A stretch of DNA of 55,152 bases from Microbacteriaceae bacterium VKM Ac-2855 (GTDB lineage: Bacteria; Actinomycetota; Actinomycetes; Actinomycetales; Microbacteriaceae): NCBI GenBank assembly GCA_013204985.1, contig JABMLG010000008.1, positions 205,477-260,628 of the forward strand. Direction: 5' to 3'. The translations under genes were made by a program, and so were the position numbers. The notes beneath the pieces were generated by a model that worked only from the letters and a program-made list of their open reading frames with translations, did no database searches and was not told the DNA's origin. Positions 1 to 55,152 of the stretch are shown in pieces (position 1 is the stretch's first letter; each line of letters begins with the position of its first letter).

Positions 1-255
1 GCGCACCCGGCGGCGGTGCGGGGCCGCGACGCGAGAAATAAGCCACCACACCCTTCATTGCGACGAGCAGCACACGGTGATGCCCGCTGACCGGGCCTGG
101 AGCGGCTGCCGGGAATCGACCTGGCGCTACCGGATCGGGAAGCAGCGTCATCCCAACGGATCACGCGAGCGGGAATCGAGCGCCGTCATCGGCCCGGAAT
201 CGGCGTGCGTACCGCACGCCGCGGAGGCGGACCGCCTTCAGGAGAGGGAGAAGGC
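1..255. other. Left-edge sequence without a convincing gene
   Basis: GC-rich sequence downstream of the stop of the WcbI-like gene. Open frames here look like GC-driven shadows, and I recognise no protein or RNA. It may hold the end of a neighbouring gene outside the window. Confidence 0.4.
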
Positions 256-1158
256 TCAGTGTCCGGCGAGGAGTCGCAGACTCGTCTCGTGTCGACGCAT
301 TCCGGCCTCCACGACATCCGGGTTCATCGCGTACCACTCGAGGTGTGCTTCGCGCACCTCGGCTGCGGTTACCACCTCGTCACCGACGCGCCAATCCTCT
401 ACCGGGACCTCACTCAGCCCCCACGCTTCGATGACGGTCGCATCACGGGGCGCGTGCACGGCGTTCAGCAGCGGTCGTCCGGGATCGTGCTCGACGGCAG
501 CGAGCCCGAGCCGATCCCGCACCCGCCCCGCCATCGCTGCCCAGATCGGGTTGCCCGGGTGATTCAGCGTGCGCATGGCTGAGAACGACGGGCTCGTGAA
601 CAGATCGGATGCGGGTACGGAGTCCCACGCCTGCTCGCGTCGGCGGAGCTCGGACAACGAAAGCTCGCCGATCGCGTGCACGGCCGAGACCGTGAGCTCG
701 GGCACGGCGGCGCCGGCGGCCTCCGCGAGGGTACCCAGATCGTGATATTCGACGACGGGCGGGGTCATGGAGGGATCGCGCGGCGGGCGGATGATCGCGT
801 GCCGCGGATACAGTCCCGCGAAGCGGATGACGGGCACCGTGACAAGGTCCCCACGACCCAGTCGCGTCGCGAGCTGCGCCGTGCCCAGCGGCATCCCGTG
901 ATAGTTGTCGCGGATCGGCTGAGAGATGAGCACGCTTGCACGACCGAGCCACCGGTCGAGGTGCGGCAGGTCCGCGACGGTGAGTTCGTGAACCGGCGGC
1001 ATCCTGATCGGCGTGACATCCGGACCCTGCATCATGATCCGCAGCGACTCGGCCTGGCAATTACCCACGACGAGGACGACGCGACCGTGCTCCTCAGGCT
1101 CCGAGAGCCCGTAGAACTCGCCGTAGTGACGCCGACGCGCATCCGTGTTTTCAGACAT
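256..1158 (-). CDS. WcbI-like polysaccharide biosynthesis putative acetyltransferase
   Basis: A 300-aa protein with the motif VVLVVGNCQAESLRIMM at about residues 27-43. The GNCQ signature is typical of the WcbI family, linked in other bacteria to capsular polysaccharide biosynthesis and thought to be an acyltransferase or esterase with an SGNH-like fold. A downstream ISQPIRDNYHG segment (about 78-88) fits this family. There is no signal peptide, so it should be cytoplasmic. The ATG at 1158 gives the best N-terminus, although the ribosome binding site is weak. No glycosyltransferase or capsule gene lies nearby, so it appears to be an orphan. The family call rests on the N-terminal motif; substrate and reaction are unknown. 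Confidence 0.7.
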   Translation of the reverse strand: MSENTDARRRHYGEFYGLSEPEEHGRVVLVVGNCQAESLRIMMQGPDVTPIRMPPVHELTVADLPHLDRWLGRASVLISQPIRDNYHGMPLGTAQLATRLGRGDLVTVPVIRFAGLYPRHAIIRPPRDPSMTPPVVEYHDLGTLAEAAGAAVPELTVSAVHAIGELSLSELRRREQAWDSVPASDLFTSPSFSAMRTLNHPGNPIWAAMAGRVRDRLGLAAVEHDPGRPLLNAVHAPRDATVIEAWGLSEVPVEDWRVGDEVVTAAEVREAHLEWYAMNPDVVEAGMRRHETSLRLLAGH

Positions 1159-1310
1159 CGCACTGATTATCCCGGCTGACGCGTCGGCGACGACGGCGGC
1201 CGGCTCGGGGTTGTGTTTTCAGCTGCGCCGTTCGCCTCGCCGGCGCCGAGAGCGCGATCGCTGCAGCCGATGCGGCGGCCAGCCGAGCAGGTGTACTATT
1301 CGTCAAAAGT

Positions 1311-1988
1311 ATGGACAATTCGTCTAGTCTGGTGGTCTTCATGAACAGGTCGGCGGATGCGGTTGTGGCGGCGATGGTGTCGGCTGCGCCCGGTCTCGCG
1401 CAGACGTTCGGGCAGCACTGCGAGGTCGTTGTACACGACTATCGCGACCCGGAACGGTCGGTGGTGGCCGTTGCCGGCGACGTCACGGGGCGTCGGATCG
1501 GTGACGCGATGAGCGAGATCGGATTGCGGGTCCTGGCCGCGGGTGATGCGGCGGAGCCGGACATCGACTACATCACTCGCACGGACGATGGGCGAATCCT
1601 GAAGTGCTCGACGTTCCCGCTCTTCGACGCCGACGCTCACCTGATCGGTGCGCTCTGCGTGAATCTGGATGTGTCGGCACTGCATCGCGCGGCGGCGATG
1701 CTCGCCGATCTGGCGGGTGCGAACGGTGCACCGTCGAATCCACCGCGGACCGGGTTCTCGGGCGATCTCGATGAGCTCATCGACTCGGTGACGGACGCCG
1801 CTGCACCGCGCTCCTCTGCACCGATCGCGAGCCTGCCACGTGCAGAACGCTTGAACATCGTCCGTGCGTTGCAGGCCGCCGGTGCCTTCGCGTTGCGCGG
1901 AGCCGCCGTGCGTATCGCTGCTCGGCTGGGCGTCTCGCGGGCCGCGCTCTACAACGACTTGGCGACGATCGCCGAGGAGGCATCCTGA
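1311..1988 (+). CDS. DauR/YheO-type transcriptional regulator (PAS-like plus HTH)
   Basis: A 225-aa protein with an N-terminal YheO-like PAS domain (about 10-120; HCEVVVHDYRDPERSVVAVAG is characteristic) and a C-terminal helix-turn-helix (about 175-220; AAVRIAARLGVSRAALYNDL). Relatives such as DauR and DguR control D-amino-acid or imino-acid catabolism. The chosen ATG lies just downstream of a TACTAT -10-like hexamer (1294-1299), so the transcript may be almost leaderless; an internal ATG at 1341 is the alternative. An ATTCGTC heptamer occurs on both sides of the start and could be an operator. The stop overlaps the next start (TGATG), so the regulator heads the 1311-4600 operon and probably controls it. 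Confidence 0.8.
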   Translation: MDNSSSLVVFMNRSADAVVAAMVSAAPGLAQTFGQHCEVVVHDYRDPERSVVAVAGDVTGRRIGDAMSEIGLRVLAAGDAAEPDIDYITRTDDGRILKCSTFPLFDADAHLIGALCVNLDVSALHRAAAMLADLAGANGAPSNPPRTGFSGDLDELIDSVTDAAAPRSSAPIASLPRAERLNIVRALQAAGAFALRGAAVRIAARLGVSRAALYNDLATIAEEAS

Positions 1989-2914
1989 TGATCATCATGT
2001 CCGAGGAACGGTCCGCGAGTCTCGTGTCCGAGCAGCTGGCGCTGGAGGCGGCGCGGGTGGCGCTGAGGTCGGTCGGCGAATCGTCGCCACTGCCGGTCGT
2101 GGTCGGATTCGTGTCGGGCACGCAGAATCGGTTCACGGTCAAGTCGGGCTCTGCGCCGGGTCTTTCGGGCGCGAAGATCGGCAGCTTCTGGCCCGACAAT
2201 GCAGCCGCTGGGCTACCGCGGCACAGCTCGACGATCATCCTGCTCGATGACGCCACCGGACGGGTGGCCGCCGTGATCGAAGCCGCGGCGGGCAACGCGT
2301 ATCGCACTGCGGCGGCGGATGCGGTCGCCGTCGACACGCTCGCCCGCCAGGACGCCCGGGTACTCGCGGTGATCGGTACCGGCAACCAGGCCCGGTACGA
2401 GGCGCGCGCGGTCGCACGGGTGCGACCTCTGGCTGAGATCCTCATCGCTGGTCGCAACCGTTCAGCGGCAGAGACTCTGGCCGAGCAGGTGCAGGTCGAG
2501 ACCGGCGTTCGAACGCGAGCGGCCGGAGTGGAGGAGGCGTGTCGCCAGGCGGACGTCGTTGTGACCGTGACGACCGCGACGCAGCCGCTGTTCCACACCG
2601 ATTGGATCCGCCCGGGAACTCACGTGTCGGCGATGGGAGCCGACGGACCCGGCAAACAGGAGCTACCTACCGACCTGTACGCGTCAGCACGGCTCTTCTG
2701 CGACATCGTCGACCAATCCCGCAGCATCGGCGAATTCCAACACGCGCCCCGCGAGGTTCCGCTCACGCCGCTCGGGGACGTCCTGAACGGCGTCGGCGTC
2801 GGGCGAGGCGACGACGAGGAGATCACTGTGTTCGACAGCTCGGGTTTCGCGCTCCAAGATCTCGCCTTGGCCACCGCCCTACTCCGCCGCGACGATGAGG
2901 AGAAAAGAGCGTGA
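1988..2914 (+). CDS. Ornithine cyclodeaminase/mu-crystallin family NAD(P)-dependent enzyme
   Basis: A 308-aa protein. The N-terminal half carries the substrate-side region (KSGSAPGLSGAKIGSFWPDN, about 51-70) and the C-terminal half a Rossmann fold with AVIGTGNQARYEA (about 118-130). The family includes ornithine cyclodeaminase, alanine dehydrogenase, DauB (imino-arginine reductase) and SbnB-type enzymes. Next to a DauR-type regulator, a role in amino- or imino-acid reduction or deamination is most likely, but the substrate cannot be read from sequence. GAGGAGG lies 8 nt upstream of the ATG at 1988, favouring it over the ATG at 1997. The stop overlaps the next gene (GTGA). Confidence 0.85.
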   Translation: MIIMSEERSASLVSEQLALEAARVALRSVGESSPLPVVVGFVSGTQNRFTVKSGSAPGLSGAKIGSFWPDNAAAGLPRHSSTIILLDDATGRVAAVIEAAAGNAYRTAAADAVAVDTLARQDARVLAVIGTGNQARYEARAVARVRPLAEILIAGRNRSAAETLAEQVQVETGVRTRAAGVEEACRQADVVVTVTTATQPLFHTDWIRPGTHVSAMGADGPGKQELPTDLYASARLFCDIVDQSRSIGEFQHAPREVPLTPLGDVLNGVGVGRGDDEEITVFDSSGFALQDLALATALLRRDDEEKRA

Positions 2915-4077
2915 CCGACGCCGACACCACCCGGACCAACCTGTTGGCAGACGTCTCACTCGTCGAACGCTCGGGCGCGACGCACCCGCTGACCGATCGA
3001 CGCTGGCGAGGCGATGACGGCGCACCGCTGGCACTCACTCCGATCTCGGGGCTCACTCCGACGGACATCGACACGACCGAGCGCTCGCTGTGGCGATACG
3101 CCCGCGCTCTTCCTGTCGATCCGGCGCACCGCATCAGCCTCGGCGAGGGCATGACGCCTCTGGTCGCCGTGCGGTGGGCGACGGGAGACATCCGGTTCAA
3201 GCTCGAATGGTTCAACCCCACGTCGAGTTTCAAGGACCGCGGTGTCTCCGTGATGATGTCGCACCTGCACGGCCAGGGCGCCACGCGGGTCCTTGAAGAC
3301 AGTTCCGGAAACGGCGGCTCCGCGGTCGCCTGCTATGCCGCCGCGGCCGGAATCACGGCCAAGATCATCGTGCCTGAAGCCACGTCACCGGCGAAGATCC
3401 TGCAGGCGCGCTCGTTCGGCGCCGAGATCGAACTCGTCGCCGGCACCCGCGACGACGTATCGGACGAGGCGATCCGCCAATCGGAGACGATCCCCTACGC
3501 GAGTCACAACTGGCATCCCTTCTTCCTGCAGGGCACCAAGACCATCGCCTACGAGATGTGGGAGCAGCTCGGATTCCGAGCACCGGACAACGTCGTGCTC
3601 GTCGCCGGCGCGGGAAGCAACATCCTCGGCTGCGACCTCGCATTCCGGGAACTGCTCGACGCCGGCCAGATCCAGCGGTTGCCGCGCCTGCTGGTCGGCC
3701 AGCCCGAACACTGGGGCACCATCTCCGACGCGATCAACGGCATCGATCCCGCCTCCCGGGGCGAGCGCGTCCCGACGATCGCGGAAGGCGCATCGATCGC
3801 CCGCCCCATCCGTCTCCTCGAGACCGTCGCCGCCATCCGGCGCTCCGAGGGCGCGGCCGTGTCGGTGTCGGATGACGAGATCCGCGCAGCGGTGCGCTCG
3901 TTGACGGCTCGCGGGCTTTATGCAGAACCCACCAGTGCGGTTGCGGCGGCTGCGCTGGACCGCTTCCTCGCCGACGGCACCATCACGGCCGGTCAGACGA
4001 CGGTGGTCGTCCTCACCGGATCCGGATTGAAGTCGGCGGACCGCATGACCACGATCTTCGAGGAGACGCGTTCGTGA
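2911..4077 (+). CDS. PLP-dependent threonine-synthase-like enzyme
   Basis: A 388-aa fold-type II PLP enzyme. NPTSSFKDRGVS contains the cofactor lysine (about K108). LEDSSGNGGSAVACYAAAAGI (about 128-148) is the phosphate or substrate loop, and VVVLTGSGLK sits near the C-terminus. It resembles threonine synthase most, but the asparagine loop differs from the usual STGNT form and no threonine pathway genes adjoin, so it may be a dehydratase, lyase or other beta-replacing enzyme. The GTG start overlaps the previous stop by 4 nt and is preceded by GAGGAGAAAAG. The stop overlaps the GTG of the asparaginase remnant. It likely acts with the mu-crystallin-type enzyme in one amino-acid pathway. Confidence 0.75.
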   Translation: MTDADTTRTNLLADVSLVERSGATHPLTDRRWRGDDGAPLALTPISGLTPTDIDTTERSLWRYARALPVDPAHRISLGEGMTPLVAVRWATGDIRFKLEWFNPTSSFKDRGVSVMMSHLHGQGATRVLEDSSGNGGSAVACYAAAAGITAKIIVPEATSPAKILQARSFGAEIELVAGTRDDVSDEAIRQSETIPYASHNWHPFFLQGTKTIAYEMWEQLGFRAPDNVVLVAGAGSNILGCDLAFRELLDAGQIQRLPRLLVGQPEHWGTISDAINGIDPASRGERVPTIAEGASIARPIRLLETVAAIRRSEGAAVSVSDDEIRAAVRSLTARGLYAEPTSAVAAAALDRFLADGTITAGQTTVVVLTGSGLKSADRMTTIFEETRS

Positions 4078-4600
4078 CCGGCGCGGCTGACGTCGTCCTC
4101 CTCGCGGCGGGAGGCACGATCGACAAGGTCTACGGGCTCGGCGGTGAACTCGAGATCGGCTCGCCGGCGGCCGCTGCCCTCGTGATGGCGGCAGGCGTCG
4201 AGATCTCGATCGAGAGCATCTTCACGAAGGACTCCCTCGAACTCACGGATGCTGATCGCGCGATGCTCGTGGAGAACGTTCGCCGCCGACGGGCCAGCCG
4301 TTTCCTCATCGCTCACGGCACCGACACGATGACCGACACCGCTGCGGCCCTCCTCGAAAGCGAAGCCGTCACCGACCGAACGGTTGTGCTGACGGGAGCG
4401 ATGCGGCCTGCATCCATGTTCGACAGTGACGCGACACTCAACCTCGCCGCCGCCATCGTCGCGTGACGGACACTGCCGGCCGGCGGTGTACATCGTTAGG
4501 CACGGGACGGTCTTTCCCCGGCGATGCCGTCACCAAGAATCGCGCGGCAGGGCGATTCGTCGCGGTACCACGACAGTGCACGGTGGTGGACACAACGCTG
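4074..4600 (+). pseudogene. Decayed short-form L-asparaginase
   Basis: The intact part (4074-4466) encodes 130 aa of a small asparaginase: the catalytic-threonine motif AAGGTIDKVYG near the N-terminus, then AHGTDTMTDTAAALL and VLTGAMRP. It then meets a TGA (4464-4466). The family sequence continues after it: RTLPAGG in the same frame, VYIVRHGTVFP in the next (about 4484-4520), and GDAVTKNRAAGRFV in the third (about 4520-4562). That is one in-frame stop plus two apparent frameshifts. The N-terminal fragment keeps the active-site motifs but lacks the last roughly 40 residues. GAGGAGACG precedes the GTG start, which overlaps the PLP-enzyme stop. Sequencing error is the alternative. Confidence 0.75.
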
Positions 4601-4798
4601 CCGAACCGGCACCCGACCGATAGCGTCGAGGCGAAGGAGAACTGACGCGAAGGGCGCGCCGGCTATCGCTGAGCAGGCGCGCACGCGATGAATCCGGTGC
4701 GTGATCGAGGTCGTGCGTTCACCGGGATCCAGAGCCGCCGGCTCGACCGAACCCGGCCCTCGAGCGCGCCCCCGTCGACGGCTGCGGCGGGCAATGCC

Positions 4799-5809
4799 TC
4801 AACGAACGGATTCGGTCGTGGCCAGCCAGGCCGCTATCTCGGCGTGCAGTTCGCGGATGCGCGGAGGCTCGGCGAAGGAGGCGTCCACACTCGCGTGCGC
4901 GAGCGCGGCCAGCTCGGAAGGCCCCCAGCCGAAGGCGTCGGCGATCGCACGGTAGTTGTCGTCGACGTAGCCGCCGAAGTACGCCGGGTCGTCCGAGTTG
5001 ATCGTGACGACGAGGCCGGCGGCGAGCATCGCGGGCAGCGGGTGCAGCGTCATGCGCTCGACGCCCTTCAGGCGCACGTTCGACAGCGGGCACACGGTCA
5101 GTGGCATCCGCTCGGCGACCAACCGGGCGACGACCGTCGCGCTCTCGAGGCTGCGCACGCCGTGGTCGATCCGTTCGACACCGAGCACGTCGATCGCGCC
5201 GGTGATGTAGCCGGCCGGACCCTCTTCGCCCGCGTGCGCCACTCGATGCAGGCCGAGTTCCTTCGCGCGGCGGAAGACCGCACGGAACGCCTCAGGCGGA
5301 TTGCCCCGTTCAGCGGAGTCGAGCCCGATCCCCAGCAGCGGGCCGCCGAGGGAGTGCAGCTCCTCGAGCAACGGCAGGGCCTCGTCGACGGGTCGATCGC
5401 GCAGGAAGCAGGCGATCAGGCCACTGGTGATGCCGAACTCCGCGCGACTCACGGTCACTGCGTCCTGCAGGCCGCCGACGATGTCGGCGAGCGCCACCCC
5501 GCGCGCGAGATGCGCCTGCGGATCGAAGAACAGTTCGGCGTGCCGAACTCCGCCGGCCGCGGCACGGCGGAAGTAGGCGCGGGCGAGGTCTTCGAAGTCG
5601 GCCCGGGTGACCAGCACACGCATGTTCGCGTAGTACAGCTCGAGGAAGGATCCGAGGTCGTCGAACGCGTACCTCCGGCGCAGCGCGTCGACATCGGCGT
5701 CCGGCAGGGCGATACCGTTGCGCTCCGCGAGCGCGAAGATCAGTTCGGGCTCGAGGGTGCCCTCGATGTGCACGTGCAGCTCGGCGCACGGGGGAGTGTC
5801 TGCGGGCAT
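4799..5809 (-). CDS. add: Adenosine/adenine deaminase (metal-dependent amidohydrolase)
   Basis: A 336-aa protein with all metal and catalytic signatures of the adenosine deaminase family: ELHVHIEGTLEPEL (HxH at about 12-14), RVAHAGEEG, RIDHGVRSL and TINSDDPAYFGGY. It hydrolyses adenosine or adenine in purine salvage, in the cytoplasm. The NSDDPAYFGG version of the last motif is more typical of adenine deaminases than of E. coli Add (NTDDP), so adenine may be the true substrate. The ATG at 5809 is chosen over an upstream extension because GCAAGGAGCGG precedes it at good spacing; the extension runs into the 67-bp repeat. It is apparently monocistronic. Confidence 0.9.
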   Translation of the reverse strand: MPADTPPCAELHVHIEGTLEPELIFALAERNGIALPDADVDALRRRYAFDDLGSFLELYYANMRVLVTRADFEDLARAYFRRAAAGGVRHAELFFDPQAHLARGVALADIVGGLQDAVTVSRAEFGITSGLIACFLRDRPVDEALPLLEELHSLGGPLLGIGLDSAERGNPPEAFRAVFRRAKELGLHRVAHAGEEGPAGYITGAIDVLGVERIDHGVRSLESATVVARLVAERMPLTVCPLSNVRLKGVERMTLHPLPAMLAAGLVVTINSDDPAYFGGYVDDNYRAIADAFGWGPSELAALAHASVDASFAEPPRIRELHAEIAAWLATTESVR

Positions 5810-5876
5810 GTCCGCTCCTTGCTTCGTGAAGACGCGGTCGGGTGGAGAAGGGGTGGGGCTGGGCGGTCGGCGCGCT

Positions 5877-5943
5877 GAGACCCCCGCTTCCGTTCCAGAC
5901 CCCCAAATGTAGCTGGGCGTCTCGCCCGAAAGTGGGGGTCTCG
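5877..5943. repeat. 67-bp palindromic dispersed repeat, copy A
   Basis: A 67-bp element bounded by GAGACCCCCGCTT and AAGTGGGGGTCTC, which pair at 12 of 13 positions. It contains an inner hairpin GGGCG-tct-CGCCC. It matches copy B (7664-7730) at 65 of 67 positions, and weaker similarity extends about 27 bp to the left in both (GGGGTGGGGCTGG). It lies between the deaminase gene and the lipoprotein gene, upstream of the deaminase start, so it could act as a transcription boundary or be a non-autonomous REP/MITE-like element. No transposase is adjacent. Confidence 0.8.
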
Positions 5944-5993
5944 TCCGCTCAGCGGCCAAGGCGCCGTTCGCTCGCGCATCGCCGCGATCGGCG

Positions 5994-7004
5994 TCAGGGC
6001 GTCGGTCGGAGGCGCGGGTGCGAAGCTCGGAATGTCGATAGCGTTTCGATGCCCGTTCCGTCGGGCCTGACGAGCGTCGTGGCGCGATTCACCCAGTCGA
6101 CGAAGGCGATCTTCTGCCCGTCCGGGGTCCAGCTCGGCTGCACCGATCGCTGCGCGTCGGACCCGTCGAACACGAGTGGGGTGAGTCCGGATCCGTCGGC
6201 CTGGACCGTGTACAGCTGCACCGGCTCGTCCGTCGTGTCGACCTCGTGGGAGGCGAAGACGATCGTGTCGTCGACCGGGTTCCAATCCGGGTAGGTCGCA
6301 ACGAGGGCGAAGTCGGTGATCGGAGTCGGAGCACCTCCGCTTGCGGGGAGGACGGCGATGGCTGAGCCGGTCTCCGTGCCGTCATCGGCGAACTGCTCGA
6401 GTTGAACGACCATCCGGTCGCCGTCGGGCGCCCATCGCGGTTGATCGACGAGCGTCAGTCGTTCCGTCTCGACGGTGGTCCGCACGTTGCCCGAGTCCAC
6501 GTCCACCACATCGATGGCGGATGTGCTCGGCGGCCCGCCGTTGAGCGCCGGCCCCGAGTACCGCGTGAACGCGATGTGATCGCCCGTCGGCGACCAGGCT
6601 GGATAGTCGAGCGAGAAGCAGTCGCGTCCGCACGAGGCGATCGTGCGTTGCTCGGAGCCGTCCACATTCGAGACCCAGATCTCGCCCGCGTAGACGAAAG
6701 CCAAGCTCATCCCGTCCGGTGACCAATCAGGGTGCTTCGCCTCGCCTTCGTTCGTCGACGGCAGAGCATGCCGGCCACTGCCGTCCGGTCTGACCAGACA
6801 GATGACGGAGGGATCGCTCGGGGTGAGGCCGCACGGCGTTCCGTACTGGTAGGCGATCCACTCTTCTCCCGCGCGGACGACAGTCGCCTCGTCGACGGGA
6901 GTCGATACAGCGGAGCCCGCCGGGCCGGTGGCCGGGGTGCAGGCAGTGAGAATCAGCGCCGACAGCAGTACCGCTGACGTTCTTTGCGCGAGACCTCTGG
7001 ACAT
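5994..7004 (-). CDS. Lipoprotein with TolB-like beta-propeller repeats
   Basis: About 336 aa. A lipoprotein signal ends in ALILTAC with the lipidated Cys at about 22. The mature part has repeated PD40/TolB-type blades: HPDWSPDGMSLAFV, YPAWSPTGDHIAFTR, QPRWAPDGDRMVVQ, YPDWNPVDDTIVFA and QPSWTPDGQKIAFVD. Such propellers usually mediate protein or ligand binding outside the cell. The ATG at 7004 is preferred because a GAGG sits about 6-8 nt upstream; in-frame ATG 7010 and GTG 7016 are alternatives. Its specific role is unknown. It ends close upstream of the 67-bp repeat and is probably transcribed alone. Confidence 0.8.
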   Translation of the reverse strand: MSRGLAQRTSAVLLSALILTACTPATGPAGSAVSTPVDEATVVRAGEEWIAYQYGTPCGLTPSDPSVICLVRPDGSGRHALPSTNEGEAKHPDWSPDGMSLAFVYAGEIWVSNVDGSEQRTIASCGRDCFSLDYPAWSPTGDHIAFTRYSGPALNGGPPSTSAIDVVDVDSGNVRTTVETERLTLVDQPRWAPDGDRMVVQLEQFADDGTETGSAIAVLPASGGAPTPITDFALVATYPDWNPVDDTIVFASHEVDTTDEPVQLYTVQADGSGLTPLVFDGSDAQRSVQPSWTPDGQKIAFVDWVNRATTLVRPDGTGIETLSTFRASHPRLRPTP

Positions 7005-7121
7005 ACCCATCCTCACTCGCGTCAGACAGTAGACCTCGCTCCTGGAATGTGCAATGAGTCCGTCCTCGCCGAGGACGCGCCCGATCGCGCCGTCGGCTTA
7101 CTCCGAGGGAGGCCGCCCGGA

Positions 7122-7607
7122 TCAGCGCAGGATCTCCACCAGGAGCACCCAGGCGTTCGCAACGGATCCGACGAAGGTCAGCAGGATCCCGGCGGCGATC
7201 GCAGAGGCACCGAACGGATCCCCACCCACGAGGAGGGCCGCTCCCACGACGAACGGGATGATCTGCACCAGCGCGACGGCGACCTTCACCCACGTCGCCG
7301 CGGTCGCCCGGGGCGCCGCGGCGCGCAGCACACGTATGACGGAATCGAGCGTCAAGGCGAGCTGCGCGAGCGAGAAGACGAGGATCTCCAGGCCGAGCAC
7401 CAGGATCGGCTGATGCGGGATGAGTCCGGCGGCGGCGTTGACGACGATGAGAACGAGCGAACCGATCGTGGCCGCAGCGCGGGAGGTCATGCTCGGGATG
7501 GCGATGATCTCCCGCACGTTCACCGTCATCGCGACGATGATCAAACCGGCCAGCGCACCCGCCGCTCCCGCGGTAGCGACGAAGAAGTCACTCCACCCGT
7601 CGATCAC
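7122..7607 (-). CDS. Hypothetical four-helix membrane protein
   Basis: A 161-aa hydrophobic protein with about four predicted membrane segments (roughly 8-28, 44-66, 68-90/104-128 and 132-158). I recognise no family. The GTG start at 7607 follows GGGAGG at 6 nt spacing. The first 67 codons and upstream sequence are present a second time at 8631-8861 at near-identity, separated by a marR/membrane-protein cassette. This copy is the complete one, so the truncated copy is probably a by-product of the insertion or duplication. Confidence 0.65.
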   Translation of the reverse strand: MIDGWSDFFVATAGAAGALAGLIIVAMTVNVREIIAIPSMTSRAAATIGSLVLIVVNAAAGLIPHQPILVLGLEILVFSLAQLALTLDSVIRVLRAAAPRATAATWVKVAVALVQIIPFVVGAALLVGGDPFGASAIAAGILLTFVGSVANAWVLLVEILR

Positions 7608-7637
7608 GTCGACCTCCCGACATCGCGGCGCTCACGG
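7407..7637. repeat. 231-bp direct repeat, left copy
   Basis: This matches 8631-8861 at 230 of 231 positions; the single difference is at 7631/8855. It covers the first 67 codons of the membrane-protein gene, its ribosome binding site and a little upstream DNA. The two copies are in direct orientation 1224 bp apart and enclose repeat copy B, a small membrane-protein gene and marR. Recombination between them would remove the cassette and leave an intact membrane-protein gene. Confidence 0.95.
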
Positions 7638-8183
7638 GGTGGGGCTGGATGGCCCGGCGCCCTGAGACCCCCGCTTCCGTTCCAGACCCCCAACTGTAGC
7701 TGGGCGTCTCGCCCGAAAGCGGGGGTCTCGCCCGCTCGGCGCAACGGGTGAGCGACACGGCAGCGTCCTCGATCGCCGTGTGATGCCGCTGACGATGGCA
7801 GCGGCAGTGCCCAGGTGGATGGCAGCGCCGACCGACGCTCCGAAGACACCGGATGTCCCGACGCTCGCAGCGATCGCCGCATCGCCGAGCTGGATGAGGC
7901 CGCCTCCCGCGAGCACAACGGCGGCGAGCAGGGGTGTTCGTCGGAGGGAGAGGCTCGCCGCGACGACGCCCACGGCGATGACGATCGACCGCGTTGCGTA
8001 CATGCCTACGTAGAACGTTGTGGCGGGGTCGGTCGAGACCGCCTGCCCGACGAGAGACGAAGGGGTGGCTAAGGCGGCGGCGCCGAAGGCGCCGGACGCG
8101 AGCGCGGCGAGGGAGTTGATGCCGCGCACAGCGGGCGAGGTGACGATTCTTACTAACCGTGAATCATTCAGATTGTGAACCAT
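7632..8183 (-). CDS. Small polytopic membrane protein, divergent from marR
   Basis: Up to 183 aa with about four hydrophobic helices (INSLAALASGAFGAAALA, SIVIAVGVVAASLSL, LLAAVVLAGGGLIQLGDAA, GAAIHLGTAAAIVSGI). It resembles small DUF4267-like membrane proteins, but I am not sure of the family. The start is uncertain: ATG 8183 (MVHNLND), ATG 8207, or a GTG further in (VRGINSL). If 8183 is used, the TGAATcATTCA palindrome lies inside the first codons. The last roughly 40 codons run through the 67-bp repeat, so the natural C-terminus was probably replaced. Divergent pairing with marR suggests it is the regulated target. Confidence 0.55.
   Translation of the reverse strand: MVHNLNDSRLVRIVTSPAVRGINSLAALASGAFGAAALATPSSLVGQAVSTDPATTFYVGMYATRSIVIAVGVVAASLSLRRTPLLAAVVLAGGGLIQLGDAAIAASVGTSGVFGASVGAAIHLGTAAAIVSGITRRSRTLPCRSPVAPSGRDPRFRARRPATVGGLERKRGSQGAGPSSPTP
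7664..7730. repeat. 67-bp palindromic dispersed repeat, copy B
   Basis: Same element as 5877-5943. The terminal arms GAGACCCCCGCTT and AAGCGGGGGTCTC pair perfectly over 13 bp. The one change in an arm relative to copy A (C for T) creates the perfect pairing, which suggests selection for, or ancestry of, a folded structure. It lies within the 3' end of the small membrane-protein frame, just inside the left 231-bp repeat. Confidence 0.85.
8160..8170. promoter_or_regulatory. Candidate MarR operator
   Basis: TGAATcATTCA, an 11-bp inverted repeat, lies between the divergent marR (ATG 8206) and membrane-protein starts. A related direct repeat, GTGAATCATT/GTGAACCATT, spans about 8159-8184. Position and symmetry fit autoregulation by the adjacent MarR protein; binding is inferred. 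Confidence 0.45.
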
Positions 8184-8205
8184 TCCGCGACTGTAGCATT
8201 GCCGC

Positions 8206-8637
8206 ATGTCCGTTCCGCAACTCCTCACAAGCACCGTCTTCCGACTCGGAGTCCTGGGCGCTCGGTGGGAGGACGCCTTCGCCCGCTCGATCGCGACGGA
8301 GGGCATCCGACCCAAGCACGTGGCCGTCCTTGCTCTGCTTCGCGAGGGCGTGCCGCGAACACAACAGGATCTTGCGGTCATGATGGGAGTCGGCCCGAGT
8401 CTCGTGGTAGCTCTGGCCACCGACCTCGAGACCAGCGGGGCGATAGTCCGTGAGCGTGACTCCTCCGATCGACGGCGACAGCAACTGCGACTCACCCCGG
8501 CCGGCGAATCATTGCTGGAGCGGTGCGAGATGGCCATGTCACGGCTCGACGCCGTCGTCGCCGACGCTCTCGGGCGCCGCGCAACAGACCTCGACGCAGC
8601 TCTCGCCGCGCTCGAAGGAGTCCAGCGTCCCGGCTGA
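8206..8637 (+). CDS. MarR-family transcriptional regulator
   Basis: A 143-aa winged-helix regulator. The recognition region is RTQQDLAVMMGVGPSLVVALATDLE (about 60-84, read in pieces), and the wing RERDSSDRRRQQLRLT is typical of MarR. Such proteins usually repress a divergent gene until a small phenolic or other ligand binds. The ATG at 8206 has no strong ribosome binding site; a TAGCAT -10-like hexamer lies about 8 bp upstream, so the mRNA may be leaderless. The last codons and stop fall inside the right copy of the 231-bp repeat, so the C-terminus may have been trimmed at the insertion junction. It likely controls the divergent membrane protein. Confidence 0.85.
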   Translation: MSVPQLLTSTVFRLGVLGARWEDAFARSIATEGIRPKHVAVLALLREGVPRTQQDLAVMMGVGPSLVVALATDLETSGAIVRERDSSDRRRQQLRLTPAGESLLERCEMAMSRLDAVVADALGRRATDLDAALAALEGVQRPG

Positions 8638-8861
8638 TGCGGGATGAGTCCGGCGGCGGCGTTGACGACGATGAGAACGAGCGAACCGATCGTGGCCGCA
8701 GCGCGGGAGGTCATGCTCGGGATGGCGATGATCTCCCGCACGTTCACCGTCATCGCGACGATGATCAAACCGGCCAGCGCACCCGCCGCTCCCGCGGTAG
8801 CGACGAAGAAGTCACTCCACCCGTCGATCACGTCGACCTCCCGACATCGCGGCGTTCACGG
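8631..8861. repeat. 231-bp direct repeat, right copy
   Basis: Direct repeat of 7407-7637 with a single mismatch. It starts within the last codons of marR and ends upstream of the truncated membrane-protein copy. Near-identity points to a recent event. Confidence 0.95.
8638..8831 (-). pseudogene. Truncated duplicate of the four-helix membrane protein
   Basis: A GTG start at 8831 with the same GGGAGG ribosome binding site begins a reading frame identical to the first 67 residues of the 7122-7607 gene. It then loses similarity at the marR 3' end and continues as antisense of marR. The frame stays open by chance into the membrane-protein gene beyond, but a functional fusion is unlikely. Confidence 0.75.
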
Positions 8862-9140
8862 ACGTACCGCTCCCTGCTGACCAGCGGTATCACCGCGGCA
8901 CGGATGAGATCGCGCTATCGAGGTCGAGCAGGAAGATCCGGATCAGTTCGCACGGGTGCGGCCACCCGACGGCATCTGCATCGCACCACTCTCGACTGCG
9001 AGCATCGGCCCGAGCAGTGTGGCCGTTCTGGGGGCGACGGCGTGGGGCTGGACGGAGTAGTTTCCGCACCAACGGGCGATGAGGTCCGAGCGGGTGCGTG
9101 ATGCGACCGTGGGCCTGAGCGTCCTTCTGAGGAGGGTCGC

Positions 9141-12100
9141 GTGGATGTACGAGAGGCTTTCAGGGAGCTTGGGGAGCTCCCGACTCGATGGTCGATCGGC
9201 GATGCCGAACTCGAGATCGATGTCGCCCTGCTCTCCGGCGGGGATGTGGATCGGGAGACCCGCATCATCCGCGGCGTCTCGGGTCGCGCGTGGACCACGA
9301 TCCCGTGCGCTCGTCCGCGGCTGCTGGGCCCTGAGCGGGCGGTGCGAGACGGTCGCGGTTTTCTGCACGCCGTCGAAGTGGTCGATGATCTCGTGCATCC
9401 CGAGACTCAGATCCTGCTCGCCGCCGCGCGCAGGGTGCGCGCGGATGCACAGCTCGGCGAGACGGTCACGGTGTCGTTCGACGCCGATCGCGCGGACCTG
9501 CGCCGGCTGCTCGAGCACGGAGCGGGGATCGGCGACCTCGTCGACGCCGACTCGCCGAGGTCGCGGTTCGCGGTCGAGTTCGACGATCTGACCGTCGATG
9601 CGTCCGATGCTCGCCTCGGCCGCGTCACCGGCGGCATCGCCCGGTACATCGATGAGCGCTCCCATCCCGTGGAGATCTGCATCGAGGGCTTCACTCTCGT
9701 TCTCGCCTCGATCGTGTTCGACCCGCGGCGCAGCACCGCCGAAGCATCGGTGCGTCTGCCCGACGGCGTGGTCGACGCCGTGTCCTGTGGGCCCGCGATG
9801 CTCGATCTCGGTTCCATCCGCCTCTCGCCGCGATGCGATTACTACATCGATCGGCCGGACCTCGCCTTCGGCCCCTGGCTGGTCGGCGACACGGGGGTGA
9901 TCATCGAGGGCACCGGCTGCGTGCTCGATCTCAGCAACCTGCGCAGCCCCAGCCCCCTGCCACCGCCCTGGCGCGGACTGCTGCTGCACGCCGGGCGGGC
10001 ATCGGGGGCCGAGCGGGTGCCGGAGCCGTGCAATTCCGGCTATCTGCGGGGCGAGTACACCTTCTCGGACGCCGTTGTGATCGCCACCGGGTTCGCCGGC
10101 CTGCTCGAGCTTGCGACGCCGATGGGTTTCACCGCGATCAATCCGTTCGGTCAAGGCTTCGCCATGGTCGCCGGCGCACTACAGCTGGATCGCAGCGAGG
10201 TCGCCGCAGGATGGTTCCGCGGCGAGACGGAGCTTCTCGTCGACGCCGTCTGCGAGGGCGCCCCCGGCAACGTGGTGCGAGTCGAGCTGCCTCACGTCTC
10301 GGTGCAGCCCGATCTGGACCTCACCGCGATTCTGGATCACGGTGGGCGGGAGGTGTCGTGGGGCGAACTGACCCGGCACGGCGAGGAGGCGGTCGTCTGG
10401 CGATCGCGGCCCACCGCCGGCTTCCTGTACCTGCCGGCGGGCGCAGTGGCGACGTATTCTCCGGTCGCCGCAGGCCCGTTCGTGCCCGTCAGCATCTCAG
10501 CGGGATGGAGTGGGAGTCTGCCCGAATTGGAGGCGAACGGTGTCTCCGGGGTGACTTTCGCAGCGATGGGATCCGTGTCCGTCGCGTCGCCGGACGTGCC
10601 GGGCAGCGCCCTCGCTCCGCTGGAGCTGGACGACGTCGTCGGCTGGCTGCGCGTCGGTGCGGCGGGCGTCGACGGCGAGCTGTTCCGCTTCAACATGCAG
10701 CTGCGGAGGGAGGTGGGGGAGCGGGCGCGGACCGGATACGTCGGCGTGACGGCATTCGACGTGACGCTGTTCGCTCATGAACGGCAGAACCTGATCGCAC
10801 AACTCGTGACCAGCGCCGCTTACGACTCGCACATCAGCGGTTGGCTGCACATCCCGGCACCGACCGACCTGATGGAGCTTCCGTTCGAACATCTCACGTT
10901 CACCTCGACCGGAAGCATCGTGGGCGGCGACATCGTGCTGCCGCCGGGAGGGTTACCGCTCGCCTACTGGGACGTCCAGCTCGTGCCGACCAGCCCGACT
11001 GCTCCGGCCGGTGTCCTGAGCGTGCGCACGGGCCGGATCCTGTTCACGGCCGCGGCCATCGCAGAACCCGAGCATTTTGCGCGCCCGCTCGGACTCACCT
11101 GGGGTGAGATGCTCGCGAACGGTGCGCTCGGCGAGCTGTACCTTGATTTCGCCGACTGGGGCCAGCGCTTCGACGGCCTGGTCTTCCATCCGGCGGAGGT
11201 GACGCTGTCCTCCTACATCCCGGGCGATCCGTTCGCGTACCTGGGCGTATCGGGTGACGTGGTGTTCCCGTTCTTCGGGGTCCATCACGTCAATGTCCGC
11301 GACGCGATCGGGGATCCGACCGTGATGCGCCCGTTCCCGCGACACGTCACCGTGCCCGCCTCGGCGATCACGCCGCACGGTCACACGACGGAACTCGCCT
11401 TGGCGGGCACCTGGTACGACGTGAACACGGCCGAGCTGGCGCGCTTCGACTGCCCGGAGATGCAGGTCGGCTACAACGAGGGAAGCCAGGACGGTTTCAT
11501 CGGCACGGGTGGCGCGGTGCTGTCCTTCCTGCACTCGGATCCGCTCGCGACCACCGTCGAGATCCACAGCGATGCGACCGATATCCGCTTCACTTCGGAG
11601 CAGGCCCACGATCTGGACCTCAGCGTGATCGCCCGCCTCGGCGCCCTCGGACAGATAGCCGGGAATCTCCGGATCGAGGGCCCGACGCTGCGCAGTATGA
11701 CCGTCTACGGCATGTTCGAGCAGAGCGTCGCGGTCGGGATCTTCGGGCCCAAGGCGGGCTATGAGGTCGAGGTGAACGTCACGGTGACGCCCACATCCTT
11801 CGACTTCTACGCCGCCGGCGACATGATGCTCTCCCTCGCTCTCGTCGAGATCGAGGCCTCCGCCACCGTGCACCTGCTCTTCGACTTCGCAGCCGGCACG
11901 GCGGAGGGCGAGCTGATTGGTCGCATCGACTGCGATGCCGTCGTCGCGGGACTCTCGGGGGAGGGGCAGCTGACCTGGTTCGTCGGGCCGACGATGCAGT
12001 ACCTGCAGGGTCGTCTGAAGGTCACGGTGTTCACTCTGGTCGCCGGAGCGACGCTCGAGGGCGGCTTCTTCCTCGGCAACGACACCCCGCGGGAGCTCGC

Positions 12101-12527
12101 CTGGGTGTTGGAGACCACGGATCCGAAATTCGGGATGTCACGCGCTCTGCTGCCGAAGAAGATCACCGGGGTCTACGGCTACGGTCGGGCGTCGTTCGCG
12201 GTGAACTACTACGTGATCGGCGGTGGTGTGGACATCTTCGTCGGAGTGGGCGCTTTCAGCGGTCCCGTCCAGACGGGCGGCCCGCTCGCCGGGATCACCG
12301 GCGCCGGCCCGCTGCCGTTCGTCGTGGGCGCGTGCGGCATCAACGTGCACGGTGAGATCCTCGGCGGCCTGGTGAGCGCGTCCGCATGGGCGACCCTCGC
12401 CATCCGCGGGCCCGCACCGCTCTACTTCGAGGGGACGTTCGGTCTGCGCGGCTGCGTGGCCTGGGTGCTCTGCGCCTCCGTCGACATCTCCGCGCGCTAC
12501 AGCGACAGCGGATTCGAACTCTCGTGA
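9141..12527 (+). CDS. Large beta-rich protein of unknown function (first gene of a three-gene cluster)
   Basis: An 1128-aa protein I do not recognise. There is no signal peptide, no clear membrane helix and no catalytic motif. Predicted structure is almost all beta strand. The first 900 residues read like a series of beta-sandwich units. The last roughly 250 residues contain short alternating polar/hydrophobic strands rich in Gly (YGYGRASFAVNYYVIGGGV, VGVGAFSGPVQTGG) resembling a beta-sheet wall or shell. Cysteines cluster near the C-terminus (GACGINVHG, RGCVAWVLCASVD). The GTG start is preceded by GAGGAGGG at 6 nt. The fibronectin-III gene begins 24 bp downstream, so co-expression is expected. 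It could be a structural or fibre-like component or an export-independent adhesin; this is inference. Confidence 0.75.
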   Translation: MDVREAFRELGELPTRWSIGDAELEIDVALLSGGDVDRETRIIRGVSGRAWTTIPCARPRLLGPERAVRDGRGFLHAVEVVDDLVHPETQILLAAARRVRADAQLGETVTVSFDADRADLRRLLEHGAGIGDLVDADSPRSRFAVEFDDLTVDASDARLGRVTGGIARYIDERSHPVEICIEGFTLVLASIVFDPRRSTAEASVRLPDGVVDAVSCGPAMLDLGSIRLSPRCDYYIDRPDLAFGPWLVGDTGVIIEGTGCVLDLSNLRSPSPLPPPWRGLLLHAGRASGAERVPEPCNSGYLRGEYTFSDAVVIATGFAGLLELATPMGFTAINPFGQGFAMVAGALQLDRSEVAAGWFRGETELLVDAVCEGAPGNVVRVELPHVSVQPDLDLTAILDHGGREVSWGELTRHGEEAVVWRSRPTAGFLYLPAGAVATYSPVAAGPFVPVSISAGWSGSLPELEANGVSGVTFAAMGSVSVASPDVPGSALAPLELDDVVGWLRVGAAGVDGELFRFNMQLRREVGERARTGYVGVTAFDVTLFAHERQNLIAQLVTSAAYDSHISGWLHIPAPTDLMELPFEHLTFTSTGSIVGGDIVLPPGGLPLAYWDVQLVPTSPTAPAGVLSVRTGRILFTAAAIAEPEHFARPLGLTWGEMLANGALGELYLDFADWGQRFDGLVFHPAEVTLSSYIPGDPFAYLGVSGDVVFPFFGVHHVNVRDAIGDPTVMRPFPRHVTVPASAITPHGHTTELALAGTWYDVNTAELARFDCPEMQVGYNEGSQDGFIGTGGAVLSFLHSDPLATTVEIHSDATDIRFTSEQAHDLDLSVIARLGALGQIAGNLRIEGPTLRSMTVYGMFEQSVAVGIFGPKAGYEVEVNVTVTPTSFDFYAAGDMMLSLALVEIEASATVHLLFDFAAGTAEGELIGRIDCDAVVAGLSGEGQLTWFVGPTMQYLQGRLKVTVFTLVAGATLEGGFFLGNDTPRELAWVLETTDPKFGMSRALLPKKITGVYGYGRASFAVNYYVIGGGVDIFVGVGAFSGPVQTGGPLAGITGAGPLPFVVGACGINVHGEILGGLVSASAWATLAIRGPAPLYFEGTFGLRGCVAWVLCASVDISARYSDSGFELS

Positions 12528-12551
12528 ACTCGACGACACCCGGGAGATGAC

Positions 12552-14939
12552 ATGGCCGACGACATCGCACTGCTGCAGACCACCTCGAGCGAGGTAGGGC
12601 CGGATGGGGTCGCCTCCGTCGTGCTCCGTTGGGAGAGCGTCGGCGAGGTGGTCGGATACCAGCTGCGTCGGCGGCCGATCGGTGCGCCTGCGAGCGAGGC
12701 CGTTCCCGTCGGCGGTGTGGTGCGGCTGCCCCGGTCGGCCGACGAGCTGCGCGCTGCCGTCGCGCCGGGGTCTCCCGGCTGGGATGAGCTCACCCGAACG
12801 CTCACGGCCGCGACGCCCGGTGCTCCGGGGACGGTCCCCGTCACCGTCGATCCCGCCGCCGCGTTCGAGCGCGGGCTGACCGGCGCCGAGGAACGTTTCA
12901 TCCGTGCGGGAGCGCAGGCGAGCCTCACCCTGGGCCGCGTTGCGGGGCTCGCTTTCGTCGACGCTGATCTGCCTGGCGGGGCCGAGCTGCTGTACGAGCT
13001 GCACGGGGTCCGCTCGGATGACAGCTCGCTGGTCCTCGCGAGTGACGTGTCCGTCATCGTCGGTGCCGTCGATCTCGCCGCGCCGCCGCAGGGGTTGCGG
13101 GTGCAGATCGGCGACCGGCGCGTGCTGCTGCTGTGGAACCGCAACCCGAAGGGCGCGGTGACCTATCTCGTGCAGCGCGCGGCGACCTCCGCCGGCCCCT
13201 TCGCGCAGGTGAATCCGCTGCCCGTCGCCTATGACATGACGGAGGGGATCGACGGGACGCCGTTGCCCTTCGAGCAGCCCGGATTCCTCGACGTCGGGGC
13301 GTGGGATGCGGACGGCCTGCCGGTCGCGCACCCTGTGGCGGGTGCTCCCGTTGCGGGTCCGGACACGGGCACGACGTACTGGTACCGCGTCGCCGCCCGC
13401 GACACCCTCGACCGGGTGGGCGCGTGGTCGACGCCGGTCGCGGCGGCGCCCGTGCGCTCCCTCGCGCCGATGGCGCCGGATGAGCTCGTCGTGCGCCCGA
13501 CTCCCGCCGCGACGGGTCTGGTGCTGGAGTGGCGGACGGTGCTGCGGAATGTGGAGAACCATCGGCTCGTCGACCGCACGTTGCCGGATCCGACCCAGAC
13601 CTCGCTCGTCTACCGCGCGGTCGCCCGCGCCGACCTGGAGGATATCGACGGTCTCGCCGCGCATCTGGTGGCGATGCCGACGGTGATCGGAGCGTCGAAC
13701 CCCGCGGTCGCCGTGCAGACGTGGACGGATACCGATCCCGTACTCGTGCCGCCGTACGGCACACAGCCCTTCTTCTATCGGCTGCGCGTCGTCGACGCGT
13801 TCGGGATCCTCAGCGCTCCATCGGCGATCGTTGCTGCTACTGTTCCGGACACCACGCCGCCCGGCCCGACCGACATCATCGCCGCGACAGGTGCGGCCGA
13901 TCGTATTCGCGTCGAGTGGAAGGGTAATCCGGAGCCGGATGTCGGCGGATACCAGATCTACCGCGGGCTCTGCGACCGCGGCTACGTGTACGTCCCGGGC
14001 GTCGTGCGCGTGCCGGGGCAGGAGGGGCCGGACCGCAGCCGGTACCGCTGCGACATGACCCTGGTCGGCGACGTACCGGTCGGAGAAGCCGCCTCGCGTC
14101 TGTTCCTCCAGGGAGTGATCTACTTCGAGGACACCAGCGTGCCCGCGAACTCGCCGCTCTGCTACGCCTACTGGGTGCGCGCCTACGACCATTCCGGCAA
14201 TCTTTACGCGGGTGAGGACGCCGCGTGTCCGAAGCCGGGGGAGTACGTGTGCGCGGCCCTTCACGAGAAGACCCCGCCCCGAGCCCCGGTGGTGACGGCG
14301 ATGCGCGCGCGCAATCGGGCGGTGGAACTCGAATGGATCGGCGCGCCCGAGCCGGACCTGCACGCGTTCCACGTCTACCGCTCGGACACCGAGGCCGACT
14401 CGGGTCGCTTCGTGGCGTGCGTGTTCACCGACGGATCCGTGCAGGCGACCCCGTGGGCCGGGGTCGTGCCCTCGTGTTCGGCGGTACCCGTGGTGGCCGA
14501 CCCGCTGGCCGCCCACGGTGTCTTCACCGACCACGATGTCGAGCCGCACCTCGTCCAGTGGTACCGCGTCTCGGCACTGGACTGGTTGGGCAACGAGAGC
14601 GATGCGGCAGCGATCGAGAACATCCCGTCGAGTTCCACCTTCACCTATAGGAGCGATCGCCCGGCGACGCCCACCGTGCATGCGGCGACCATCGATCAGG
14701 GCACCTGCGGGCTCGCGGTGGAGTGGGATGCACTCGCGAACGCGGCGGACCTACGCGGGTTCGTCGTCTTCCGCGCCGCGGTCGGCAAGCCGTATCGCCA
14801 AGTCTCGGGCGTCGTGACCGGCCTCGGCTTCGTCGATGAATCCGCCCGCCGTGGGGTCGACTACACCTACCGCGTGCAGTCCGTCGACCTCGCCGGCACC
14901 CTGTCCGAACCTTCCGCGCCGGTGCTGAACCGGTACTGA
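12552..14939 (+). CDS. Fibronectin type III repeat protein
   Basis: A 795-aa protein with about six FnIII-like domains: roughly 1-110, 175-305, 310-430, 435-575, 580-710 and 715-795. Later repeats show the usual pattern: TPPGPTDI or TPPRAPVV linker, VEWKGNPEPDVGGYQIYR or LEWIGAPEPDLHAFHVYR, then YWVRAYDHSGN or YRVSALDWLGN. There is no signal peptide, sortase signal or transmembrane helix, which is unusual for FnIII proteins that normally act outside the cell. GGGAGA precedes the ATG. It sits between the 1128-aa protein (24 bp) and the papain-like protein (14 bp), so the three probably form one complex or pathway. Confidence 0.85.
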   Translation: MADDIALLQTTSSEVGPDGVASVVLRWESVGEVVGYQLRRRPIGAPASEAVPVGGVVRLPRSADELRAAVAPGSPGWDELTRTLTAATPGAPGTVPVTVDPAAAFERGLTGAEERFIRAGAQASLTLGRVAGLAFVDADLPGGAELLYELHGVRSDDSSLVLASDVSVIVGAVDLAAPPQGLRVQIGDRRVLLLWNRNPKGAVTYLVQRAATSAGPFAQVNPLPVAYDMTEGIDGTPLPFEQPGFLDVGAWDADGLPVAHPVAGAPVAGPDTGTTYWYRVAARDTLDRVGAWSTPVAAAPVRSLAPMAPDELVVRPTPAATGLVLEWRTVLRNVENHRLVDRTLPDPTQTSLVYRAVARADLEDIDGLAAHLVAMPTVIGASNPAVAVQTWTDTDPVLVPPYGTQPFFYRLRVVDAFGILSAPSAIVAATVPDTTPPGPTDIIAATGAADRIRVEWKGNPEPDVGGYQIYRGLCDRGYVYVPGVVRVPGQEGPDRSRYRCDMTLVGDVPVGEAASRLFLQGVIYFEDTSVPANSPLCYAYWVRAYDHSGNLYAGEDAACPKPGEYVCAALHEKTPPRAPVVTAMRARNRAVELEWIGAPEPDLHAFHVYRSDTEADSGRFVACVFTDGSVQATPWAGVVPSCSAVPVVADPLAAHGVFTDHDVEPHLVQWYRVSALDWLGNESDAAAIENIPSSSTFTYRSDRPATPTVHAATIDQGTCGLAVEWDALANAADLRGFVVFRAAVGKPYRQVSGVVTGLGFVDESARRGVDYTYRVQSVDLAGTLSEPSAPVLNRY

Positions 14940-14953
14940 CAGAGAGAGCCATC

Positions 14954-16456
14954 ATGGGCATCCTCGACACCTTCGACCCGCGGCGTGACGGCTGGTCGTT
15001 CCAGAATTTCACCACCACCGATCTCAGCTGGGACGTCTACCGGCGCAGCTACCTTGCCATCAACCCGTCCAAGAGTGCGGCGTCGCCGCTCGACCTCGCC
15101 TTCTACGAGATCTTCACGGGCTGCGCGAAGCACGGCAACTGCGGCGGGATGTCGGTGCTCGCGCTCACGCTGTTCCGTTTCGGCGGCTACCTCGGCTACG
15201 GTTCGCCCGCGTACTTCTACGGCGGCGGATCCGACCTCCGCGGGGTGAAAGGTCCGGCGCGGGCGGATCTCGCCGAGGCGCTGAACATCATGCAGGCTCG
15301 GCAGTTCAGCGCCACCGGCATCCGCAACTTCGTCGACGTGGTCAAGGCCGGCCAGCTCAACGACGCCGTCGCCGCTTACGCCCGGATCGAGAGCGGCTTG
15401 GCCAGCGGCGATTACCACGTGCTCTCGCTCGCGAACAGCCTGTTCGGCGAGGCAGCGCACACGGTCATCCCGTACCGGGCCGAAATCGTCGCAGGAGTGC
15501 GCCGACTGTGGCTGTGGGACCCGAACCGGCCGTACGACGACTTCCCGAAGCACTACGACCAAGCGAAGAACCGGATCGACATCACCGGGCCTACGGCCTG
15601 GAGTTACGACCAGAACGCCGCGGGGTACTCGGGCGGCCGCGTCTACCAGGGCTCCAACGCCGGCTGGTGCTTCGCGATCCCCACGTCACTCATCCGGCAC
15701 AAAGCGCGTCAGCCGATCAGTGTCGGTTTCGATCTCACCAACGCGTTCAACCTCCTGTTCGTCAGTAACACGGGGGCCGTCACCCAGATCGAGGACGACG
15801 ACGGTCGGCGTCTTTTCGCCGGCCCCGACACCGGGGCCCCGGAACCCGACCGAGGCCGCCGGATCGAGGGTGTGTACCCGTGGCCGCGTTCGGGGGCGGG
15901 TTCGCGGGCGAGCGATGGCGAGCTGTTCATCCTCGAGCGACCGCCGGACAGCGCCCCGGTCACCCTCACCGTCCGCGGCGCGGATTATCGGCTGCGCCAC
16001 CTCGGCGGGGATCGACTCATCGATATCGCAGCGCGCGGCGCGGACGGCCAGGACAGCATCCGGCTGGAAGCGACACGCACGTCACCCGTGGTCGAGGTGC
16101 GCACATCCGCCGACGAACGACACTTCGACGTCCAGCACGTCCGCGCCGATGGACCCCACCGGTGGGAGGGGGTGAAGGTCAGAGACGTTTCTGTAACGGA
16201 CGACGCCCTCCGCGTGCACATCTCCCACTCCGACGTCGGGATCGGATCCGTCGAGGTCTCCTCCGGACACGAGCGCCGCGGCATCGGCGTCGAATTCGAA
16301 CGATTCCACGAGGATCGACTGACGGTCGCGGCGCTCCGCCACCAGCGGATCGCTGTCGACGGTGTGCTCAGGGCACGCCCGGCGCGATTCGTTGCACAGG
16401 AGCGGGATGCGGACGGTGCTACTGACGAGGTCGAACCGACGGTCGTCAGGTTCTGA
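14954..16456 (+). CDS. Papain-like cysteine peptidase/transglutaminase-fold protein
   Basis: A 500-aa protein. The N-terminal roughly 210 residues carry a papain-like arrangement in order: CAKHGNCGGMS with the likely nucleophile Cys63 (Cys57 also present), EAAHTVIPY with His169, and LWLWDPNRPYD with Asp189/Asn191. This is a C-H-D/N triad as seen in C39-like and related cysteine hydrolases. Residues about 265-500 look like beta-sandwich material of unknown type (ISVGFDLTNAFNLLFVSNTG and onward). No signal peptide is present. The AGAGAGAG region supports the ATG at 14954. Third gene of the cluster; it could process the partner proteins, act as an effector, or crosslink. The enzymatic call is by motif only. 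Confidence 0.65.
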   Translation: MGILDTFDPRRDGWSFQNFTTTDLSWDVYRRSYLAINPSKSAASPLDLAFYEIFTGCAKHGNCGGMSVLALTLFRFGGYLGYGSPAYFYGGGSDLRGVKGPARADLAEALNIMQARQFSATGIRNFVDVVKAGQLNDAVAAYARIESGLASGDYHVLSLANSLFGEAAHTVIPYRAEIVAGVRRLWLWDPNRPYDDFPKHYDQAKNRIDITGPTAWSYDQNAAGYSGGRVYQGSNAGWCFAIPTSLIRHKARQPISVGFDLTNAFNLLFVSNTGAVTQIEDDDGRRLFAGPDTGAPEPDRGRRIEGVYPWPRSGAGSRASDGELFILERPPDSAPVTLTVRGADYRLRHLGGDRLIDIAARGADGQDSIRLEATRTSPVVEVRTSADERHFDVQHVRADGPHRWEGVKVRDVSVTDDALRVHISHSDVGIGSVEVSSGHERRGIGVEFERFHEDRLTVAALRHQRIAVDGVLRARPARFVAQERDADGATDEVEPTVVRF

Positions 16457-16566
16457 CCGTGACGTATCCGACGTCGGTGGCCTGTTCATCGCGTCCGTGT
16501 TGCGTTGGTCCCTGCTGAGGTTGCTGCTTTCGTCGGGCAGGAGCGCGCAGCTTCGCTCAGTGGCTG

Positions 16567-16634
16567 CACAACTTCGGCTGAGAGCGTCGCTCAGCGCTGA
16601 TGGGCGCTGACGGCCTCTCTCAACCGAAGTTGTG
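16567..16634. terminator. Long inverted repeat, probable bidirectional terminator
   Basis: The arms CACAACTTCGGCTGAGAG (16567-16584) and its complement at 16617-16634 pair at 17 of 18 positions. A nested TCAGCGC/GCGCTGA stem with a 6-nt loop lies inside. It sits in the gap between two convergent genes, as expected of a shared terminator. The rest of the 16457-16753 gap has no gene. Confidence 0.6.
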
Positions 16635-16753
16635 TCCGGCGCGCGATGTCAGCGGGCCGTGGTGACGGGTGAGTGTCGCCGTGCCGGCACACGCAGCGCG
16701 TCCGGCTGGCCGCCTCAACTCCGACGAGACCGCCGACCGTGCTGCCTCGCCGT

Positions 16754-17872
16754 TCAGGCACGCCAGGCGGCGGCGGGCGTGAGCGGTACCGGTGCCGAGC
16801 GGGCGACCGAGCTCCGGATGGGGATGCGCCTGCCCGCGGCGGCGGAGTCGAGCAACCCGGTCATCACCTCGAGCACGTGCAGGGCCAGGGCGCCGCTCGC
16901 TCGCGCGTCGCCGCGGATGAAGTCGAGTAGCCCCACCCCGCGTGCGCCCTCCTCGAAGCCGGCGCTCGTCGGCACCGCCGACCACGCGGAGTCGCCCAGA
17001 CCGAAGTGGCGGACCTCGCCGCCGAAACCGTTCGGATCGGGTACGGCGAGCGAACCGCTCTCGCCGTGCACCTCGATCGGCGCCGCGGTGGTGGCGACCG
17101 CGTCGAAGCTGGTGACGATGGTCGAGAGTGCGCCGTTCTCGTGCTGCAGCACCCCGGTGACGTGGGTGTCGATCTCGACGGGGATCCGCTCGCCGGCGCG
17201 CGCGCCCGAGCCGATCGTGCGCTCCTCTCGCACCCGGCTCGCCGCTCCCGTGACGGCTACGACCGGGCCGAGCAGGGTCACCAGCGCCGTAACGTAGTAC
17301 GGCCCCATGTCCAGCAGCGGCCCGCCACCGACGCGGTAGTAGAAGTCGGGATTCGGATGCCACCGCTCGTGTCCGGCGGTCACCATGGTCGCGGTGGCAG
17401 CGAGCGGCCGCCCGATCAGTCCGCCGTCGATCGCGCGCCGGGCGGTCTGGATGCCCGTACCGAGCACGGTGTCGGGAGCCGCACCGACCGCGACGCCGGC
17501 GCTCGTCGCCGCATCGATCACCGCGCGCGCCTCGGCGAGGGTCGCAGCGAGCGGCTTCTCGCCGTAGACCTGCACGCCCGCCGCGATCGACCGCAGCGCG
17601 ATGTCCGCGTGCGCCGCCGGGATGGTCAGGTTCAGCACGGTCTCGACCTCCGGATGCGCGATCAGCGCATCGACGTCCAGCGCCACCGCGCCGGGGACGG
17701 CCGCGGCGACCTCCGCGGCTCGCGCCGCGTCGAGGTCCGCCACGGCCACGATCCGCACGGCCGGATGCGCGGCGAGCGTGTCGAGGTACTGCCGCGAGAT
17801 GTTGCCGAGACCGACGATGCCCAGCCCGTGCCGGTGTACGCCGTGCCGATCTACACCGCGCGCGTCGCCCAC
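16754..17872 (-). CDS. Gfo/Idh/MocA family oxidoreductase (third of cluster)
   Basis: About 372 aa. The N-terminal Rossmann fold has LGIVGLGNISRQYLDTLA, the conserved EKP motif appears in YGEKPLAATLAEA, and GGGPLLDMGPYYVTALVTLLG lies in the C-terminal substrate domain. It oxidises a sugar or polyol with NAD(P). The start is awkward: the expected Met just before GLGIVGLGN is absent, and the nearest usable codon is the GTG at 17872, overlapping the ThuA stop by 22 nt and adding about 16 residues. It is the last gene of the five-gene overlapping operon starting at 21627. Confidence 0.8.
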   Translation of the reverse strand: MGDARGVDRHGVHRHGLGIVGLGNISRQYLDTLAAHPAVRIVAVADLDAARAAEVAAAVPGAVALDVDALIAHPEVETVLNLTIPAAHADIALRSIAAGVQVYGEKPLAATLAEARAVIDAATSAGVAVGAAPDTVLGTGIQTARRAIDGGLIGRPLAATATMVTAGHERWHPNPDFYYRVGGGPLLDMGPYYVTALVTLLGPVVAVTGAASRVREERTIGSGARAGERIPVEIDTHVTGVLQHENGALSTIVTSFDAVATTAAPIEVHGESGSLAVPDPNGFGGEVRHFGLGDSAWSAVPTSAGFEEGARGVGLLDFIRGDARASGALALHVLEVMTGLLDSAAAGRRIPIRSSVARSAPVPLTPAAAWRA

Positions 17873-18546
17873 AGCATTCCCCTTTCGACGATGGTGCGGA
17901 CGTTCTCGTCGCGCAGGATCTCCGGGGTGTGTCCGGGCGTCGCGACGACGATGCGCCCCGCGCCCCACTGCCGGGTCCACACGGCGGGCGACGTCACCGG
18001 CCTGGTCCACGGATGCCAGGCCGGCGCCGGGTGCGTGGTGGTCGCCAGCACGTCGATGAGGTCGTCGTGCAGCACCCAGTACTGCTCGGTGACCAATTCG
18101 AAATCCTCGAGACCGGTGGTGATCGGATGCGCGTGGCCGGCCTCGGTGATCGACACGGTGTACGGCAGAAAGTTGTCGGAGGCGTCGCCGTGGCGCTCAT
18201 CCGGGTGTGTACCAGGATGCGTCGCGAACTGCCCGCCGACCAGGTGCAGGTAGTCGGAGGAATTGCGGAACGAGTCCGCGATGCCGCCGTGCCAGCCGAC
18301 CAGACCTGTGCCGGCGATCACCGCGGCGGTGAGCCCCGCGAGCTCGGCCGGCTCGATCGTCGACATCGTCACGCTCTGCACGATCAGGTCGGTCGCGGCG
18401 AGCGCCGCCGCGTCGGCGTAGACGGCGGTCGACTCCTCGATTCGCACGTCGTATCCCTGCTCGTGCAGGAACGGGAGGAACACCTCCGTGGCCTCGACGG
18501 GGGAGTGGCCGTCCCAGCCACCCCGGACGATCAGTGCTGTGCTCAT
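17851..18546 (-). CDS. ThuA domain protein (second)
   Basis: 231 aa. ThuA-like fold: ALIVRGGWDGHSPVEATEVF at the N-terminus, GTGLVGWHGGIADSFRNSSDY in the middle and VWTRQWGAGRIVVATPGHTPEIL at the C-terminus. ThuA proteins work with Gfo/Idh/MocA dehydrogenases in handling oxidised sugars (first described for trehalose use in rhizobia). The exact reaction is not settled. GAGGAGAACGC precedes the ATG at 18546, which overlaps the upstream dehydrogenase stop (ATGA). Cytoplasmic. Confidence 0.85.
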   Translation of the reverse strand: MSTALIVRGGWDGHSPVEATEVFLPFLHEQGYDVRIEESTAVYADAAALAATDLIVQSVTMSTIEPAELAGLTAAVIAGTGLVGWHGGIADSFRNSSDYLHLVGGQFATHPGTHPDERHGDASDNFLPYTVSITEAGHAHPITTGLEDFELVTEQYWVLHDDLIDVLATTTHPAPAWHPWTRPVTSPAVWTRQWGAGRIVVATPGHTPEILRDENVRTIVERGMLWATRAV

Positions 18547-19724
18547 TGCGCGTTCTCCTCGATGTTCGTCAGTATCGAGCGGTCGGCGGCGCTGCGCTCG
18601 ACCGCGTCCAGTACCCGTTGCACCTGCAGGGCGTCCGCGAACGACGGCCGCGGCTGTCGCTGCTCGGCGATGGCGGTGACCAGGTCGACCACCTGGTGCG
18701 TGAACAGGTGTTCGTAGCCGAGCCCGTGGCCCACGGGCCACCAATTCGCGGTGTAGGGATGCACGGCGTCGTTCGCTTGGATGGTGCGCCAGCCCTGTGC
18801 ATCCGCGTCGTCGCGGGAGTCGAAGTACTCCAGCTCGTTCATCCGCTCGAAGTCGAACGCGATCGAGGCCAGCTCGCCGTTGATCTCGATGCGATTGGCG
18901 TTGCGGCGGCCGAGCGCCATCCGGGTGGCCTCGAACACCCCGAGCGCGCCGCCGTCGAGCGTGGCCGTGAAGGCCACCGCGTCGTCGACCGTGACGGGGC
19001 CGCGCGGGGCGTCGGCGCTCGCCGTGCCGCCGAGTCCCTGCTGGGCTTCGAGCACGGGCCGCTCCGTGACGAAAGTGCGCAGCTGCGCCGAAACGGCGCT
19101 GATCGACTGTCCGGTGAGCCACTGCGCGGTATCGATGCTGTGCGCGGCGATGTCACCGAGCGCGCCGGAGCCCGCCTTCTCCTTGTCCAGGCGCCAGGTG
19201 AGCGGTGCCGCGGAGGAGGCGAGCCAGTCCTGCAGATACTGCGCGCGCACGTGCCGGATCGCGCCCAGCCGGCCCTCGTCGATGAAGCGCTTCGCCAGCG
19301 CCAGCGCCGGCGTGCGCCGGTAGCTGAAGCCGCACATCGAGCGGATGCCGCGCGCGGCGGCTGCCTCGGCAGCGTGGTTCATCTCCTCGGCTTCCGGTAC
19401 GGATCGCGCGAGCGGCTTCTCGCAGAGCACGTGCTTGCCGGCGACCAGGGCGGCCGTGGCGATCTCGGCGTGCTGATCGCCGGGGGTGCAGATGTCGATC
19501 AGGTCGATGTCGTCACGTTCCAGAACGGCGCGCCAGTCGGTCGACCAGTCGGCAGCACCCAGCTCGATCGCCGCCGCGGCCGCGCGTTCGGGATCGCGGC
19601 CGACGACGACGCTCAGCTCGACGTCGAGCGGCAGGGCGAAGAAGCGCGGCGCGGTGCGCCAGGCGTGCGCGTGCGCGCGGCCCATGAAGGCGTGACCGAT
19701 CAGGGCCACCCGGAGCGCGCTCAC
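18543..19724 (-). CDS. Gfo/Idh/MocA family oxidoreductase (second)
   Basis: About 393 aa from the GTG at 19724 (VSALRVALIGHAFMGRAHAHA). The Rossmann motif, CEKPLARSVPEAEEM and the substrate-domain signature GSGALGDIAAHSIDTAQWLTG are clear. The GWRTIQANDAVHPYTANWWPVGHGLGYEHLF segment (longer in the protein) is typical of glucose-6-phosphate- or inositol-dehydrogenase-like members. The start overlaps the preceding gene by 4 nt (GTGA) and the stop overlaps the ThuA gene. Substrate unknown; a sugar or inositol is likely. Confidence 0.88.
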   Translation of the reverse strand: MSALRVALIGHAFMGRAHAHAWRTAPRFFALPLDVELSVVVGRDPERAAAAAIELGAADWSTDWRAVLERDDIDLIDICTPGDQHAEIATAALVAGKHVLCEKPLARSVPEAEEMNHAAEAAAARGIRSMCGFSYRRTPALALAKRFIDEGRLGAIRHVRAQYLQDWLASSAAPLTWRLDKEKAGSGALGDIAAHSIDTAQWLTGQSISAVSAQLRTFVTERPVLEAQQGLGGTASADAPRGPVTVDDAVAFTATLDGGALGVFEATRMALGRRNANRIEINGELASIAFDFERMNELEYFDSRDDADAQGWRTIQANDAVHPYTANWWPVGHGLGYEHLFTHQVVDLVTAIAEQRQPRPSFADALQVQRVLDAVERSAADRSILTNIEENAQ

Positions 19725-20833
19725 GCGTTGACCCCGACGCGGTTGACCCCGAAGCCGTCCAGGCCGGCGGGGGAGCCCCACCCGGCCAGCACGGCCCGCA
19801 CATCCTCGCGCTGCTCGTCGGCCAGTGCCCGCGCGAATCCGGCCTCGAGCACCTCCGCGATCGTCACCCGTCGGCCCTCGCTCGCCGAGACCACGGCGGC
19901 CTCCACCATCGCGAGGCTGCGGATGTTCTGGTGCACCTCGCCGGAGGGCGTGCGTCCGGTGCGCACCGCATCGACGAATTCGGCCAGCGAGCCGTCGATC
20001 CCGGCGCGTCCCTGCGCGACCGATCCGAGCATCCGCTCGCCGTCGCGGTGCTGCGCCGTCGGAGCGTCCTCGCCGTTCCACAGCGCGGATCCGTGCTCGC
20101 CGTTCACGCGCCAGGACCCGTTCCACGAGGTCTCCGCGCCATCGGCGCACCAGCTGCCGGTGTATCCGTAGCGCACGCCGCCCTCGAACTCGAAGACGGC
20201 GCTCGCCGCCGCATCCGCCGCGTACCAGCTCCACGCCGGGTTGAACTCCTCGCAGTAGACGGCGACGGGCTCACGCTCCAGCAGGTAGCGGGCGGTGTCG
20301 AAGGCGTGGATCGCCATGTCGACCAGCAGCACGTGCGCCATCTGCTCGCGGAAGCCGCCGAAGTGCGGCGCCTTGAAGAACTCGGTGGTCGCGAAGCCGA
20401 GCCGACCCAGGCCCCGCACCTGTTCGCGGAACGCCGTCAGCGTCGGTTCATAGCGTCGGGATTGGCTGGTCATCAGTAGCGAACCCGAGGCCTCGCTCGC
20501 CGCGGCGAGCGAGAGCGCCTGCGCCACGGTCGGCGCGATCGGCTTCTCGCAGAGCACCGGGTAACCGGCGAAGAGCGCGGCGGTGTTCACCGGATGGTGC
20601 GCGCCGGGCACGGTGACGTTCAGGACGGCATCCGCGGTCACGGCCCGCGCGAGGGCGACCGCATCCGCGCCGGCGACGGCGTCCAGCCCGAACTCGGCGA
20701 TCGTGCGTTCTGCCAACGGCACGTCGAGGTCGACGACGCCGACCAGCTCGGTCTCCGGGTTTCTCGCCAGGGCGCCGATCCAGGCGCGACCCATGCCGCC
20801 CGCGCCGACGAGGACGAAACGCAGCGCACTCAT
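19721..20833 (-). CDS. Gfo/Idh/MocA family oxidoreductase (first)
   Basis: 370 aa. FVLVGAGGMGRAWIGALARN is the NAD(P)-binding motif, VLCEKPIAPTVAQAL holds the conserved EKP lysine, and LLVDMAIHAFDTARYLL lies in the catalytic region. It shares little close similarity with the other two dehydrogenases of the operon, so they probably act at different steps or substrates rather than being recent duplicates. The ATG overlaps the stop of the upstream ThuA gene (ATGA). Confidence 0.88.
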   Translation of the reverse strand: MSALRFVLVGAGGMGRAWIGALARNPETELVGVVDLDVPLAERTIAEFGLDAVAGADAVALARAVTADAVLNVTVPGAHHPVNTAALFAGYPVLCEKPIAPTVAQALSLAAASEASGSLLMTSQSRRYEPTLTAFREQVRGLGRLGFATTEFFKAPHFGGFREQMAHVLLVDMAIHAFDTARYLLEREPVAVYCEEFNPAWSWYAADAAASAVFEFEGGVRYGYTGSWCADGAETSWNGSWRVNGEHGSALWNGEDAPTAQHRDGERMLGSVAQGRAGIDGSLAEFVDAVRTGRTPSGEVHQNIRSLAMVEAAVVSASEGRRVTIAEVLEAGFARALADEQREDVRAVLAGWGSPAGLDGFGVNRVGVNA

Positions 20834-21627
20834 CGGGCCAACGCCCCTTCATAGCCGGCACCCTGCCAGAACTGCTCCGTCTCGTACCGCAGCAGCACCG
20901 GCACAGCGCGCTCGGGCCGGTCGCTGCGCGCCCACTCGACTCCGTTCGCGATCACTCTGCGCACCACCTCGTGGTGGTACACGGGGTAGTCCTGGTCGCC
21001 GGGGGAGAAGAAGAAGATCCGCCCGTGCCCGCGCTTGAAGGTCATCCCGGAACGGAACGCCTCGCCGCCGGAGAAGGTGGACAGGAAGATCAGCTCATCG
21101 GGCGCAGGGATGTCGAAGAACTCGCCGTACATCTCCTGCTCGGGGATGATGAACGGCTGCGGGATGCCGCGGGCGATCGGATGCGTCGGATCGACCGTCC
21201 AGACGATCTCGCGGTCGTGCTCCGAGCGCCAGCGCAGCGTGCAGCTGGTGCCCATCAGCTTGCCGAAGATCTTCGACCAGTGGCCCGAGTGCAGCACGAT
21301 CAGTCCCATACCGGCGAGCACGTGCCGGTGCACGCGCTCGACGACGGCGTCGTCGACCTCGCGGTGGAGCATGTGGCCCCACCAGAGCAACACGTCGGTG
21401 TCGGCGAGCACCTCTTCGCTGAGGCCGTGCTCGGGCTCGTCGAAGGTCGCCGTGCGCACCCGGGCGCGCTCGCCGAGATTCTCCTCGATGCCCTGCTTGA
21501 TCGTGGTGTGCATCCCGTCGGGATAGATCGCGCGGACCTTCTCCTCGACCTGCTCGTGTCGGTTCTCGCCCCACACCAGCGCCCGGATGGGGCTGTCCGC
21601 GGGGTGAGTGGGTGCTATCGCTGACAT
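20830..21627 (-). CDS. ThuA domain protein (first gene of the operon)
   Basis: 265 aa. ThuA family: RALVWGENRHEQ at the N-terminus, DVLLWWGHMLHREV, GLIVLHSGHWSKIFGKLMG and EMYGEFFDIPAPDEL, with GRIFFFSPGDQDYPVYH near the end. CAGGAGAACC precedes the ATG at 21627, which is preferred over an upstream in-frame Met. First gene of the operon and divergent from the LacI gene, which probably represses it. Different from the second ThuA in length and sequence. Confidence 0.88.
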   Translation of the reverse strand: MSAIAPTHPADSPIRALVWGENRHEQVEEKVRAIYPDGMHTTIKQGIEENLGERARVRTATFDEPEHGLSEEVLADTDVLLWWGHMLHREVDDAVVERVHRHVLAGMGLIVLHSGHWSKIFGKLMGTSCTLRWRSEHDREIVWTVDPTHPIARGIPQPFIIPEQEMYGEFFDIPAPDELIFLSTFSGGEAFRSGMTFKRGHGRIFFFSPGDQDYPVYHHEVVRRVIANGVEWARSDRPERAVPVLLRYETEQFWQGAGYEGALAR

Positions 21628-21702
21628 GGTTCTCCTGCTTCGAGATCTCCGTTGATCGGTCGCATCCACCCTCCCGCAGCGGGGCCGCTGATCCTAGAAA
21701 AG

Positions 21703-21708
21703 TGCGCA
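21703..21708. promoter_or_regulatory. Candidate LacI-type operator core
   Basis: TGCGCA in an A-rich context (AAAAGTGCGCAAAAATAAT) lies between the divergent ThuA operon and lacI, close to the lacI GTG. LacI-family operators have a central CG; the flanks are not symmetric, so this is only a candidate. Confidence 0.3.
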
Positions 21709-21719
21709 AAAATAATGAG

Positions 21720-22757
21720 GTGCCCGATTCCTCCGTTCCTCGCGTCACCCTCGCCGACGTCGCAGCCGTCGCGGGGAGCTCGCCCTCGGTCGTCTCGCGC
21801 GTGCTCTCGGGCCGCGGCGAGGTCTCCACGACCACGCGGGAACGGATCCAGTCCGTGGCGCTGGAACTCGGCTATCGGCGTGCCGGCGAGGCCCGCGGTC
21901 GACCGCGATCCCGGGCGGGCAACCTGCTCGAACTCGCGCTCGGGCACTTCGACGATCCCTGGGCCGACGAGGCCACGGCCGGCGCGCTCTCCGCCGCGGC
22001 GGCGCGCGGCTACGACCTCGTGCTGACGCCCGAGCGCGAGGATCCGACCGACGACTGGCCGGCGCGAGTGAGCGCGCGCGCCTCCCGCGGCGTAGTCGTC
22101 GGCTTGATCCGCCCCACCACGAGCCAGCTGCGTTCACTCGCCGAGGCCGGTGTGCCGGTGGTGCTGATGGATCCGCGCGGCGACCCGCCGCCCGGCATAC
22201 CCAGCGTGAGCTCCAGCAATGCGCGCGGCGGCTACGACGCGGGCGCGCACCTCGCCGGTCTCGGCCACCGCCGCTTCGTCGCGCTGATGGCGGAGCCGCT
22301 CTTCCGGTTCGGGCGCGCGCGGCTCGACGGTTTCCGCGCGGCGATCGACGAGCACGCCCCCGGTGGCACGATCGAGGTGGTCCGCTCCGAGTGGTCCTCG
22401 GGTTCGGCGCGCACGGCGATCGCTGCGCACCTGACGCCCGGGCTCCCGCTCGCCGTCTTCGCGGAATCCGATGCATTGGCGAATGGCGTGATCCAGGCGG
22501 CAGCGGATGCGGGGCTGCGCGTTCCCGACGACATCAGCGTCGTCGGCTTCGACGACCTGATCGAGGCCCGCTTCGCCACCCCGCCGCTGACCACCGTGCG
22601 CCAACCCATCCGCGCCATTGCGGCCGCGGCCGTCGTCGCCCTGGTCGACGTCATCGAGGGCCGGCTACCCGTGGACCCGGACCGCGTCTTGCCGACACGC
22701 GAATTGCCGACGCGGCTGATGATCCGCGGCTCGACGGCACCGCCTGCCGCCGGGTGA
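21720..22757 (+). CDS. LacI-family transcriptional regulator of the ThuA/Gfo operon
   Basis: 345 aa. N-terminal HTH VTLADVAAVAGSSPSVVSRV with hinge helix, then a periplasmic-binding-like domain ending in VPDDISVVGFDDLIEARFA and PPLTTVRQPI, all standard LacI features. The GTG at 21720 is chosen because it puts the HTH at the usual distance from the N-terminus; no good ribosome binding site is visible, so the mRNA may have a very short leader. Divergence from the sugar-oxidation operon points to local repression relieved by its sugar. Confidence 0.88.
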   Translation: MPDSSVPRVTLADVAAVAGSSPSVVSRVLSGRGEVSTTTRERIQSVALELGYRRAGEARGRPRSRAGNLLELALGHFDDPWADEATAGALSAAAARGYDLVLTPEREDPTDDWPARVSARASRGVVVGLIRPTTSQLRSLAEAGVPVVLMDPRGDPPPGIPSVSSSNARGGYDAGAHLAGLGHRRFVALMAEPLFRFGRARLDGFRAAIDEHAPGGTIEVVRSEWSSGSARTAIAAHLTPGLPLAVFAESDALANGVIQAAADAGLRVPDDISVVGFDDLIEARFATPPLTTVRQPIRAIAAAAVVALVDVIEGRLPVDPDRVLPTRELPTRLMIRGSTAPPAAG

Positions 22758-22781
22758 GTCGCGCCCGCCGAAACAGTCCCG

Positions 22782-22805
22782 GTTCGCGGACAACCTGTCC
22801 TGAAC
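22782..22805. terminator. Possible terminator hairpin between convergent genes
   Basis: GTTC-gc-GGACA and TGTCC-t-GAAC pair around a 3-nt loop in the 54-bp gap between lacI and the surface-protein gene. The stem is short and imperfect. Confidence 0.35.
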
Positions 22806-22811
22806 TGCGCG

Positions 22812-25421
22812 TCAGCGGGTTCGGCGGCGACGGAGTGCCGCGAAGCCGAGCAGCAGCGCGCCCGCGGCGACGAGGAGGAGCGTCCCGGGGTCGTACCCGG
22901 TGGCGGCGAGAGTCGGTTGCGCGGGCTTTGCTCCTGGTGCGGCGGTGGCGGTCGGTGCGGCGGTGTCGACGACCCTGATCGTGACGGAGCGGGCGGTTTG
23001 CGCGTCGTTGAGGTCGACGAGCTGCACCGTGGCGGTTCCGGCCGTTGTCGGCGTGCCGAGAATGTCTCCGCTGAACAGGTCGACGCGCAGGCCGTTCGGC
23101 AGAGCCGGAGAGCTTTCGGCGAGGCCGAACCGCGAACGGCTTCCGTAGGACGCGACTGTCGCGGCGGCGTAGGCCGTGCCGACGCTGGCGTCGGGCAACG
23201 GAGCGGCCGCGAACGCGGCGCGCGCGTCGGTAACGGTGATGGTGACGCTTGCCCATGTCGAGGGCGCGAGCGCATCCGTCAGAGAGAACGTCGTCGTCCC
23301 CGGTACGGTCGGCGTTCCACTCAGCACTCCAGATGCGGGATCGAGTGTGAGCCCGGCGGGCAGCGCGCCTGACGCGACCTCCAGCGTCATGCCAGTCGCC
23401 ACCGTCGGCACGAGCTCCGCGGTGAACGGGTCGCCCGTGGTCGCCGCGAAGTCGAGATCGTCGGCGAAGGTCGTCGCGATGTCGTGCACGATCACGTTGA
23501 TCGTCGCCGTCTGGATCGGCCCGCCGTCGGTGGGGTTGTCCGTCGCGGTGATCGTGTACGTTCCCGGGACGGTCGGGTTGCCGGTGAGCTCGCCGTCGGG
23601 GGTGACGTTCATGCCGTCGGGAACTCCGGTGGCGCTGATCGAGATCCCGCTACCGGCCTGCCCCACCACAGATTCGTCGTAGGCGGATCCGCGCGTCGCG
23701 TCCGGCAGGCTGCCGACGAAGTTGGTTCCTTCCGGAATGTCTCCGCCCACAGCGGGCGGAAGGATCTCGACGAAATCGGTGGCGACCACCTCGGGGGATT
23801 GCAGACGACCGGGTGTGCCGGCCTCCATCACCGTGACGCCGAGGAATTTCTTGTCCGCGGCGTAGGTGGCGCGCTGGATGCGGAGGGAGCTGCCTGTTGC
23901 GCCGGGGATCAACGATCGTTCGGCCGGTGACGCCTTGGAGAGATCGGTGACGAGGAACCACTGGTACTCGAACTTCGCGTCACTCATCGTGCCGCCGGTG
24001 ACGTTCCAGTCACCCGGGCAGACCGACAACGTGGTGCCCGGCGAAGCGGTCTCTGGGGTGTTTGGCGCCGCGCAGGTTCCGTTCGCGCCGAGGATCGCCA
24101 CCGGGGTGCTCGGGGCGCCGGTCGCGCCCGTGCGCTGGGTCGATTGCGCGACAGCGTCGCACGACTTCTGGTGGTTCTGAACCACGAAGCGCTCGTTGAG
24201 AACGCTCGACACCTGGCCGTCCTGCGTCACCGAGACCGGGTAGGCGGAGGTGGCGGGAATCGTGAAGGCGAGGGAGCCTTGTGCCATCTCTGCGGAGTTC
24301 ATCCCCAGCTTCCAGGTGCCGCTGATGATGTACTGGTTGCCCGACCAGAGGATCATCGAGTACTTCTTCGGCGGTGTCGTCAACACCTCCGAGTAGCTGC
24401 GGCTCACGGTGGTCTGCGAGGTGGAGACGGTGCCCGACTTGGAGTTGAACGAGCCGTTGATCTTGGCGCCCCAGACGTCCTTCAACCCGAAGTTCACCTC
24501 GCCGCCGACCGCGTACCCCGATTCGGAGGACAGGGTCAATGAGTTGGAGACGCCGACGGTCGAGCTCATCGTTTGGCTGACCGCGACTTCTCCGTCGTTC
24601 GTGAATGTCGGCTTCCCGCTGCCGCTGACCGGGTCGCCGCATCCGTAGTTCGCTTGCGAGATGACGCCGAGGTTGTAGATTCCGTCGTCGCTGATGTTGT
24701 AGAAAGCGGTCGGATCAGACGTGGGGGCGACCTGGCAGCCGTCGCGTCGGACGACGCAGTCACTCGTGCCGTAGCCGGCGGCGAGGTTCATCATCACCCG
24801 CCACCAGGGGTTCACGCCGGCCGGGTTGGGAACGTCGTTGGCAACACGCCACATCATGTCGTCGTCACCCGGACGGCAGGGTTCCATCTGAGGCTGGGCA
24901 TCCACGTCCGTGGCTGGGGCGAAGTCGCCCCAGTAGGAGCGCAGGCACTGCTGCTTGGACACGCTGATGATGTAGAAGAACTGGTCGTCGCGGCTCATGT
25001 TCGGGACGGACACCGGCGTGGGATTCGCCGGAGCGACGTAGAAGCGCTGGTCGTCCGAGTTGTTGCACGGCTGAGCCGTCACGTAGATCGGGAGCCACGG
25101 ACTGCCACCGGCGTTCGAGCAACGCGAATCATCGGTGATGATGCGGAAGGAACCGTCGGGAAGAACATCCAGGGAGAACGTCGAGGTCGGGCTACGCCGG
25201 GCGTTCCTGCCCTCGAACTGGAAGCGACCCGTCGTCTGCGCCAAGCCGAAGTCCGGTATCGACTCCGATGCGGCTGCTCGCACCGGTGAAACGGGACTCG
25301 CGACGGTCGCGTCCGCCGCGGCGGCCGGCATCACCGCGAGGCCGGAGGCGGCGATGGCGAGGATCGCGGCTGTCATGACGATGCGTCGCACGCGTCGGGG
25401 GAGGGAGAGAACGGCGCGCAC
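22812..25421 (-). CDS. Sortase-anchored surface protein with ricin-like, aerolysin-like and Ig-like regions
   Basis: About 869 aa. Signal peptide (MTAAILAIAASGLAVMPAA, about 16-34). Residues about 60-250 have repeated Cys pairs and a DDDMMWRV end, reminiscent of a ricin-type beta-trefoil. Residues about 277-380 have the Ser/Thr-rich alternating pattern of aerolysin/ETX-MTX2 pore formers: VSQTMSSTVGVSNSLTLSS, VGGEVNFGLKDVWGAKING, STSQTTVSRSYSEVLTTPP, then KKYSMILW. Residues about 590-830 hold three putative-Ig (He_PIG-like) repeats (LPAGLTLDPASGVLSGTP, LPNGLRVDLFSGDILGTP). The C-terminus has LAATG (about 838-842), a membrane helix and RRRRTR: a class E-type sortase signal. The GTG at 25421 follows GAAAGGG at 6 nt. 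Domain calls are by eye. Confidence 0.75.
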   Translation of the reverse strand: MRAVLSLPRRVRRIVMTAAILAIAASGLAVMPAAAADATVASPVSPVRAAASESIPDFGLAQTTGRFQFEGRNARRSPTSTFSLDVLPDGSFRIITDDSRCSNAGGSPWLPIYVTAQPCNNSDDQRFYVAPANPTPVSVPNMSRDDQFFYIISVSKQQCLRSYWGDFAPATDVDAQPQMEPCRPGDDDMMWRVANDVPNPAGVNPWWRVMMNLAAGYGTSDCVVRRDGCQVAPTSDPTAFYNISDDGIYNLGVISQANYGCGDPVSGSGKPTFTNDGEVAVSQTMSSTVGVSNSLTLSSESGYAVGGEVNFGLKDVWGAKINGSFNSKSGTVSTSQTTVSRSYSEVLTTPPKKYSMILWSGNQYIISGTWKLGMNSAEMAQGSLAFTIPATSAYPVSVTQDGQVSSVLNERFVVQNHQKSCDAVAQSTQRTGATGAPSTPVAILGANGTCAAPNTPETASPGTTLSVCPGDWNVTGGTMSDAKFEYQWFLVTDLSKASPAERSLIPGATGSSLRIQRATYAADKKFLGVTVMEAGTPGRLQSPEVVATDFVEILPPAVGGDIPEGTNFVGSLPDATRGSAYDESVVGQAGSGISISATGVPDGMNVTPDGELTGNPTVPGTYTITATDNPTDGGPIQTATINVIVHDIATTFADDLDFAATTGDPFTAELVPTVATGMTLEVASGALPAGLTLDPASGVLSGTPTVPGTTTFSLTDALAPSTWASVTITVTDARAAFAAAPLPDASVGTAYAAATVASYGSRSRFGLAESSPALPNGLRVDLFSGDILGTPTTAGTATVQLVDLNDAQTARSVTIRVVDTAAPTATAAPGAKPAQPTLAATGYDPGTLLLVAAGALLLGFAALRRRRTR

Positions 25422-25870
25422 GAAGTGCCCTTTCACATCTGCCCTCGAGCGAGAGTCCGCCCGTGCAGGAGGTTCGACTCGAGGTGGAAGGCCACGGAGT
25501 CGATGCCCTTCGTTTGAAAAATAACAGCGACGCAAAATCTCAGACGACCCCCAGGTTGAGGGAAAGACAGCGGTTAGTCGTGTCGGTTATCGTTCGGATC
25601 CTCGCCGCCGAGCAGCGAGACTCACGGTTCATCGGGGGTGCGGTCGAGTGCGGCGCGGTGCGGCGACCAGCCAGCCGGCCGCAATGGGTGTGCCTGGCCG
25701 GTGGCGGGCCCGCGGCCAGTGCGGCCGCATCTGGTCGGCGAGCGCCGACATCAACGCCCCGGAGTGCCTCAGCACTCAGCACGAAGCGCGACCCGCTGCC
25801 GTACCAGTCGCGGCCCCTGAGGCTTTATCCCGACGTTCGAGAGGGTCGATTTCGATGGCAATCCGTGCAA
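25422..25870. other. Intergenic region upstream of the surface-protein gene
   Basis: About 450 bp without a convincing gene. A short AT-rich stretch (about 25515-25545) is the only promoter-like part, roughly 100 nt upstream of the surface-protein start. A possible 80-aa minus-strand frame lacks coding character. Confidence 0.45.
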
Positions 25871-26815
25871 TCAGCGGGGCAGATCCGGGCCGATCGCAAC
25901 GTGATCGGGTGCGTTCTCGTCGTCCTGGGGGAGTGGATGGTCGCCTCGACGCGGCCTGAGCTCGCTCACGATCGTTCCCGCGACGATGAGGGCGGCGCCG
26001 AGGATGGCCAGAGCGGGGAGCCGGTCTCCGGCGAGACGGCCGATGATGCCACCCCATACCGGTTCGCCCGCGTAGATGATGGTGGCGCGGGTGGGGGAGA
26101 CGGAGCGTTGCGCCCAGTTCATCGTGAGCTGGATGAGGCAGCTGCTCGCGCCGAGGGCCAGGGCCGCGATGAGCCACACCCACGAGAACGCGGGGATCGT
26201 CTCGGCCGCGACGGGCATGAACGCGAACGAGAGCGCCCCGGCGGTGAGCAGTTGCACAACGGTCACCCGGCCGAGATGGACCCGGCCGGCGAAGACACTG
26301 ATCAGAATGATTTCGACAGCGATCGGAACCGTGCTGACCAGGGTGGCCGTTTCGCCGGGCCCCAGGGCGACTCCCGACTGCGGGCCGGCGATGAGAAGGA
26401 GTCCGGCGAAGGCGAGCGCAACGCCCACGAAGGTGAGTGCTCCCGGACGCTTCCGGAACACGGCCCACTGCAGAAGCGGTACGAGCGGCACGTAGAGGGC
26501 GGTGATGAACGCCGACGTGCTGCTGGGGATGGTCTGAAGCCCGTAGGTCTGCAGGCCGTAGCCGAGGAAGATCATCGTCCCGATCGCGACGCCGGCGCCG
26601 ACGTCGATCCGCCGCATTCCGCGTAGCGTGCGGTAGAACACGAGCGCACTGATCACCCCGGCGGCGACGAAACGTACTCCCACGAAGAACAGCGGACCGC
26701 TGTGATCCATCGCGACGTGCACGGCGAGGAACGTGCCGCCCCAGATCGCGGTGATCCCGATCAGCGCCCACTCCGGCCGGGAGAACGGAACAGCACGGAG
26801 TGGAAAGCGCAACAT
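25871..26815 (-). CDS. EamA-family (DMT superfamily) membrane transporter
   Basis: 314 aa with about ten membrane helices in two EamA repeats: LIGITAIWGGTFLAVHVAM at the start of the first and a matching TRATIIYAGEPVWGGIIG in the second. The family exports or imports amino acids, nucleotide sugars or other metabolites. The substrate is not evident. The ATG at 26815 is chosen over an upstream extension that would cross the palindromic operator. Divergent from the XRE-cupin regulator, so it is the likely regulated target. Confidence 0.88.
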   Translation of the reverse strand: MLRFPLRAVPFSRPEWALIGITAIWGGTFLAVHVAMDHSGPLFFVGVRFVAAGVISALVFYRTLRGMRRIDVGAGVAIGTMIFLGYGLQTYGLQTIPSSTSAFITALYVPLVPLLQWAVFRKRPGALTFVGVALAFAGLLLIAGPQSGVALGPGETATLVSTVPIAVEIILISVFAGRVHLGRVTVVQLLTAGALSFAFMPVAAETIPAFSWVWLIAALALGASSCLIQLTMNWAQRSVSPTRATIIYAGEPVWGGIIGRLAGDRLPALAILGAALIVAGTIVSELRPRRGDHPLPQDDENAPDHVAIGPDLPR

Positions 26816-26821
26816 ATTGCA

Positions 26822-26833
26822 CACTCTAGAGTG
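26822..26833. promoter_or_regulatory. Palindromic operator between EamA and XRE-cupin genes
   Basis: CACTCTAGAGTG is a perfect 12-bp palindrome inside TTGCACACTCTAGAGTGCAG. A third AGTGC half-site follows at about 26840. It lies 6 bp upstream of the EamA start and 13 bp upstream of the regulator ATG, so a bound regulator would block both promoters. Confidence 0.6.
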
Positions 26834-26846
26834 CAGAATAGTGCGC

Positions 26847-27407
26847 ATGCAACCTCCGTCGTCCTCCGCCGTCCTCGCGCACGTCGGCAGCAACCTCCGC
26901 CGGGCTCGACAGGATGCGGGGCTGAGCCAGGCGGCTCTCGCCGAACGCTCCGGTATCAGTCGGCGAACCATCGTCAACGCCGAAGCCGGCGAAGCGAACA
27001 TCAGCCTCACGGGTGTCGATCGCCTTGCCGAAGCTCTCGGCACCACCTTCACCGCCCTCGTCTCAGCGCCGGACGCTCCCGCGGTCGCCATCAACGAGGT
27101 GGCGTGGCGCGGTGTCGACGCGGCGAGCGTCGCCGTGCTGCTCTCCTCGGTTCCTGCTCGCGCGGAGACACAACTCTGGACCTGGACGCTGGGCCCGGCA
27201 GACCGTTACGACGCGCAACCCGACCCTGACGGGTGGCACGAGATCCTCCTCGTCACCGCGGGAGTACTTCGTCTCGAACTCGGCTCCGCGAGCGTCGAGC
27301 GACTCGACGAAGGGCAGCACATCGCCTTCTCGACGGCTCAGCCCTACGCGTACGTGAACGCCAGCGACAGCGACCCGGTCACCTTCACCCGCATCGTCGT
27401 GAACTGA
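26847..27407 (+). CDS. XRE-family regulator with C-terminal cupin domain
   Basis: 186 aa. HTH at about 15-70 (LRRARQDAGLSQAALAERSG, SRRTIVNAEAGEANISL), then a linker and a cupin barrel at about 105-185 (GWHEILLVTAGVLRLELGS, DEGQHIAFSTAQPYAYVN). Such proteins sense a small ligand through the cupin and commonly regulate a neighbouring EamA or amino-acid transporter. The ATG at 26847 is used; a GTG 6 nt upstream is possible. Probably autoregulated through the adjacent palindrome. Confidence 0.85.
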   Translation: MQPPSSSAVLAHVGSNLRRARQDAGLSQAALAERSGISRRTIVNAEAGEANISLTGVDRLAEALGTTFTALVSAPDAPAVAINEVAWRGVDAASVAVLLSSVPARAETQLWTWTLGPADRYDAQPDPDGWHEILLVTAGVLRLELGSASVERLDEGQHIAFSTAQPYAYVNASDSDPVTFTRIVVN

Positions 27408-27411
27408 CCCC

Positions 27412-27447
27412 CGCGGTAAAAGTAGCGCCGCGCTGCTGCGTACCGCG
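27412..27447. terminator. Possible terminator between convergent genes
   Basis: CGCGGTA and TACCGCG arms (7 bp) enclose a GC-rich inner hairpin (AGCGCCGCGCT) between the XRE-cupin gene and the siderophore ATPase gene. No T-tract. Confidence 0.4.
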
Positions 27448-27506
27448 TGTCGCGATCGACGGATCTCGGGCTGCGGCACGGAATGCATACGGCGGGTCCG
27501 ACGTGG

Positions 27507-28259
27507 TCAGAGCCAGAGCACGACGTGGCGGCCGGCGATCGATTCGACGGCGACCGGTGTGTCGTAGAGCGCCTCGAGGTGCGGGGCGGTCAGCACCTCG
27601 GCCACGGGGCCGTGGTGGACGACCCGGCCGTCGCGGATCGCGACGATGTCGTCGGCGAACTGCGCCGCCACGTTGATGTCGTGCAGGACCACGACGACGG
27701 TCATCCGCTTCTCGTCGGCGAGGCGGCGCAGCAGCTTCATCAGCGCGACGCCGTGGCGTGGGTCGAGGTTGTTGAGCGGTTCGTCGAGCAGGATGTGGTC
27801 GGTGTCCTGCGCGAGGGCCATGGCGACGAACGCGCGCTGGCGTTGGCCGCCCGAGAGCTCGTCGAGGTAGCGCTCGCGCACGGCGCCGAGATCGAGCGAG
27901 TCGATCGCAGCGTCGACGTGGGCGCGGTCATCGGGGGTGCGGCCCGTGCCTCCGTGCGGGAAGCGTCCGTAGGCGACGAGGTCATCGACGCTGAGGCGGA
28001 TCGCGAAGTGGTTGTCCTGGCGGAGGATCGCCAGCCGCTTCGCGATGTCACGGGTTCGGGTGGTCGCGACGTCGAGGTCGTCGACCGTGACGGTTCCGCT
28101 CTCTGCCTTGAGCAGGCGCCCGATGGTCGAGAGCAGCGTCGACTTGCCGGAGCCGTTGGGTCCGATGATCGCGGTGAGGCCCGTGCCCAGCTCGAGCGAG
28201 ACGTCGTCGACGGCGAGGGTCCGGCCGTGCCGGGTGGTGACCGAGGTGGTTCGGATCAT
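27507..28259 (-). CDS. Ferric-siderophore ABC transporter, ATP-binding protein
   Basis: 250 aa. Walker A IIGPNGSGKST (about 31-41), signature LSGGQRQR, Walker B HILLDEPLNNLD and switch VVLHDIN. The set matches FecE/FepC-like ATPases of siderophore importers. It powers uptake through the two permeases encoded just upstream in the same operon; the gap to the preceding stop is about 1 bp. Cytoplasmic face of the membrane. Confidence 0.92.
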   Translation of the reverse strand: MIRTTSVTTRHGRTLAVDDVSLELGTGLTAIIGPNGSGKSTLLSTIGRLLKAESGTVTVDDLDVATTRTRDIAKRLAILRQDNHFAIRLSVDDLVAYGRFPHGGTGRTPDDRAHVDAAIDSLDLGAVRERYLDELSGGQRQRAFVAMALAQDTDHILLDEPLNNLDPRHGVALMKLLRRLADEKRMTVVVVLHDINVAAQFADDIVAIRDGRVVHHGPVAEVLTAPHLEALYDTPVAVESIAGRHVVLWL

Positions 28260-28260
28260 G

Positions 28261-29217
28261 TCAGCGAGCCCTTCCGGTGAGTACGAGCAGGATGAAGAGG
28301 ACGCCGCCGACGAACTCGATGACCACCGGCAGCTCGGTGCCGAAGCCGAGGACGCGGTCGAGCACGAGCTGCCCGCCGACGAGGGCGATCACGCCCACGG
28401 TCACCGCCGCCGGGATGCTGCGCACGTGCCGGTGACCGACCACCCCGTACGCAACGTTCGCGACGATGAGACCGAAGAACGTGACGGGGCCGACGAGCGC
28501 GGTGGAGGCGGCGACCATAAGGGCGATCGCGACGACCGTGTGCAGCACGACCCTCCGGTGTTCGACGCCGAGCGAGACCGCGGTGGGCTCGCCCAGAGCC
28601 AGCACGTCGAGGGAGCGGCGGATCGGCCACAGGGAGACGATCGCAGCGGCGACCACGATGCCGGTCGGGAGCAGGAGCTCGCGATCGACGGAGGTGAAGC
28701 TCGCGAAGGTCAGATTCTGCACGATCGCGAAGGTGTCCGGATCGAGCAGTCGCTGCAGGAATGAGGTGATGGAACGCAGCAGCACGCCCAGCACCAGCCC
28801 GGCGAGAACGATCACGTGCAGGTCGAGTCTCCGACGCACGAACAGCCAGCTGTACAGGGCGACGACCACGCCCGCCATCAGCACGAGCTCCACCAGCCAC
28901 GAAGCGAGTGGAGGAGCCGTGACGAGCAGCAGGGGGCCGATCGCGAACGCGGCCACCACCTGGATCATCAGGAAGACCGCGTCGAAGCCCATGATTCCGG
29001 GGGTCAGGATGCGGTTGGCGGTGATGGTCTGGAACAGCACGGTCGCCACTCCGACGGCTGCGGCCGCGATGATCATGCCGAGTACGGTGCGGCCGCGCAG
29101 GCCCAACGCGTACTCCCACTTCGTCGGCAGATCGGTGAGGAGGTAGAGGGCGATCGCGATGACGGAAGCCGCCGCGAGCAGGGCGAGGCGGACGGAGGGT
29201 GAGCGCAGCGCGGTCAT
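28261..29217 (-). CDS. Ferric-siderophore ABC transporter permease (FecCD family), second
   Basis: 318 aa with about nine membrane helices. FecCD features: ANRILTPGIMGFDAVFLMIQ and the C-terminal coupling region VGPVTFFGLIVANVAYGVVG. It pairs with the other permease to form the channel. The start overlaps the preceding stop (ATGA). Confidence 0.92.
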   Translation of the reverse strand: MTALRSPSVRLALLAAASVIAIALYLLTDLPTKWEYALGLRGRTVLGMIIAAAAVGVATVLFQTITANRILTPGIMGFDAVFLMIQVVAAFAIGPLLLVTAPPLASWLVELVLMAGVVVALYSWLFVRRRLDLHVIVLAGLVLGVLLRSITSFLQRLLDPDTFAIVQNLTFASFTSVDRELLLPTGIVVAAAIVSLWPIRRSLDVLALGEPTAVSLGVEHRRVVLHTVVAIALMVAASTALVGPVTFFGLIVANVAYGVVGHRHVRSIPAAVTVGVIALVGGQLVLDRVLGFGTELPVVIEFVGGVLFILLVLTGRAR

Positions 29218-30176
29218 CGGAGGATGCTCCTGCGGCGGCGCGCCGTGTCGGCCGGGCCGATGAGCAGGCGGAGGAACACGACTCCGCCGACCACGCCCAT
29301 CACGAGTGAGATCGGCAGTTCGAAGGGGAAGCGGACGGTGCGCCCGATGAGGTCGCAGAGCAGCACGAGCGCGGCTCCGAGCAGCGCGACGAGCGGGACG
29401 GAGCGGCGCATGTTATCTCCGACCATCCGGCTGACGAGGTTGGGGACGATGAGGCCGAGGAAGGGGAGCGCTCCGGTGACGACGATCATCACTCCGGTGA
29501 CCGCGGCGATGATGACGACGCCGGTGAGCATCACGGCGCGCGTGTCGAGGCCGAGGCCGCGCGCAGTGTCTTCGCCGAGGGCGGCGACGGTGAAGCGGTC
29601 GGCGGCGATCCACGCCACGGCGGCTGCCGCGGCGGCGACCCAGAGCATCTCGTAGCGCCCACGGAGGATGCCGGAGAAGTCGCCGATGCCCCAGTTGAGC
29701 AGCTCCTGGAGCGTGTCGGTGCGGTAGGCGAGGAACGCGGCGACGGCGCCGATCACTCCTCCGTAGAGGATGCCGACGACCGGCACGAGCACGCTCGAGC
29801 GCGAGGGGATGCGGCGGGCGAGCGCGAGGAAGCCGAGCACGCCGACGAGCGCGCCGCCCGCAGCCAGCGCGGCCTTGGCGCCGACGGGCAGGTCGGGGGC
29901 GAACAGCAGGATCAGGAGCAGGGCGAGGGTCGCGGCGTCGGTCGCCCCGGTCGTGCCTGGTTCGACCAGCCGGTTGCGGGTGAGCAGCTGCATGATCAAG
30001 CCGGTGACCGCGAAGGCGGAGCCGGCCAGCACGAGCGCGAGGGTGCGCGGGAGGCGGCTCTCGACGAGCACGAACATGTCGAGTTCGGCGACGCCGAGGA
30101 ACAGCGAGATCGTCGCGAGAACGGCCACGAGGACCGTTCCCGCGACGATCAGCGCGCGGGGGAAGGGGCGTTTCAC
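29214..30176 (-). CDS. Ferric-siderophore ABC transporter permease (FecCD family), first
   Basis: 320 aa, polytopic. RNRLVEPGTTGATDAATLAL and TGALPFLGLIVPNLVSRMVG are typical FecCD motifs, and AVTGLIMQLLTRN is the conserved first-helix region. It follows the binding lipoprotein by 19 bp in the iron-boxed operon. Confidence 0.92.
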   Translation of the reverse strand: MKRPFPRALIVAGTVLVAVLATISLFLGVAELDMFVLVESRLPRTLALVLAGSAFAVTGLIMQLLTRNRLVEPGTTGATDAATLALLLILLFAPDLPVGAKAALAAGGALVGVLGFLALARRIPSRSSVLVPVVGILYGGVIGAVAAFLAYRTDTLQELLNWGIGDFSGILRGRYEMLWVAAAAAAVAWIAADRFTVAALGEDTARGLGLDTRAVMLTGVVIIAAVTGVMIVVTGALPFLGLIVPNLVSRMVGDNMRRSVPLVALLGAALVLLCDLIGRTVRFPFELPISLVMGVVGGVVFLRLLIGPADTARRRRSILR

Positions 30177-30195
30177 GCGGGTGGGCGCCGCTCGG

Positions 30196-31227
30196 TCAGC
30201 TCTGCATCGCGTCGTGCACGGTTTCGAGCACGTTCTGCACGGCGGTCAGTCCGTTGATGACGATGTAGAGCTCGCTCGCGGGCAGCAGCACGACGTGGTC
30301 GTCCTGCGCGGCGGGCGTCTGGTCGACGAGCGCGTTGTCGAGCGTCTGCTCGGCGGTGCTGCCCTCACCCGTGGCGGCGCCGCGGTCGAACGCGAAGATC
30401 CATTCCGGAGCCGCGCTGAGGATGAACTCGTTCGTCACGGTGTCGCCGTGCGGCGACCCCTCGGTGCCCGGCAAGTCGGCCGCTGCAACCGCGGGGGTGA
30501 ACCCGAGCCCGTCGAAGAAGTAGCCGAAGCGCGAGCCCTCGCCGAAGGCACCGTACTCGCCGCCCGACACCGACAGCACGAGCGCGGTGCCGGACGCCTC
30601 TGCGGTGATCGTATCGACCAGCTCCTCCGTCTCGGCCGCCGCCTCGGCGACCTCGTCCTCGCGCTCGAAGATCTCGCCGAGCTGCGTGGCACGCTCGAGG
30701 GCCGCGGCCGGGTCGAAGGTGCCGGCGTAGCTGCCGGTGAGGTCGATCGTCGTGGCGATCTCGGAGAGTTCGTCATACTGCCCGGTGCTGCGAGCGGCGG
30801 TGACGATCAGGTCGGGCTCGAGTTCGGCGACAGCCTCGAAGTCGGGCTCGAAGAGGGTGCCCACCTTCGGGAGGTCGGCGTAGTCGGAGAGGTAGTCGGG
30901 CAGGGTGACATCGGGGATCGCGACGACCGCGTCGCCGGCGCCGAGCGTGTGCAGCGTGTCGAGCGTGGCGATGTCGAAGGTCACGACAGCGGAGGGGGAG
31001 AGAGGCACCTCCACCGACTCTCGAGCTGTCTCGCGGTCCTCCTGGTACGACTGCTCGCCGTTCTCGTCGACGAGGACGAGGGTCGGCTTCGCATCCTCGA
31101 CGAGGATCGTTTCGGCGTCCGCGGGGACGGCTTGGGAGGCGCCCGACGAGCAGGCCGTCAGGGTAAGCGCGACGGCGGCGAGGCCGGCGAGAGGCAGGGC
31201 GATGCGGTGTCTCGGTAGAAAAGGCAT
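30196..31227 (-). CDS. Siderophore-binding lipoprotein of ABC transporter
   Basis: 343 aa. Lipoprotein signal VALTLTAC with Cys26, then a FecB/CeuA-like two-lobed binding fold: VVTFDIATLDTLHTLGAG, VGTLFEPDFEAVAELEPDLI and EFILSAAPEWIFAFDRGAA. It captures ferric siderophore outside the membrane and passes it to the permeases. The iron box begins on the first base of the start codon, so the mRNA leader must be very short. First gene of the four-gene operon. Confidence 0.9.
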   Translation of the reverse strand: MPFLPRHRIALPLAGLAAVALTLTACSSGASQAVPADAETILVEDAKPTLVLVDENGEQSYQEDRETARESVEVPLSPSAVVTFDIATLDTLHTLGAGDAVVAIPDVTLPDYLSDYADLPKVGTLFEPDFEAVAELEPDLIVTAARSTGQYDELSEIATTIDLTGSYAGTFDPAAALERATQLGEIFEREDEVAEAAAETEELVDTITAEASGTALVLSVSGGEYGAFGEGSRFGYFFDGLGFTPAVAAADLPGTEGSPHGDTVTNEFILSAAPEWIFAFDRGAATGEGSTAEQTLDNALVDQTPAAQDDHVVLLPASELYIVINGLTAVQNVLETVHDAMQS

Positions 31228-31245
31228 GAGGGTAGGCTACCCTAA
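31227..31245 (-). promoter_or_regulatory. DtxR/IdeR-type iron box
   Basis: On the minus strand it reads TTAGGGTAGCCTACCCTCA, one mismatch from TTAGGnTAGnCTAnCCTAA. A TATTT-type -10 stretch overlaps its upstream end. Iron-loaded DtxR/IdeR binding here would block transcription of the siderophore operon when iron is sufficient. Confidence 0.85.
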
Positions 31246-31427
31246 ATATGAAAGTGGCTCTCAGGATCCAGCTGCTCCTCGGTCGTGCTTCGATCGTTGT
31301 GCTCAGCCCGCCGAGGGAGCGGCCGATCGCATGGTCATCGGGCTCGACGGTCAGATTCGTGTAATTCGATTGTCCGGCAGGTGTGCGTTCGGGAACGGAC
31401 GAACCTGTTGTCTGCAAGAGTGCTGGC

Positions 31428-31967
31428 ATGCTCTCTCCGCAGTCGCTGTCCGAAGGTGATCGTCGTCTCGTCGCTGCGTGGGCGGCTGACTGCGCGGAGA
31501 GAGTGCTCCATCTCTTCGAGGTCGAAGCTCCCGAGGACGACCGAGCATGGGATGGCATCGCTCGTGCGCGAGCGTTCTCGCGGGGAGAGTTGGACGCGGC
31601 GCGGGAGATCCGGCGCCGCTTCGTCGCTGGTCGCGCAGCGCAGTCCGCGACGTCTCCGGCGGGGAAGGCCGCAGCGTGGTCGGCGGGGCAGGCTGCCGGC
31701 GTGGCACACATGGGCGCGCACGCGCTCGGCGCCGCCGCCTACGCGGCGAAAGCAGCGGAGCTGGCGTCACCGCCGCAGAGCGGCGAGGCCGAGATCCAGT
31801 GGCAGGTGAAGCGTATGAGCCAGCCGGTGCGGGCGGCGCTCAGAACACTGCCACTTCTCGGTGAGGACTCATCGGGCCCGCTCGGTTCCGGGCTCCTCGC
31901 CTCGGGCGTTCTCGGATCCAACATCCGCACCTTGCAGGCCGCGATCAGCGCTACCGAGTCGGGCTGA
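31428..31967 (+). CDS. Imm-5-like putative immunity protein
   Basis: About 179 aa, Ala-rich and helical: RRLVAAWAADCAERVLHLFE, PEDDRAWDGIARARAF, then a run of Ala-rich helices with AGVAHMGAHALGAAAYAAKA. This layout resembles the Imm-5-like family of immunity proteins that neutralise secreted polymorphic toxins. No toxin gene lies next to it, so it is an orphan. The ATG at 31428 is favoured by the start of similarity; an upstream in-frame extension to 31383 has no ribosome binding site. Confidence 0.65.
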   Translation: MLSPQSLSEGDRRLVAAWAADCAERVLHLFEVEAPEDDRAWDGIARARAFSRGELDAAREIRRRFVAGRAAQSATSPAGKAAAWSAGQAAGVAHMGAHALGAAAYAAKAAELASPPQSGEAEIQWQVKRMSQPVRAALRTLPLLGEDSSGPLGSGLLASGVLGSNIRTLQAAISATESG

Positions 31968-32192
31968 GCGTCTATCGCAGCCGTCGCAGATACGCGCTCT
32001 GCCATCCCGATAGAGGTGGCCTACAGGAACCCTTCCACGGAGGTGAGGAGCGTGGCGTAGCTGGTCTAGTAGACGATTCCGTCTCAGTAGTTCATGGCAG
32101 GGATGGAGTCGTTGTCGTTTGTGGAGTTGCCCGTTGAGCGGCGGCCTTCTGCGATCGCTCCGCGGCCGGCTTGGACGGATAGTCCGCGCCCT
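31968..32192. other. Intergenic gap, nothing recognised
   Basis: 225 bp between convergent genes. No clear stem-loop or coding frame. Confidence 0.4.
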
Positions 32193-33104
32193 CTAGCCCT
32201 TCTCGGCGCCTTCGGTGGTGTTCATGATCCGTTTCTGGAAGACGAAGAACAGGACCGCGACCGGGATCGACATCAGCACGGCGGCGGCTAGCTGGAGTGG
32301 GTACTGGTTGCCGGCACCGAGCTGCCCCGAGACGAGTGAGGCGACCCCTGTCGTCAGCGTGTTCAGATCCGGACTTTGCCGTGAGACGACGAAGTGGGAG
32401 AACTCGTTCCAGGAGCCCTGGAAGGAGAGGATCAGCAAGGTGATGACTGCCGGGCGGGCCATGGGTAGGACGATCGACCAGAAGGTGCGGAAGATCCCGG
32501 CGCCGTCGATGCGCGCGGCCTCCTCGATGGAGGCGGGGATGGAGTCGAAGAACTGCTTCATGATGAAGATCCCTGCGGCATCCGCGAGGAGCGGGATGAT
32601 CATCCCGGCGTAGCTGTCGTAGAGGCCGAGCTGCTTGAGGATCAGGAAGCGCGGGATCAAGAGAACGACGGCGGGGACGCTCATCACTCCGATGAAGCCG
32701 GCGAAGAGCAGGTTCCGGCCGCGGAAGCGCAGGCGCGAGAGCGCGTACCCGGCGAGGGAGTCGAAGAATACCCGGCCGAAGGTGACGCAGAGAGTGATGA
32801 TCGTCGAGTTCAGCGCCCACCGCGGGAGCGGGACCTCCGTGAACAGCCGCTCATAGGCGGCGAAGGACCACGTTGCGGGCAGCAGAGAGAGCGGGTTCCC
32901 GGTGGCGTCGGCATCTGTCTTCATCGAGGACGCGATCGAGATGAGGAACGGGTAGATGTAGACCAGCGCGAGCAGGATCAGCATCAGGTAGCCGGCGGCG
33001 ACGGAGGCTCGGGTGCGGGCCGAGATGACGCGTTTGCGGTGCGGGAGCGGTGTCGGCTCGGGTTCGGGCGTCGTACGAGGTGTGGTATCGATCAGGGTGC
33101 TCAT
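32193..33104 (-). CDS. Sugar ABC transporter permease (MalG type)
   Basis: 303 aa, six membrane helices. The EAA coupling loop reads SIEEAARIDGAGIFRTFWSI. It forms the channel with the permease encoded upstream; the start overlaps the latter's stop (ATGA). Last gene of the operon. No ATPase is encoded here, so a shared MsiK-type ATPase elsewhere is expected. Confidence 0.92.
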   Translation of the reverse strand: MSTLIDTTPRTTPEPEPTPLPHRKRVISARTRASVAAGYLMLILLALVYIYPFLISIASSMKTDADATGNPLSLLPATWSFAAYERLFTEVPLPRWALNSTIITLCVTFGRVFFDSLAGYALSRLRFRGRNLLFAGFIGVMSVPAVVLLIPRFLILKQLGLYDSYAGMIIPLLADAAGIFIMKQFFDSIPASIEEAARIDGAGIFRTFWSIVLPMARPAVITLLILSFQGSWNEFSHFVVSRQSPDLNTLTTGVASLVSGQLGAGNQYPLQLAAAVLMSIPVAVLFFVFQKRIMNTTEGAEKG

Positions 33105-34267
33105 CGCACACCTCCCGTGGTGAGGGTCGTTGCGGCGTCGGCGCGGGCTACTCGTCGGGAGCGTCGGCCTTTCGGCTCGCCTTTCTCGCGGAGCACCGCG
33201 CGCTGGAGCAGCGTGAGCACGACGATGATGAAGAAGAGGATGAAGGCGATAGCGGCTCCCTGACCCCACTGGAGTCCGCGGAACGAGGACTCGTAGGCGA
33301 GGTAGGCGGGCGTCAGGAGTGTCTTTCCGGGGGCGCCGCCGCCGGTGAGGTAGATCTGGTCGAACACCTGCCAGGTCCCGATCAGCCCAAGGGTGAGCAC
33401 GGTGAACAGCGTGGGCTTGAGCATCGGGAGGGTGACGGAGAAGAACTTCCGGAACGCTCCCGCGCCGTCCATCAGGGCTGCCTCCTCGATCTCGCCTCCG
33501 ACGTTCTGCAGTGCCGCGAGGAACAGGAGCATGAAGGTGCCGGAGGTGGTGAAGATCGCCATGACGATCAGGACACACATCGCGACCGAGGGTCCGGAGA
33601 CCCAGTCCCACCAGGTGAGTCCGAGGGGAGCGGCGCCGGTGAGCCAGCCCGGCGCGGAGTTCAAGCCGACGAGGCCGAGGAGGTTGTGGAGGACCCCGGA
33701 GGAGTCGGCCATCCAGGTGGGGCCGGAGGCCCCGAACCAGCCCAGGACGGCGTTGACGACGCCGGAGGCGCTGAAGAGAAACAGGAAGATCACGGTAATC
33801 GCGATCGAGGAGGTGACGGAGGGGAAATAGAACGCGGTGCGGAAGAAGCCGCGGCCGCGCAGGATCCGCCGGTTGACCTGCACGGCGAGAAACAGGGCGA
33901 GCGCGGTCTGTAGCGGGACGACGAGCAGCACGTAGTAGAGGTTGTTGCGGATCGCGGTGCCGAAGTCTTTCTGCGCTAGGCCTGGTTCGGTGAGGACGGC
34001 CTGGTAGTTCTCGGTGCCGACGAACTGGGCCGTGCCGCCGACGGGTGAGCCGAGGCCGTTCCAGTTGCTCAGGCTCACCCAGAGGGCTAGCACGATGGGG
34101 AGGACGAGGAAGATGCCGACGAGGAGGATCGCGGGGAGGGTGAACAGCCAGCCGTAGCGGGCCTCCGAGCCGCGGATACCGGGGCCGGTGGTGCCGGTTC
34201 CGGATGATCCGCGGTTTCGGCGAGGGGTGCGCGGGCCGGGGCGGTCCGCTACGGCTGGGCTGGTCAT
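33101..34267 (-). CDS. Sugar ABC transporter permease (MalF type)
   Basis: 388 aa. First membrane helix about 42-62 (GWLFTLPAILLVGIFLVLPI), EAA loop GEIEEAALMDGAGAFRKFF. The periplasmic insert between helices is rather long, and the C-terminal tail is Arg-rich. It couples the binding protein to the ATPase. Starts 15 bp after the binding-protein gene. Confidence 0.92.
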   Translation of the reverse strand: MTSPAVADRPGPRTPRRNRGSSGTGTTGPGIRGSEARYGWLFTLPAILLVGIFLVLPIVLALWVSLSNWNGLGSPVGGTAQFVGTENYQAVLTEPGLAQKDFGTAIRNNLYYVLLVVPLQTALALFLAVQVNRRILRGRGFFRTAFYFPSVTSSIAITVIFLFLFSASGVVNAVLGWFGASGPTWMADSSGVLHNLLGLVGLNSAPGWLTGAAPLGLTWWDWVSGPSVAMCVLIVMAIFTTSGTFMLLFLAALQNVGGEIEEAALMDGAGAFRKFFSVTLPMLKPTLFTVLTLGLIGTWQVFDQIYLTGGGAPGKTLLTPAYLAYESSFRGLQWGQGAAIAFILFFIIVVLTLLQRAVLREKGEPKGRRSRRVARADAATTLTTGGVR

Positions 34268-34282
34268 GGGGTATCTCCTGGC

Positions 34283-35530
34283 TTACTTCGCGTTGGCGGT
34301 GTCGAGCGCGTCCTGGAGGTTCGTCTGGAAGGTTTCCAGGATCGCCTCGGGGTCGGCGGTGGCGATTCCTTCGAGCGACGCGTTGAAGTCCGTGATCACG
34401 GTCGCGGCGCCGGCGAAGGCGACGGGGCTGACGGCGTAGTCGTTGCCCGCGACGAACGCCGCGTTCTCGGGGTACTTCGTCGCGTACTCAGCGGCACCGG
34501 TCTCGGTCGAGGGGATGACGCCGAACGCGTCGGAGAACGCGAGCTGCTGCTCATCGCTCGTGAGGTAGGAGACGAGAGACTCGGCGGACTCGGCGGTGTC
34601 GCTGTCGGCGGGGATGCCCCAGCAGTTGCTGAAGGTGAAGGTCGACTTGCCGCCGGGACCGGCAGGCAGCTCGGCGATCGTGTACTTCACGTCCGGGTAG
34701 TCGGCCTTCAGGGCGCCGTTGATCCAGGGACCCTCGATGACCATCGCTGCAGCGCCCTTGCCGAACGCTTCTCCGGACCAGCCGGAGTCGATGTCGGCAG
34801 GGAACTTCAGCACTCCGTCGGAGAGCAGTTTCTGGACCTCTTCGAGTCCCGCCACGTTCTCGGGCGTGTTCACGGTGGCGGTGGTGCCGTCCTCGGAGAT
34901 GAGGGTGCCGCCGGCCTGGTTCATGAAGGTGCCGATGCGCGCGTACTCGGGACCGAAGGAGAGACCTGCGACGGAGTCGGTGGTGAGCTTCTGCGCCGCG
35001 GATTCGAGCGATGCCCAGTCCGTGGGAATGTCGGCGTCGGTCAGCCCGGCGGCGGCCCACAGGTCGGTGTTGATGACGAGTCCGAGCGTCGAGAAGTCCT
35101 TCGGCTCGCAGTAGAACTGGTCGTCGTAGCTGAACGCGTCCTTGAGCGCCGGGTAGAACGCGTCGGCGTTCTCGGCGTCCTGGGCGTAGGGCTCGAGGTA
35201 GCGGTTGCTCGCGTACGTCTGGAACTGGTCCCAGCTCATGTAGAAGAGATCCGGCGGGTTGCCGCCAGAGAATCCCTGCCCGAGCTGCTGCGTGAGGTCG
35301 CTGGCGATGACGGTGTCGACCGTCGTGCCGTTCTCCGATGCCCAGGCGTCGTTGGCAGCCTTCACCGCGGTTCCCTCGGCGTCGCTGGAAGAGGCGATGA
35401 GGACGGTGAGACCGTCCGGGGAGCCGCCGGCACCATCGCTGGAGGAGTCGGAGGAGCAGGCCGTCAGGGTGACGAGCATGCCTGTGGCGACGAGTGCGGC
35501 ACTCCAACGTGCCGTACGGGTGATGTTCAT
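34283..35530 (-). CDS. Sugar-binding lipoprotein of ABC transporter
   Basis: 415 aa. Lipobox LVTLTAC with Cys25, then a Ser/Asp-rich linker and a family-1 extracellular solute-binding fold: DLFYMSWDQFQTYASNRYLE, FGKGAAAMVIEGPWINGAL and YTIAELPAGPGGKSTFTFSN. It binds an oligosaccharide; next to the debranching-type glucosidase a maltodextrin or isomalto-type sugar is plausible. GAAAGGTCAGC precedes the ATG. Confidence 0.9.
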   Translation of the reverse strand: MNITRTARWSAALVATGMLVTLTACSSDSSSDGAGGSPDGLTVLIASSSDAEGTAVKAANDAWASENGTTVDTVIASDLTQQLGQGFSGGNPPDLFYMSWDQFQTYASNRYLEPYAQDAENADAFYPALKDAFSYDDQFYCEPKDFSTLGLVINTDLWAAAGLTDADIPTDWASLESAAQKLTTDSVAGLSFGPEYARIGTFMNQAGGTLISEDGTTATVNTPENVAGLEEVQKLLSDGVLKFPADIDSGWSGEAFGKGAAAMVIEGPWINGALKADYPDVKYTIAELPAGPGGKSTFTFSNCWGIPADSDTAESAESLVSYLTSDEQQLAFSDAFGVIPSTETGAAEYATKYPENAAFVAGNDYAVSPVAFAGAATVITDFNASLEGIATADPEAILETFQTNLQDALDTANAK

Positions 35531-35576
35531 TGCTGACCTTTCATCGGTGGAGAAGAGCCGGTAGTAGACCGGGGTC

Positions 35577-36659
35577 TTAGAAGGAAGGAAGAGTGGTGGG
35601 AGTGGTCGAGCCGGGTTCTATGTGCAGCGGGGACCGTGTGATGAGCTGAGGGGTGATCAGACGGTGTGCTTCGCCGGCGGTGAGGCCGTGTGGGATCACG
35701 GTCGAGCCGGACGGCCCCAGGAGCAGTTCGAGGGCGCCTGCGGCGACTTCGTTCATGTTCTGCTCGACGCTGGACAGGCCCAGGGCGGCGGCGACCGGCG
35801 TGTTGTCGAAGCCGGTGATCGCGACGTCGGCGCGGCCGAGCGCAGTGGTGGCCATGAAGGCGCCCAGTGCGGCGGAATCGGAGACGCAAACGATGCCCTG
35901 GAGGTCGGGGTGCGCGGTCAGAAGCTCCGATGTTGCTCGCCGCGCGTCGTTGATGTCGATGGTCGCTGTCACCGACAGTGCCTCGAGAGCGTCGGAGTCT
36001 AGGTCGGAATGCGCCGTCATACTCGCCCACCATCCGGTGCGGCGGTCATCGCCGGTGCCCTGGTCGCTCGGCCAGCCGAGGAATGCGACGCGACGCAGAC
36101 CCTCGCCGAGCAGCTGATCGGTCGCGGCGCGGACACCGGCGGCGCCGTCGACATCCACCCACAGGTGCTGCGGGCTGTTGACGTCGTCCGCTCCCCACGG
36201 GCGTCCGAAGGCGACGAAGGGAACAGCGTTCTCGGTCAGCCAACGACTTCTCTCGTCGCCGGCGTATGTGGCGGTCAGGATGATCGCATCGACGTCGGCG
36301 CCGTCGCGCAGCCGCGCGAGCTCCGCGATTTCCTCGGCCGGCGATGCCGCCGTGTACAGAAGGACCCGCAGGCCGCGCTGCGCGGCGAGTTCCGTGACCG
36401 CGTGAAGGAAGCGATCCAGCAGTGTCCCCGAGATGCCGTCGAGGACCGGCTCCAAGCGCACTCCGATCGTTCCCGAGCGCCGAGTGCGTAGGCGACGAGC
36501 CGATGCATCCGGACGGTAGCCGAGCTCCTGGATCGCCCCGACGACGCGCTCCCGCGTCGCGGGTCGGACGATGTCCGGGGAGTTGAGGACATTGGAGACC
36601 GTCTGCCGGGACACGCCGGCGAGAGCTGCGACGTCCGAGACGGTGGGAAGACCGGCCAC
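35577..36659 (-). CDS. LacI-family regulator of the sugar importer
   Basis: 360 aa. HTH PTVSDVAALAGVSRQTVSNV with hinge GYRPDASARRLRTRRSGTIG. The effector domain ends ITGFDNTPVAAALGLSSVEQN. It lies first in the same direction as the binding protein (46-bp gap) and divergent from the glucosidase gene, so it probably represses both directions through the two palindromes upstream, including its own gene. Confidence 0.9.
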   Translation of the reverse strand: MAGLPTVSDVAALAGVSRQTVSNVLNSPDIVRPATRERVVGAIQELGYRPDASARRLRTRRSGTIGVRLEPVLDGISGTLLDRFLHAVTELAAQRGLRVLLYTAASPAEEIAELARLRDGADVDAIILTATYAGDERSRWLTENAVPFVAFGRPWGADDVNSPQHLWVDVDGAAGVRAATDQLLGEGLRRVAFLGWPSDQGTGDDRRTGWWASMTAHSDLDSDALEALSVTATIDINDARRATSELLTAHPDLQGIVCVSDSAALGAFMATTALGRADVAITGFDNTPVAAALGLSSVEQNMNEVAAGALELLLGPSGSTVIPHGLTAGEAHRLITPQLITRSPLHIEPGSTTPTTLPSF

Positions 36660-36719
36660 GAGAGCCTCCTCAGTTCCAGAGTTGAGCCGAGAAGAATCCG
36701 CTCGGCGATGAACGCTTGA

Positions 36720-36733
36720 TTTGAACGATCAAG
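36720..36733. promoter_or_regulatory. LacI operator candidate 1
   Basis: TTTGAACGATCAAG, an imperfect version of operator 2 with the central CG kept. 61 bp upstream of lacI on the minus strand. Confidence 0.65.
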
Positions 36734-36785
36734 CCATGTGGCGGACGGGGCACTCGCAGGAAGAACTCCGATCCACCTTTGCGGC

Positions 36786-36799
36786 TTTGATCGATCAAA
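36786..36799. promoter_or_regulatory. LacI operator candidate 2
   Basis: TTTGATCGATCAAA, a perfect 14-bp palindrome with central CG, the classic LacI-family form. Its centre is 66 bp from that of operator 1, allowing looping. A TATGTT -10-like hexamer for the glucosidase gene follows at about 36804. Confidence 0.8.
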
Positions 36800-36915
36800 T
36801 GTTATGTTACCTGTCGAGCGGCGGGTGTCAACCGTCGCGGTCGAGACGCTTCTCGGCCACCCCCGTCATCCATCTGCACGGCTCGCCGCGCCCACGATTC
36901 ACTGAGGAGTCGACT

Positions 36916-38904
36916 GTGAACGACACCGTTTCCGTCTTGATGACCGATCCTGTTGCCGTCTCGCGGGGAGAGACGCTGCAGCCTCTGCTGCACGCGGAGT
37001 CGATGCTGTTGTGTGCGCCGGTGCAGATCTGGTCGAGTCCCGACGGGCAGGTGGGCAGCGCTCCCATCCACGGCCTCTACAGCGGAGACACTCGTATCGT
37101 GTCCCTGCTGGAAGCGACGGTCGGCGGGCGCAACGGGGAGCACGTCGCCGCGTTCCGGGACTCCGCGGCGACCGAGACCTACGTGTCGCTGCTGCGCCAC
37201 CTCGACGACGAGGTTGCAGACCCGCGCGTTCGGCTCGTGCGTCGCCGAGACGTCGACGGGACCTCGCTGCGCGAGACTCTCACAGTGGAATCCGCGCGCG
37301 GCGAAGCTGTTGACACGATCGTGGAAGTGCGTCTGCGCGCGGACTTCTCTGTCATGCACATCGTCAAGGCCGGCCTCGTCGAGGACATCGATATCGAGAC
37401 GGTCCGCGGGACCGGATCCGTCACCTGGCGCACGGCGAGCACCGACGCGCGCGTGCACGCGATCGGAGCGGACATGAGTATCGACGAAGCCGAGCTGGTT
37501 CTGACGTGGCCGATCACGATCCCCGCACATGGCTCGATCCGGCTCGACTGGGGCATCACCGTCGAGGACCGAGAATCCGTCGTCGCAGCGGCCCCCGGAA
37601 CACCCCAATGGCAGGACGTCTCGGTCACCAGCGGCGACTTCCGGCTCTCGCGATGGGTGCATACGGCACTCGAGGACCTGACCGGCCTGCGCATGGTCAC
37701 CACAGCACGCCCGGAAGACGTCTTCCTCGCCGCGGGTGCTCCTTGGTTCTTCACCCTCTTCGGCCGCGACTCCCTCTGGGCCGCGCGCATGCTCCTCCCG
37801 CTCGGCACCGACCTCGCCGCCTCCACACTGCGCGTCCTCGCCGAGCTTCAAGGCACGGACACCGACGCGGAGACGGCCGAGCAGCCCGGCAAGATCATGC
37901 ACGAGCTGCGACCCCAGGTGCTCACCATCCCCGGGGAGGACGTCTCGCTGCCACCGCTCTATTACGGCACCGTCGACGCCACTCCGCTGTGGATCACGCT
38001 CCTGCACGAAGCATGGAAGTGGGGCCTGCCCGACGCAGAAGTCCAAGCGCTCATGCCCCACCTCGACGCCGCACTCGCGTGGCTCCGCGACCACGCCGAC
38101 AGCGATGGCGACGGGTTCCTCGAGTACATCGACACCACCGGCCACGGCCTCGCAAACCAGGGGTGGAAGGACTCCGGCGACTCGATCCAATGGCAGGACG
38201 GGACTCTCGCCGAAGGACCGATCGCGCTCTGCGAAGTGCAGGCGTACGCGTACGAGGCGGCCCTCGCCGCCGCCGAGCTCCTCGAGCACTTCGGACGCCC
38301 TGGTAACGAGTGGACCGACTACGCAGCCGCCATGAAAGCACGCTTCGCGGACGCGTTCTGGATCGCGGACGGCAACGGCGGATACCCCGCGATCGCTCTC
38401 GACGCACACAAGCGTCCCGTCAACACCGTCACCAGCAACATCGGCCACCTTCTCGGCACCGGCATCCTCACCACGGAGCAGAGCACCCGCGTCGCCCAGC
38501 TGCTCGTTTCGCCCGAAATGAACTCCGGCTTCGGGCTGCGCACCCTCTCCACCGACGCCGACGGCTACTGGCCCCTCTCCTACCACGGCGGTTCCGTCTG
38601 GACTCATGACACCGCGATCGCGATCACCGGCCTCGCTCGCGAAGGGTTCGATGCCGAGGCGGCCACCCTCGCGCAGGGGCTTCTTGCCGCCGCGGAGAGC
38701 TTCGACTACCGGGTCCCCGAGCTGCACTCCGGAGACGCCGCGCACGCATTCAAGGCGGCAGTGCCGTACCCGGCCGCGTGCCGGCCGCAAGCGTGGTCGG
38801 CCGCCGCGTCCATTGCCGTACTCGCTGTGGCTGCAGGCTTATCACCCGAAGGGACCTCCGCCACCGCCAACTCGACGATTGCAGGCCCCGTCTCGCTGCG
38901 ATAG
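36916..38904 (+). CDS. Glycogen-debranching-type (amylo-alpha-1,6-glucosidase-like) glycosidase
   Basis: 662 aa. N-terminal GDE-type beta-sandwich (about 20-230; GLYSGDTRIVSLLEATVGG), then an (alpha/alpha)6 barrel with FFTLFGRDSLWAARMLLPL and GLANQGWKDSGDSIQWQDG, the GH15/GH63-like active-site segments seen in debranching-like enzymes. There is no signal peptide, so it hydrolyses imported oligosaccharide in the cytoplasm. The GTG at 36916 follows GAGGAGT; upstream in-frame codons would span the operators. Divergent from the importer operon; the two form one sugar-use regulon. Confidence 0.85.
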   Translation: MNDTVSVLMTDPVAVSRGETLQPLLHAESMLLCAPVQIWSSPDGQVGSAPIHGLYSGDTRIVSLLEATVGGRNGEHVAAFRDSAATETYVSLLRHLDDEVADPRVRLVRRRDVDGTSLRETLTVESARGEAVDTIVEVRLRADFSVMHIVKAGLVEDIDIETVRGTGSVTWRTASTDARVHAIGADMSIDEAELVLTWPITIPAHGSIRLDWGITVEDRESVVAAAPGTPQWQDVSVTSGDFRLSRWVHTALEDLTGLRMVTTARPEDVFLAAGAPWFFTLFGRDSLWAARMLLPLGTDLAASTLRVLAELQGTDTDAETAEQPGKIMHELRPQVLTIPGEDVSLPPLYYGTVDATPLWITLLHEAWKWGLPDAEVQALMPHLDAALAWLRDHADSDGDGFLEYIDTTGHGLANQGWKDSGDSIQWQDGTLAEGPIALCEVQAYAYEAALAAAELLEHFGRPGNEWTDYAAAMKARFADAFWIADGNGGYPAIALDAHKRPVNTVTSNIGHLLGTGILTTEQSTRVAQLLVSPEMNSGFGLRTLSTDADGYWPLSYHGGSVWTHDTAIAITGLAREGFDAEAATLAQGLLAAAESFDYRVPELHSGDAAHAFKAAVPYPAACRPQAWSAAASIAVLAVAAGLSPEGTSATANSTIAGPVSLR

Positions 38905-38908
38905 TTCA

Positions 38909-38929
38909 GCCAGTCGCCAAGCGACTGGC
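38909..38929 (+). terminator. Terminator-like hairpin after the glucosidase gene
   Basis: GCCAGTCGC-caa-GCGACTGGC, a perfect 9-bp stem with a 3-nt loop, 5 bp past the stop codon. No T-tract, as is common in actinobacteria. Confidence 0.7.
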
Positions 38930-39260
38930 ACTGGCTCTGGAAAGTTCGTGAGCCTCGGAATGCGCAGCAACAGCTTTCTGAGACATGCGGTCCGGCGGTC
39001 GTTCCGCCCTCGACAGTTCCGGGTTCACGGGGCACCAGGGTGTCTCGCGGGCGCGGGCGCGGGCGTTCGGGTAGATGAGGCCCCCGCCGTCTTCGCGGGA
39101 GGCATTTCGGCGGTGCTGCAGGCCGGTGCGGGCGCTACGACGTCGAGCAAGCGGATGACGTGGTGCCTCATCGGGTCAGCGTATTGACGCACCATGCTTG
39201 GAATCCGGTGTCCGGCTGGGGGATCGGCGCGCTGATGGTGGCGTGAATCGTGCGCGGGCC
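38930..39260. other. Intergenic region, nothing recognised
   Basis: About 330 bp between the glucosidase hairpin and the stop of the small lipoprotein gene. Frames here are short and lack coding character. Confidence 0.4.
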
Positions 39261-39782
39261 CTAGCCGCCCATGCCCGGTTCGGCCCAGGAGGCGAGTTCC
39301 GTTCCGGCAGCGGTGCACGCTGCGCCGAGGTCGCTGATGATCGAGCCCCATTCCGCGGAGTCCGGGTCGTACGTCCAACCCTGCGGCGTGGGCGGTGTGT
39401 CCTTCAGGTAGGTGGTGACCGCGGTTTTCGCGGCAGTCAGTGCTGGGTCTGTGGTCGTAACCGTCGTGAGCTGGAATGCCTGCCGGGCGAGGAATTGGGC
39501 GTAAGCGTCGTCGTCCAGTTCGCCCTGCTGGTGATGCCATTGCGTGGTCCAGCCAAGGCTGAGGAGTGAACTGTAGCGGCCGCAGGCGTAGGATGCGGAT
39601 GTGTCGCCACCGGTGGATGGGGCGGCTGACGGTGTCGCGGTCACTGTGACGGTCGTTGTGGGTGCGGGGCTTCGTGCTTCGGCCGTCCCAGCGCATCCGG
39701 TCAATGGGGCGAGCGTGAGAGCGACGGCGATGAAGGCCGACATCCGAAGAGGTGCGGCGGCGATTATTCGTGATTTCCCCAT
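39261..39782 (-). CDS. Small secreted lipoprotein of unknown function
   Basis: About 173 aa. Lipoprotein signal ending APLTGC (Cys30), then a Thr/Ser/Pro-rich linker (PTTTVTVTATPSAAPSTGG) and a roughly 110-aa helical domain with Cys residues in SYACGRYSSLL and GAACTAAG. I do not recognise the family. The ATG at 39782 gives a normal signal peptide with a charged start; ATG 39740 and 39824 are alternatives. Probably anchored on the outer face of the membrane. Confidence 0.65.
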   Translation of the reverse strand: MGKSRIIAAAPLRMSAFIAVALTLAPLTGCAGTAEARSPAPTTTVTVTATPSAAPSTGGDTSASYACGRYSSLLSLGWTTQWHHQQGELDDDAYAQFLARQAFQLTTVTTTDPALTAAKTAVTTYLKDTPPTPQGWTYDPDSAEWGSIISDLGAACTAAGTELASWAEPGMGG

Positions 39783-40176
<394 letters not shown>

Positions 40177-40596
40177 TCAATCGGCGCTGCACCAGAACTG
40201 CAGTTCCGCCCCGTTTCTGTAGAAGTAGTTCAGGCCCGTAAAACCGTGTCCGCCTCCGAGAGCTTCGCGCAAAGCGGCTGAGTTCGAGTACTGGTAGAGC
40301 GTTCGGAAGAGCAGGTCGCCTTCCAGGGCGAGCACGTCGACGCGAACGAAACGGCCCTCCGGGGCGTCTCCGGCGAACTCGATTCTCAGCTGCACGGTCG
40401 GATAGCTCAGCGACGGTCCCTCAAGGGAGTAGAGGCCGTCGCACCGCTCGATCACAATCCGGTCCATGAAGGCGCCGTCGTTGGTGTCTGCGCGGGGCTG
40501 ATAGTAGGCGGAGCAGGTGATCGATGCAGGCAGGTCGAGGGTCGACGTGGGATCAATGTGGCCGGCTTGCCGGTGGTGTCGAACTGCAGCGTTCAT
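40177..40596 (-). CDS. Hypothetical protein, 139 aa
   Basis: I do not recognise it. Soluble, mixed alpha/beta sequence with ITCSAYYQPRADTNDGAFMD near residue 30 and a conserved-looking end GHGFTGLNYFYRNGAELQFW. No signal peptide or membrane segment. The ATG at 40596 is assumed from the start of coding character. Lies 80 bp downstream of the GNAT gene in the same direction and may be co-transcribed. Confidence 0.55.
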   Translation of the reverse strand: MNAAVRHHRQAGHIDPTSTLDLPASITCSAYYQPRADTNDGAFMDRIVIERCDGLYSLEGPSLSYPTVQLRIEFAGDAPEGRFVRVDVLALEGDLLFRTLYQYSNSAALREALGGGHGFTGLNYFYRNGAELQFWCSAD

Positions 40597-40676
40597 GGTC
40601 AGAGCGTACGGGTCACGGGTTCGTGGGGGCCTGTACCACCCTGGCTGGGAAACGCTGCGCAGAAGGATGAGGATGG

Positions 40677-41252
40677 TCAGCCGGTCATGTGCGAGGAATA
40701 CCGATTCTGTTTCCACTCCTCCGCGAGAATCGCGTAGACCGCACAGTCGATCCAGGTCTCTCCGCGTTTCTCGCTCTTGAGAAACAGGGCCTCTCGGCGC
40801 AGGCCCATCCGTTCCATCGCGTGCACGGAGCCGCGGTTGTGAGCTGCGGCGCGACCGATGATGCGATGCAGGCCGAGCGGTCCGAACGCTACCTCGAGCA
40901 GGGCGGCGCCGGCTTCGAGCGAGTAGCCCAGGCCGGCCGTTTCGGGGTGGAGGAACATGCCGATTTCGCCCTGCTGTCCGTCCGCGGATCGAATGAGGAC
41001 GGCGTCACCGACCAGTGCCGTCGATGCGCGGACCTCGATACCGTAGAAACGACGGTGACCTGGTTCGTGCAGCTCCCATTCGGATTCCCGCTCCGCGAGC
41101 CACGGGACGTACTGCCCCTTCGCCAGTGGAGGATGCCCGAGGTATCGAGAGGCGTGCGCGTCTCCCCGATAGGCCATAACGGCCGACTCGTCTTCCCTGC
41201 TGAGGGGGCGTAGCCGGAGGCGCCGCGTGAGCAGATCGACCTCGTCTTCCAT
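40677..41252 (-). CDS. GNAT-family N-acetyltransferase (RimJ/RimL-like)
   Basis: 191 aa. TRRLRLRPLSREDESAVMAY at the N-terminus, EIGMFLHPETAGLGYSLEAG covering the acetyl-CoA-binding loop, and RAAAHNRGSVHAMERMGLRR at the C-terminal part are typical of the RimJ/RimL type. The usual target is the N-terminus of a ribosomal protein or a small amine, but no specific substrate can be named. Confidence 0.85.
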   Translation of the reverse strand: MEDEVDLLTRRLRLRPLSREDESAVMAYRGDAHASRYLGHPPLAKGQYVPWLAERESEWELHEPGHRRFYGIEVRASTALVGDAVLIRSADGQQGEIGMFLHPETAGLGYSLEAGAALLEVAFGPLGLHRIIGRAAAHNRGSVHAMERMGLRREALFLKSEKRGETWIDCAVYAILAEEWKQNRYSSHMTG

Positions 41253-41349
41253 GTGCTCAGGCTAGGGGCTGCGCTGAGTCTCTCAATGGGGTCGTCTACG
41301 CGCTCGGGTCGGACAGTGACGGTGAGGTCCATGACCTCCGAATAGGCGG

Positions 41350-41841
41350 TCAGTTCGTCTCTGCTGCGACGACGAGAGGTTCTGGAGCTATCGCTTGAGG
41401 GCTCTGCGCGGTTGCGGTGAAGGAGAGCGGCGTGATGTCGAAGCGCATGTCGAAGGCGACCGGCGGTAGCGCTTGGCCGGGATCGATTGACCCGGCCCAG
41501 AACGCGGTGACGATGTTGCCGTCCGCGTACTCGCCCAGTGTCCATCCCGCTTGTGCACCGTTGGACAGTCCGTAGCAGGTGCCCGTCTCCTCGGCCGGGG
41601 TGAAGAGGAGTTGCACCGATGCGCTGGTGACGGGGGAGGTTCCGCCGATGACTTCGAGTTGGACGCCGGGCTTGTAGAACGGTGCGCCGGTGACGGCGAA
41701 CGTCCAGGTGCGCCAGTGCAGCTCGCCACCGACGCTGGCCGCTGCCGCGGGCGCGTTCAGGGAGACCATGACAACTGGAGCAGCCCAGGCTCCCGCCCGT
41801 ACGAGGCTGCGTCGATCGAGATCACTGCTGTTATGCGTCAT
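41350..41841 (-). CDS. Tat-exported small protein of unknown function
   Basis: 163 aa. Tat signal: DLDRRSLVRAGAWAAPVVMV with an RR pair (Arg10-Arg11) and cleavage after APAAAAS. The mature part is a roughly 130-aa beta-rich domain (WRTWTFAVTGAPFYKPGVQL, CYGLSNGAQAGWTLGEYAD). No family recognised. The ATG at 41841 follows GGGGG; an upstream in-frame region lacks coding character. Divergent from the AraC gene, with a shared 163-bp upstream region. Confidence 0.7.
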   Translation of the reverse strand: MTHNSSDLDRRSLVRAGAWAAPVVMVSLNAPAAAASVGGELHWRTWTFAVTGAPFYKPGVQLEVIGGTSPVTSASVQLLFTPAEETGTCYGLSNGAQAGWTLGEYADGNIVTAFWAGSIDPGQALPPVAFDMRFDITPLSFTATAQSPQAIAPEPLVVAAETN

Positions 41842-42004
41842 GGGACCCCCGGTCCGGTTGTGGGTAGGCGCCCCATTCGGAACAGGGAAGCCGTAGCCTT
41901 TCGGGGCACGATATCCCAACGACGCCATCTCGACGGGATTCGTAACGCACTCTTCTCCTGAGACGGGCGGGTGGCTGAAAGCGCCTCCCGCGATACCCTC
42001 GAAC

Positions 42005-42886
42005 GTGTTCATCCGCGACGGATTCCCGGGGCAGCGTCTCCGCGTGCTTCCCGCACAGCTCGTCCACTCCGCGCTCGCGCGACCCGTCACGGAACGGATG
42101 CTCGTCACCGATGCCGGCTACTTCCCGCATGCCGCCGCGCACGGGCGTTCTCGTCCGAGCGGTGCCGCGCAGACGATCGTCATGGCATGCGCCGACGGCG
42201 TGGGATGGATCGAAGTGGACGGACGCGAGCCTGCTCGTGTGGGCGCCGGCGCCGTTGTCGTCATCCCCGCAGGAATCCCGCACCGGTACCGCGCGGATTC
42301 GAACGATCCGTGGTCGATCTGGTGGATGCACGTGCAGGGGCAGGATGCGGACCAGCTCGTCTCGATCATCGTCGGGGACGAACTCGATCCGATCCTGCGC
42401 CCGGGAGACGTGTACTCCGTAGCCGCGTCGATCGAAGAGGCGGTGATGGCGCTGGAGCGGGACGACACCGAGCCGATGCTCTTCATCGCGGCCGGCGCCG
42501 CGTGGCGAACCCTGTCGCAGCTCGCATCGGAGCGGCTGCGTGGTCCTGCGCACTCGAGCGACCGCATCCAGGTTGTGCAGGATTTCCTGCGCACGCACCT
42601 GGTGAGCTCGTTCACGGTCGCCGAACTCGCGAAGCTCGCGGGCCTGAGCGTTTCGCATTTCTCGGTGCTGTTCAAGGCGTCGGCCGGCATCGGCGTCGTT
42701 GCCTACGTGAATCGGCTCCGGTGCGCGCGCGCGGGCGAACTGCTGATCACGACGGAGACCTCGATCGCTGACATCGCCGCGTCCGTGGGCTACGGGGATG
42801 CGTTCTACTTCTCGAGGCAGTTCCGCGCTCTCAACGGGCTGAGTCCGCGTGCGTTCCGGCAGCGTTCGAAGAAGGAAGCCTTCTGA
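42005..42886 (+). CDS. AraC-family transcriptional regulator
   Basis: 293 aa. N-terminal cupin-like sensor (about 50-150; VGAGAVVVIPAGIPHRYRAD), C-terminal double HTH (about 195-290): FTVAELAKLAGLSVSHFSVL and TSIADIAASVGYGDAFYFSR, ending FRALNGLSPRAFRQ. Convergent with the DUF5107-TPR gene and next to glycosidase genes, so it likely activates the GH35/DUF5107 genes in response to a sugar; this is inferred from position. The start codon is uncertain by a few residues. Confidence 0.88.
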   Translation: MFIRDGFPGQRLRVLPAQLVHSALARPVTERMLVTDAGYFPHAAAHGRSRPSGAAQTIVMACADGVGWIEVDGREPARVGAGAVVVIPAGIPHRYRADSNDPWSIWWMHVQGQDADQLVSIIVGDELDPILRPGDVYSVAASIEEAVMALERDDTEPMLFIAAGAAWRTLSQLASERLRGPAHSSDRIQVVQDFLRTHLVSSFTVAELAKLAGLSVSHFSVLFKASAGIGVVAYVNRLRCARAGELLITTETSIADIAASVGYGDAFYFSRQFRALNGLSPRAFRQRSKKEAF

Positions 42887-42934
42887 TGCTGCGGTACTCG
42901 GCCGGCTCGAACGGGAGGAACCGGCCGGGTCCGC

Positions 42935-45859
42935 CTACTCCCGGCTGAACAGCAGCAGCTCGGGGAGGCTCGTCGCGAAGTAGTCCGTGACACCGTCGTC
43001 GCGTCGGGCCACGGGTGGGGTGAACGGCGTTCGCGCCTCGCCGAGAGAGGCCGGCGGGTCGGCCACCGGCAGCTCGAGGGCCGCTCGCGCTCGATCCCAG
43101 GCGCCGAGTACCTTTCCCTCGCCGCCCTCCCACGGTTGGAATCGGCGGTCGCCCAACAGTTCGACCGCCTCCGCCGCGCGCCCGCTCTGCACGAGCAGTT
43201 CCGCGTACTCGACGACCAGGTCGTCGCGTCGCAGGACGAGTGACAGGCTTTCGGCGAGGCGTGCGAGTCGGTCGGTGCCGGATTCGCCGAGCCGGAGGGC
43301 GAGCTGGTCGCGCTCGAAGAGGAGGCGCGGCTCGTCCGGGGCCAGTCGCCGCGCCCGCTCGTAATGCTGCACGGCCCGCTCGTCATCGTGAGCGATGTTG
43401 TAGGCGGCGAGGCCCGCGTTACGGTGGGTGACCGGGTCGACACTGCCCTCCGCGATGGCCTGCTCCCACAGCTCGAGCGCCTCGCGGCGTCGGCCGGCGT
43501 CGTACAGCAGCATGCCGAGCAGGCCGCGGGCGGCGGTGTCGGCCGGATCGGCGGCGACGGCGGCCGCGAGAGCATCGTGGTCGTCGAGCCCTGCGGGAAA
43601 GCACCAGCGCAGGTCCATCGTCTGTACCAGACGACGTTCCTCGGCCGCGTCCTCGTCTCGTCCGAGCCTCTCCAGGATCGCCGCGCGATGGTAGCGGGCG
43701 AGAGGCGCGGTGTTGCCCTCCGGCCCGGCCTCTCGTGCGGATGCGATCCGGAGCACGCGCAGCGCCTCGTCGGTCTCGCCGTCGCGGGCGATCTCCAGCG
43801 CGACGTCGCACACGAGTCCACCGTCGTCCGGGAGCGAGCCGTCGCGGAGGTGGAGCAGGGCCTGGTTCAGCGGGTCGCTCATGAGTGCGTGGCGGACCAC
43901 GGCGTGGGCATCGGCGTGGCGGCCGAGTCGGCGCAGGACGATCGCGCGGAGCGTCGCGCGACGCCGGTCGCTCGCGGCGACGGCATCGAGATCGTCCAGC
44001 TCGGCGAGAGCGCGGATGAGGTCGCCGCGCTGGGCGGCGTGACGGGCGAGTTCGAGCCCGGCGGGGGCGACGAAGGAGGCGTCCCAGGCCGCTTTCGCCC
44101 AGGCCCGGGCGGCGGCGTCAGGTCGGCCGAGGCGGGCCTGGATCAGTCCGAGCAGATAGAACGCCTCGGCATCGCGGGGGTTGCCGTTGCGGCGGGTGAC
44201 GCGGTCGACGGCTCGGCCGACGTGGTCGAGGGCTGCGGTGTAGTCGCCCGAGCGGTAGGCGAGCTCCGCGATCGCGGTTCTCACGCGAGAGTCCTCGGGA
44301 TCCCTGCGCAGCGCTTCGTTCCAATAGGGCAGCGGTGAGCGGGTGGGGTGGCGGTACTGGAGCAGGTGCAGTCCGGTGATGTAGAGCTCGTCGGCGCTGT
44401 CGATGTCCGCGGGTGCGGCGGGTTCGGTCGCGGTCCACGGCTCCTCGTCGCTGCCGGCCCGGCTCGCCCAGCGCACCAGGAGCGTGCCGCTGCGCGAGAG
44501 CAATTCGACGCTGGTGCCCTCCGTCCACGGCGCCTCCGTCGTCACGGTCCACGGGGTTCCGGGCTCGAGGTCGGCCGTCGCTGTGTGCAGCTCGGTGCCA
44601 TTGGCGGCCAGGATGCGCAGGCGGGCAGCGAGCTGAGGTGCGGTGACGGCGAGCCGCACGGTGAGCCCTGACGCGCGGTCGACGTGCACGGCGGCGTCGG
44701 TCGTCGCCTGATGGGCGGCTCCGATCGCCGGAATGGGGTACCAGAACTGGCTGAAGCGTTTCGTCTCTCCTGGCGCGAGCCAGGAGAAGTCGGGCTGGTT
44801 GTCGGTATAGACCCCGGCCATCAGTTCGACGTACGGTCCGTCGCCGTCGGTGAGGTGGGCATCCCACGCGTGGCCGAAGGGGGCGTCGCCCCAGGTCCAC
44901 TGCTTCTTGCCCGGCGCGATGCGGCGGTCCGCCCAGTGCACGAAGCCGGCACCGGCGGCGTGGTCGTAGCCGCCGAAGAAGTCCTCCTCGGTGTCGACGA
45001 CCATGTACGACGTCGGCACGGGGATGTTCTTGTAGAAGTCGATCCGGTCCGCGCCCTCTTTCTCGGCGGCGAGGGCCGGATAGTCGACGCCGTAGTACGG
45101 ACGGTCGGCGGCGGGGAAGGCGGTCAACGAACGGCGGGCGTGATCCGCGACGTAGCGGACGTCTTCCGGGAAGAACGACTGGTACTCGTCGTGCACGCGC
45201 GCAGCGACGTTGGCCCACCAGAGGAACGTCTGCCGTTCGCTGGTGCGGTTGTGCAGGCGCACATCCAGCTGCACGACGGAGCGCCCCGGGTGCAGCCGCA
45301 CACCGTGGGTGCCCTGCATCCGGGTGAACGGATCGTGGTCGGTGCACCACACCACGACGCTGCCATCGGGGTCCTCCTCGATCGCCGTCTGCACGGGCAG
45401 GAACGTCGCCGGACGGTGGTGCTGCGGCCAATTGAACTCCACACCGCCGCTGATCCACGGCCCCGCGAGCCCGACGAGTGCCGGCTTGATCACGTTGTTG
45501 CGGTAGAAGAAGTCGTAACCGGTGACCTTGTCGTAGCCGATGTGGATCCGCCCGCCGAGTTCGGGCAGCACGACGAGGCGCACGTACTCGTTCTCGAGGT
45601 GGATCGCTTGCCAGAGCCGCAGCTCCGGCTCGGAGGCGATCCGCTCGATGAACGGCAGCGGATACACCCGCCCACTCGAGCCCTGGTAGACGCGGTGGTC
45701 GAGGTACTGCGGATAGGTCGACGGCTCGTTCGGCAGATAGCTGCTGATCTCGATCGGCTCGGACCAGATCACCGCCTCCCCGGCGGCCAGGCGGACCCGG
45801 AGGTCCGGGGGAGCGTCCGGGAGCGACAGGATGGCGGACGGCGTCACGCTGTGGGCCAT
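42935..45859 (-). CDS. DUF5107 domain protein with TPR repeats
   Basis: 974 aa. The N-terminal half is a DUF5107 domain, a mutarotase-like beta-sandwich: LENEYVRLVVLPELGGRIHI, GWISGGVEFNWPQHH-like motif (PWISGGVEFNWPQHHRP), and ADRRIAPGKKQWTWGDAPFG. From about residue 480 come TPR repeats (YWNEALRRDPEDSRVRTAIA, RNGNPRDAEAFYLLGLIQAR). DUF5107 proteins accompany glycoside hydrolases. No signal peptide, so cytoplasmic. GAAGGAACCC precedes the ATG at 45859. The gene follows GH35 by 82 bp in the same direction. Confidence 0.88.
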   Translation of the reverse strand: MAHSVTPSAILSLPDAPPDLRVRLAAGEAVIWSEPIEISSYLPNEPSTYPQYLDHRVYQGSSGRVYPLPFIERIASEPELRLWQAIHLENEYVRLVVLPELGGRIHIGYDKVTGYDFFYRNNVIKPALVGLAGPWISGGVEFNWPQHHRPATFLPVQTAIEEDPDGSVVVWCTDHDPFTRMQGTHGVRLHPGRSVVQLDVRLHNRTSERQTFLWWANVAARVHDEYQSFFPEDVRYVADHARRSLTAFPAADRPYYGVDYPALAAEKEGADRIDFYKNIPVPTSYMVVDTEEDFFGGYDHAAGAGFVHWADRRIAPGKKQWTWGDAPFGHAWDAHLTDGDGPYVELMAGVYTDNQPDFSWLAPGETKRFSQFWYPIPAIGAAHQATTDAAVHVDRASGLTVRLAVTAPQLAARLRILAANGTELHTATADLEPGTPWTVTTEAPWTEGTSVELLSRSGTLLVRWASRAGSDEEPWTATEPAAPADIDSADELYITGLHLLQYRHPTRSPLPYWNEALRRDPEDSRVRTAIAELAYRSGDYTAALDHVGRAVDRVTRRNGNPRDAEAFYLLGLIQARLGRPDAAARAWAKAAWDASFVAPAGLELARHAAQRGDLIRALAELDDLDAVAASDRRRATLRAIVLRRLGRHADAHAVVRHALMSDPLNQALLHLRDGSLPDDGGLVCDVALEIARDGETDEALRVLRIASAREAGPEGNTAPLARYHRAAILERLGRDEDAAEERRLVQTMDLRWCFPAGLDDHDALAAAVAADPADTAARGLLGMLLYDAGRRREALELWEQAIAEGSVDPVTHRNAGLAAYNIAHDDERAVQHYERARRLAPDEPRLLFERDQLALRLGESGTDRLARLAESLSLVLRRDDLVVEYAELLVQSGRAAEAVELLGDRRFQPWEGGEGKVLGAWDRARAALELPVADPPASLGEARTPFTPPVARRDDGVTDYFATSLPELLLFSRE

Positions 45860-45941
45860 GGGTTCCTTCGTTCTGATGAAGCGCCGGGCGGGGGCCCGAG
45901 CGGGGAGGTCGTGCGGCCGGATGAACGAGTCGTAGCGGGGT

Positions 45942-48227
45942 TCACGCCGTGAGGGATGCGCGGTGCGACCGGCGCAGGCGGGCGGAGTCGACTGTCGCGA
46001 CGAGCGCACGGCGACGGTGGCGCACGCGGCCGTCGACGAAGACGTCGCTCGTGCCGTCCCATGGGAGGACGCGGATGCGCAGGACGCCGGTGTCGAGCGC
46101 CGAGCGCCAGGTGCCGAGCTCGATCTCCCAGGTGCGTCCCGACCAGAACTGGTCGGCGATGAGGACACCGTCGATCTCGGCACGGGCGACGTCACCCGTC
46201 CACTCCAGGGAGAGGACGAGTGCGCCGTCGTCGTTCGGTGGGAGGTCGATCGGGATCTCGAACACGGCCGACTCGTCGAAGTCCGCATCCACCGGGGCGG
46301 AGAGACGGTTCATCGACCCGCCCCCGCGGAGGGGCGCCGGAGCCGATTCGGTCCTGATCGGCGCGACGTCGAGCCGCGTTTCGTGCTGCCACGCGGGCAG
46401 CTCGAGACGCTGGAACGACCCGATGGTCTCACCGCCGTGTCCGGCGCGGGCCGGCAGCAGCAGGACTTCGTCGGAGGCGTTCCATCGTTCAAGACGCACC
46501 CCGTCGGCGGTCTGGAGCAGCCCGCCGTTGAAGACGATCGCGGTGCGGCGCCCGTCCAGTTCAGCCACCCACAGGTGTCGTGAGGTGGTGTCGTCGAGGA
46601 TGACGAGCCGAGTGTCGCCGACGGTCACGACGCATGCGGGGCCGGCCGGCGAATCCGGAACCCAGTGGCGCCCCGCGGCCGTATCGACCGCGGTAGCCCC
46701 GCGGATCGGATGGTCGGATTCGATCTGCAGCTCGACGGGAATGCCGGGTAGTACGGTCAGGAAGACGAACGTGGTGGTGCCGTCGACGATCTCGGTGACC
46801 GGCTGCGCGGTGGCGGTGAGCGCGGCGATGTCGCCGTAGCTCTGCCGGATCGGCCAGAAGAACGCGGCTCCGGCCGGGACCGAGATCGGTTCGGCGGGCA
46901 CGGTCACGCGCTCGGTGCCGATGTCGAGGGTGAATCGGACGTCGTCGACCTGCGGCAGCGGGCGCACGGCGGGCTGATGGTTGGTCACGAAGACGTAGCC
47001 GCTGGCGGCATCGGCGCGGAGCGACCACCGAAGATCGCCGGCCGCACGTTCCGGCAGGATGACCGGCAGCTGAGTGAGTGCGCCGCCCCAGGTGTTCAGG
47101 AAGAGGTGCTGGCGGCGGAGCAGATGGTAGTGCGGGCGCAGGGTTCCGGCGGCGCCGATCGGGGCGTAGAAGTCGTAGTCCTTCCGAGGCATGTCGTTGG
47201 GGTAGTCGGTCTCGTGCGACTCCTGGGTGCCGCCGCGAGACCCGGTCACCTGCGTCGTGCCGTGGTACAGGTAGTACCCCTGCCAGGCGGACCCGCTGCC
47301 GATCTTGGTGATACCCAGCGCCGCGACGTCCTCCGGATCCACCAGCGGCCTGCGGTGGTAGGCGGTGGCCATCCCGCCGCCGAGTTCGCAGGTCAGGAAG
47401 GCGTAGCGGTGATCCTCCGGTACCGGTTCGGAGAGCAGCTCGCCGCGGACATCCGCTCCGACGGAGAGATCGTCGCGCACGGTGCTGTATTCGAAATGCA
47501 TCTGGGCGTAGGAGGGCCAGTCGATGTCGGTCGATTCCCAGAACGCGTCGGAGTAGCCGGCGTAGACGGGAGCGACGCGGTCGAGGGGGAGCTGTGCTCC
47601 ACCCCATCCGGTGGCGACCCAGAGCGGTGCGACCATACCGGCCGCCTCCGCCATGTCGCGAAGGGTCGCGAGGTGGTCCGGCTGGTCGTACAGCTCGTTG
47701 TCGACCTGGATCCCGATGATCGGTGCATCCGGATGCTCGTCGTCTCGGAAGAGCCCGCGGAGTTCGGACGCGACATCGCGGTACCAGCCGTCGACGATCT
47801 CGAGGTAGGCCGGGTCGTTCGTGCGGTGGGACACGGGCAGGGCCTGGAGCCAGTCGGGGAAGCCGCCGTTACGCGCCTCGCCGTGCGCCCAGGGTCCGAT
47901 CCGGAGCATCACCTCGAGCCCAGCCCGCCGGGCATCCTGGACGAAACGTCGCACGTCGAGGTGATCGGCGAAGCTGCGCGATCCGCGCTCCTCCTCGTGC
48001 AGGATCCAGATGAGATAGGTGGCAACGACGGTGATGCCGCCCGCGCGCATTGCCTGCAACTCGTGCAGCCATCGCTCCGGCTCGTCGCGGCTGAAGTGGT
48101 ACTCACCCATCACGGGGAACCACGGTTGCCCGTTCCGGCGGACCGCGGTGTCGTCGATCGTGATCGCGCCGGACTCGTTCAGCGGGGTCGTAGCTGTCGC
48201 ATCCAAAAGGTCGTGGGAGGAGGTCAT
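45942..48227 (-). CDS. GH35-type beta-galactosidase
   Basis: 761 aa. TIM barrel at about 20-350: FPVMGEYHFSRDEPERWLHE, ITVVATYLIWILHEEE, the acid/base segment IIGIQVDNELYDQPDHL and the likely nucleophile region FLTCELGGGMA, then GSGSAWQGYYLYHGTTQ (compare the YYMYHGGT motif of GH35). C-terminal beta-sandwich domains follow. No signal peptide, so it acts on imported galactosides in the cytoplasm. The ATG at 48227 (MTSSHDLL) has a weak ribosome binding site. The sequence is diverged, so the exact sugar is uncertain. Confidence 0.82.
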   Translation of the reverse strand: MTSSHDLLDATATTPLNESGAITIDDTAVRRNGQPWFPVMGEYHFSRDEPERWLHELQAMRAGGITVVATYLIWILHEEERGSRSFADHLDVRRFVQDARRAGLEVMLRIGPWAHGEARNGGFPDWLQALPVSHRTNDPAYLEIVDGWYRDVASELRGLFRDDEHPDAPIIGIQVDNELYDQPDHLATLRDMAEAAGMVAPLWVATGWGGAQLPLDRVAPVYAGYSDAFWESTDIDWPSYAQMHFEYSTVRDDLSVGADVRGELLSEPVPEDHRYAFLTCELGGGMATAYHRRPLVDPEDVAALGITKIGSGSAWQGYYLYHGTTQVTGSRGGTQESHETDYPNDMPRKDYDFYAPIGAAGTLRPHYHLLRRQHLFLNTWGGALTQLPVILPERAAGDLRWSLRADAASGYVFVTNHQPAVRPLPQVDDVRFTLDIGTERVTVPAEPISVPAGAAFFWPIRQSYGDIAALTATAQPVTEIVDGTTTFVFLTVLPGIPVELQIESDHPIRGATAVDTAAGRHWVPDSPAGPACVVTVGDTRLVILDDTTSRHLWVAELDGRRTAIVFNGGLLQTADGVRLERWNASDEVLLLPARAGHGGETIGSFQRLELPAWQHETRLDVAPIRTESAPAPLRGGGSMNRLSAPVDADFDESAVFEIPIDLPPNDDGALVLSLEWTGDVARAEIDGVLIADQFWSGRTWEIELGTWRSALDTGVLRIRVLPWDGTSDVFVDGRVRHRRRALVATVDSARLRRSHRASLTA

Positions 48228-48436
48228 TGCGGGTCTCTCTGATTGCTCGGCGTCGAACTCACCCGACGATAAGCGGGTGCGTAGCGATCGGAGTAGCACT
48301 CGAATCCGATTAGACCTGGACGAATCCGCGAGTCGAATCGCGACCGCTCACGTTCGACCGTCAACGGGGATTCGTCCAGAAAACTGCGGAGGATCGTGCT
48401 GAGTGAGTTGCTGATCCGCCGCTTACGCTCGTCCTC

Positions 48437-49774
48437 GTGCCTTTCGACGACGCCGTTGCGTATGCCCCCGTTCCCCTTCCCGGACATCTTCCGCAGCGGC
48501 TGACGATCAGCTTGTGGGACTTCTCCTGGTATGTCCGTACCGGGCCCGGAGAGCCGTTCGAGGACCTCGAGCGTGCCGTCGCGGACGCGGCCGAGCGCGG
48601 CTACAACACCGTGCGGATCTGCGCGATGCCGTTCCTCCTGTTCGAGTCCGGACTCGACACCACCCGTCTCGAACTGGACCGTCTGGGTGGCGCTTACGCG
48701 CAGGGCGTGCGCTGGTACGACGTGAAGACGCCGAGCGTGATCGACGCTCGCGAGCACCTGCTTCGGTTGTTCCGCGCCTTGCGGGACCACGACATGTTCG
48801 CGATCGTCTCGTCGTGGGAGTACCAGCAGTCCTCGTCATTCGCGACGTCTCCGGACTGGTGGAACAGCCTGCGCTCGATCGACCCGGATGGACGCGCCGT
48901 CACTCTCGCCCGCGCCGAGGCGGCGCTGCTCGACTTCCTCGATGAACATGGCATGGGTGACCGGGTCGCGTTCACCGAGCTGCACAACGAGGTCCAGTAC
49001 GGCCACCTCGCCGAGGGCGTCAGTACCGAGGGCGGAGACGTCGTCCTGGGCCTCACCGACCGCCTCGAGCGCGGCCTCGCCGCATTCCACGCCCGGCGCC
49101 CCAGCGATCCGGTCACGGTCAACTACGCCCACGTACCCGTCGGCTCCATGCGCGGAATCCCGAAGCAGGTGGATGTGCTGGTCTTCCACCCCTATGTCTA
49201 CGGAGTGCTCGACGAGGTCACCGCAGCCTTCGATCTTCGCGGCGCCCTCGCCGACTTCCCACGCGCGGCGGTCGAGGCCGTTGGCATCCTCCGCCCCGAT
49301 GCTCCGGACCCGGAGTCCTGGATCTTGACCGGCGAGGATGCCTGGAAGATGGAGGCGACCATCGTGGGCAAGCCCGAGATCTATCTGCACGACTGGATCG
49401 ACGCGGAGGCGTTCGACCGGTTCCTCTACGAGCGGTATCAGGTTCACGCGGTGGAGATGAACCGGATCCTCACAACGTGGCTCGACGTCGCGGCCGACGC
49501 CGCCGCGGCCCGGGGAGTTCCCGTGGTCTTCGGCGAGGGCTGGGTCGGCTACACACCGCTGTACGGAAACTTCGAGGAGGGTCCGATCGGTGCCGCCTTC
49601 TGCCGCTTCGCGATCGCGGAGTCGGTCCGCGTCGGCGCCTGGGGCACCATCGTCTGCTCAAATGCGGCGCCGCAGCACCCGATGTGGTCGGACATCCGAC
49701 TCCAACAGGAGTGCAACACGCACTTCCTCGGCGCGGCGGCCCGCGCATCCGACGCCATCGGATCGGCACCCTGA
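48437..49774 (+). CDS. Cellulase-like glycosidase (TIM barrel)
   Basis: 445 aa. The barrel starts LTISLWDFSWYVRTGPGEPF. Likely acid/base Glu in VAFTELHNEVQYGHL and nucleophile Glu in VVFGEGWVGYTPLY, spaced as in clan GH-A. It resembles the sugar-binding cellulase-like family. No signal peptide. The GTG at 48437 has no visible ribosome binding site, so the start is uncertain. Divergent from GH35 with a 209-bp shared upstream region. The mutarotase remnant follows with a 4-nt overlap. Confidence 0.78.
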   Translation: MPFDDAVAYAPVPLPGHLPQRLTISLWDFSWYVRTGPGEPFEDLERAVADAAERGYNTVRICAMPFLLFESGLDTTRLELDRLGGAYAQGVRWYDVKTPSVIDAREHLLRLFRALRDHDMFAIVSSWEYQQSSSFATSPDWWNSLRSIDPDGRAVTLARAEAALLDFLDEHGMGDRVAFTELHNEVQYGHLAEGVSTEGGDVVLGLTDRLERGLAAFHARRPSDPVTVNYAHVPVGSMRGIPKQVDVLVFHPYVYGVLDEVTAAFDLRGALADFPRAAVEAVGILRPDAPDPESWILTGEDAWKMEATIVGKPEIYLHDWIDAEAFDRFLYERYQVHAVEMNRILTTWLDVAADAAAARGVPVVFGEGWVGYTPLYGNFEEGPIGAAFCRFAIAESVRVGAWGTIVCSNAAPQHPMWSDIRLQQECNTHFLGAAARASDAIGSAP

Positions 49775-50230
49775 GGAGCATCCCGCTTTCCGGTGCGCAG
49801 TACACGATCGGCGCCGGCGGCTACGAAGCGATCATCGCGAGCGTGGGAGCGAGCCTGCGCTCGCTGACCGCCGACGGTCGCCACCTCATCCTGCCGTTCG
49901 CGGCCGACGAAGTCCGCCCGGCAATGCGCGGTGCGGTCCTCGCTCCGTGGCCTCCTCGGATCCCAGATGGCCGATGTCTTTTCGACGGTGAGGAGCAACA
50001 ACTCGTCGTCGACGAAGCAGCGACGCGTACGGCGTCACACGGTCTGGCCGCATGGCTCGATTTCGACCTCGTCGACCTCTCGGCGCGAGGCGTGCGACTG
50101 GGCAGCACGATCGCACTGCAACCCGGTTACCCGTGGCGGGTGCGCCTCGATGCCGAGATCGAACTCGACGAGTTCGGGCTGCGACAGACCCTCCACGCCA
50201 CGAACGAGAGCGCGACGCCCGCACCGGTCT
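49771..50230 (+). pseudogene. Truncated aldose-1-epimerase (mutarotase) remnant
   Basis: About 155 residues of a galactose-mutarotase-like protein: YTIGAGGYEAIIASVGASLR, LPFAADEVRPAMRGAVLAPW, then HGLAAWLDFDL. A full protein is about 300 aa; similarity stops near APVW, before the expected AHPYL region, and the frame ends at 50295 in unrelated sequence. The only start-like codon at the coupling position is CTG (CTGA overlap with the cellulase-like stop), where ATG or GTG would be expected. Truncation by rearrangement is likely. Once it would have interconverted sugar anomers for GH35. Confidence 0.75.
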
Positions 50231-50395
50231 GGATATGTTGCGCGATGGTCCAACCCAGGCCGGTTCCCCGATTCGAATGCCACCATGCTGAGTGAGGACG
50301 AACAAGAGCAGCTCGACGAGGCGTGCATCGGACCCGTCGGACCGGCGGGCTGTCCGGCAGCGGGGTGCTCGTCTCATACGCAGGGCGAGCTCCGA

Positions 50396-50788
50396 CTAGG
50401 GTACGTACTCCGTTGAGAAGTAATCGGCTCGGACTAGCAGCAGCGGGCCTTCCGTTCGGGAAGTCAGGGAGACGGTTCGAGGATCCCAGAATGTGCCCGG
50501 GATGCGGGCCTGCGGAGTTGTCCCTAACGCCTCCGAGAGCTCGCCAGGTGTCATCCCATCGGGCGGGCGCACCGACGCCTCGACCGAGCAGCCGCCTGAG
50601 CCACAGGTAACGCCCTCTCTGATGACCTCGCTTCCCGCGGGGAGAGGTATCGACGACACCGCTGGGACGTCTCCTTCGGTTGCGCCCACGAAGAGGATTC
50701 CAAGGTGCCCGAAGTACAGAAGGGCGAGGGCCGCGATGATGGCACCGCTGATCCAGAAGACGTAAACGCCGTCCCGTGATTCGTCCAT
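50396..50788 (-). CDS. Hypothetical single-pass membrane protein, 130 aa
   Basis: One N-terminal membrane helix (about 8-30; VFWISGAIIAALALLYFGHL), then a roughly 95-aa extracytoplasmic domain with a GVTCGSGGCSVEASV Cys pair that could form a disulfide. I do not recognise a family. It stands alone between unrelated genes. Confidence 0.6.
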   Translation of the reverse strand: MDESRDGVYVFWISGAIIAALALLYFGHLGILFVGATEGDVPAVSSIPLPAGSEVIREGVTCGSGGCSVEASVRPPDGMTPGELSEALGTTPQARIPGTFWDPRTVSLTSRTEGPLLLVRADYFSTEYVP

Positions 50789-50873
50789 ACCGTCGAGACC
50801 CTACCAACCGAGCCGGAGTCGCACCGCCAAGCCGATCCGGTGAGCCGAGCTCGGTCGAGCCGACCCGTCGCGG

Positions 50874-51653
50874 TCATGTGCGCGTGTCGCGCCCGAGGAG
50901 GTCTCGTTCGAGGAGCACTTGTTCTACGGAGGAGGTGGTGCGCAGCCGGGTGTCGTGAAGAATCGCCCGTGTTGCGAGGTTGCCACCTTGGGTCTCATAG
51001 ATTTCGGCGCGGTCCGCGAGTGGCAGTCCGGCGCGATGGTAGTAGTGGACGAATTGCATGGTGGCGTCTTCGATGGATTCAGCGATCCCGACGATGAGGG
51101 ATTCTATATACCCGCCGTCTTTCGGGGACAGGAACCGGCCGCTGTGGAGAGTGCCGTAGCCACCTCCCCGGAGCCCGATGGGGGAGAACGGGCCGGGCAG
51201 GAAGATACCGGTGCGGTCGTATCGTTCGGCCGTGACGCTGTCGGGGACGGGGAGCGGCACGTCGTTCTCGGAGTACTCGGGAACGTCGATGATGGTGCGA
51301 TGGGTCGTCTTCGTTCGGCCCTCAAGGTGGACGCGAGCGACCTGGCTCCAGGGCATATCGGTGTCGAGATCGCGGCGGTAGTACTCGATCGGTCCCGGGT
51401 CGGCGTCGAGGCTGAAGGCTTGCGACTCGGCGAACGCCGGGTCCGGTGAGAAGACATCGACGAAGTCCCAGACATCCTCTCCATCGGGGAGGACGAAGGC
51501 GAAGACCTCGTGAACGGTACTCCGCGTCTTCTTGACGAGCCGAAGTGTCATGCCTTCTGTCGCTCCTTCGAACGGGTCCACGTACACGTAACCGTGCTCG
51601 AGCAACAGCGCGTCCAGTTCCTCGTCCGTAGGTTCATCGTCGCGCGGACTCAT
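50874..51653 (-). CDS. Hypothetical acidic protein, 259 aa
   Basis: Soluble, no signal peptide, Asp/Glu-rich N-terminus (DDEPTDEELDALLLEHGYVY). The middle has TGIFLPGPFSPIGLRGGGYG and YIESLIVGIAESIEDATMQF. No recognised motif. The base composition is somewhat lower in GC than neighbouring sugar genes, fitting an accessory gene. The start ATG at 51653 is accepted for lack of a better one. Confidence 0.55.
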   Translation of the reverse strand: MSPRDDEPTDEELDALLLEHGYVYVDPFEGATEGMTLRLVKKTRSTVHEVFAFVLPDGEDVWDFVDVFSPDPAFAESQAFSLDADPGPIEYYRRDLDTDMPWSQVARVHLEGRTKTTHRTIIDVPEYSENDVPLPVPDSVTAERYDRTGIFLPGPFSPIGLRGGGYGTLHSGRFLSPKDGGYIESLIVGIAESIEDATMQFVHYYHRAGLPLADRAEIYETQGGNLATRAILHDTRLRTTSSVEQVLLERDLLGRDTRT

Positions 51654-51897
51654 AACGCCTCCTCGGGCTTTGTCGAGATCATCAAGCCAAGTCTGGTCGA
51701 CACTGAGGCACGACGAGCTGGCCTGAAACTCGTGTCCGGCCAGCAGGACTCTGAGACCTCGACGTCTGTCTCATTACGCGTGCACGAGGGCGGCGTGAGA
51801 TGCCTCCCGGGGCGAGTTTTCTCGCTGGGCCTCGCAGAGGTCGCGTTGCTGTGCGGCCGGTCGGCGTCAGCACGATTGATCGGGTTATGGAATGACG
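51654..51897. other. Intergenic region, nothing recognised
   Basis: About 240 bp between two minus-strand genes with no clear hairpin or frame. Confidence 0.35.
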
Positions 51898-52251
51898 CTA
51901 GTCAGGCCAGACGGTGCGGAGGACGCGGATGCTCTCTTCAAGGGTGATGTTCTTCTGCTTTCCGACCGTGGCGAGGTGGGCTGCAGCAAGGATTATGTCG
52001 GAGTGCATGGCGGTCGCGGTTGGGCTGACCCGCGTTCCGCTGCCGATGCGTGAGGTGAGGAAGTTGTCGTTCTCGAGCGCACGGTACGCCTTCGCAACGG
52101 TTCCGGGCGCGATTCCGAGGTCGCTCGCCAGTTGTCTCACGGCAGGGAGGCGTTGATCGGGGGCGAGGATTCCAGTGGTGATGTAGCCGCGGATCTGGTC
52201 CTGGATCTGATCGACGAGCGGCGTGCTGGACTCGTCGAGGGTGATCATCAT
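51898..52251 (-). CDS. GntR-family regulator (YtrA/YhcF type)
   Basis: 117 aa. A short GntR protein with winged HTH (LVDQIQDQIRGYITTGILAP, LRQLASDLGIAPGTV-like VRQLASDLGIAPGTVAKAYR) and no large effector domain, typical of the YtrA subgroup, which commonly represses a linked membrane or ABC gene. The ATG at 52251 overlaps the stop of the upstream membrane-protein gene (ATGA), so the pair is one transcript. Probably autoregulates through the 45-bp palindrome at 53187. Confidence 0.85.
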   Translation of the reverse strand: MMITLDESSTPLVDQIQDQIRGYITTGILAPDQRLPAVRQLASDLGIAPGTVAKAYRALENDNFLTSRIGSGTRVSPTATAMHSDIILAAAHLATVGKQKNITLEESIRVLRTVWPD

Positions 52252-53171
52252 GCCGGCACCGACTCCCGGGTGCGTGGCAGGCGAACGGCGGCGGTCGAAA
52301 CCAAGGTGTACCACCACATGCCGGTTCCGAGGATGACGGACGCGTAGGACGCGACGAGCAGAACGGGCCCGATCGCGGCGAAAGAGGTACCGAGTTCCAC
52401 CCATCCGACCGATCCTCCCTCGAATCCCGTGCGCAGTCTGGACGTGCCATAGAGCGAGGAGAGGACGGCGCCGAGGTGTATGAGGAGTCCGCCGGATGTG
52501 ATCGCCAACACGTTCCTGGTTCGGAGGGTCCTCGTCTCTACGTCTTTCCCTTCATCGATCGACAAGGACGGGCGGGAGATTGAGAAGAGGGCGAGCGCGG
52601 CGAGCGCCACGATGGCCGCGATCGCGATCAGGCACGGAACCGCGAACCACCAGCCGTACGTCGTTGTGGACGCGCTGGAGTTCGATGACACTTTCACCTC
52701 GTACATCACGTATCTCCCGGCTTCGTCGGGACTCGAGATCAGGCCGGCGAAGGCGGTGACAGCGAGCAGCGTCATCACCGTGACGGCCGCGGTCCGCAGC
52801 CAGCCCTTCTGCGCGAACGTCGTCACCGTGCGCGGGGCGAGTTGAGCGGATCCGCGGGGCCCACGCGTAGGCCAGGGGACGATGACGAGGGCGACGGCTA
52901 TGAAGGTGAGGACGAGTGGGGCGGCGTACCTAACGAAAGGAAGGATCAGGAACACGTCGTCACCGAAGAAGGACACGAACTCGAGTGAAGAGTTCGAGAG
53001 CGCGGCGGAAACAAGCAGCATGCCGCTCAAGGCCAGGAGTATCGCTAGCCCAGTCAGAGCACGATTCGTTGATGGCAGGGCTCTGATCGACCGTCGGCGA
53101 AAGGCATAGGCGATGACGGCAAGAAGCAGGCCGCCCAGCGGTGGACCGTACACGAGCAAAAACAGAATCAT
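52248..53171 (-). CDS. Polytopic membrane protein cotranscribed with GntR regulator
   Basis: 307 aa with about eight membrane helices (ILFLLVYGPPLGGLLLAVIA, GLAILLALSGMLLVSAA, and more). A TTYGWWFAVPCLIAIAAIVA helix follows an extracytoplasmic loop. I do not recognise the family. The ATG at 53171 follows TGGGGGAAATC; an upstream extension would run through the operator. First gene of the two-gene transcript. Confidence 0.7.
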   Translation of the reverse strand: MILFLLVYGPPLGGLLLAVIAYAFRRRSIRALPSTNRALTGLAILLALSGMLLVSAALSNSSLEFVSFFGDDVFLILPFVRYAAPLVLTFIAVALVIVPWPTRGPRGSAQLAPRTVTTFAQKGWLRTAAVTVMTLLAVTAFAGLISSPDEAGRYVMYEVKVSSNSSASTTTYGWWFAVPCLIAIAAIVALAALALFSISRPSLSIDEGKDVETRTLRTRNVLAITSGGLLIHLGAVLSSLYGTSRLRTGFEGGSVGWVELGTSFAAIGPVLLVASYASVILGTGMWWYTLVSTAAVRLPRTRESVPA

Positions 53172-53186
53172 GCGATTTCCCCCAAA

Positions 53187-53231
53187 TGTGCCACTGCATT
53201 GACACATTAATTGTGTCAGTGCAGTGGCACA
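53187..53231. promoter_or_regulatory. 45-bp nested palindrome, probable GntR operator
   Basis: Outer arms TGTGCCACTGCA and TGCAGTGGCACA are perfect over 12 bp. Inner arms TGACACA and TGTGTCA share the same centre (53209). It ends 16 bp upstream of the membrane-protein ATG, so it must overlap the promoter or leader. Confidence 0.75.
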
Positions 53232-53562
53232 ATCTCAACAATTCGGGTTTGTCGTTCCGCGAAGATGATCGACGTTTCGAGGGCTGGGATTCCGGTCCTG
53301 CCGTTCATCTGTTGACTCGGAGCCATAGACGAATCCCCACCCCACCCCGGCCCGTTCCGTCGACGTGTCCCGCAACCAGTCGTCTCCCGGACCTACCGTC
53401 CGGAAAGACACGCCTGGCCTCAGAACCCCTAGCCGCTCAGTCAAACCGATCGTCATCGTCGCGGCGTCAGCATCCGCGATCATCTGGGTCGGCTACAAAT
53501 CGTGGTCATACTTCAGCTGACCAGCACGAGCGCCCCGGCTCAGATCTGGCCGATATCGTCGC
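53232..53562. other. Intergenic region with a possible tiny gene
   Basis: About 330 bp. The only coding candidate is the small frame at 53365-53520. An 82-aa minus-strand frame overlaps it but has no recognisable features. Confidence 0.4.
53365..53520 (+). CDS. Possible small membrane protein, 51 aa
   Basis: From a GTG at 53365 the frame reads VSRNQSSPGPTV at the start and ends with VKPIVIVAASASAIIWVGYK before a polar tail and stop. One membrane helix with a basic N-terminal side. No ribosome binding site is visible, so it could be chance. Confidence 0.3.
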   Translation: MSRNQSSPGPTVRKDTPGLRTPSRSVKPIVIVAASASAIIWVGYKSWSYFS

Positions 53563-54033
53563 TCAATCGAGCGCCGCCGGGTGGGCCGGTAAGAGCATTG
53601 CCCTTTGCCTAGGCAAGGTGATCGCCGGAAGCGCAGCCGTTGGCTCGTTCGAGAACGCTACGTAAGGCAATCCCCGCCTTCGTTTCTCAGGTTCATGCCC
53701 GATCGCGTCACGCCGGGTCCACCGATCACGGGCCCATTCCTCGCGGTAGATGTCCATCCGAAGGTGGCGCTCGCACCACCGCGCGGCCAGGTCGGCGGCT
53801 GACTCGGCTGACAGGGGTGCGCCCCTCATCGTGAGATCCCGTAGAGGGTCGGCGCCGTAGTGGTCGGCGGATAATTCGTCATCACCCCATGAGCCTTCGA
53901 GGAAAGGTACGCCGTGATCGTCCTCCACGTATCGCACCCAGAGGGTGGTGAGCCGACCGGACAATCCGGGCACCGTGATACCCACCACGACCTGCCTCGA
54001 TGGTCTCGCAGTGCGTGTGCGATGGCAGTACAT
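53563..54033 (-). CDS. Hypothetical protein, 156 aa
   Basis: Soluble, charged; LWVRYVEDDHGVPFLEGSWG and LSAESAADLAARWCERHLRM look like real coding sequence, but the first and last roughly 20 residues do not, so the ends may be wrong. No family recognised. Confidence 0.45.
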   Translation of the reverse strand: MYCHRTRTARPSRQVVVGITVPGLSGRLTTLWVRYVEDDHGVPFLEGSWGDDELSADHYGADPLRDLTMRGAPLSAESAADLAARWCERHLRMDIYREEWARDRWTRRDAIGHEPEKRRRGLPYVAFSNEPTAALPAITLPRQRAMLLPAHPAALD

Positions 54034-54301
54034 CCGTGTCCCACGCTTCGGCGCGAGCAGCGAGCTACCTCAAGAAGTCGCTCCCGCAGGGGCTAAGTGG
54101 AGGGAGACCCTCGGTCGAGAACCACTGTGTCGACGTCACGTAGAGATTCTGCATCACCTCGCGGTCTGCTGACGCGATGCCGGACGGAGCCGGCTGATAA
54201 AACCTGCGGGCGCTGGTGACAGCCACGACCCGTCATCGCGGGTTAGGTAGGACGCCTCTGATGGGCGCCGTGGCTGCGCGACGTGCCCTCCACCCGCGGC
54301 G

Positions 54302-54907
54302 TCACTCTAATCGTCGCTGGAGTTCCTTCGACAGCAGCGCGACCGACGAGCCTGCGAGGGGGAACAGTCCCAGGAGGCGCTGGTTTGCCGGCACCATGAT
54401 GAGCCGGCTGGCGCCTCGTTCGGTGGCCACCGTCACGTCGATTGCGAGGACGGAAAGATGTTGAAGGTGGTGCGGTGTGGTATCGATCGCGACGATGTCG
54501 CTGGTCGGGATGGACGCAACGAGACCAGGTTCCGAGCCGAAACTCCAGATCTCGAGCGCGCCCTGACCGAACGAGGCGAGGTAGGACCATCCCACGCGCG
54601 GCCCTCCATTCGCACCTGCGATCGCCTCGGTGAAAGGCCCCGCTAAACCATCGTCGTTCCTGGCGAGCAATACGGTGGCCGTCGGGTCTTGGATCCGGAG
54701 ACTCCTTATCGCTCGGATCTCTCGTCCATAGAAGAGCTCCGCTAGGAAGAGGCCCCCGACCAGCGCCGCGAGGAGTGCTGTTCCCACGTAGAAAACGGGG
54801 GAGGTAGAGGCAGTGGCGCCGGTCAGCACTACTGCGCCGAAAATCACGATGATGACCACAGGCAGCACCAAGAGGATCACGAGCCGTAGCGCGCCAGTAG
54901 CTTGCAA
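54302..54907 (-). CDS. Hypothetical membrane protein, 201 aa
   Basis: Two membrane helices near the N-terminus (LVILLVLPVVIIVIFGAVVL, VGTALLAALVGGLFLAELFY), then a roughly 130-aa cytoplasmic domain with GWSYLASFGQGALEIWSFGS and SRLIMVPANQRLLGLFPLAG, a pattern that may be a PH-like fold. I do not recognise the family. Start ATG at 54907. Confidence 0.6.
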   Translation of the reverse strand: MQATGALRLVILLVLPVVIIVIFGAVVLTGATASTSPVFYVGTALLAALVGGLFLAELFYGREIRAIRSLRIQDPTATVLLARNDDGLAGPFTEAIAGANGGPRVGWSYLASFGQGALEIWSFGSEPGLVASIPTSDIVAIDTTPHHLQHLSVLAIDVTVATERGASRLIMVPANQRLLGLFPLAGSSVALLSKELQRRLE

Positions 54908-55152
54908 TTCGCCTCCGCGAGTCGGGGGCCTCCGTTGGGTGACCCGCCGACCACGCTACTGCGCGGTCCACCTCGTTTTCGCCCACCCGATCCGGGATTC
55001 GATAGCTGGCGGATGAAGCCGCCCGAAGGAGCCTTCAGCGCCGTTGGCTACGTGACTGAGATCCCCTACTTTTGTGGCTCATCGCAATCCAGGGTGTAGT
55101 CGGGGTCTGAAGCCGCCGGTTTCGAGGAGCGATCGGGCGATGTAGTTGGTCA
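54908..55152. other. Right-edge sequence, unresolved
   Basis: No gene could be confirmed. From the right edge, a minus-strand frame ends around 55070 (TLDCDEPQK before a TAG), which could be the C-terminus of a gene cut by the window. I cannot identify it. Confidence 0.3.

Follow-up and report, generated by a model that had tools for sequence, protein, structure and literature searches.

TANFOR proteins are polymorphic toxins that are almost confined to Bacteroidetes, and about 87% of them have a Sec signal (Jana, Salomon and Bosis 2020, PMC7073777). In some cases the toxin is encoded separately, by the gene that follows the TANFOR gene, and the neighbourhood is enriched in Fn3 and T9SS-cargo domains (PMC7073777). 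The main text of that paper mentions neither "papain" nor "cysteine". The other described groups that come close to the locus reported here are the papain-like cysteine hydrolases of clan CA and the fibronectin type III repeat proteins of PF00041. A three-gene cassette of the actinobacterium Microbacteriaceae bacterium VKM Ac-2855 shares features with each of these groups and differs from each of them.

The window, which is the whole stretch of DNA that was analysed, comprises 55,152 nucleotides of a 4.7 Mb genome in 26 contigs with a GC content of about 68-70%. The cassette is composed of three intact open reading frames on the forward strand, P1, P2 and P3, separated by gaps of 24 and 14 nt. 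P1 (9141..12527) starts with GTG and encodes a large protein of 1128 amino acids without a known family. P2 (12552..14939) starts with ATG and encodes a protein of 795 amino acids with about six fibronectin-III-type repeats. P3 (14954..16456) encodes a protein of 500 amino acids, in which the first 262 residues or so carry a papain-like cysteine hydrolase signature and are followed by a C-terminal part. A ribosome-binding-site-like AGGAGGG lies on the same strand 5' of the P1 GTG, at 9130..9136. These co-directional genes, their gaps and the ribosome binding site before P1 had been described in a sequence-only reading, and all of them were found in place. GC3 of P1, P2 and P3 is 0.85, 0.86 and 0.85, and GC2 is 0.50, 0.53 and 0.49, the same as in the other genes of the genome. 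Between 22744 and, further down, 16754, the nearest relative genome shares 86% identity with the window, and then it diverges. This break in synteny falls exactly on the stop codon of the gene next to P3, and the contig of the relative stops 1 kb further on, so that no empty site is visible in it.

P1-P2-P3 is a conserved unit that spans two phyla. A scan with P1 over the genomes of 84,980 species gave 13 pattern stretches, only one of which encoded a relative. This relative (L003) belongs to a Sphingobacteriales MAG, and its contig holds P1, P2 and P3 in the same order. P1-profile searches covered overlapping genome samples of larger groups (part of two phyla). Among the kin of the window genome, the samples of near relatives (60 genomes), of the phylum (396) and of the order (248) gave one match each, which was the own genome every time. 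The phylum of L003 gave 4 of 395 genomes, its order 1 of 248, and the class of G660 6 of 197. One of the four (G463, E 9.2e-4) was removed from the count of cassette genomes, as its match is a real NusA gene. P1 is carried by eight genomes, namely the window genome (G000), G452 (the genome of L003), G466, G660, G1298, G1308, G1319 and G1349. The order and strand of the three genes are the same in all seven complete loci, that is, in the window genome and six Bacteroidota. Co-occurrence in other genomes was the point on which the sequence-only reading had staked its three-gene cluster, and the cluster withstood it. The eighth locus (G1298) is split over two contig ends: P1 begins on one of them and continues on the other, which also holds most of P2 and breaks off there. 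The gaps are short in most loci, and the P2-P3 gap of L023 is 502 nt. Among the matches listed, no description of the three-gene unit was found in the open-licence literature.

In their resolved parts, the P1 and P2 trees show the same branching, whereas the P3 tree differs within the Bacteroidota group. L011 and L021 are joined in the P1 tree (100/100) and the P2 tree (99/98), while the P3 tree joins L021 with L022 (84/94). Since P3 does not fully follow the branching of the other two, the three genes may not always have travelled together.

Window P1 is 28-31% identical to its six relatives in pairwise comparisons. Against L003, the best segment covers residues 78-1117 with 30% identity (E 2e-127), and a second comparison gave 31%. 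Window P1 corresponds to the "body" of the longer P1 proteins of the relatives (profile positions about 290-1413) and is devoid of their N-terminal head. Profile self-comparison revealed no internal repeats. P1 had been said to match nothing known, and this holds for the libraries searched: NCBIfam and PHROGs gave no match, Pfam gave none above threshold, and its body belongs to no family described in the three. Neither P1 nor P3 matched a solved structure by sequence, save for chance-level or NusA-like matches. Residues 77-118 of P1 (42 residues) resemble Pfam NusA_N below threshold (E 0.022), and the seven-row P1 profile gave an E value of 0.0011 against NusA chains.

P2 is 25-30% identical to its six relatives (26% to L003, E 6e-82). 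Like the fibronectin type III repeat proteins, it passes the Pfam cut-off for fn3 (PF00041; 25.6 bits against 25). Its repeats lie about 120-135 residues apart in a profile self-comparison, which is consistent with the roughly six repeats that had been noted from the sequence. In contrast to that group, window P2 has neither signal nor anchor, and its partner genes are fixed.

P3 carries the residues of a cysteine hydrolase in the order Cys, His and Asp/Asn, as in clan CA, in seven of seven proteins. These are Cys63 of the GNCGGM motif, the presumed nucleophile (codon 15140..15142), His169 (15458..15460) and Asp189-Pro190-Asn191 (15518..15526), all on the forward strand. They are the residues that had been picked out before any comparison, and each of them proved to be invariant. 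Arg192 and a set of columns that includes Trp14, Phe16, Asn18, Trp26, Asp47, Gly61 and Gly65 are likewise invariant in all seven. The GNCGGM pattern has a single match in the whole genome, at window positions 15134-15151. Window P3 is 25-28% identical to its six relatives (26% to L003, E 9e-37), and the relative in L012, with 334 amino acids, is devoid of the C-terminal part. Unlike the described papain-like hydrolases, P3 has no sequence match in Pfam, NCBIfam or PDB; PHROGs gave none either, and none of Pfam, NCBIfam and PHROGs links it to a known toxin family. The predicted models of P1 and P3 are poor (mean pLDDT 27.6 and 39.2), so the fold and activity of P3 rest on its motifs. From these motifs, P3 is probably a papain-like cysteine hydrolase, and it is predicted to be active. 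In the best profile alignment, its His and Asp-Pro are in register with the C39-like family PF13529. Membership in this family is not supported, since the hhalign E value (0.064, or 0.39 with the distant L049 protein added) is not significant beside unrelated controls at 0.30 and 0.55.

A P3 profile matched four of 198 actinobacterial genomes, one of which was the own genome. In G237 (locus L049; E 2.4e-25), the P3-like part lies inside an LGFP-repeat protein that is cut by the contig end, and Asn replaces the Asp of the signature. The P3-like protein in L048 carries Asp-Pro-Asp. G133 and G084 (E 2.1e-4 and 3.4e-4) encode P3-like proteins of about 200 residues, which keep the Cys, His and Asp-Pro motifs, have no evident leader and match no Pfam family. 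The proteins of G237, G133 and G084 indicate that P3 belongs to a broader family that is unnamed in Pfam. As the lone P3-like proteins of G133 and G084 show no evident leader, a cytosolic ancestry of P3 is possible.

The window proteins differ from their relatives at the N-termini. By hydropathy, a signal-like segment is present within the first 110 residues of 18 of 18 Bacteroidota proteins, with maxima of 2.16-3.35, and in none of the three window proteins (1.06-1.86). The listed reading frames of P2 in L011 and L012 begin upstream of the likely start, and their segments lie at residues 71 and 56. In window P1, P2 and P3, the best 12-residue hydrophobicity is 1.00, 1.02 and 1.05 in the first 60 residues and 1.28, 1.06 and 1.86 in the first 110, the maximum of P3 falling on the Cys63 stretch. 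In-frame DNA upstream adds no leader. It would extend P1 by 13 codons and P3 by 38 codons that are not hydrophobic, while in P2 a stop codon is already met 8 codons ahead of the ATG. The window proteins also have no anchor or strong membrane segment, with best 19-residue hydropathy values of 1.57, 1.81 and 1.15 for P1, P2 and P3. The sequence-only reading was thus right that the three proteins lack signal peptides. Of its options, that of a primarily intracellular assembly does not fit the signal-like segments of the relatives, which suggest that the assembly is probably exported and that the window copy is a leaderless version of it. Release by lysis or by a dedicated route, and a role of P3 as processing enzyme or effector, which the same reading had proposed, are putative. 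As the trees are without a known root and the window branch is very long, with long-branch warnings for the window row, they do not tell loss of the leaders from gain.

The extra head of P1 leads to the TANFOR class. TIGR02542 (TANFOR) matches the head in L011, L021, L022, L023 and L025, that is, in five of the eight P1 proteins, with E values of 0.0012 to 2e-11 and scores of 18.8-44.0 bits, all below the cut-off of 67. The P1 proteins of the window, L003 and L012 give no match to this model. A TANFOR family search was uninformative, as it gave 0 of 198 genomes and also 0 of 14 control genomes; the carrier G466, which is headless, was silent. The P1 heads also match toxin-type proteins on plasmids of the Bacteroidota Emticicia, Persicobacter and Bergeyella at 60-90 bits. 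The Emticicia protein is annotated as an HNH endonuclease and is adjoined by an SMI1/KNR4 protein. The gene directly 5' of P1 in L023 and L025, a putative outer-membrane barrel, shares 27% identity over 398 residues with its counterpart directly 5' of the Emticicia toxin-type gene. In L022, the gene upstream of P1 has a T9SS sorting domain above the cut-off, and its homologues sit two genes upstream of P1 in L023 and L025. An Fn3 gene follows P1 in eight of eight loci.

Together with these data, it can be proposed, with a probability of roughly 60%, that the cassette encodes a secreted three-protein assembly in the Bacteroidota relatives and a leaderless and headless but complete version of it in the actinobacterium. 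P1 would be a very large scaffold, linked by the TANFOR-like head of some relatives with an export or toxin-delivery class. The FnIII repeats of P2 may form a rod with a linking or displaying role, and P3 may act as a papain-like cysteine hydrolase on an outside substrate or mature its partners. Binding of P1, P2 and P3 to each other is putative. In the actinobacterial version, the head and all three signal peptides are missing, whereas the bodies and the catalytic signature of P3 are kept; cytosolic work and unconventional release are about equally likely for it. A more specific proposal is tentative and falls somewhat short of even odds. It holds that an exported machine was re-made without leaders, with the head and three signal peptides lost together, and that its present place of work is the cytosol, or else it leaves the cell along a novel exit route, the P1 body and P3 representing families without an entry in the libraries searched.

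A role in toxin delivery is unlikely, though it can draw on several of the observations above. According to this explanation, the cassette would be a non-polymorphic offshoot of the TANFOR class, in which P1 carries or cages P3 as a separate effector that attacks the cells of other organisms. The TANFOR-like heads, the constant Fn3 neighbour, the T9SS-domain gene upstream in L022 with its homologues in L023 and L025 and the homologous gene beside the Emticicia HNH toxin gene all agree with it, and so do the downstream toxins and the enriched neighbours described for the class (PMC7073777). On the other hand, no gene is common to the 3 kb downstream of P3 in six loci (the seventh, L021, has 73 nt there), which speaks against a toxin with a fixed immunity partner. 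Compared with TANFOR toxins, the cassette also showed no known C-terminal toxin domain in Pfam, NCBIfam and PHROGs, its downstream protein P3 carrying a cysteine hydrolase signature. The P1 body and P3 are constant in kind and do not show the variation expected of polymorphic effectors. Window P1 has neither the TIGR02542 head nor a Sec signal, all three window proteins are leaderless, and their host is an actinobacterium. In addition, at E 0.01 the TANFOR model does not match the Emticicia protein.

It is quite improbable that P3 is a processing peptidase of P1 and P2 only, in which case the product would be a fibre, an adhesin or a surface layer, and the leaderless form an intracellular filament or store. 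P3 does follow P1 and P2 in seven of seven complete loci and is of a constant kind, and FnIII repeats beside a large scaffold without repeats fit a structural role. Against it, the window proteins show neither an anchor nor a strong membrane segment. Decay of a horizontally acquired secreted system that is disappearing after the loss of its leaders is very improbable. Its restriction to the own genome in the overlapping actinobacterial samples and the end of synteny at 16754 speak for it, and the three long frames, which are intact, the invariant catalytic residues and the genome-like GC3 speak against it.

The unit is of interest because it spans two phyla, because its large protein and its enzyme are absent from every family library searched, and because a shared head and shared neighbours link it with a toxin class that was described recently. 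As its three proteins occur both with export signals and without them, they constitute a natural experiment, in which one can test whether the enzyme serves to mature its partners or has another target.

A particle had also been suggested, and a phage-like one was discarded, as P3, P1 of L011 and window P2 gave 0 matches in 50,697 phage records and six viral-contig scans contained no relative. The PHROG tail-protein matches of P2 (best E 1.4e-8) are a result against dropping this idea, and such matches are typical of any FnIII repeats. Lysine depletion was considered as a toxin-like sign and was rejected as well. P1 and P2 contain 0.44% and 0.63% lysine, compared with a median of 0.90% and a minimum of 0 in 30 other window genes, so low lysine is a habit of the genome.

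Some minor features of the locus were also recorded. Cysteines kept in six of six relatives are 5 of 12 in P1, 5 of 8 in P2 and 1 of 3 in P3, and the remaining cysteines are kept in none of the six. Tryptophan (8 of 18) and glycine (50 of 133) of P1 are as invariant as its cysteines, so that the cysteine pattern, although suggestive of kept disulfides, was not used as evidence. Finally, a strong hairpin, assigned to no strand, lies at 16560..16643, where P3 and the next gene converge (-55.4 kcal/mol, z -6.1, equalled by 0 of 200 shuffles), and it is possibly a shared terminator or a repeat element.

Directly 5' of head-bearing large proteins, a homologous gene is present in three loci: two of the Bacteroidota cassette loci, L023 (14942-16678) and L025 (2558-4294), and a third head-type locus, L058 (6830-8674). 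This gene possibly encodes a dedicated outer-membrane partner of the head-bearing proteins. The passages of PMC7073777 covered by the analysis make no mention of this candidate partner gene. In the large protein of the window cassette, residues 77-118 (window 9369-9494) show a weak, recurrent likeness to the NusA N-terminal domain in Pfam, PDB, and genome searches.

Small, stand-alone proteins resembling the papain-like protein of the window (P3) are encoded in two actinobacterial genomes, at L047 (1360-1977) and L048 (about 1440-2019); neither has a Pfam family, and in both loci the gene adjoins a lipoyl-synthase-like gene. In another actinobacterium, a P3-like domain is joined to LGFP repeats, which bind the cell wall, in one fusion protein (L049, 5133-7685), and the aspartate of its Asp-Pro-Asn motif (Asp189 in P3) is replaced.

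The P3 and Gfo/Idh/MocA genes converge, and in the space separating them, at window 16555-16645, lies a very strong hairpin (z -6.1), whose 11-nt arm does not occur again within the window. In G008, the nearest relative of the window genome, the stretch at L043 8320-9310, downstream of the counterpart Gfo/Idh gene, shows palindrome-like units with GTTGTCAGTC cores, identified by eye and repeated as an array, followed, also by eye, by the start of an HNH-type gene.

Upstream of the window cassette, two 100% identical copies of a 231-nt direct repeat (window 7407-7637 and 8631-8861), 1224 nt apart, flank a MarR-type gene (8206-8637); the 5' portion of the membrane-protein gene 7122-7607 lies in the second of these copies.
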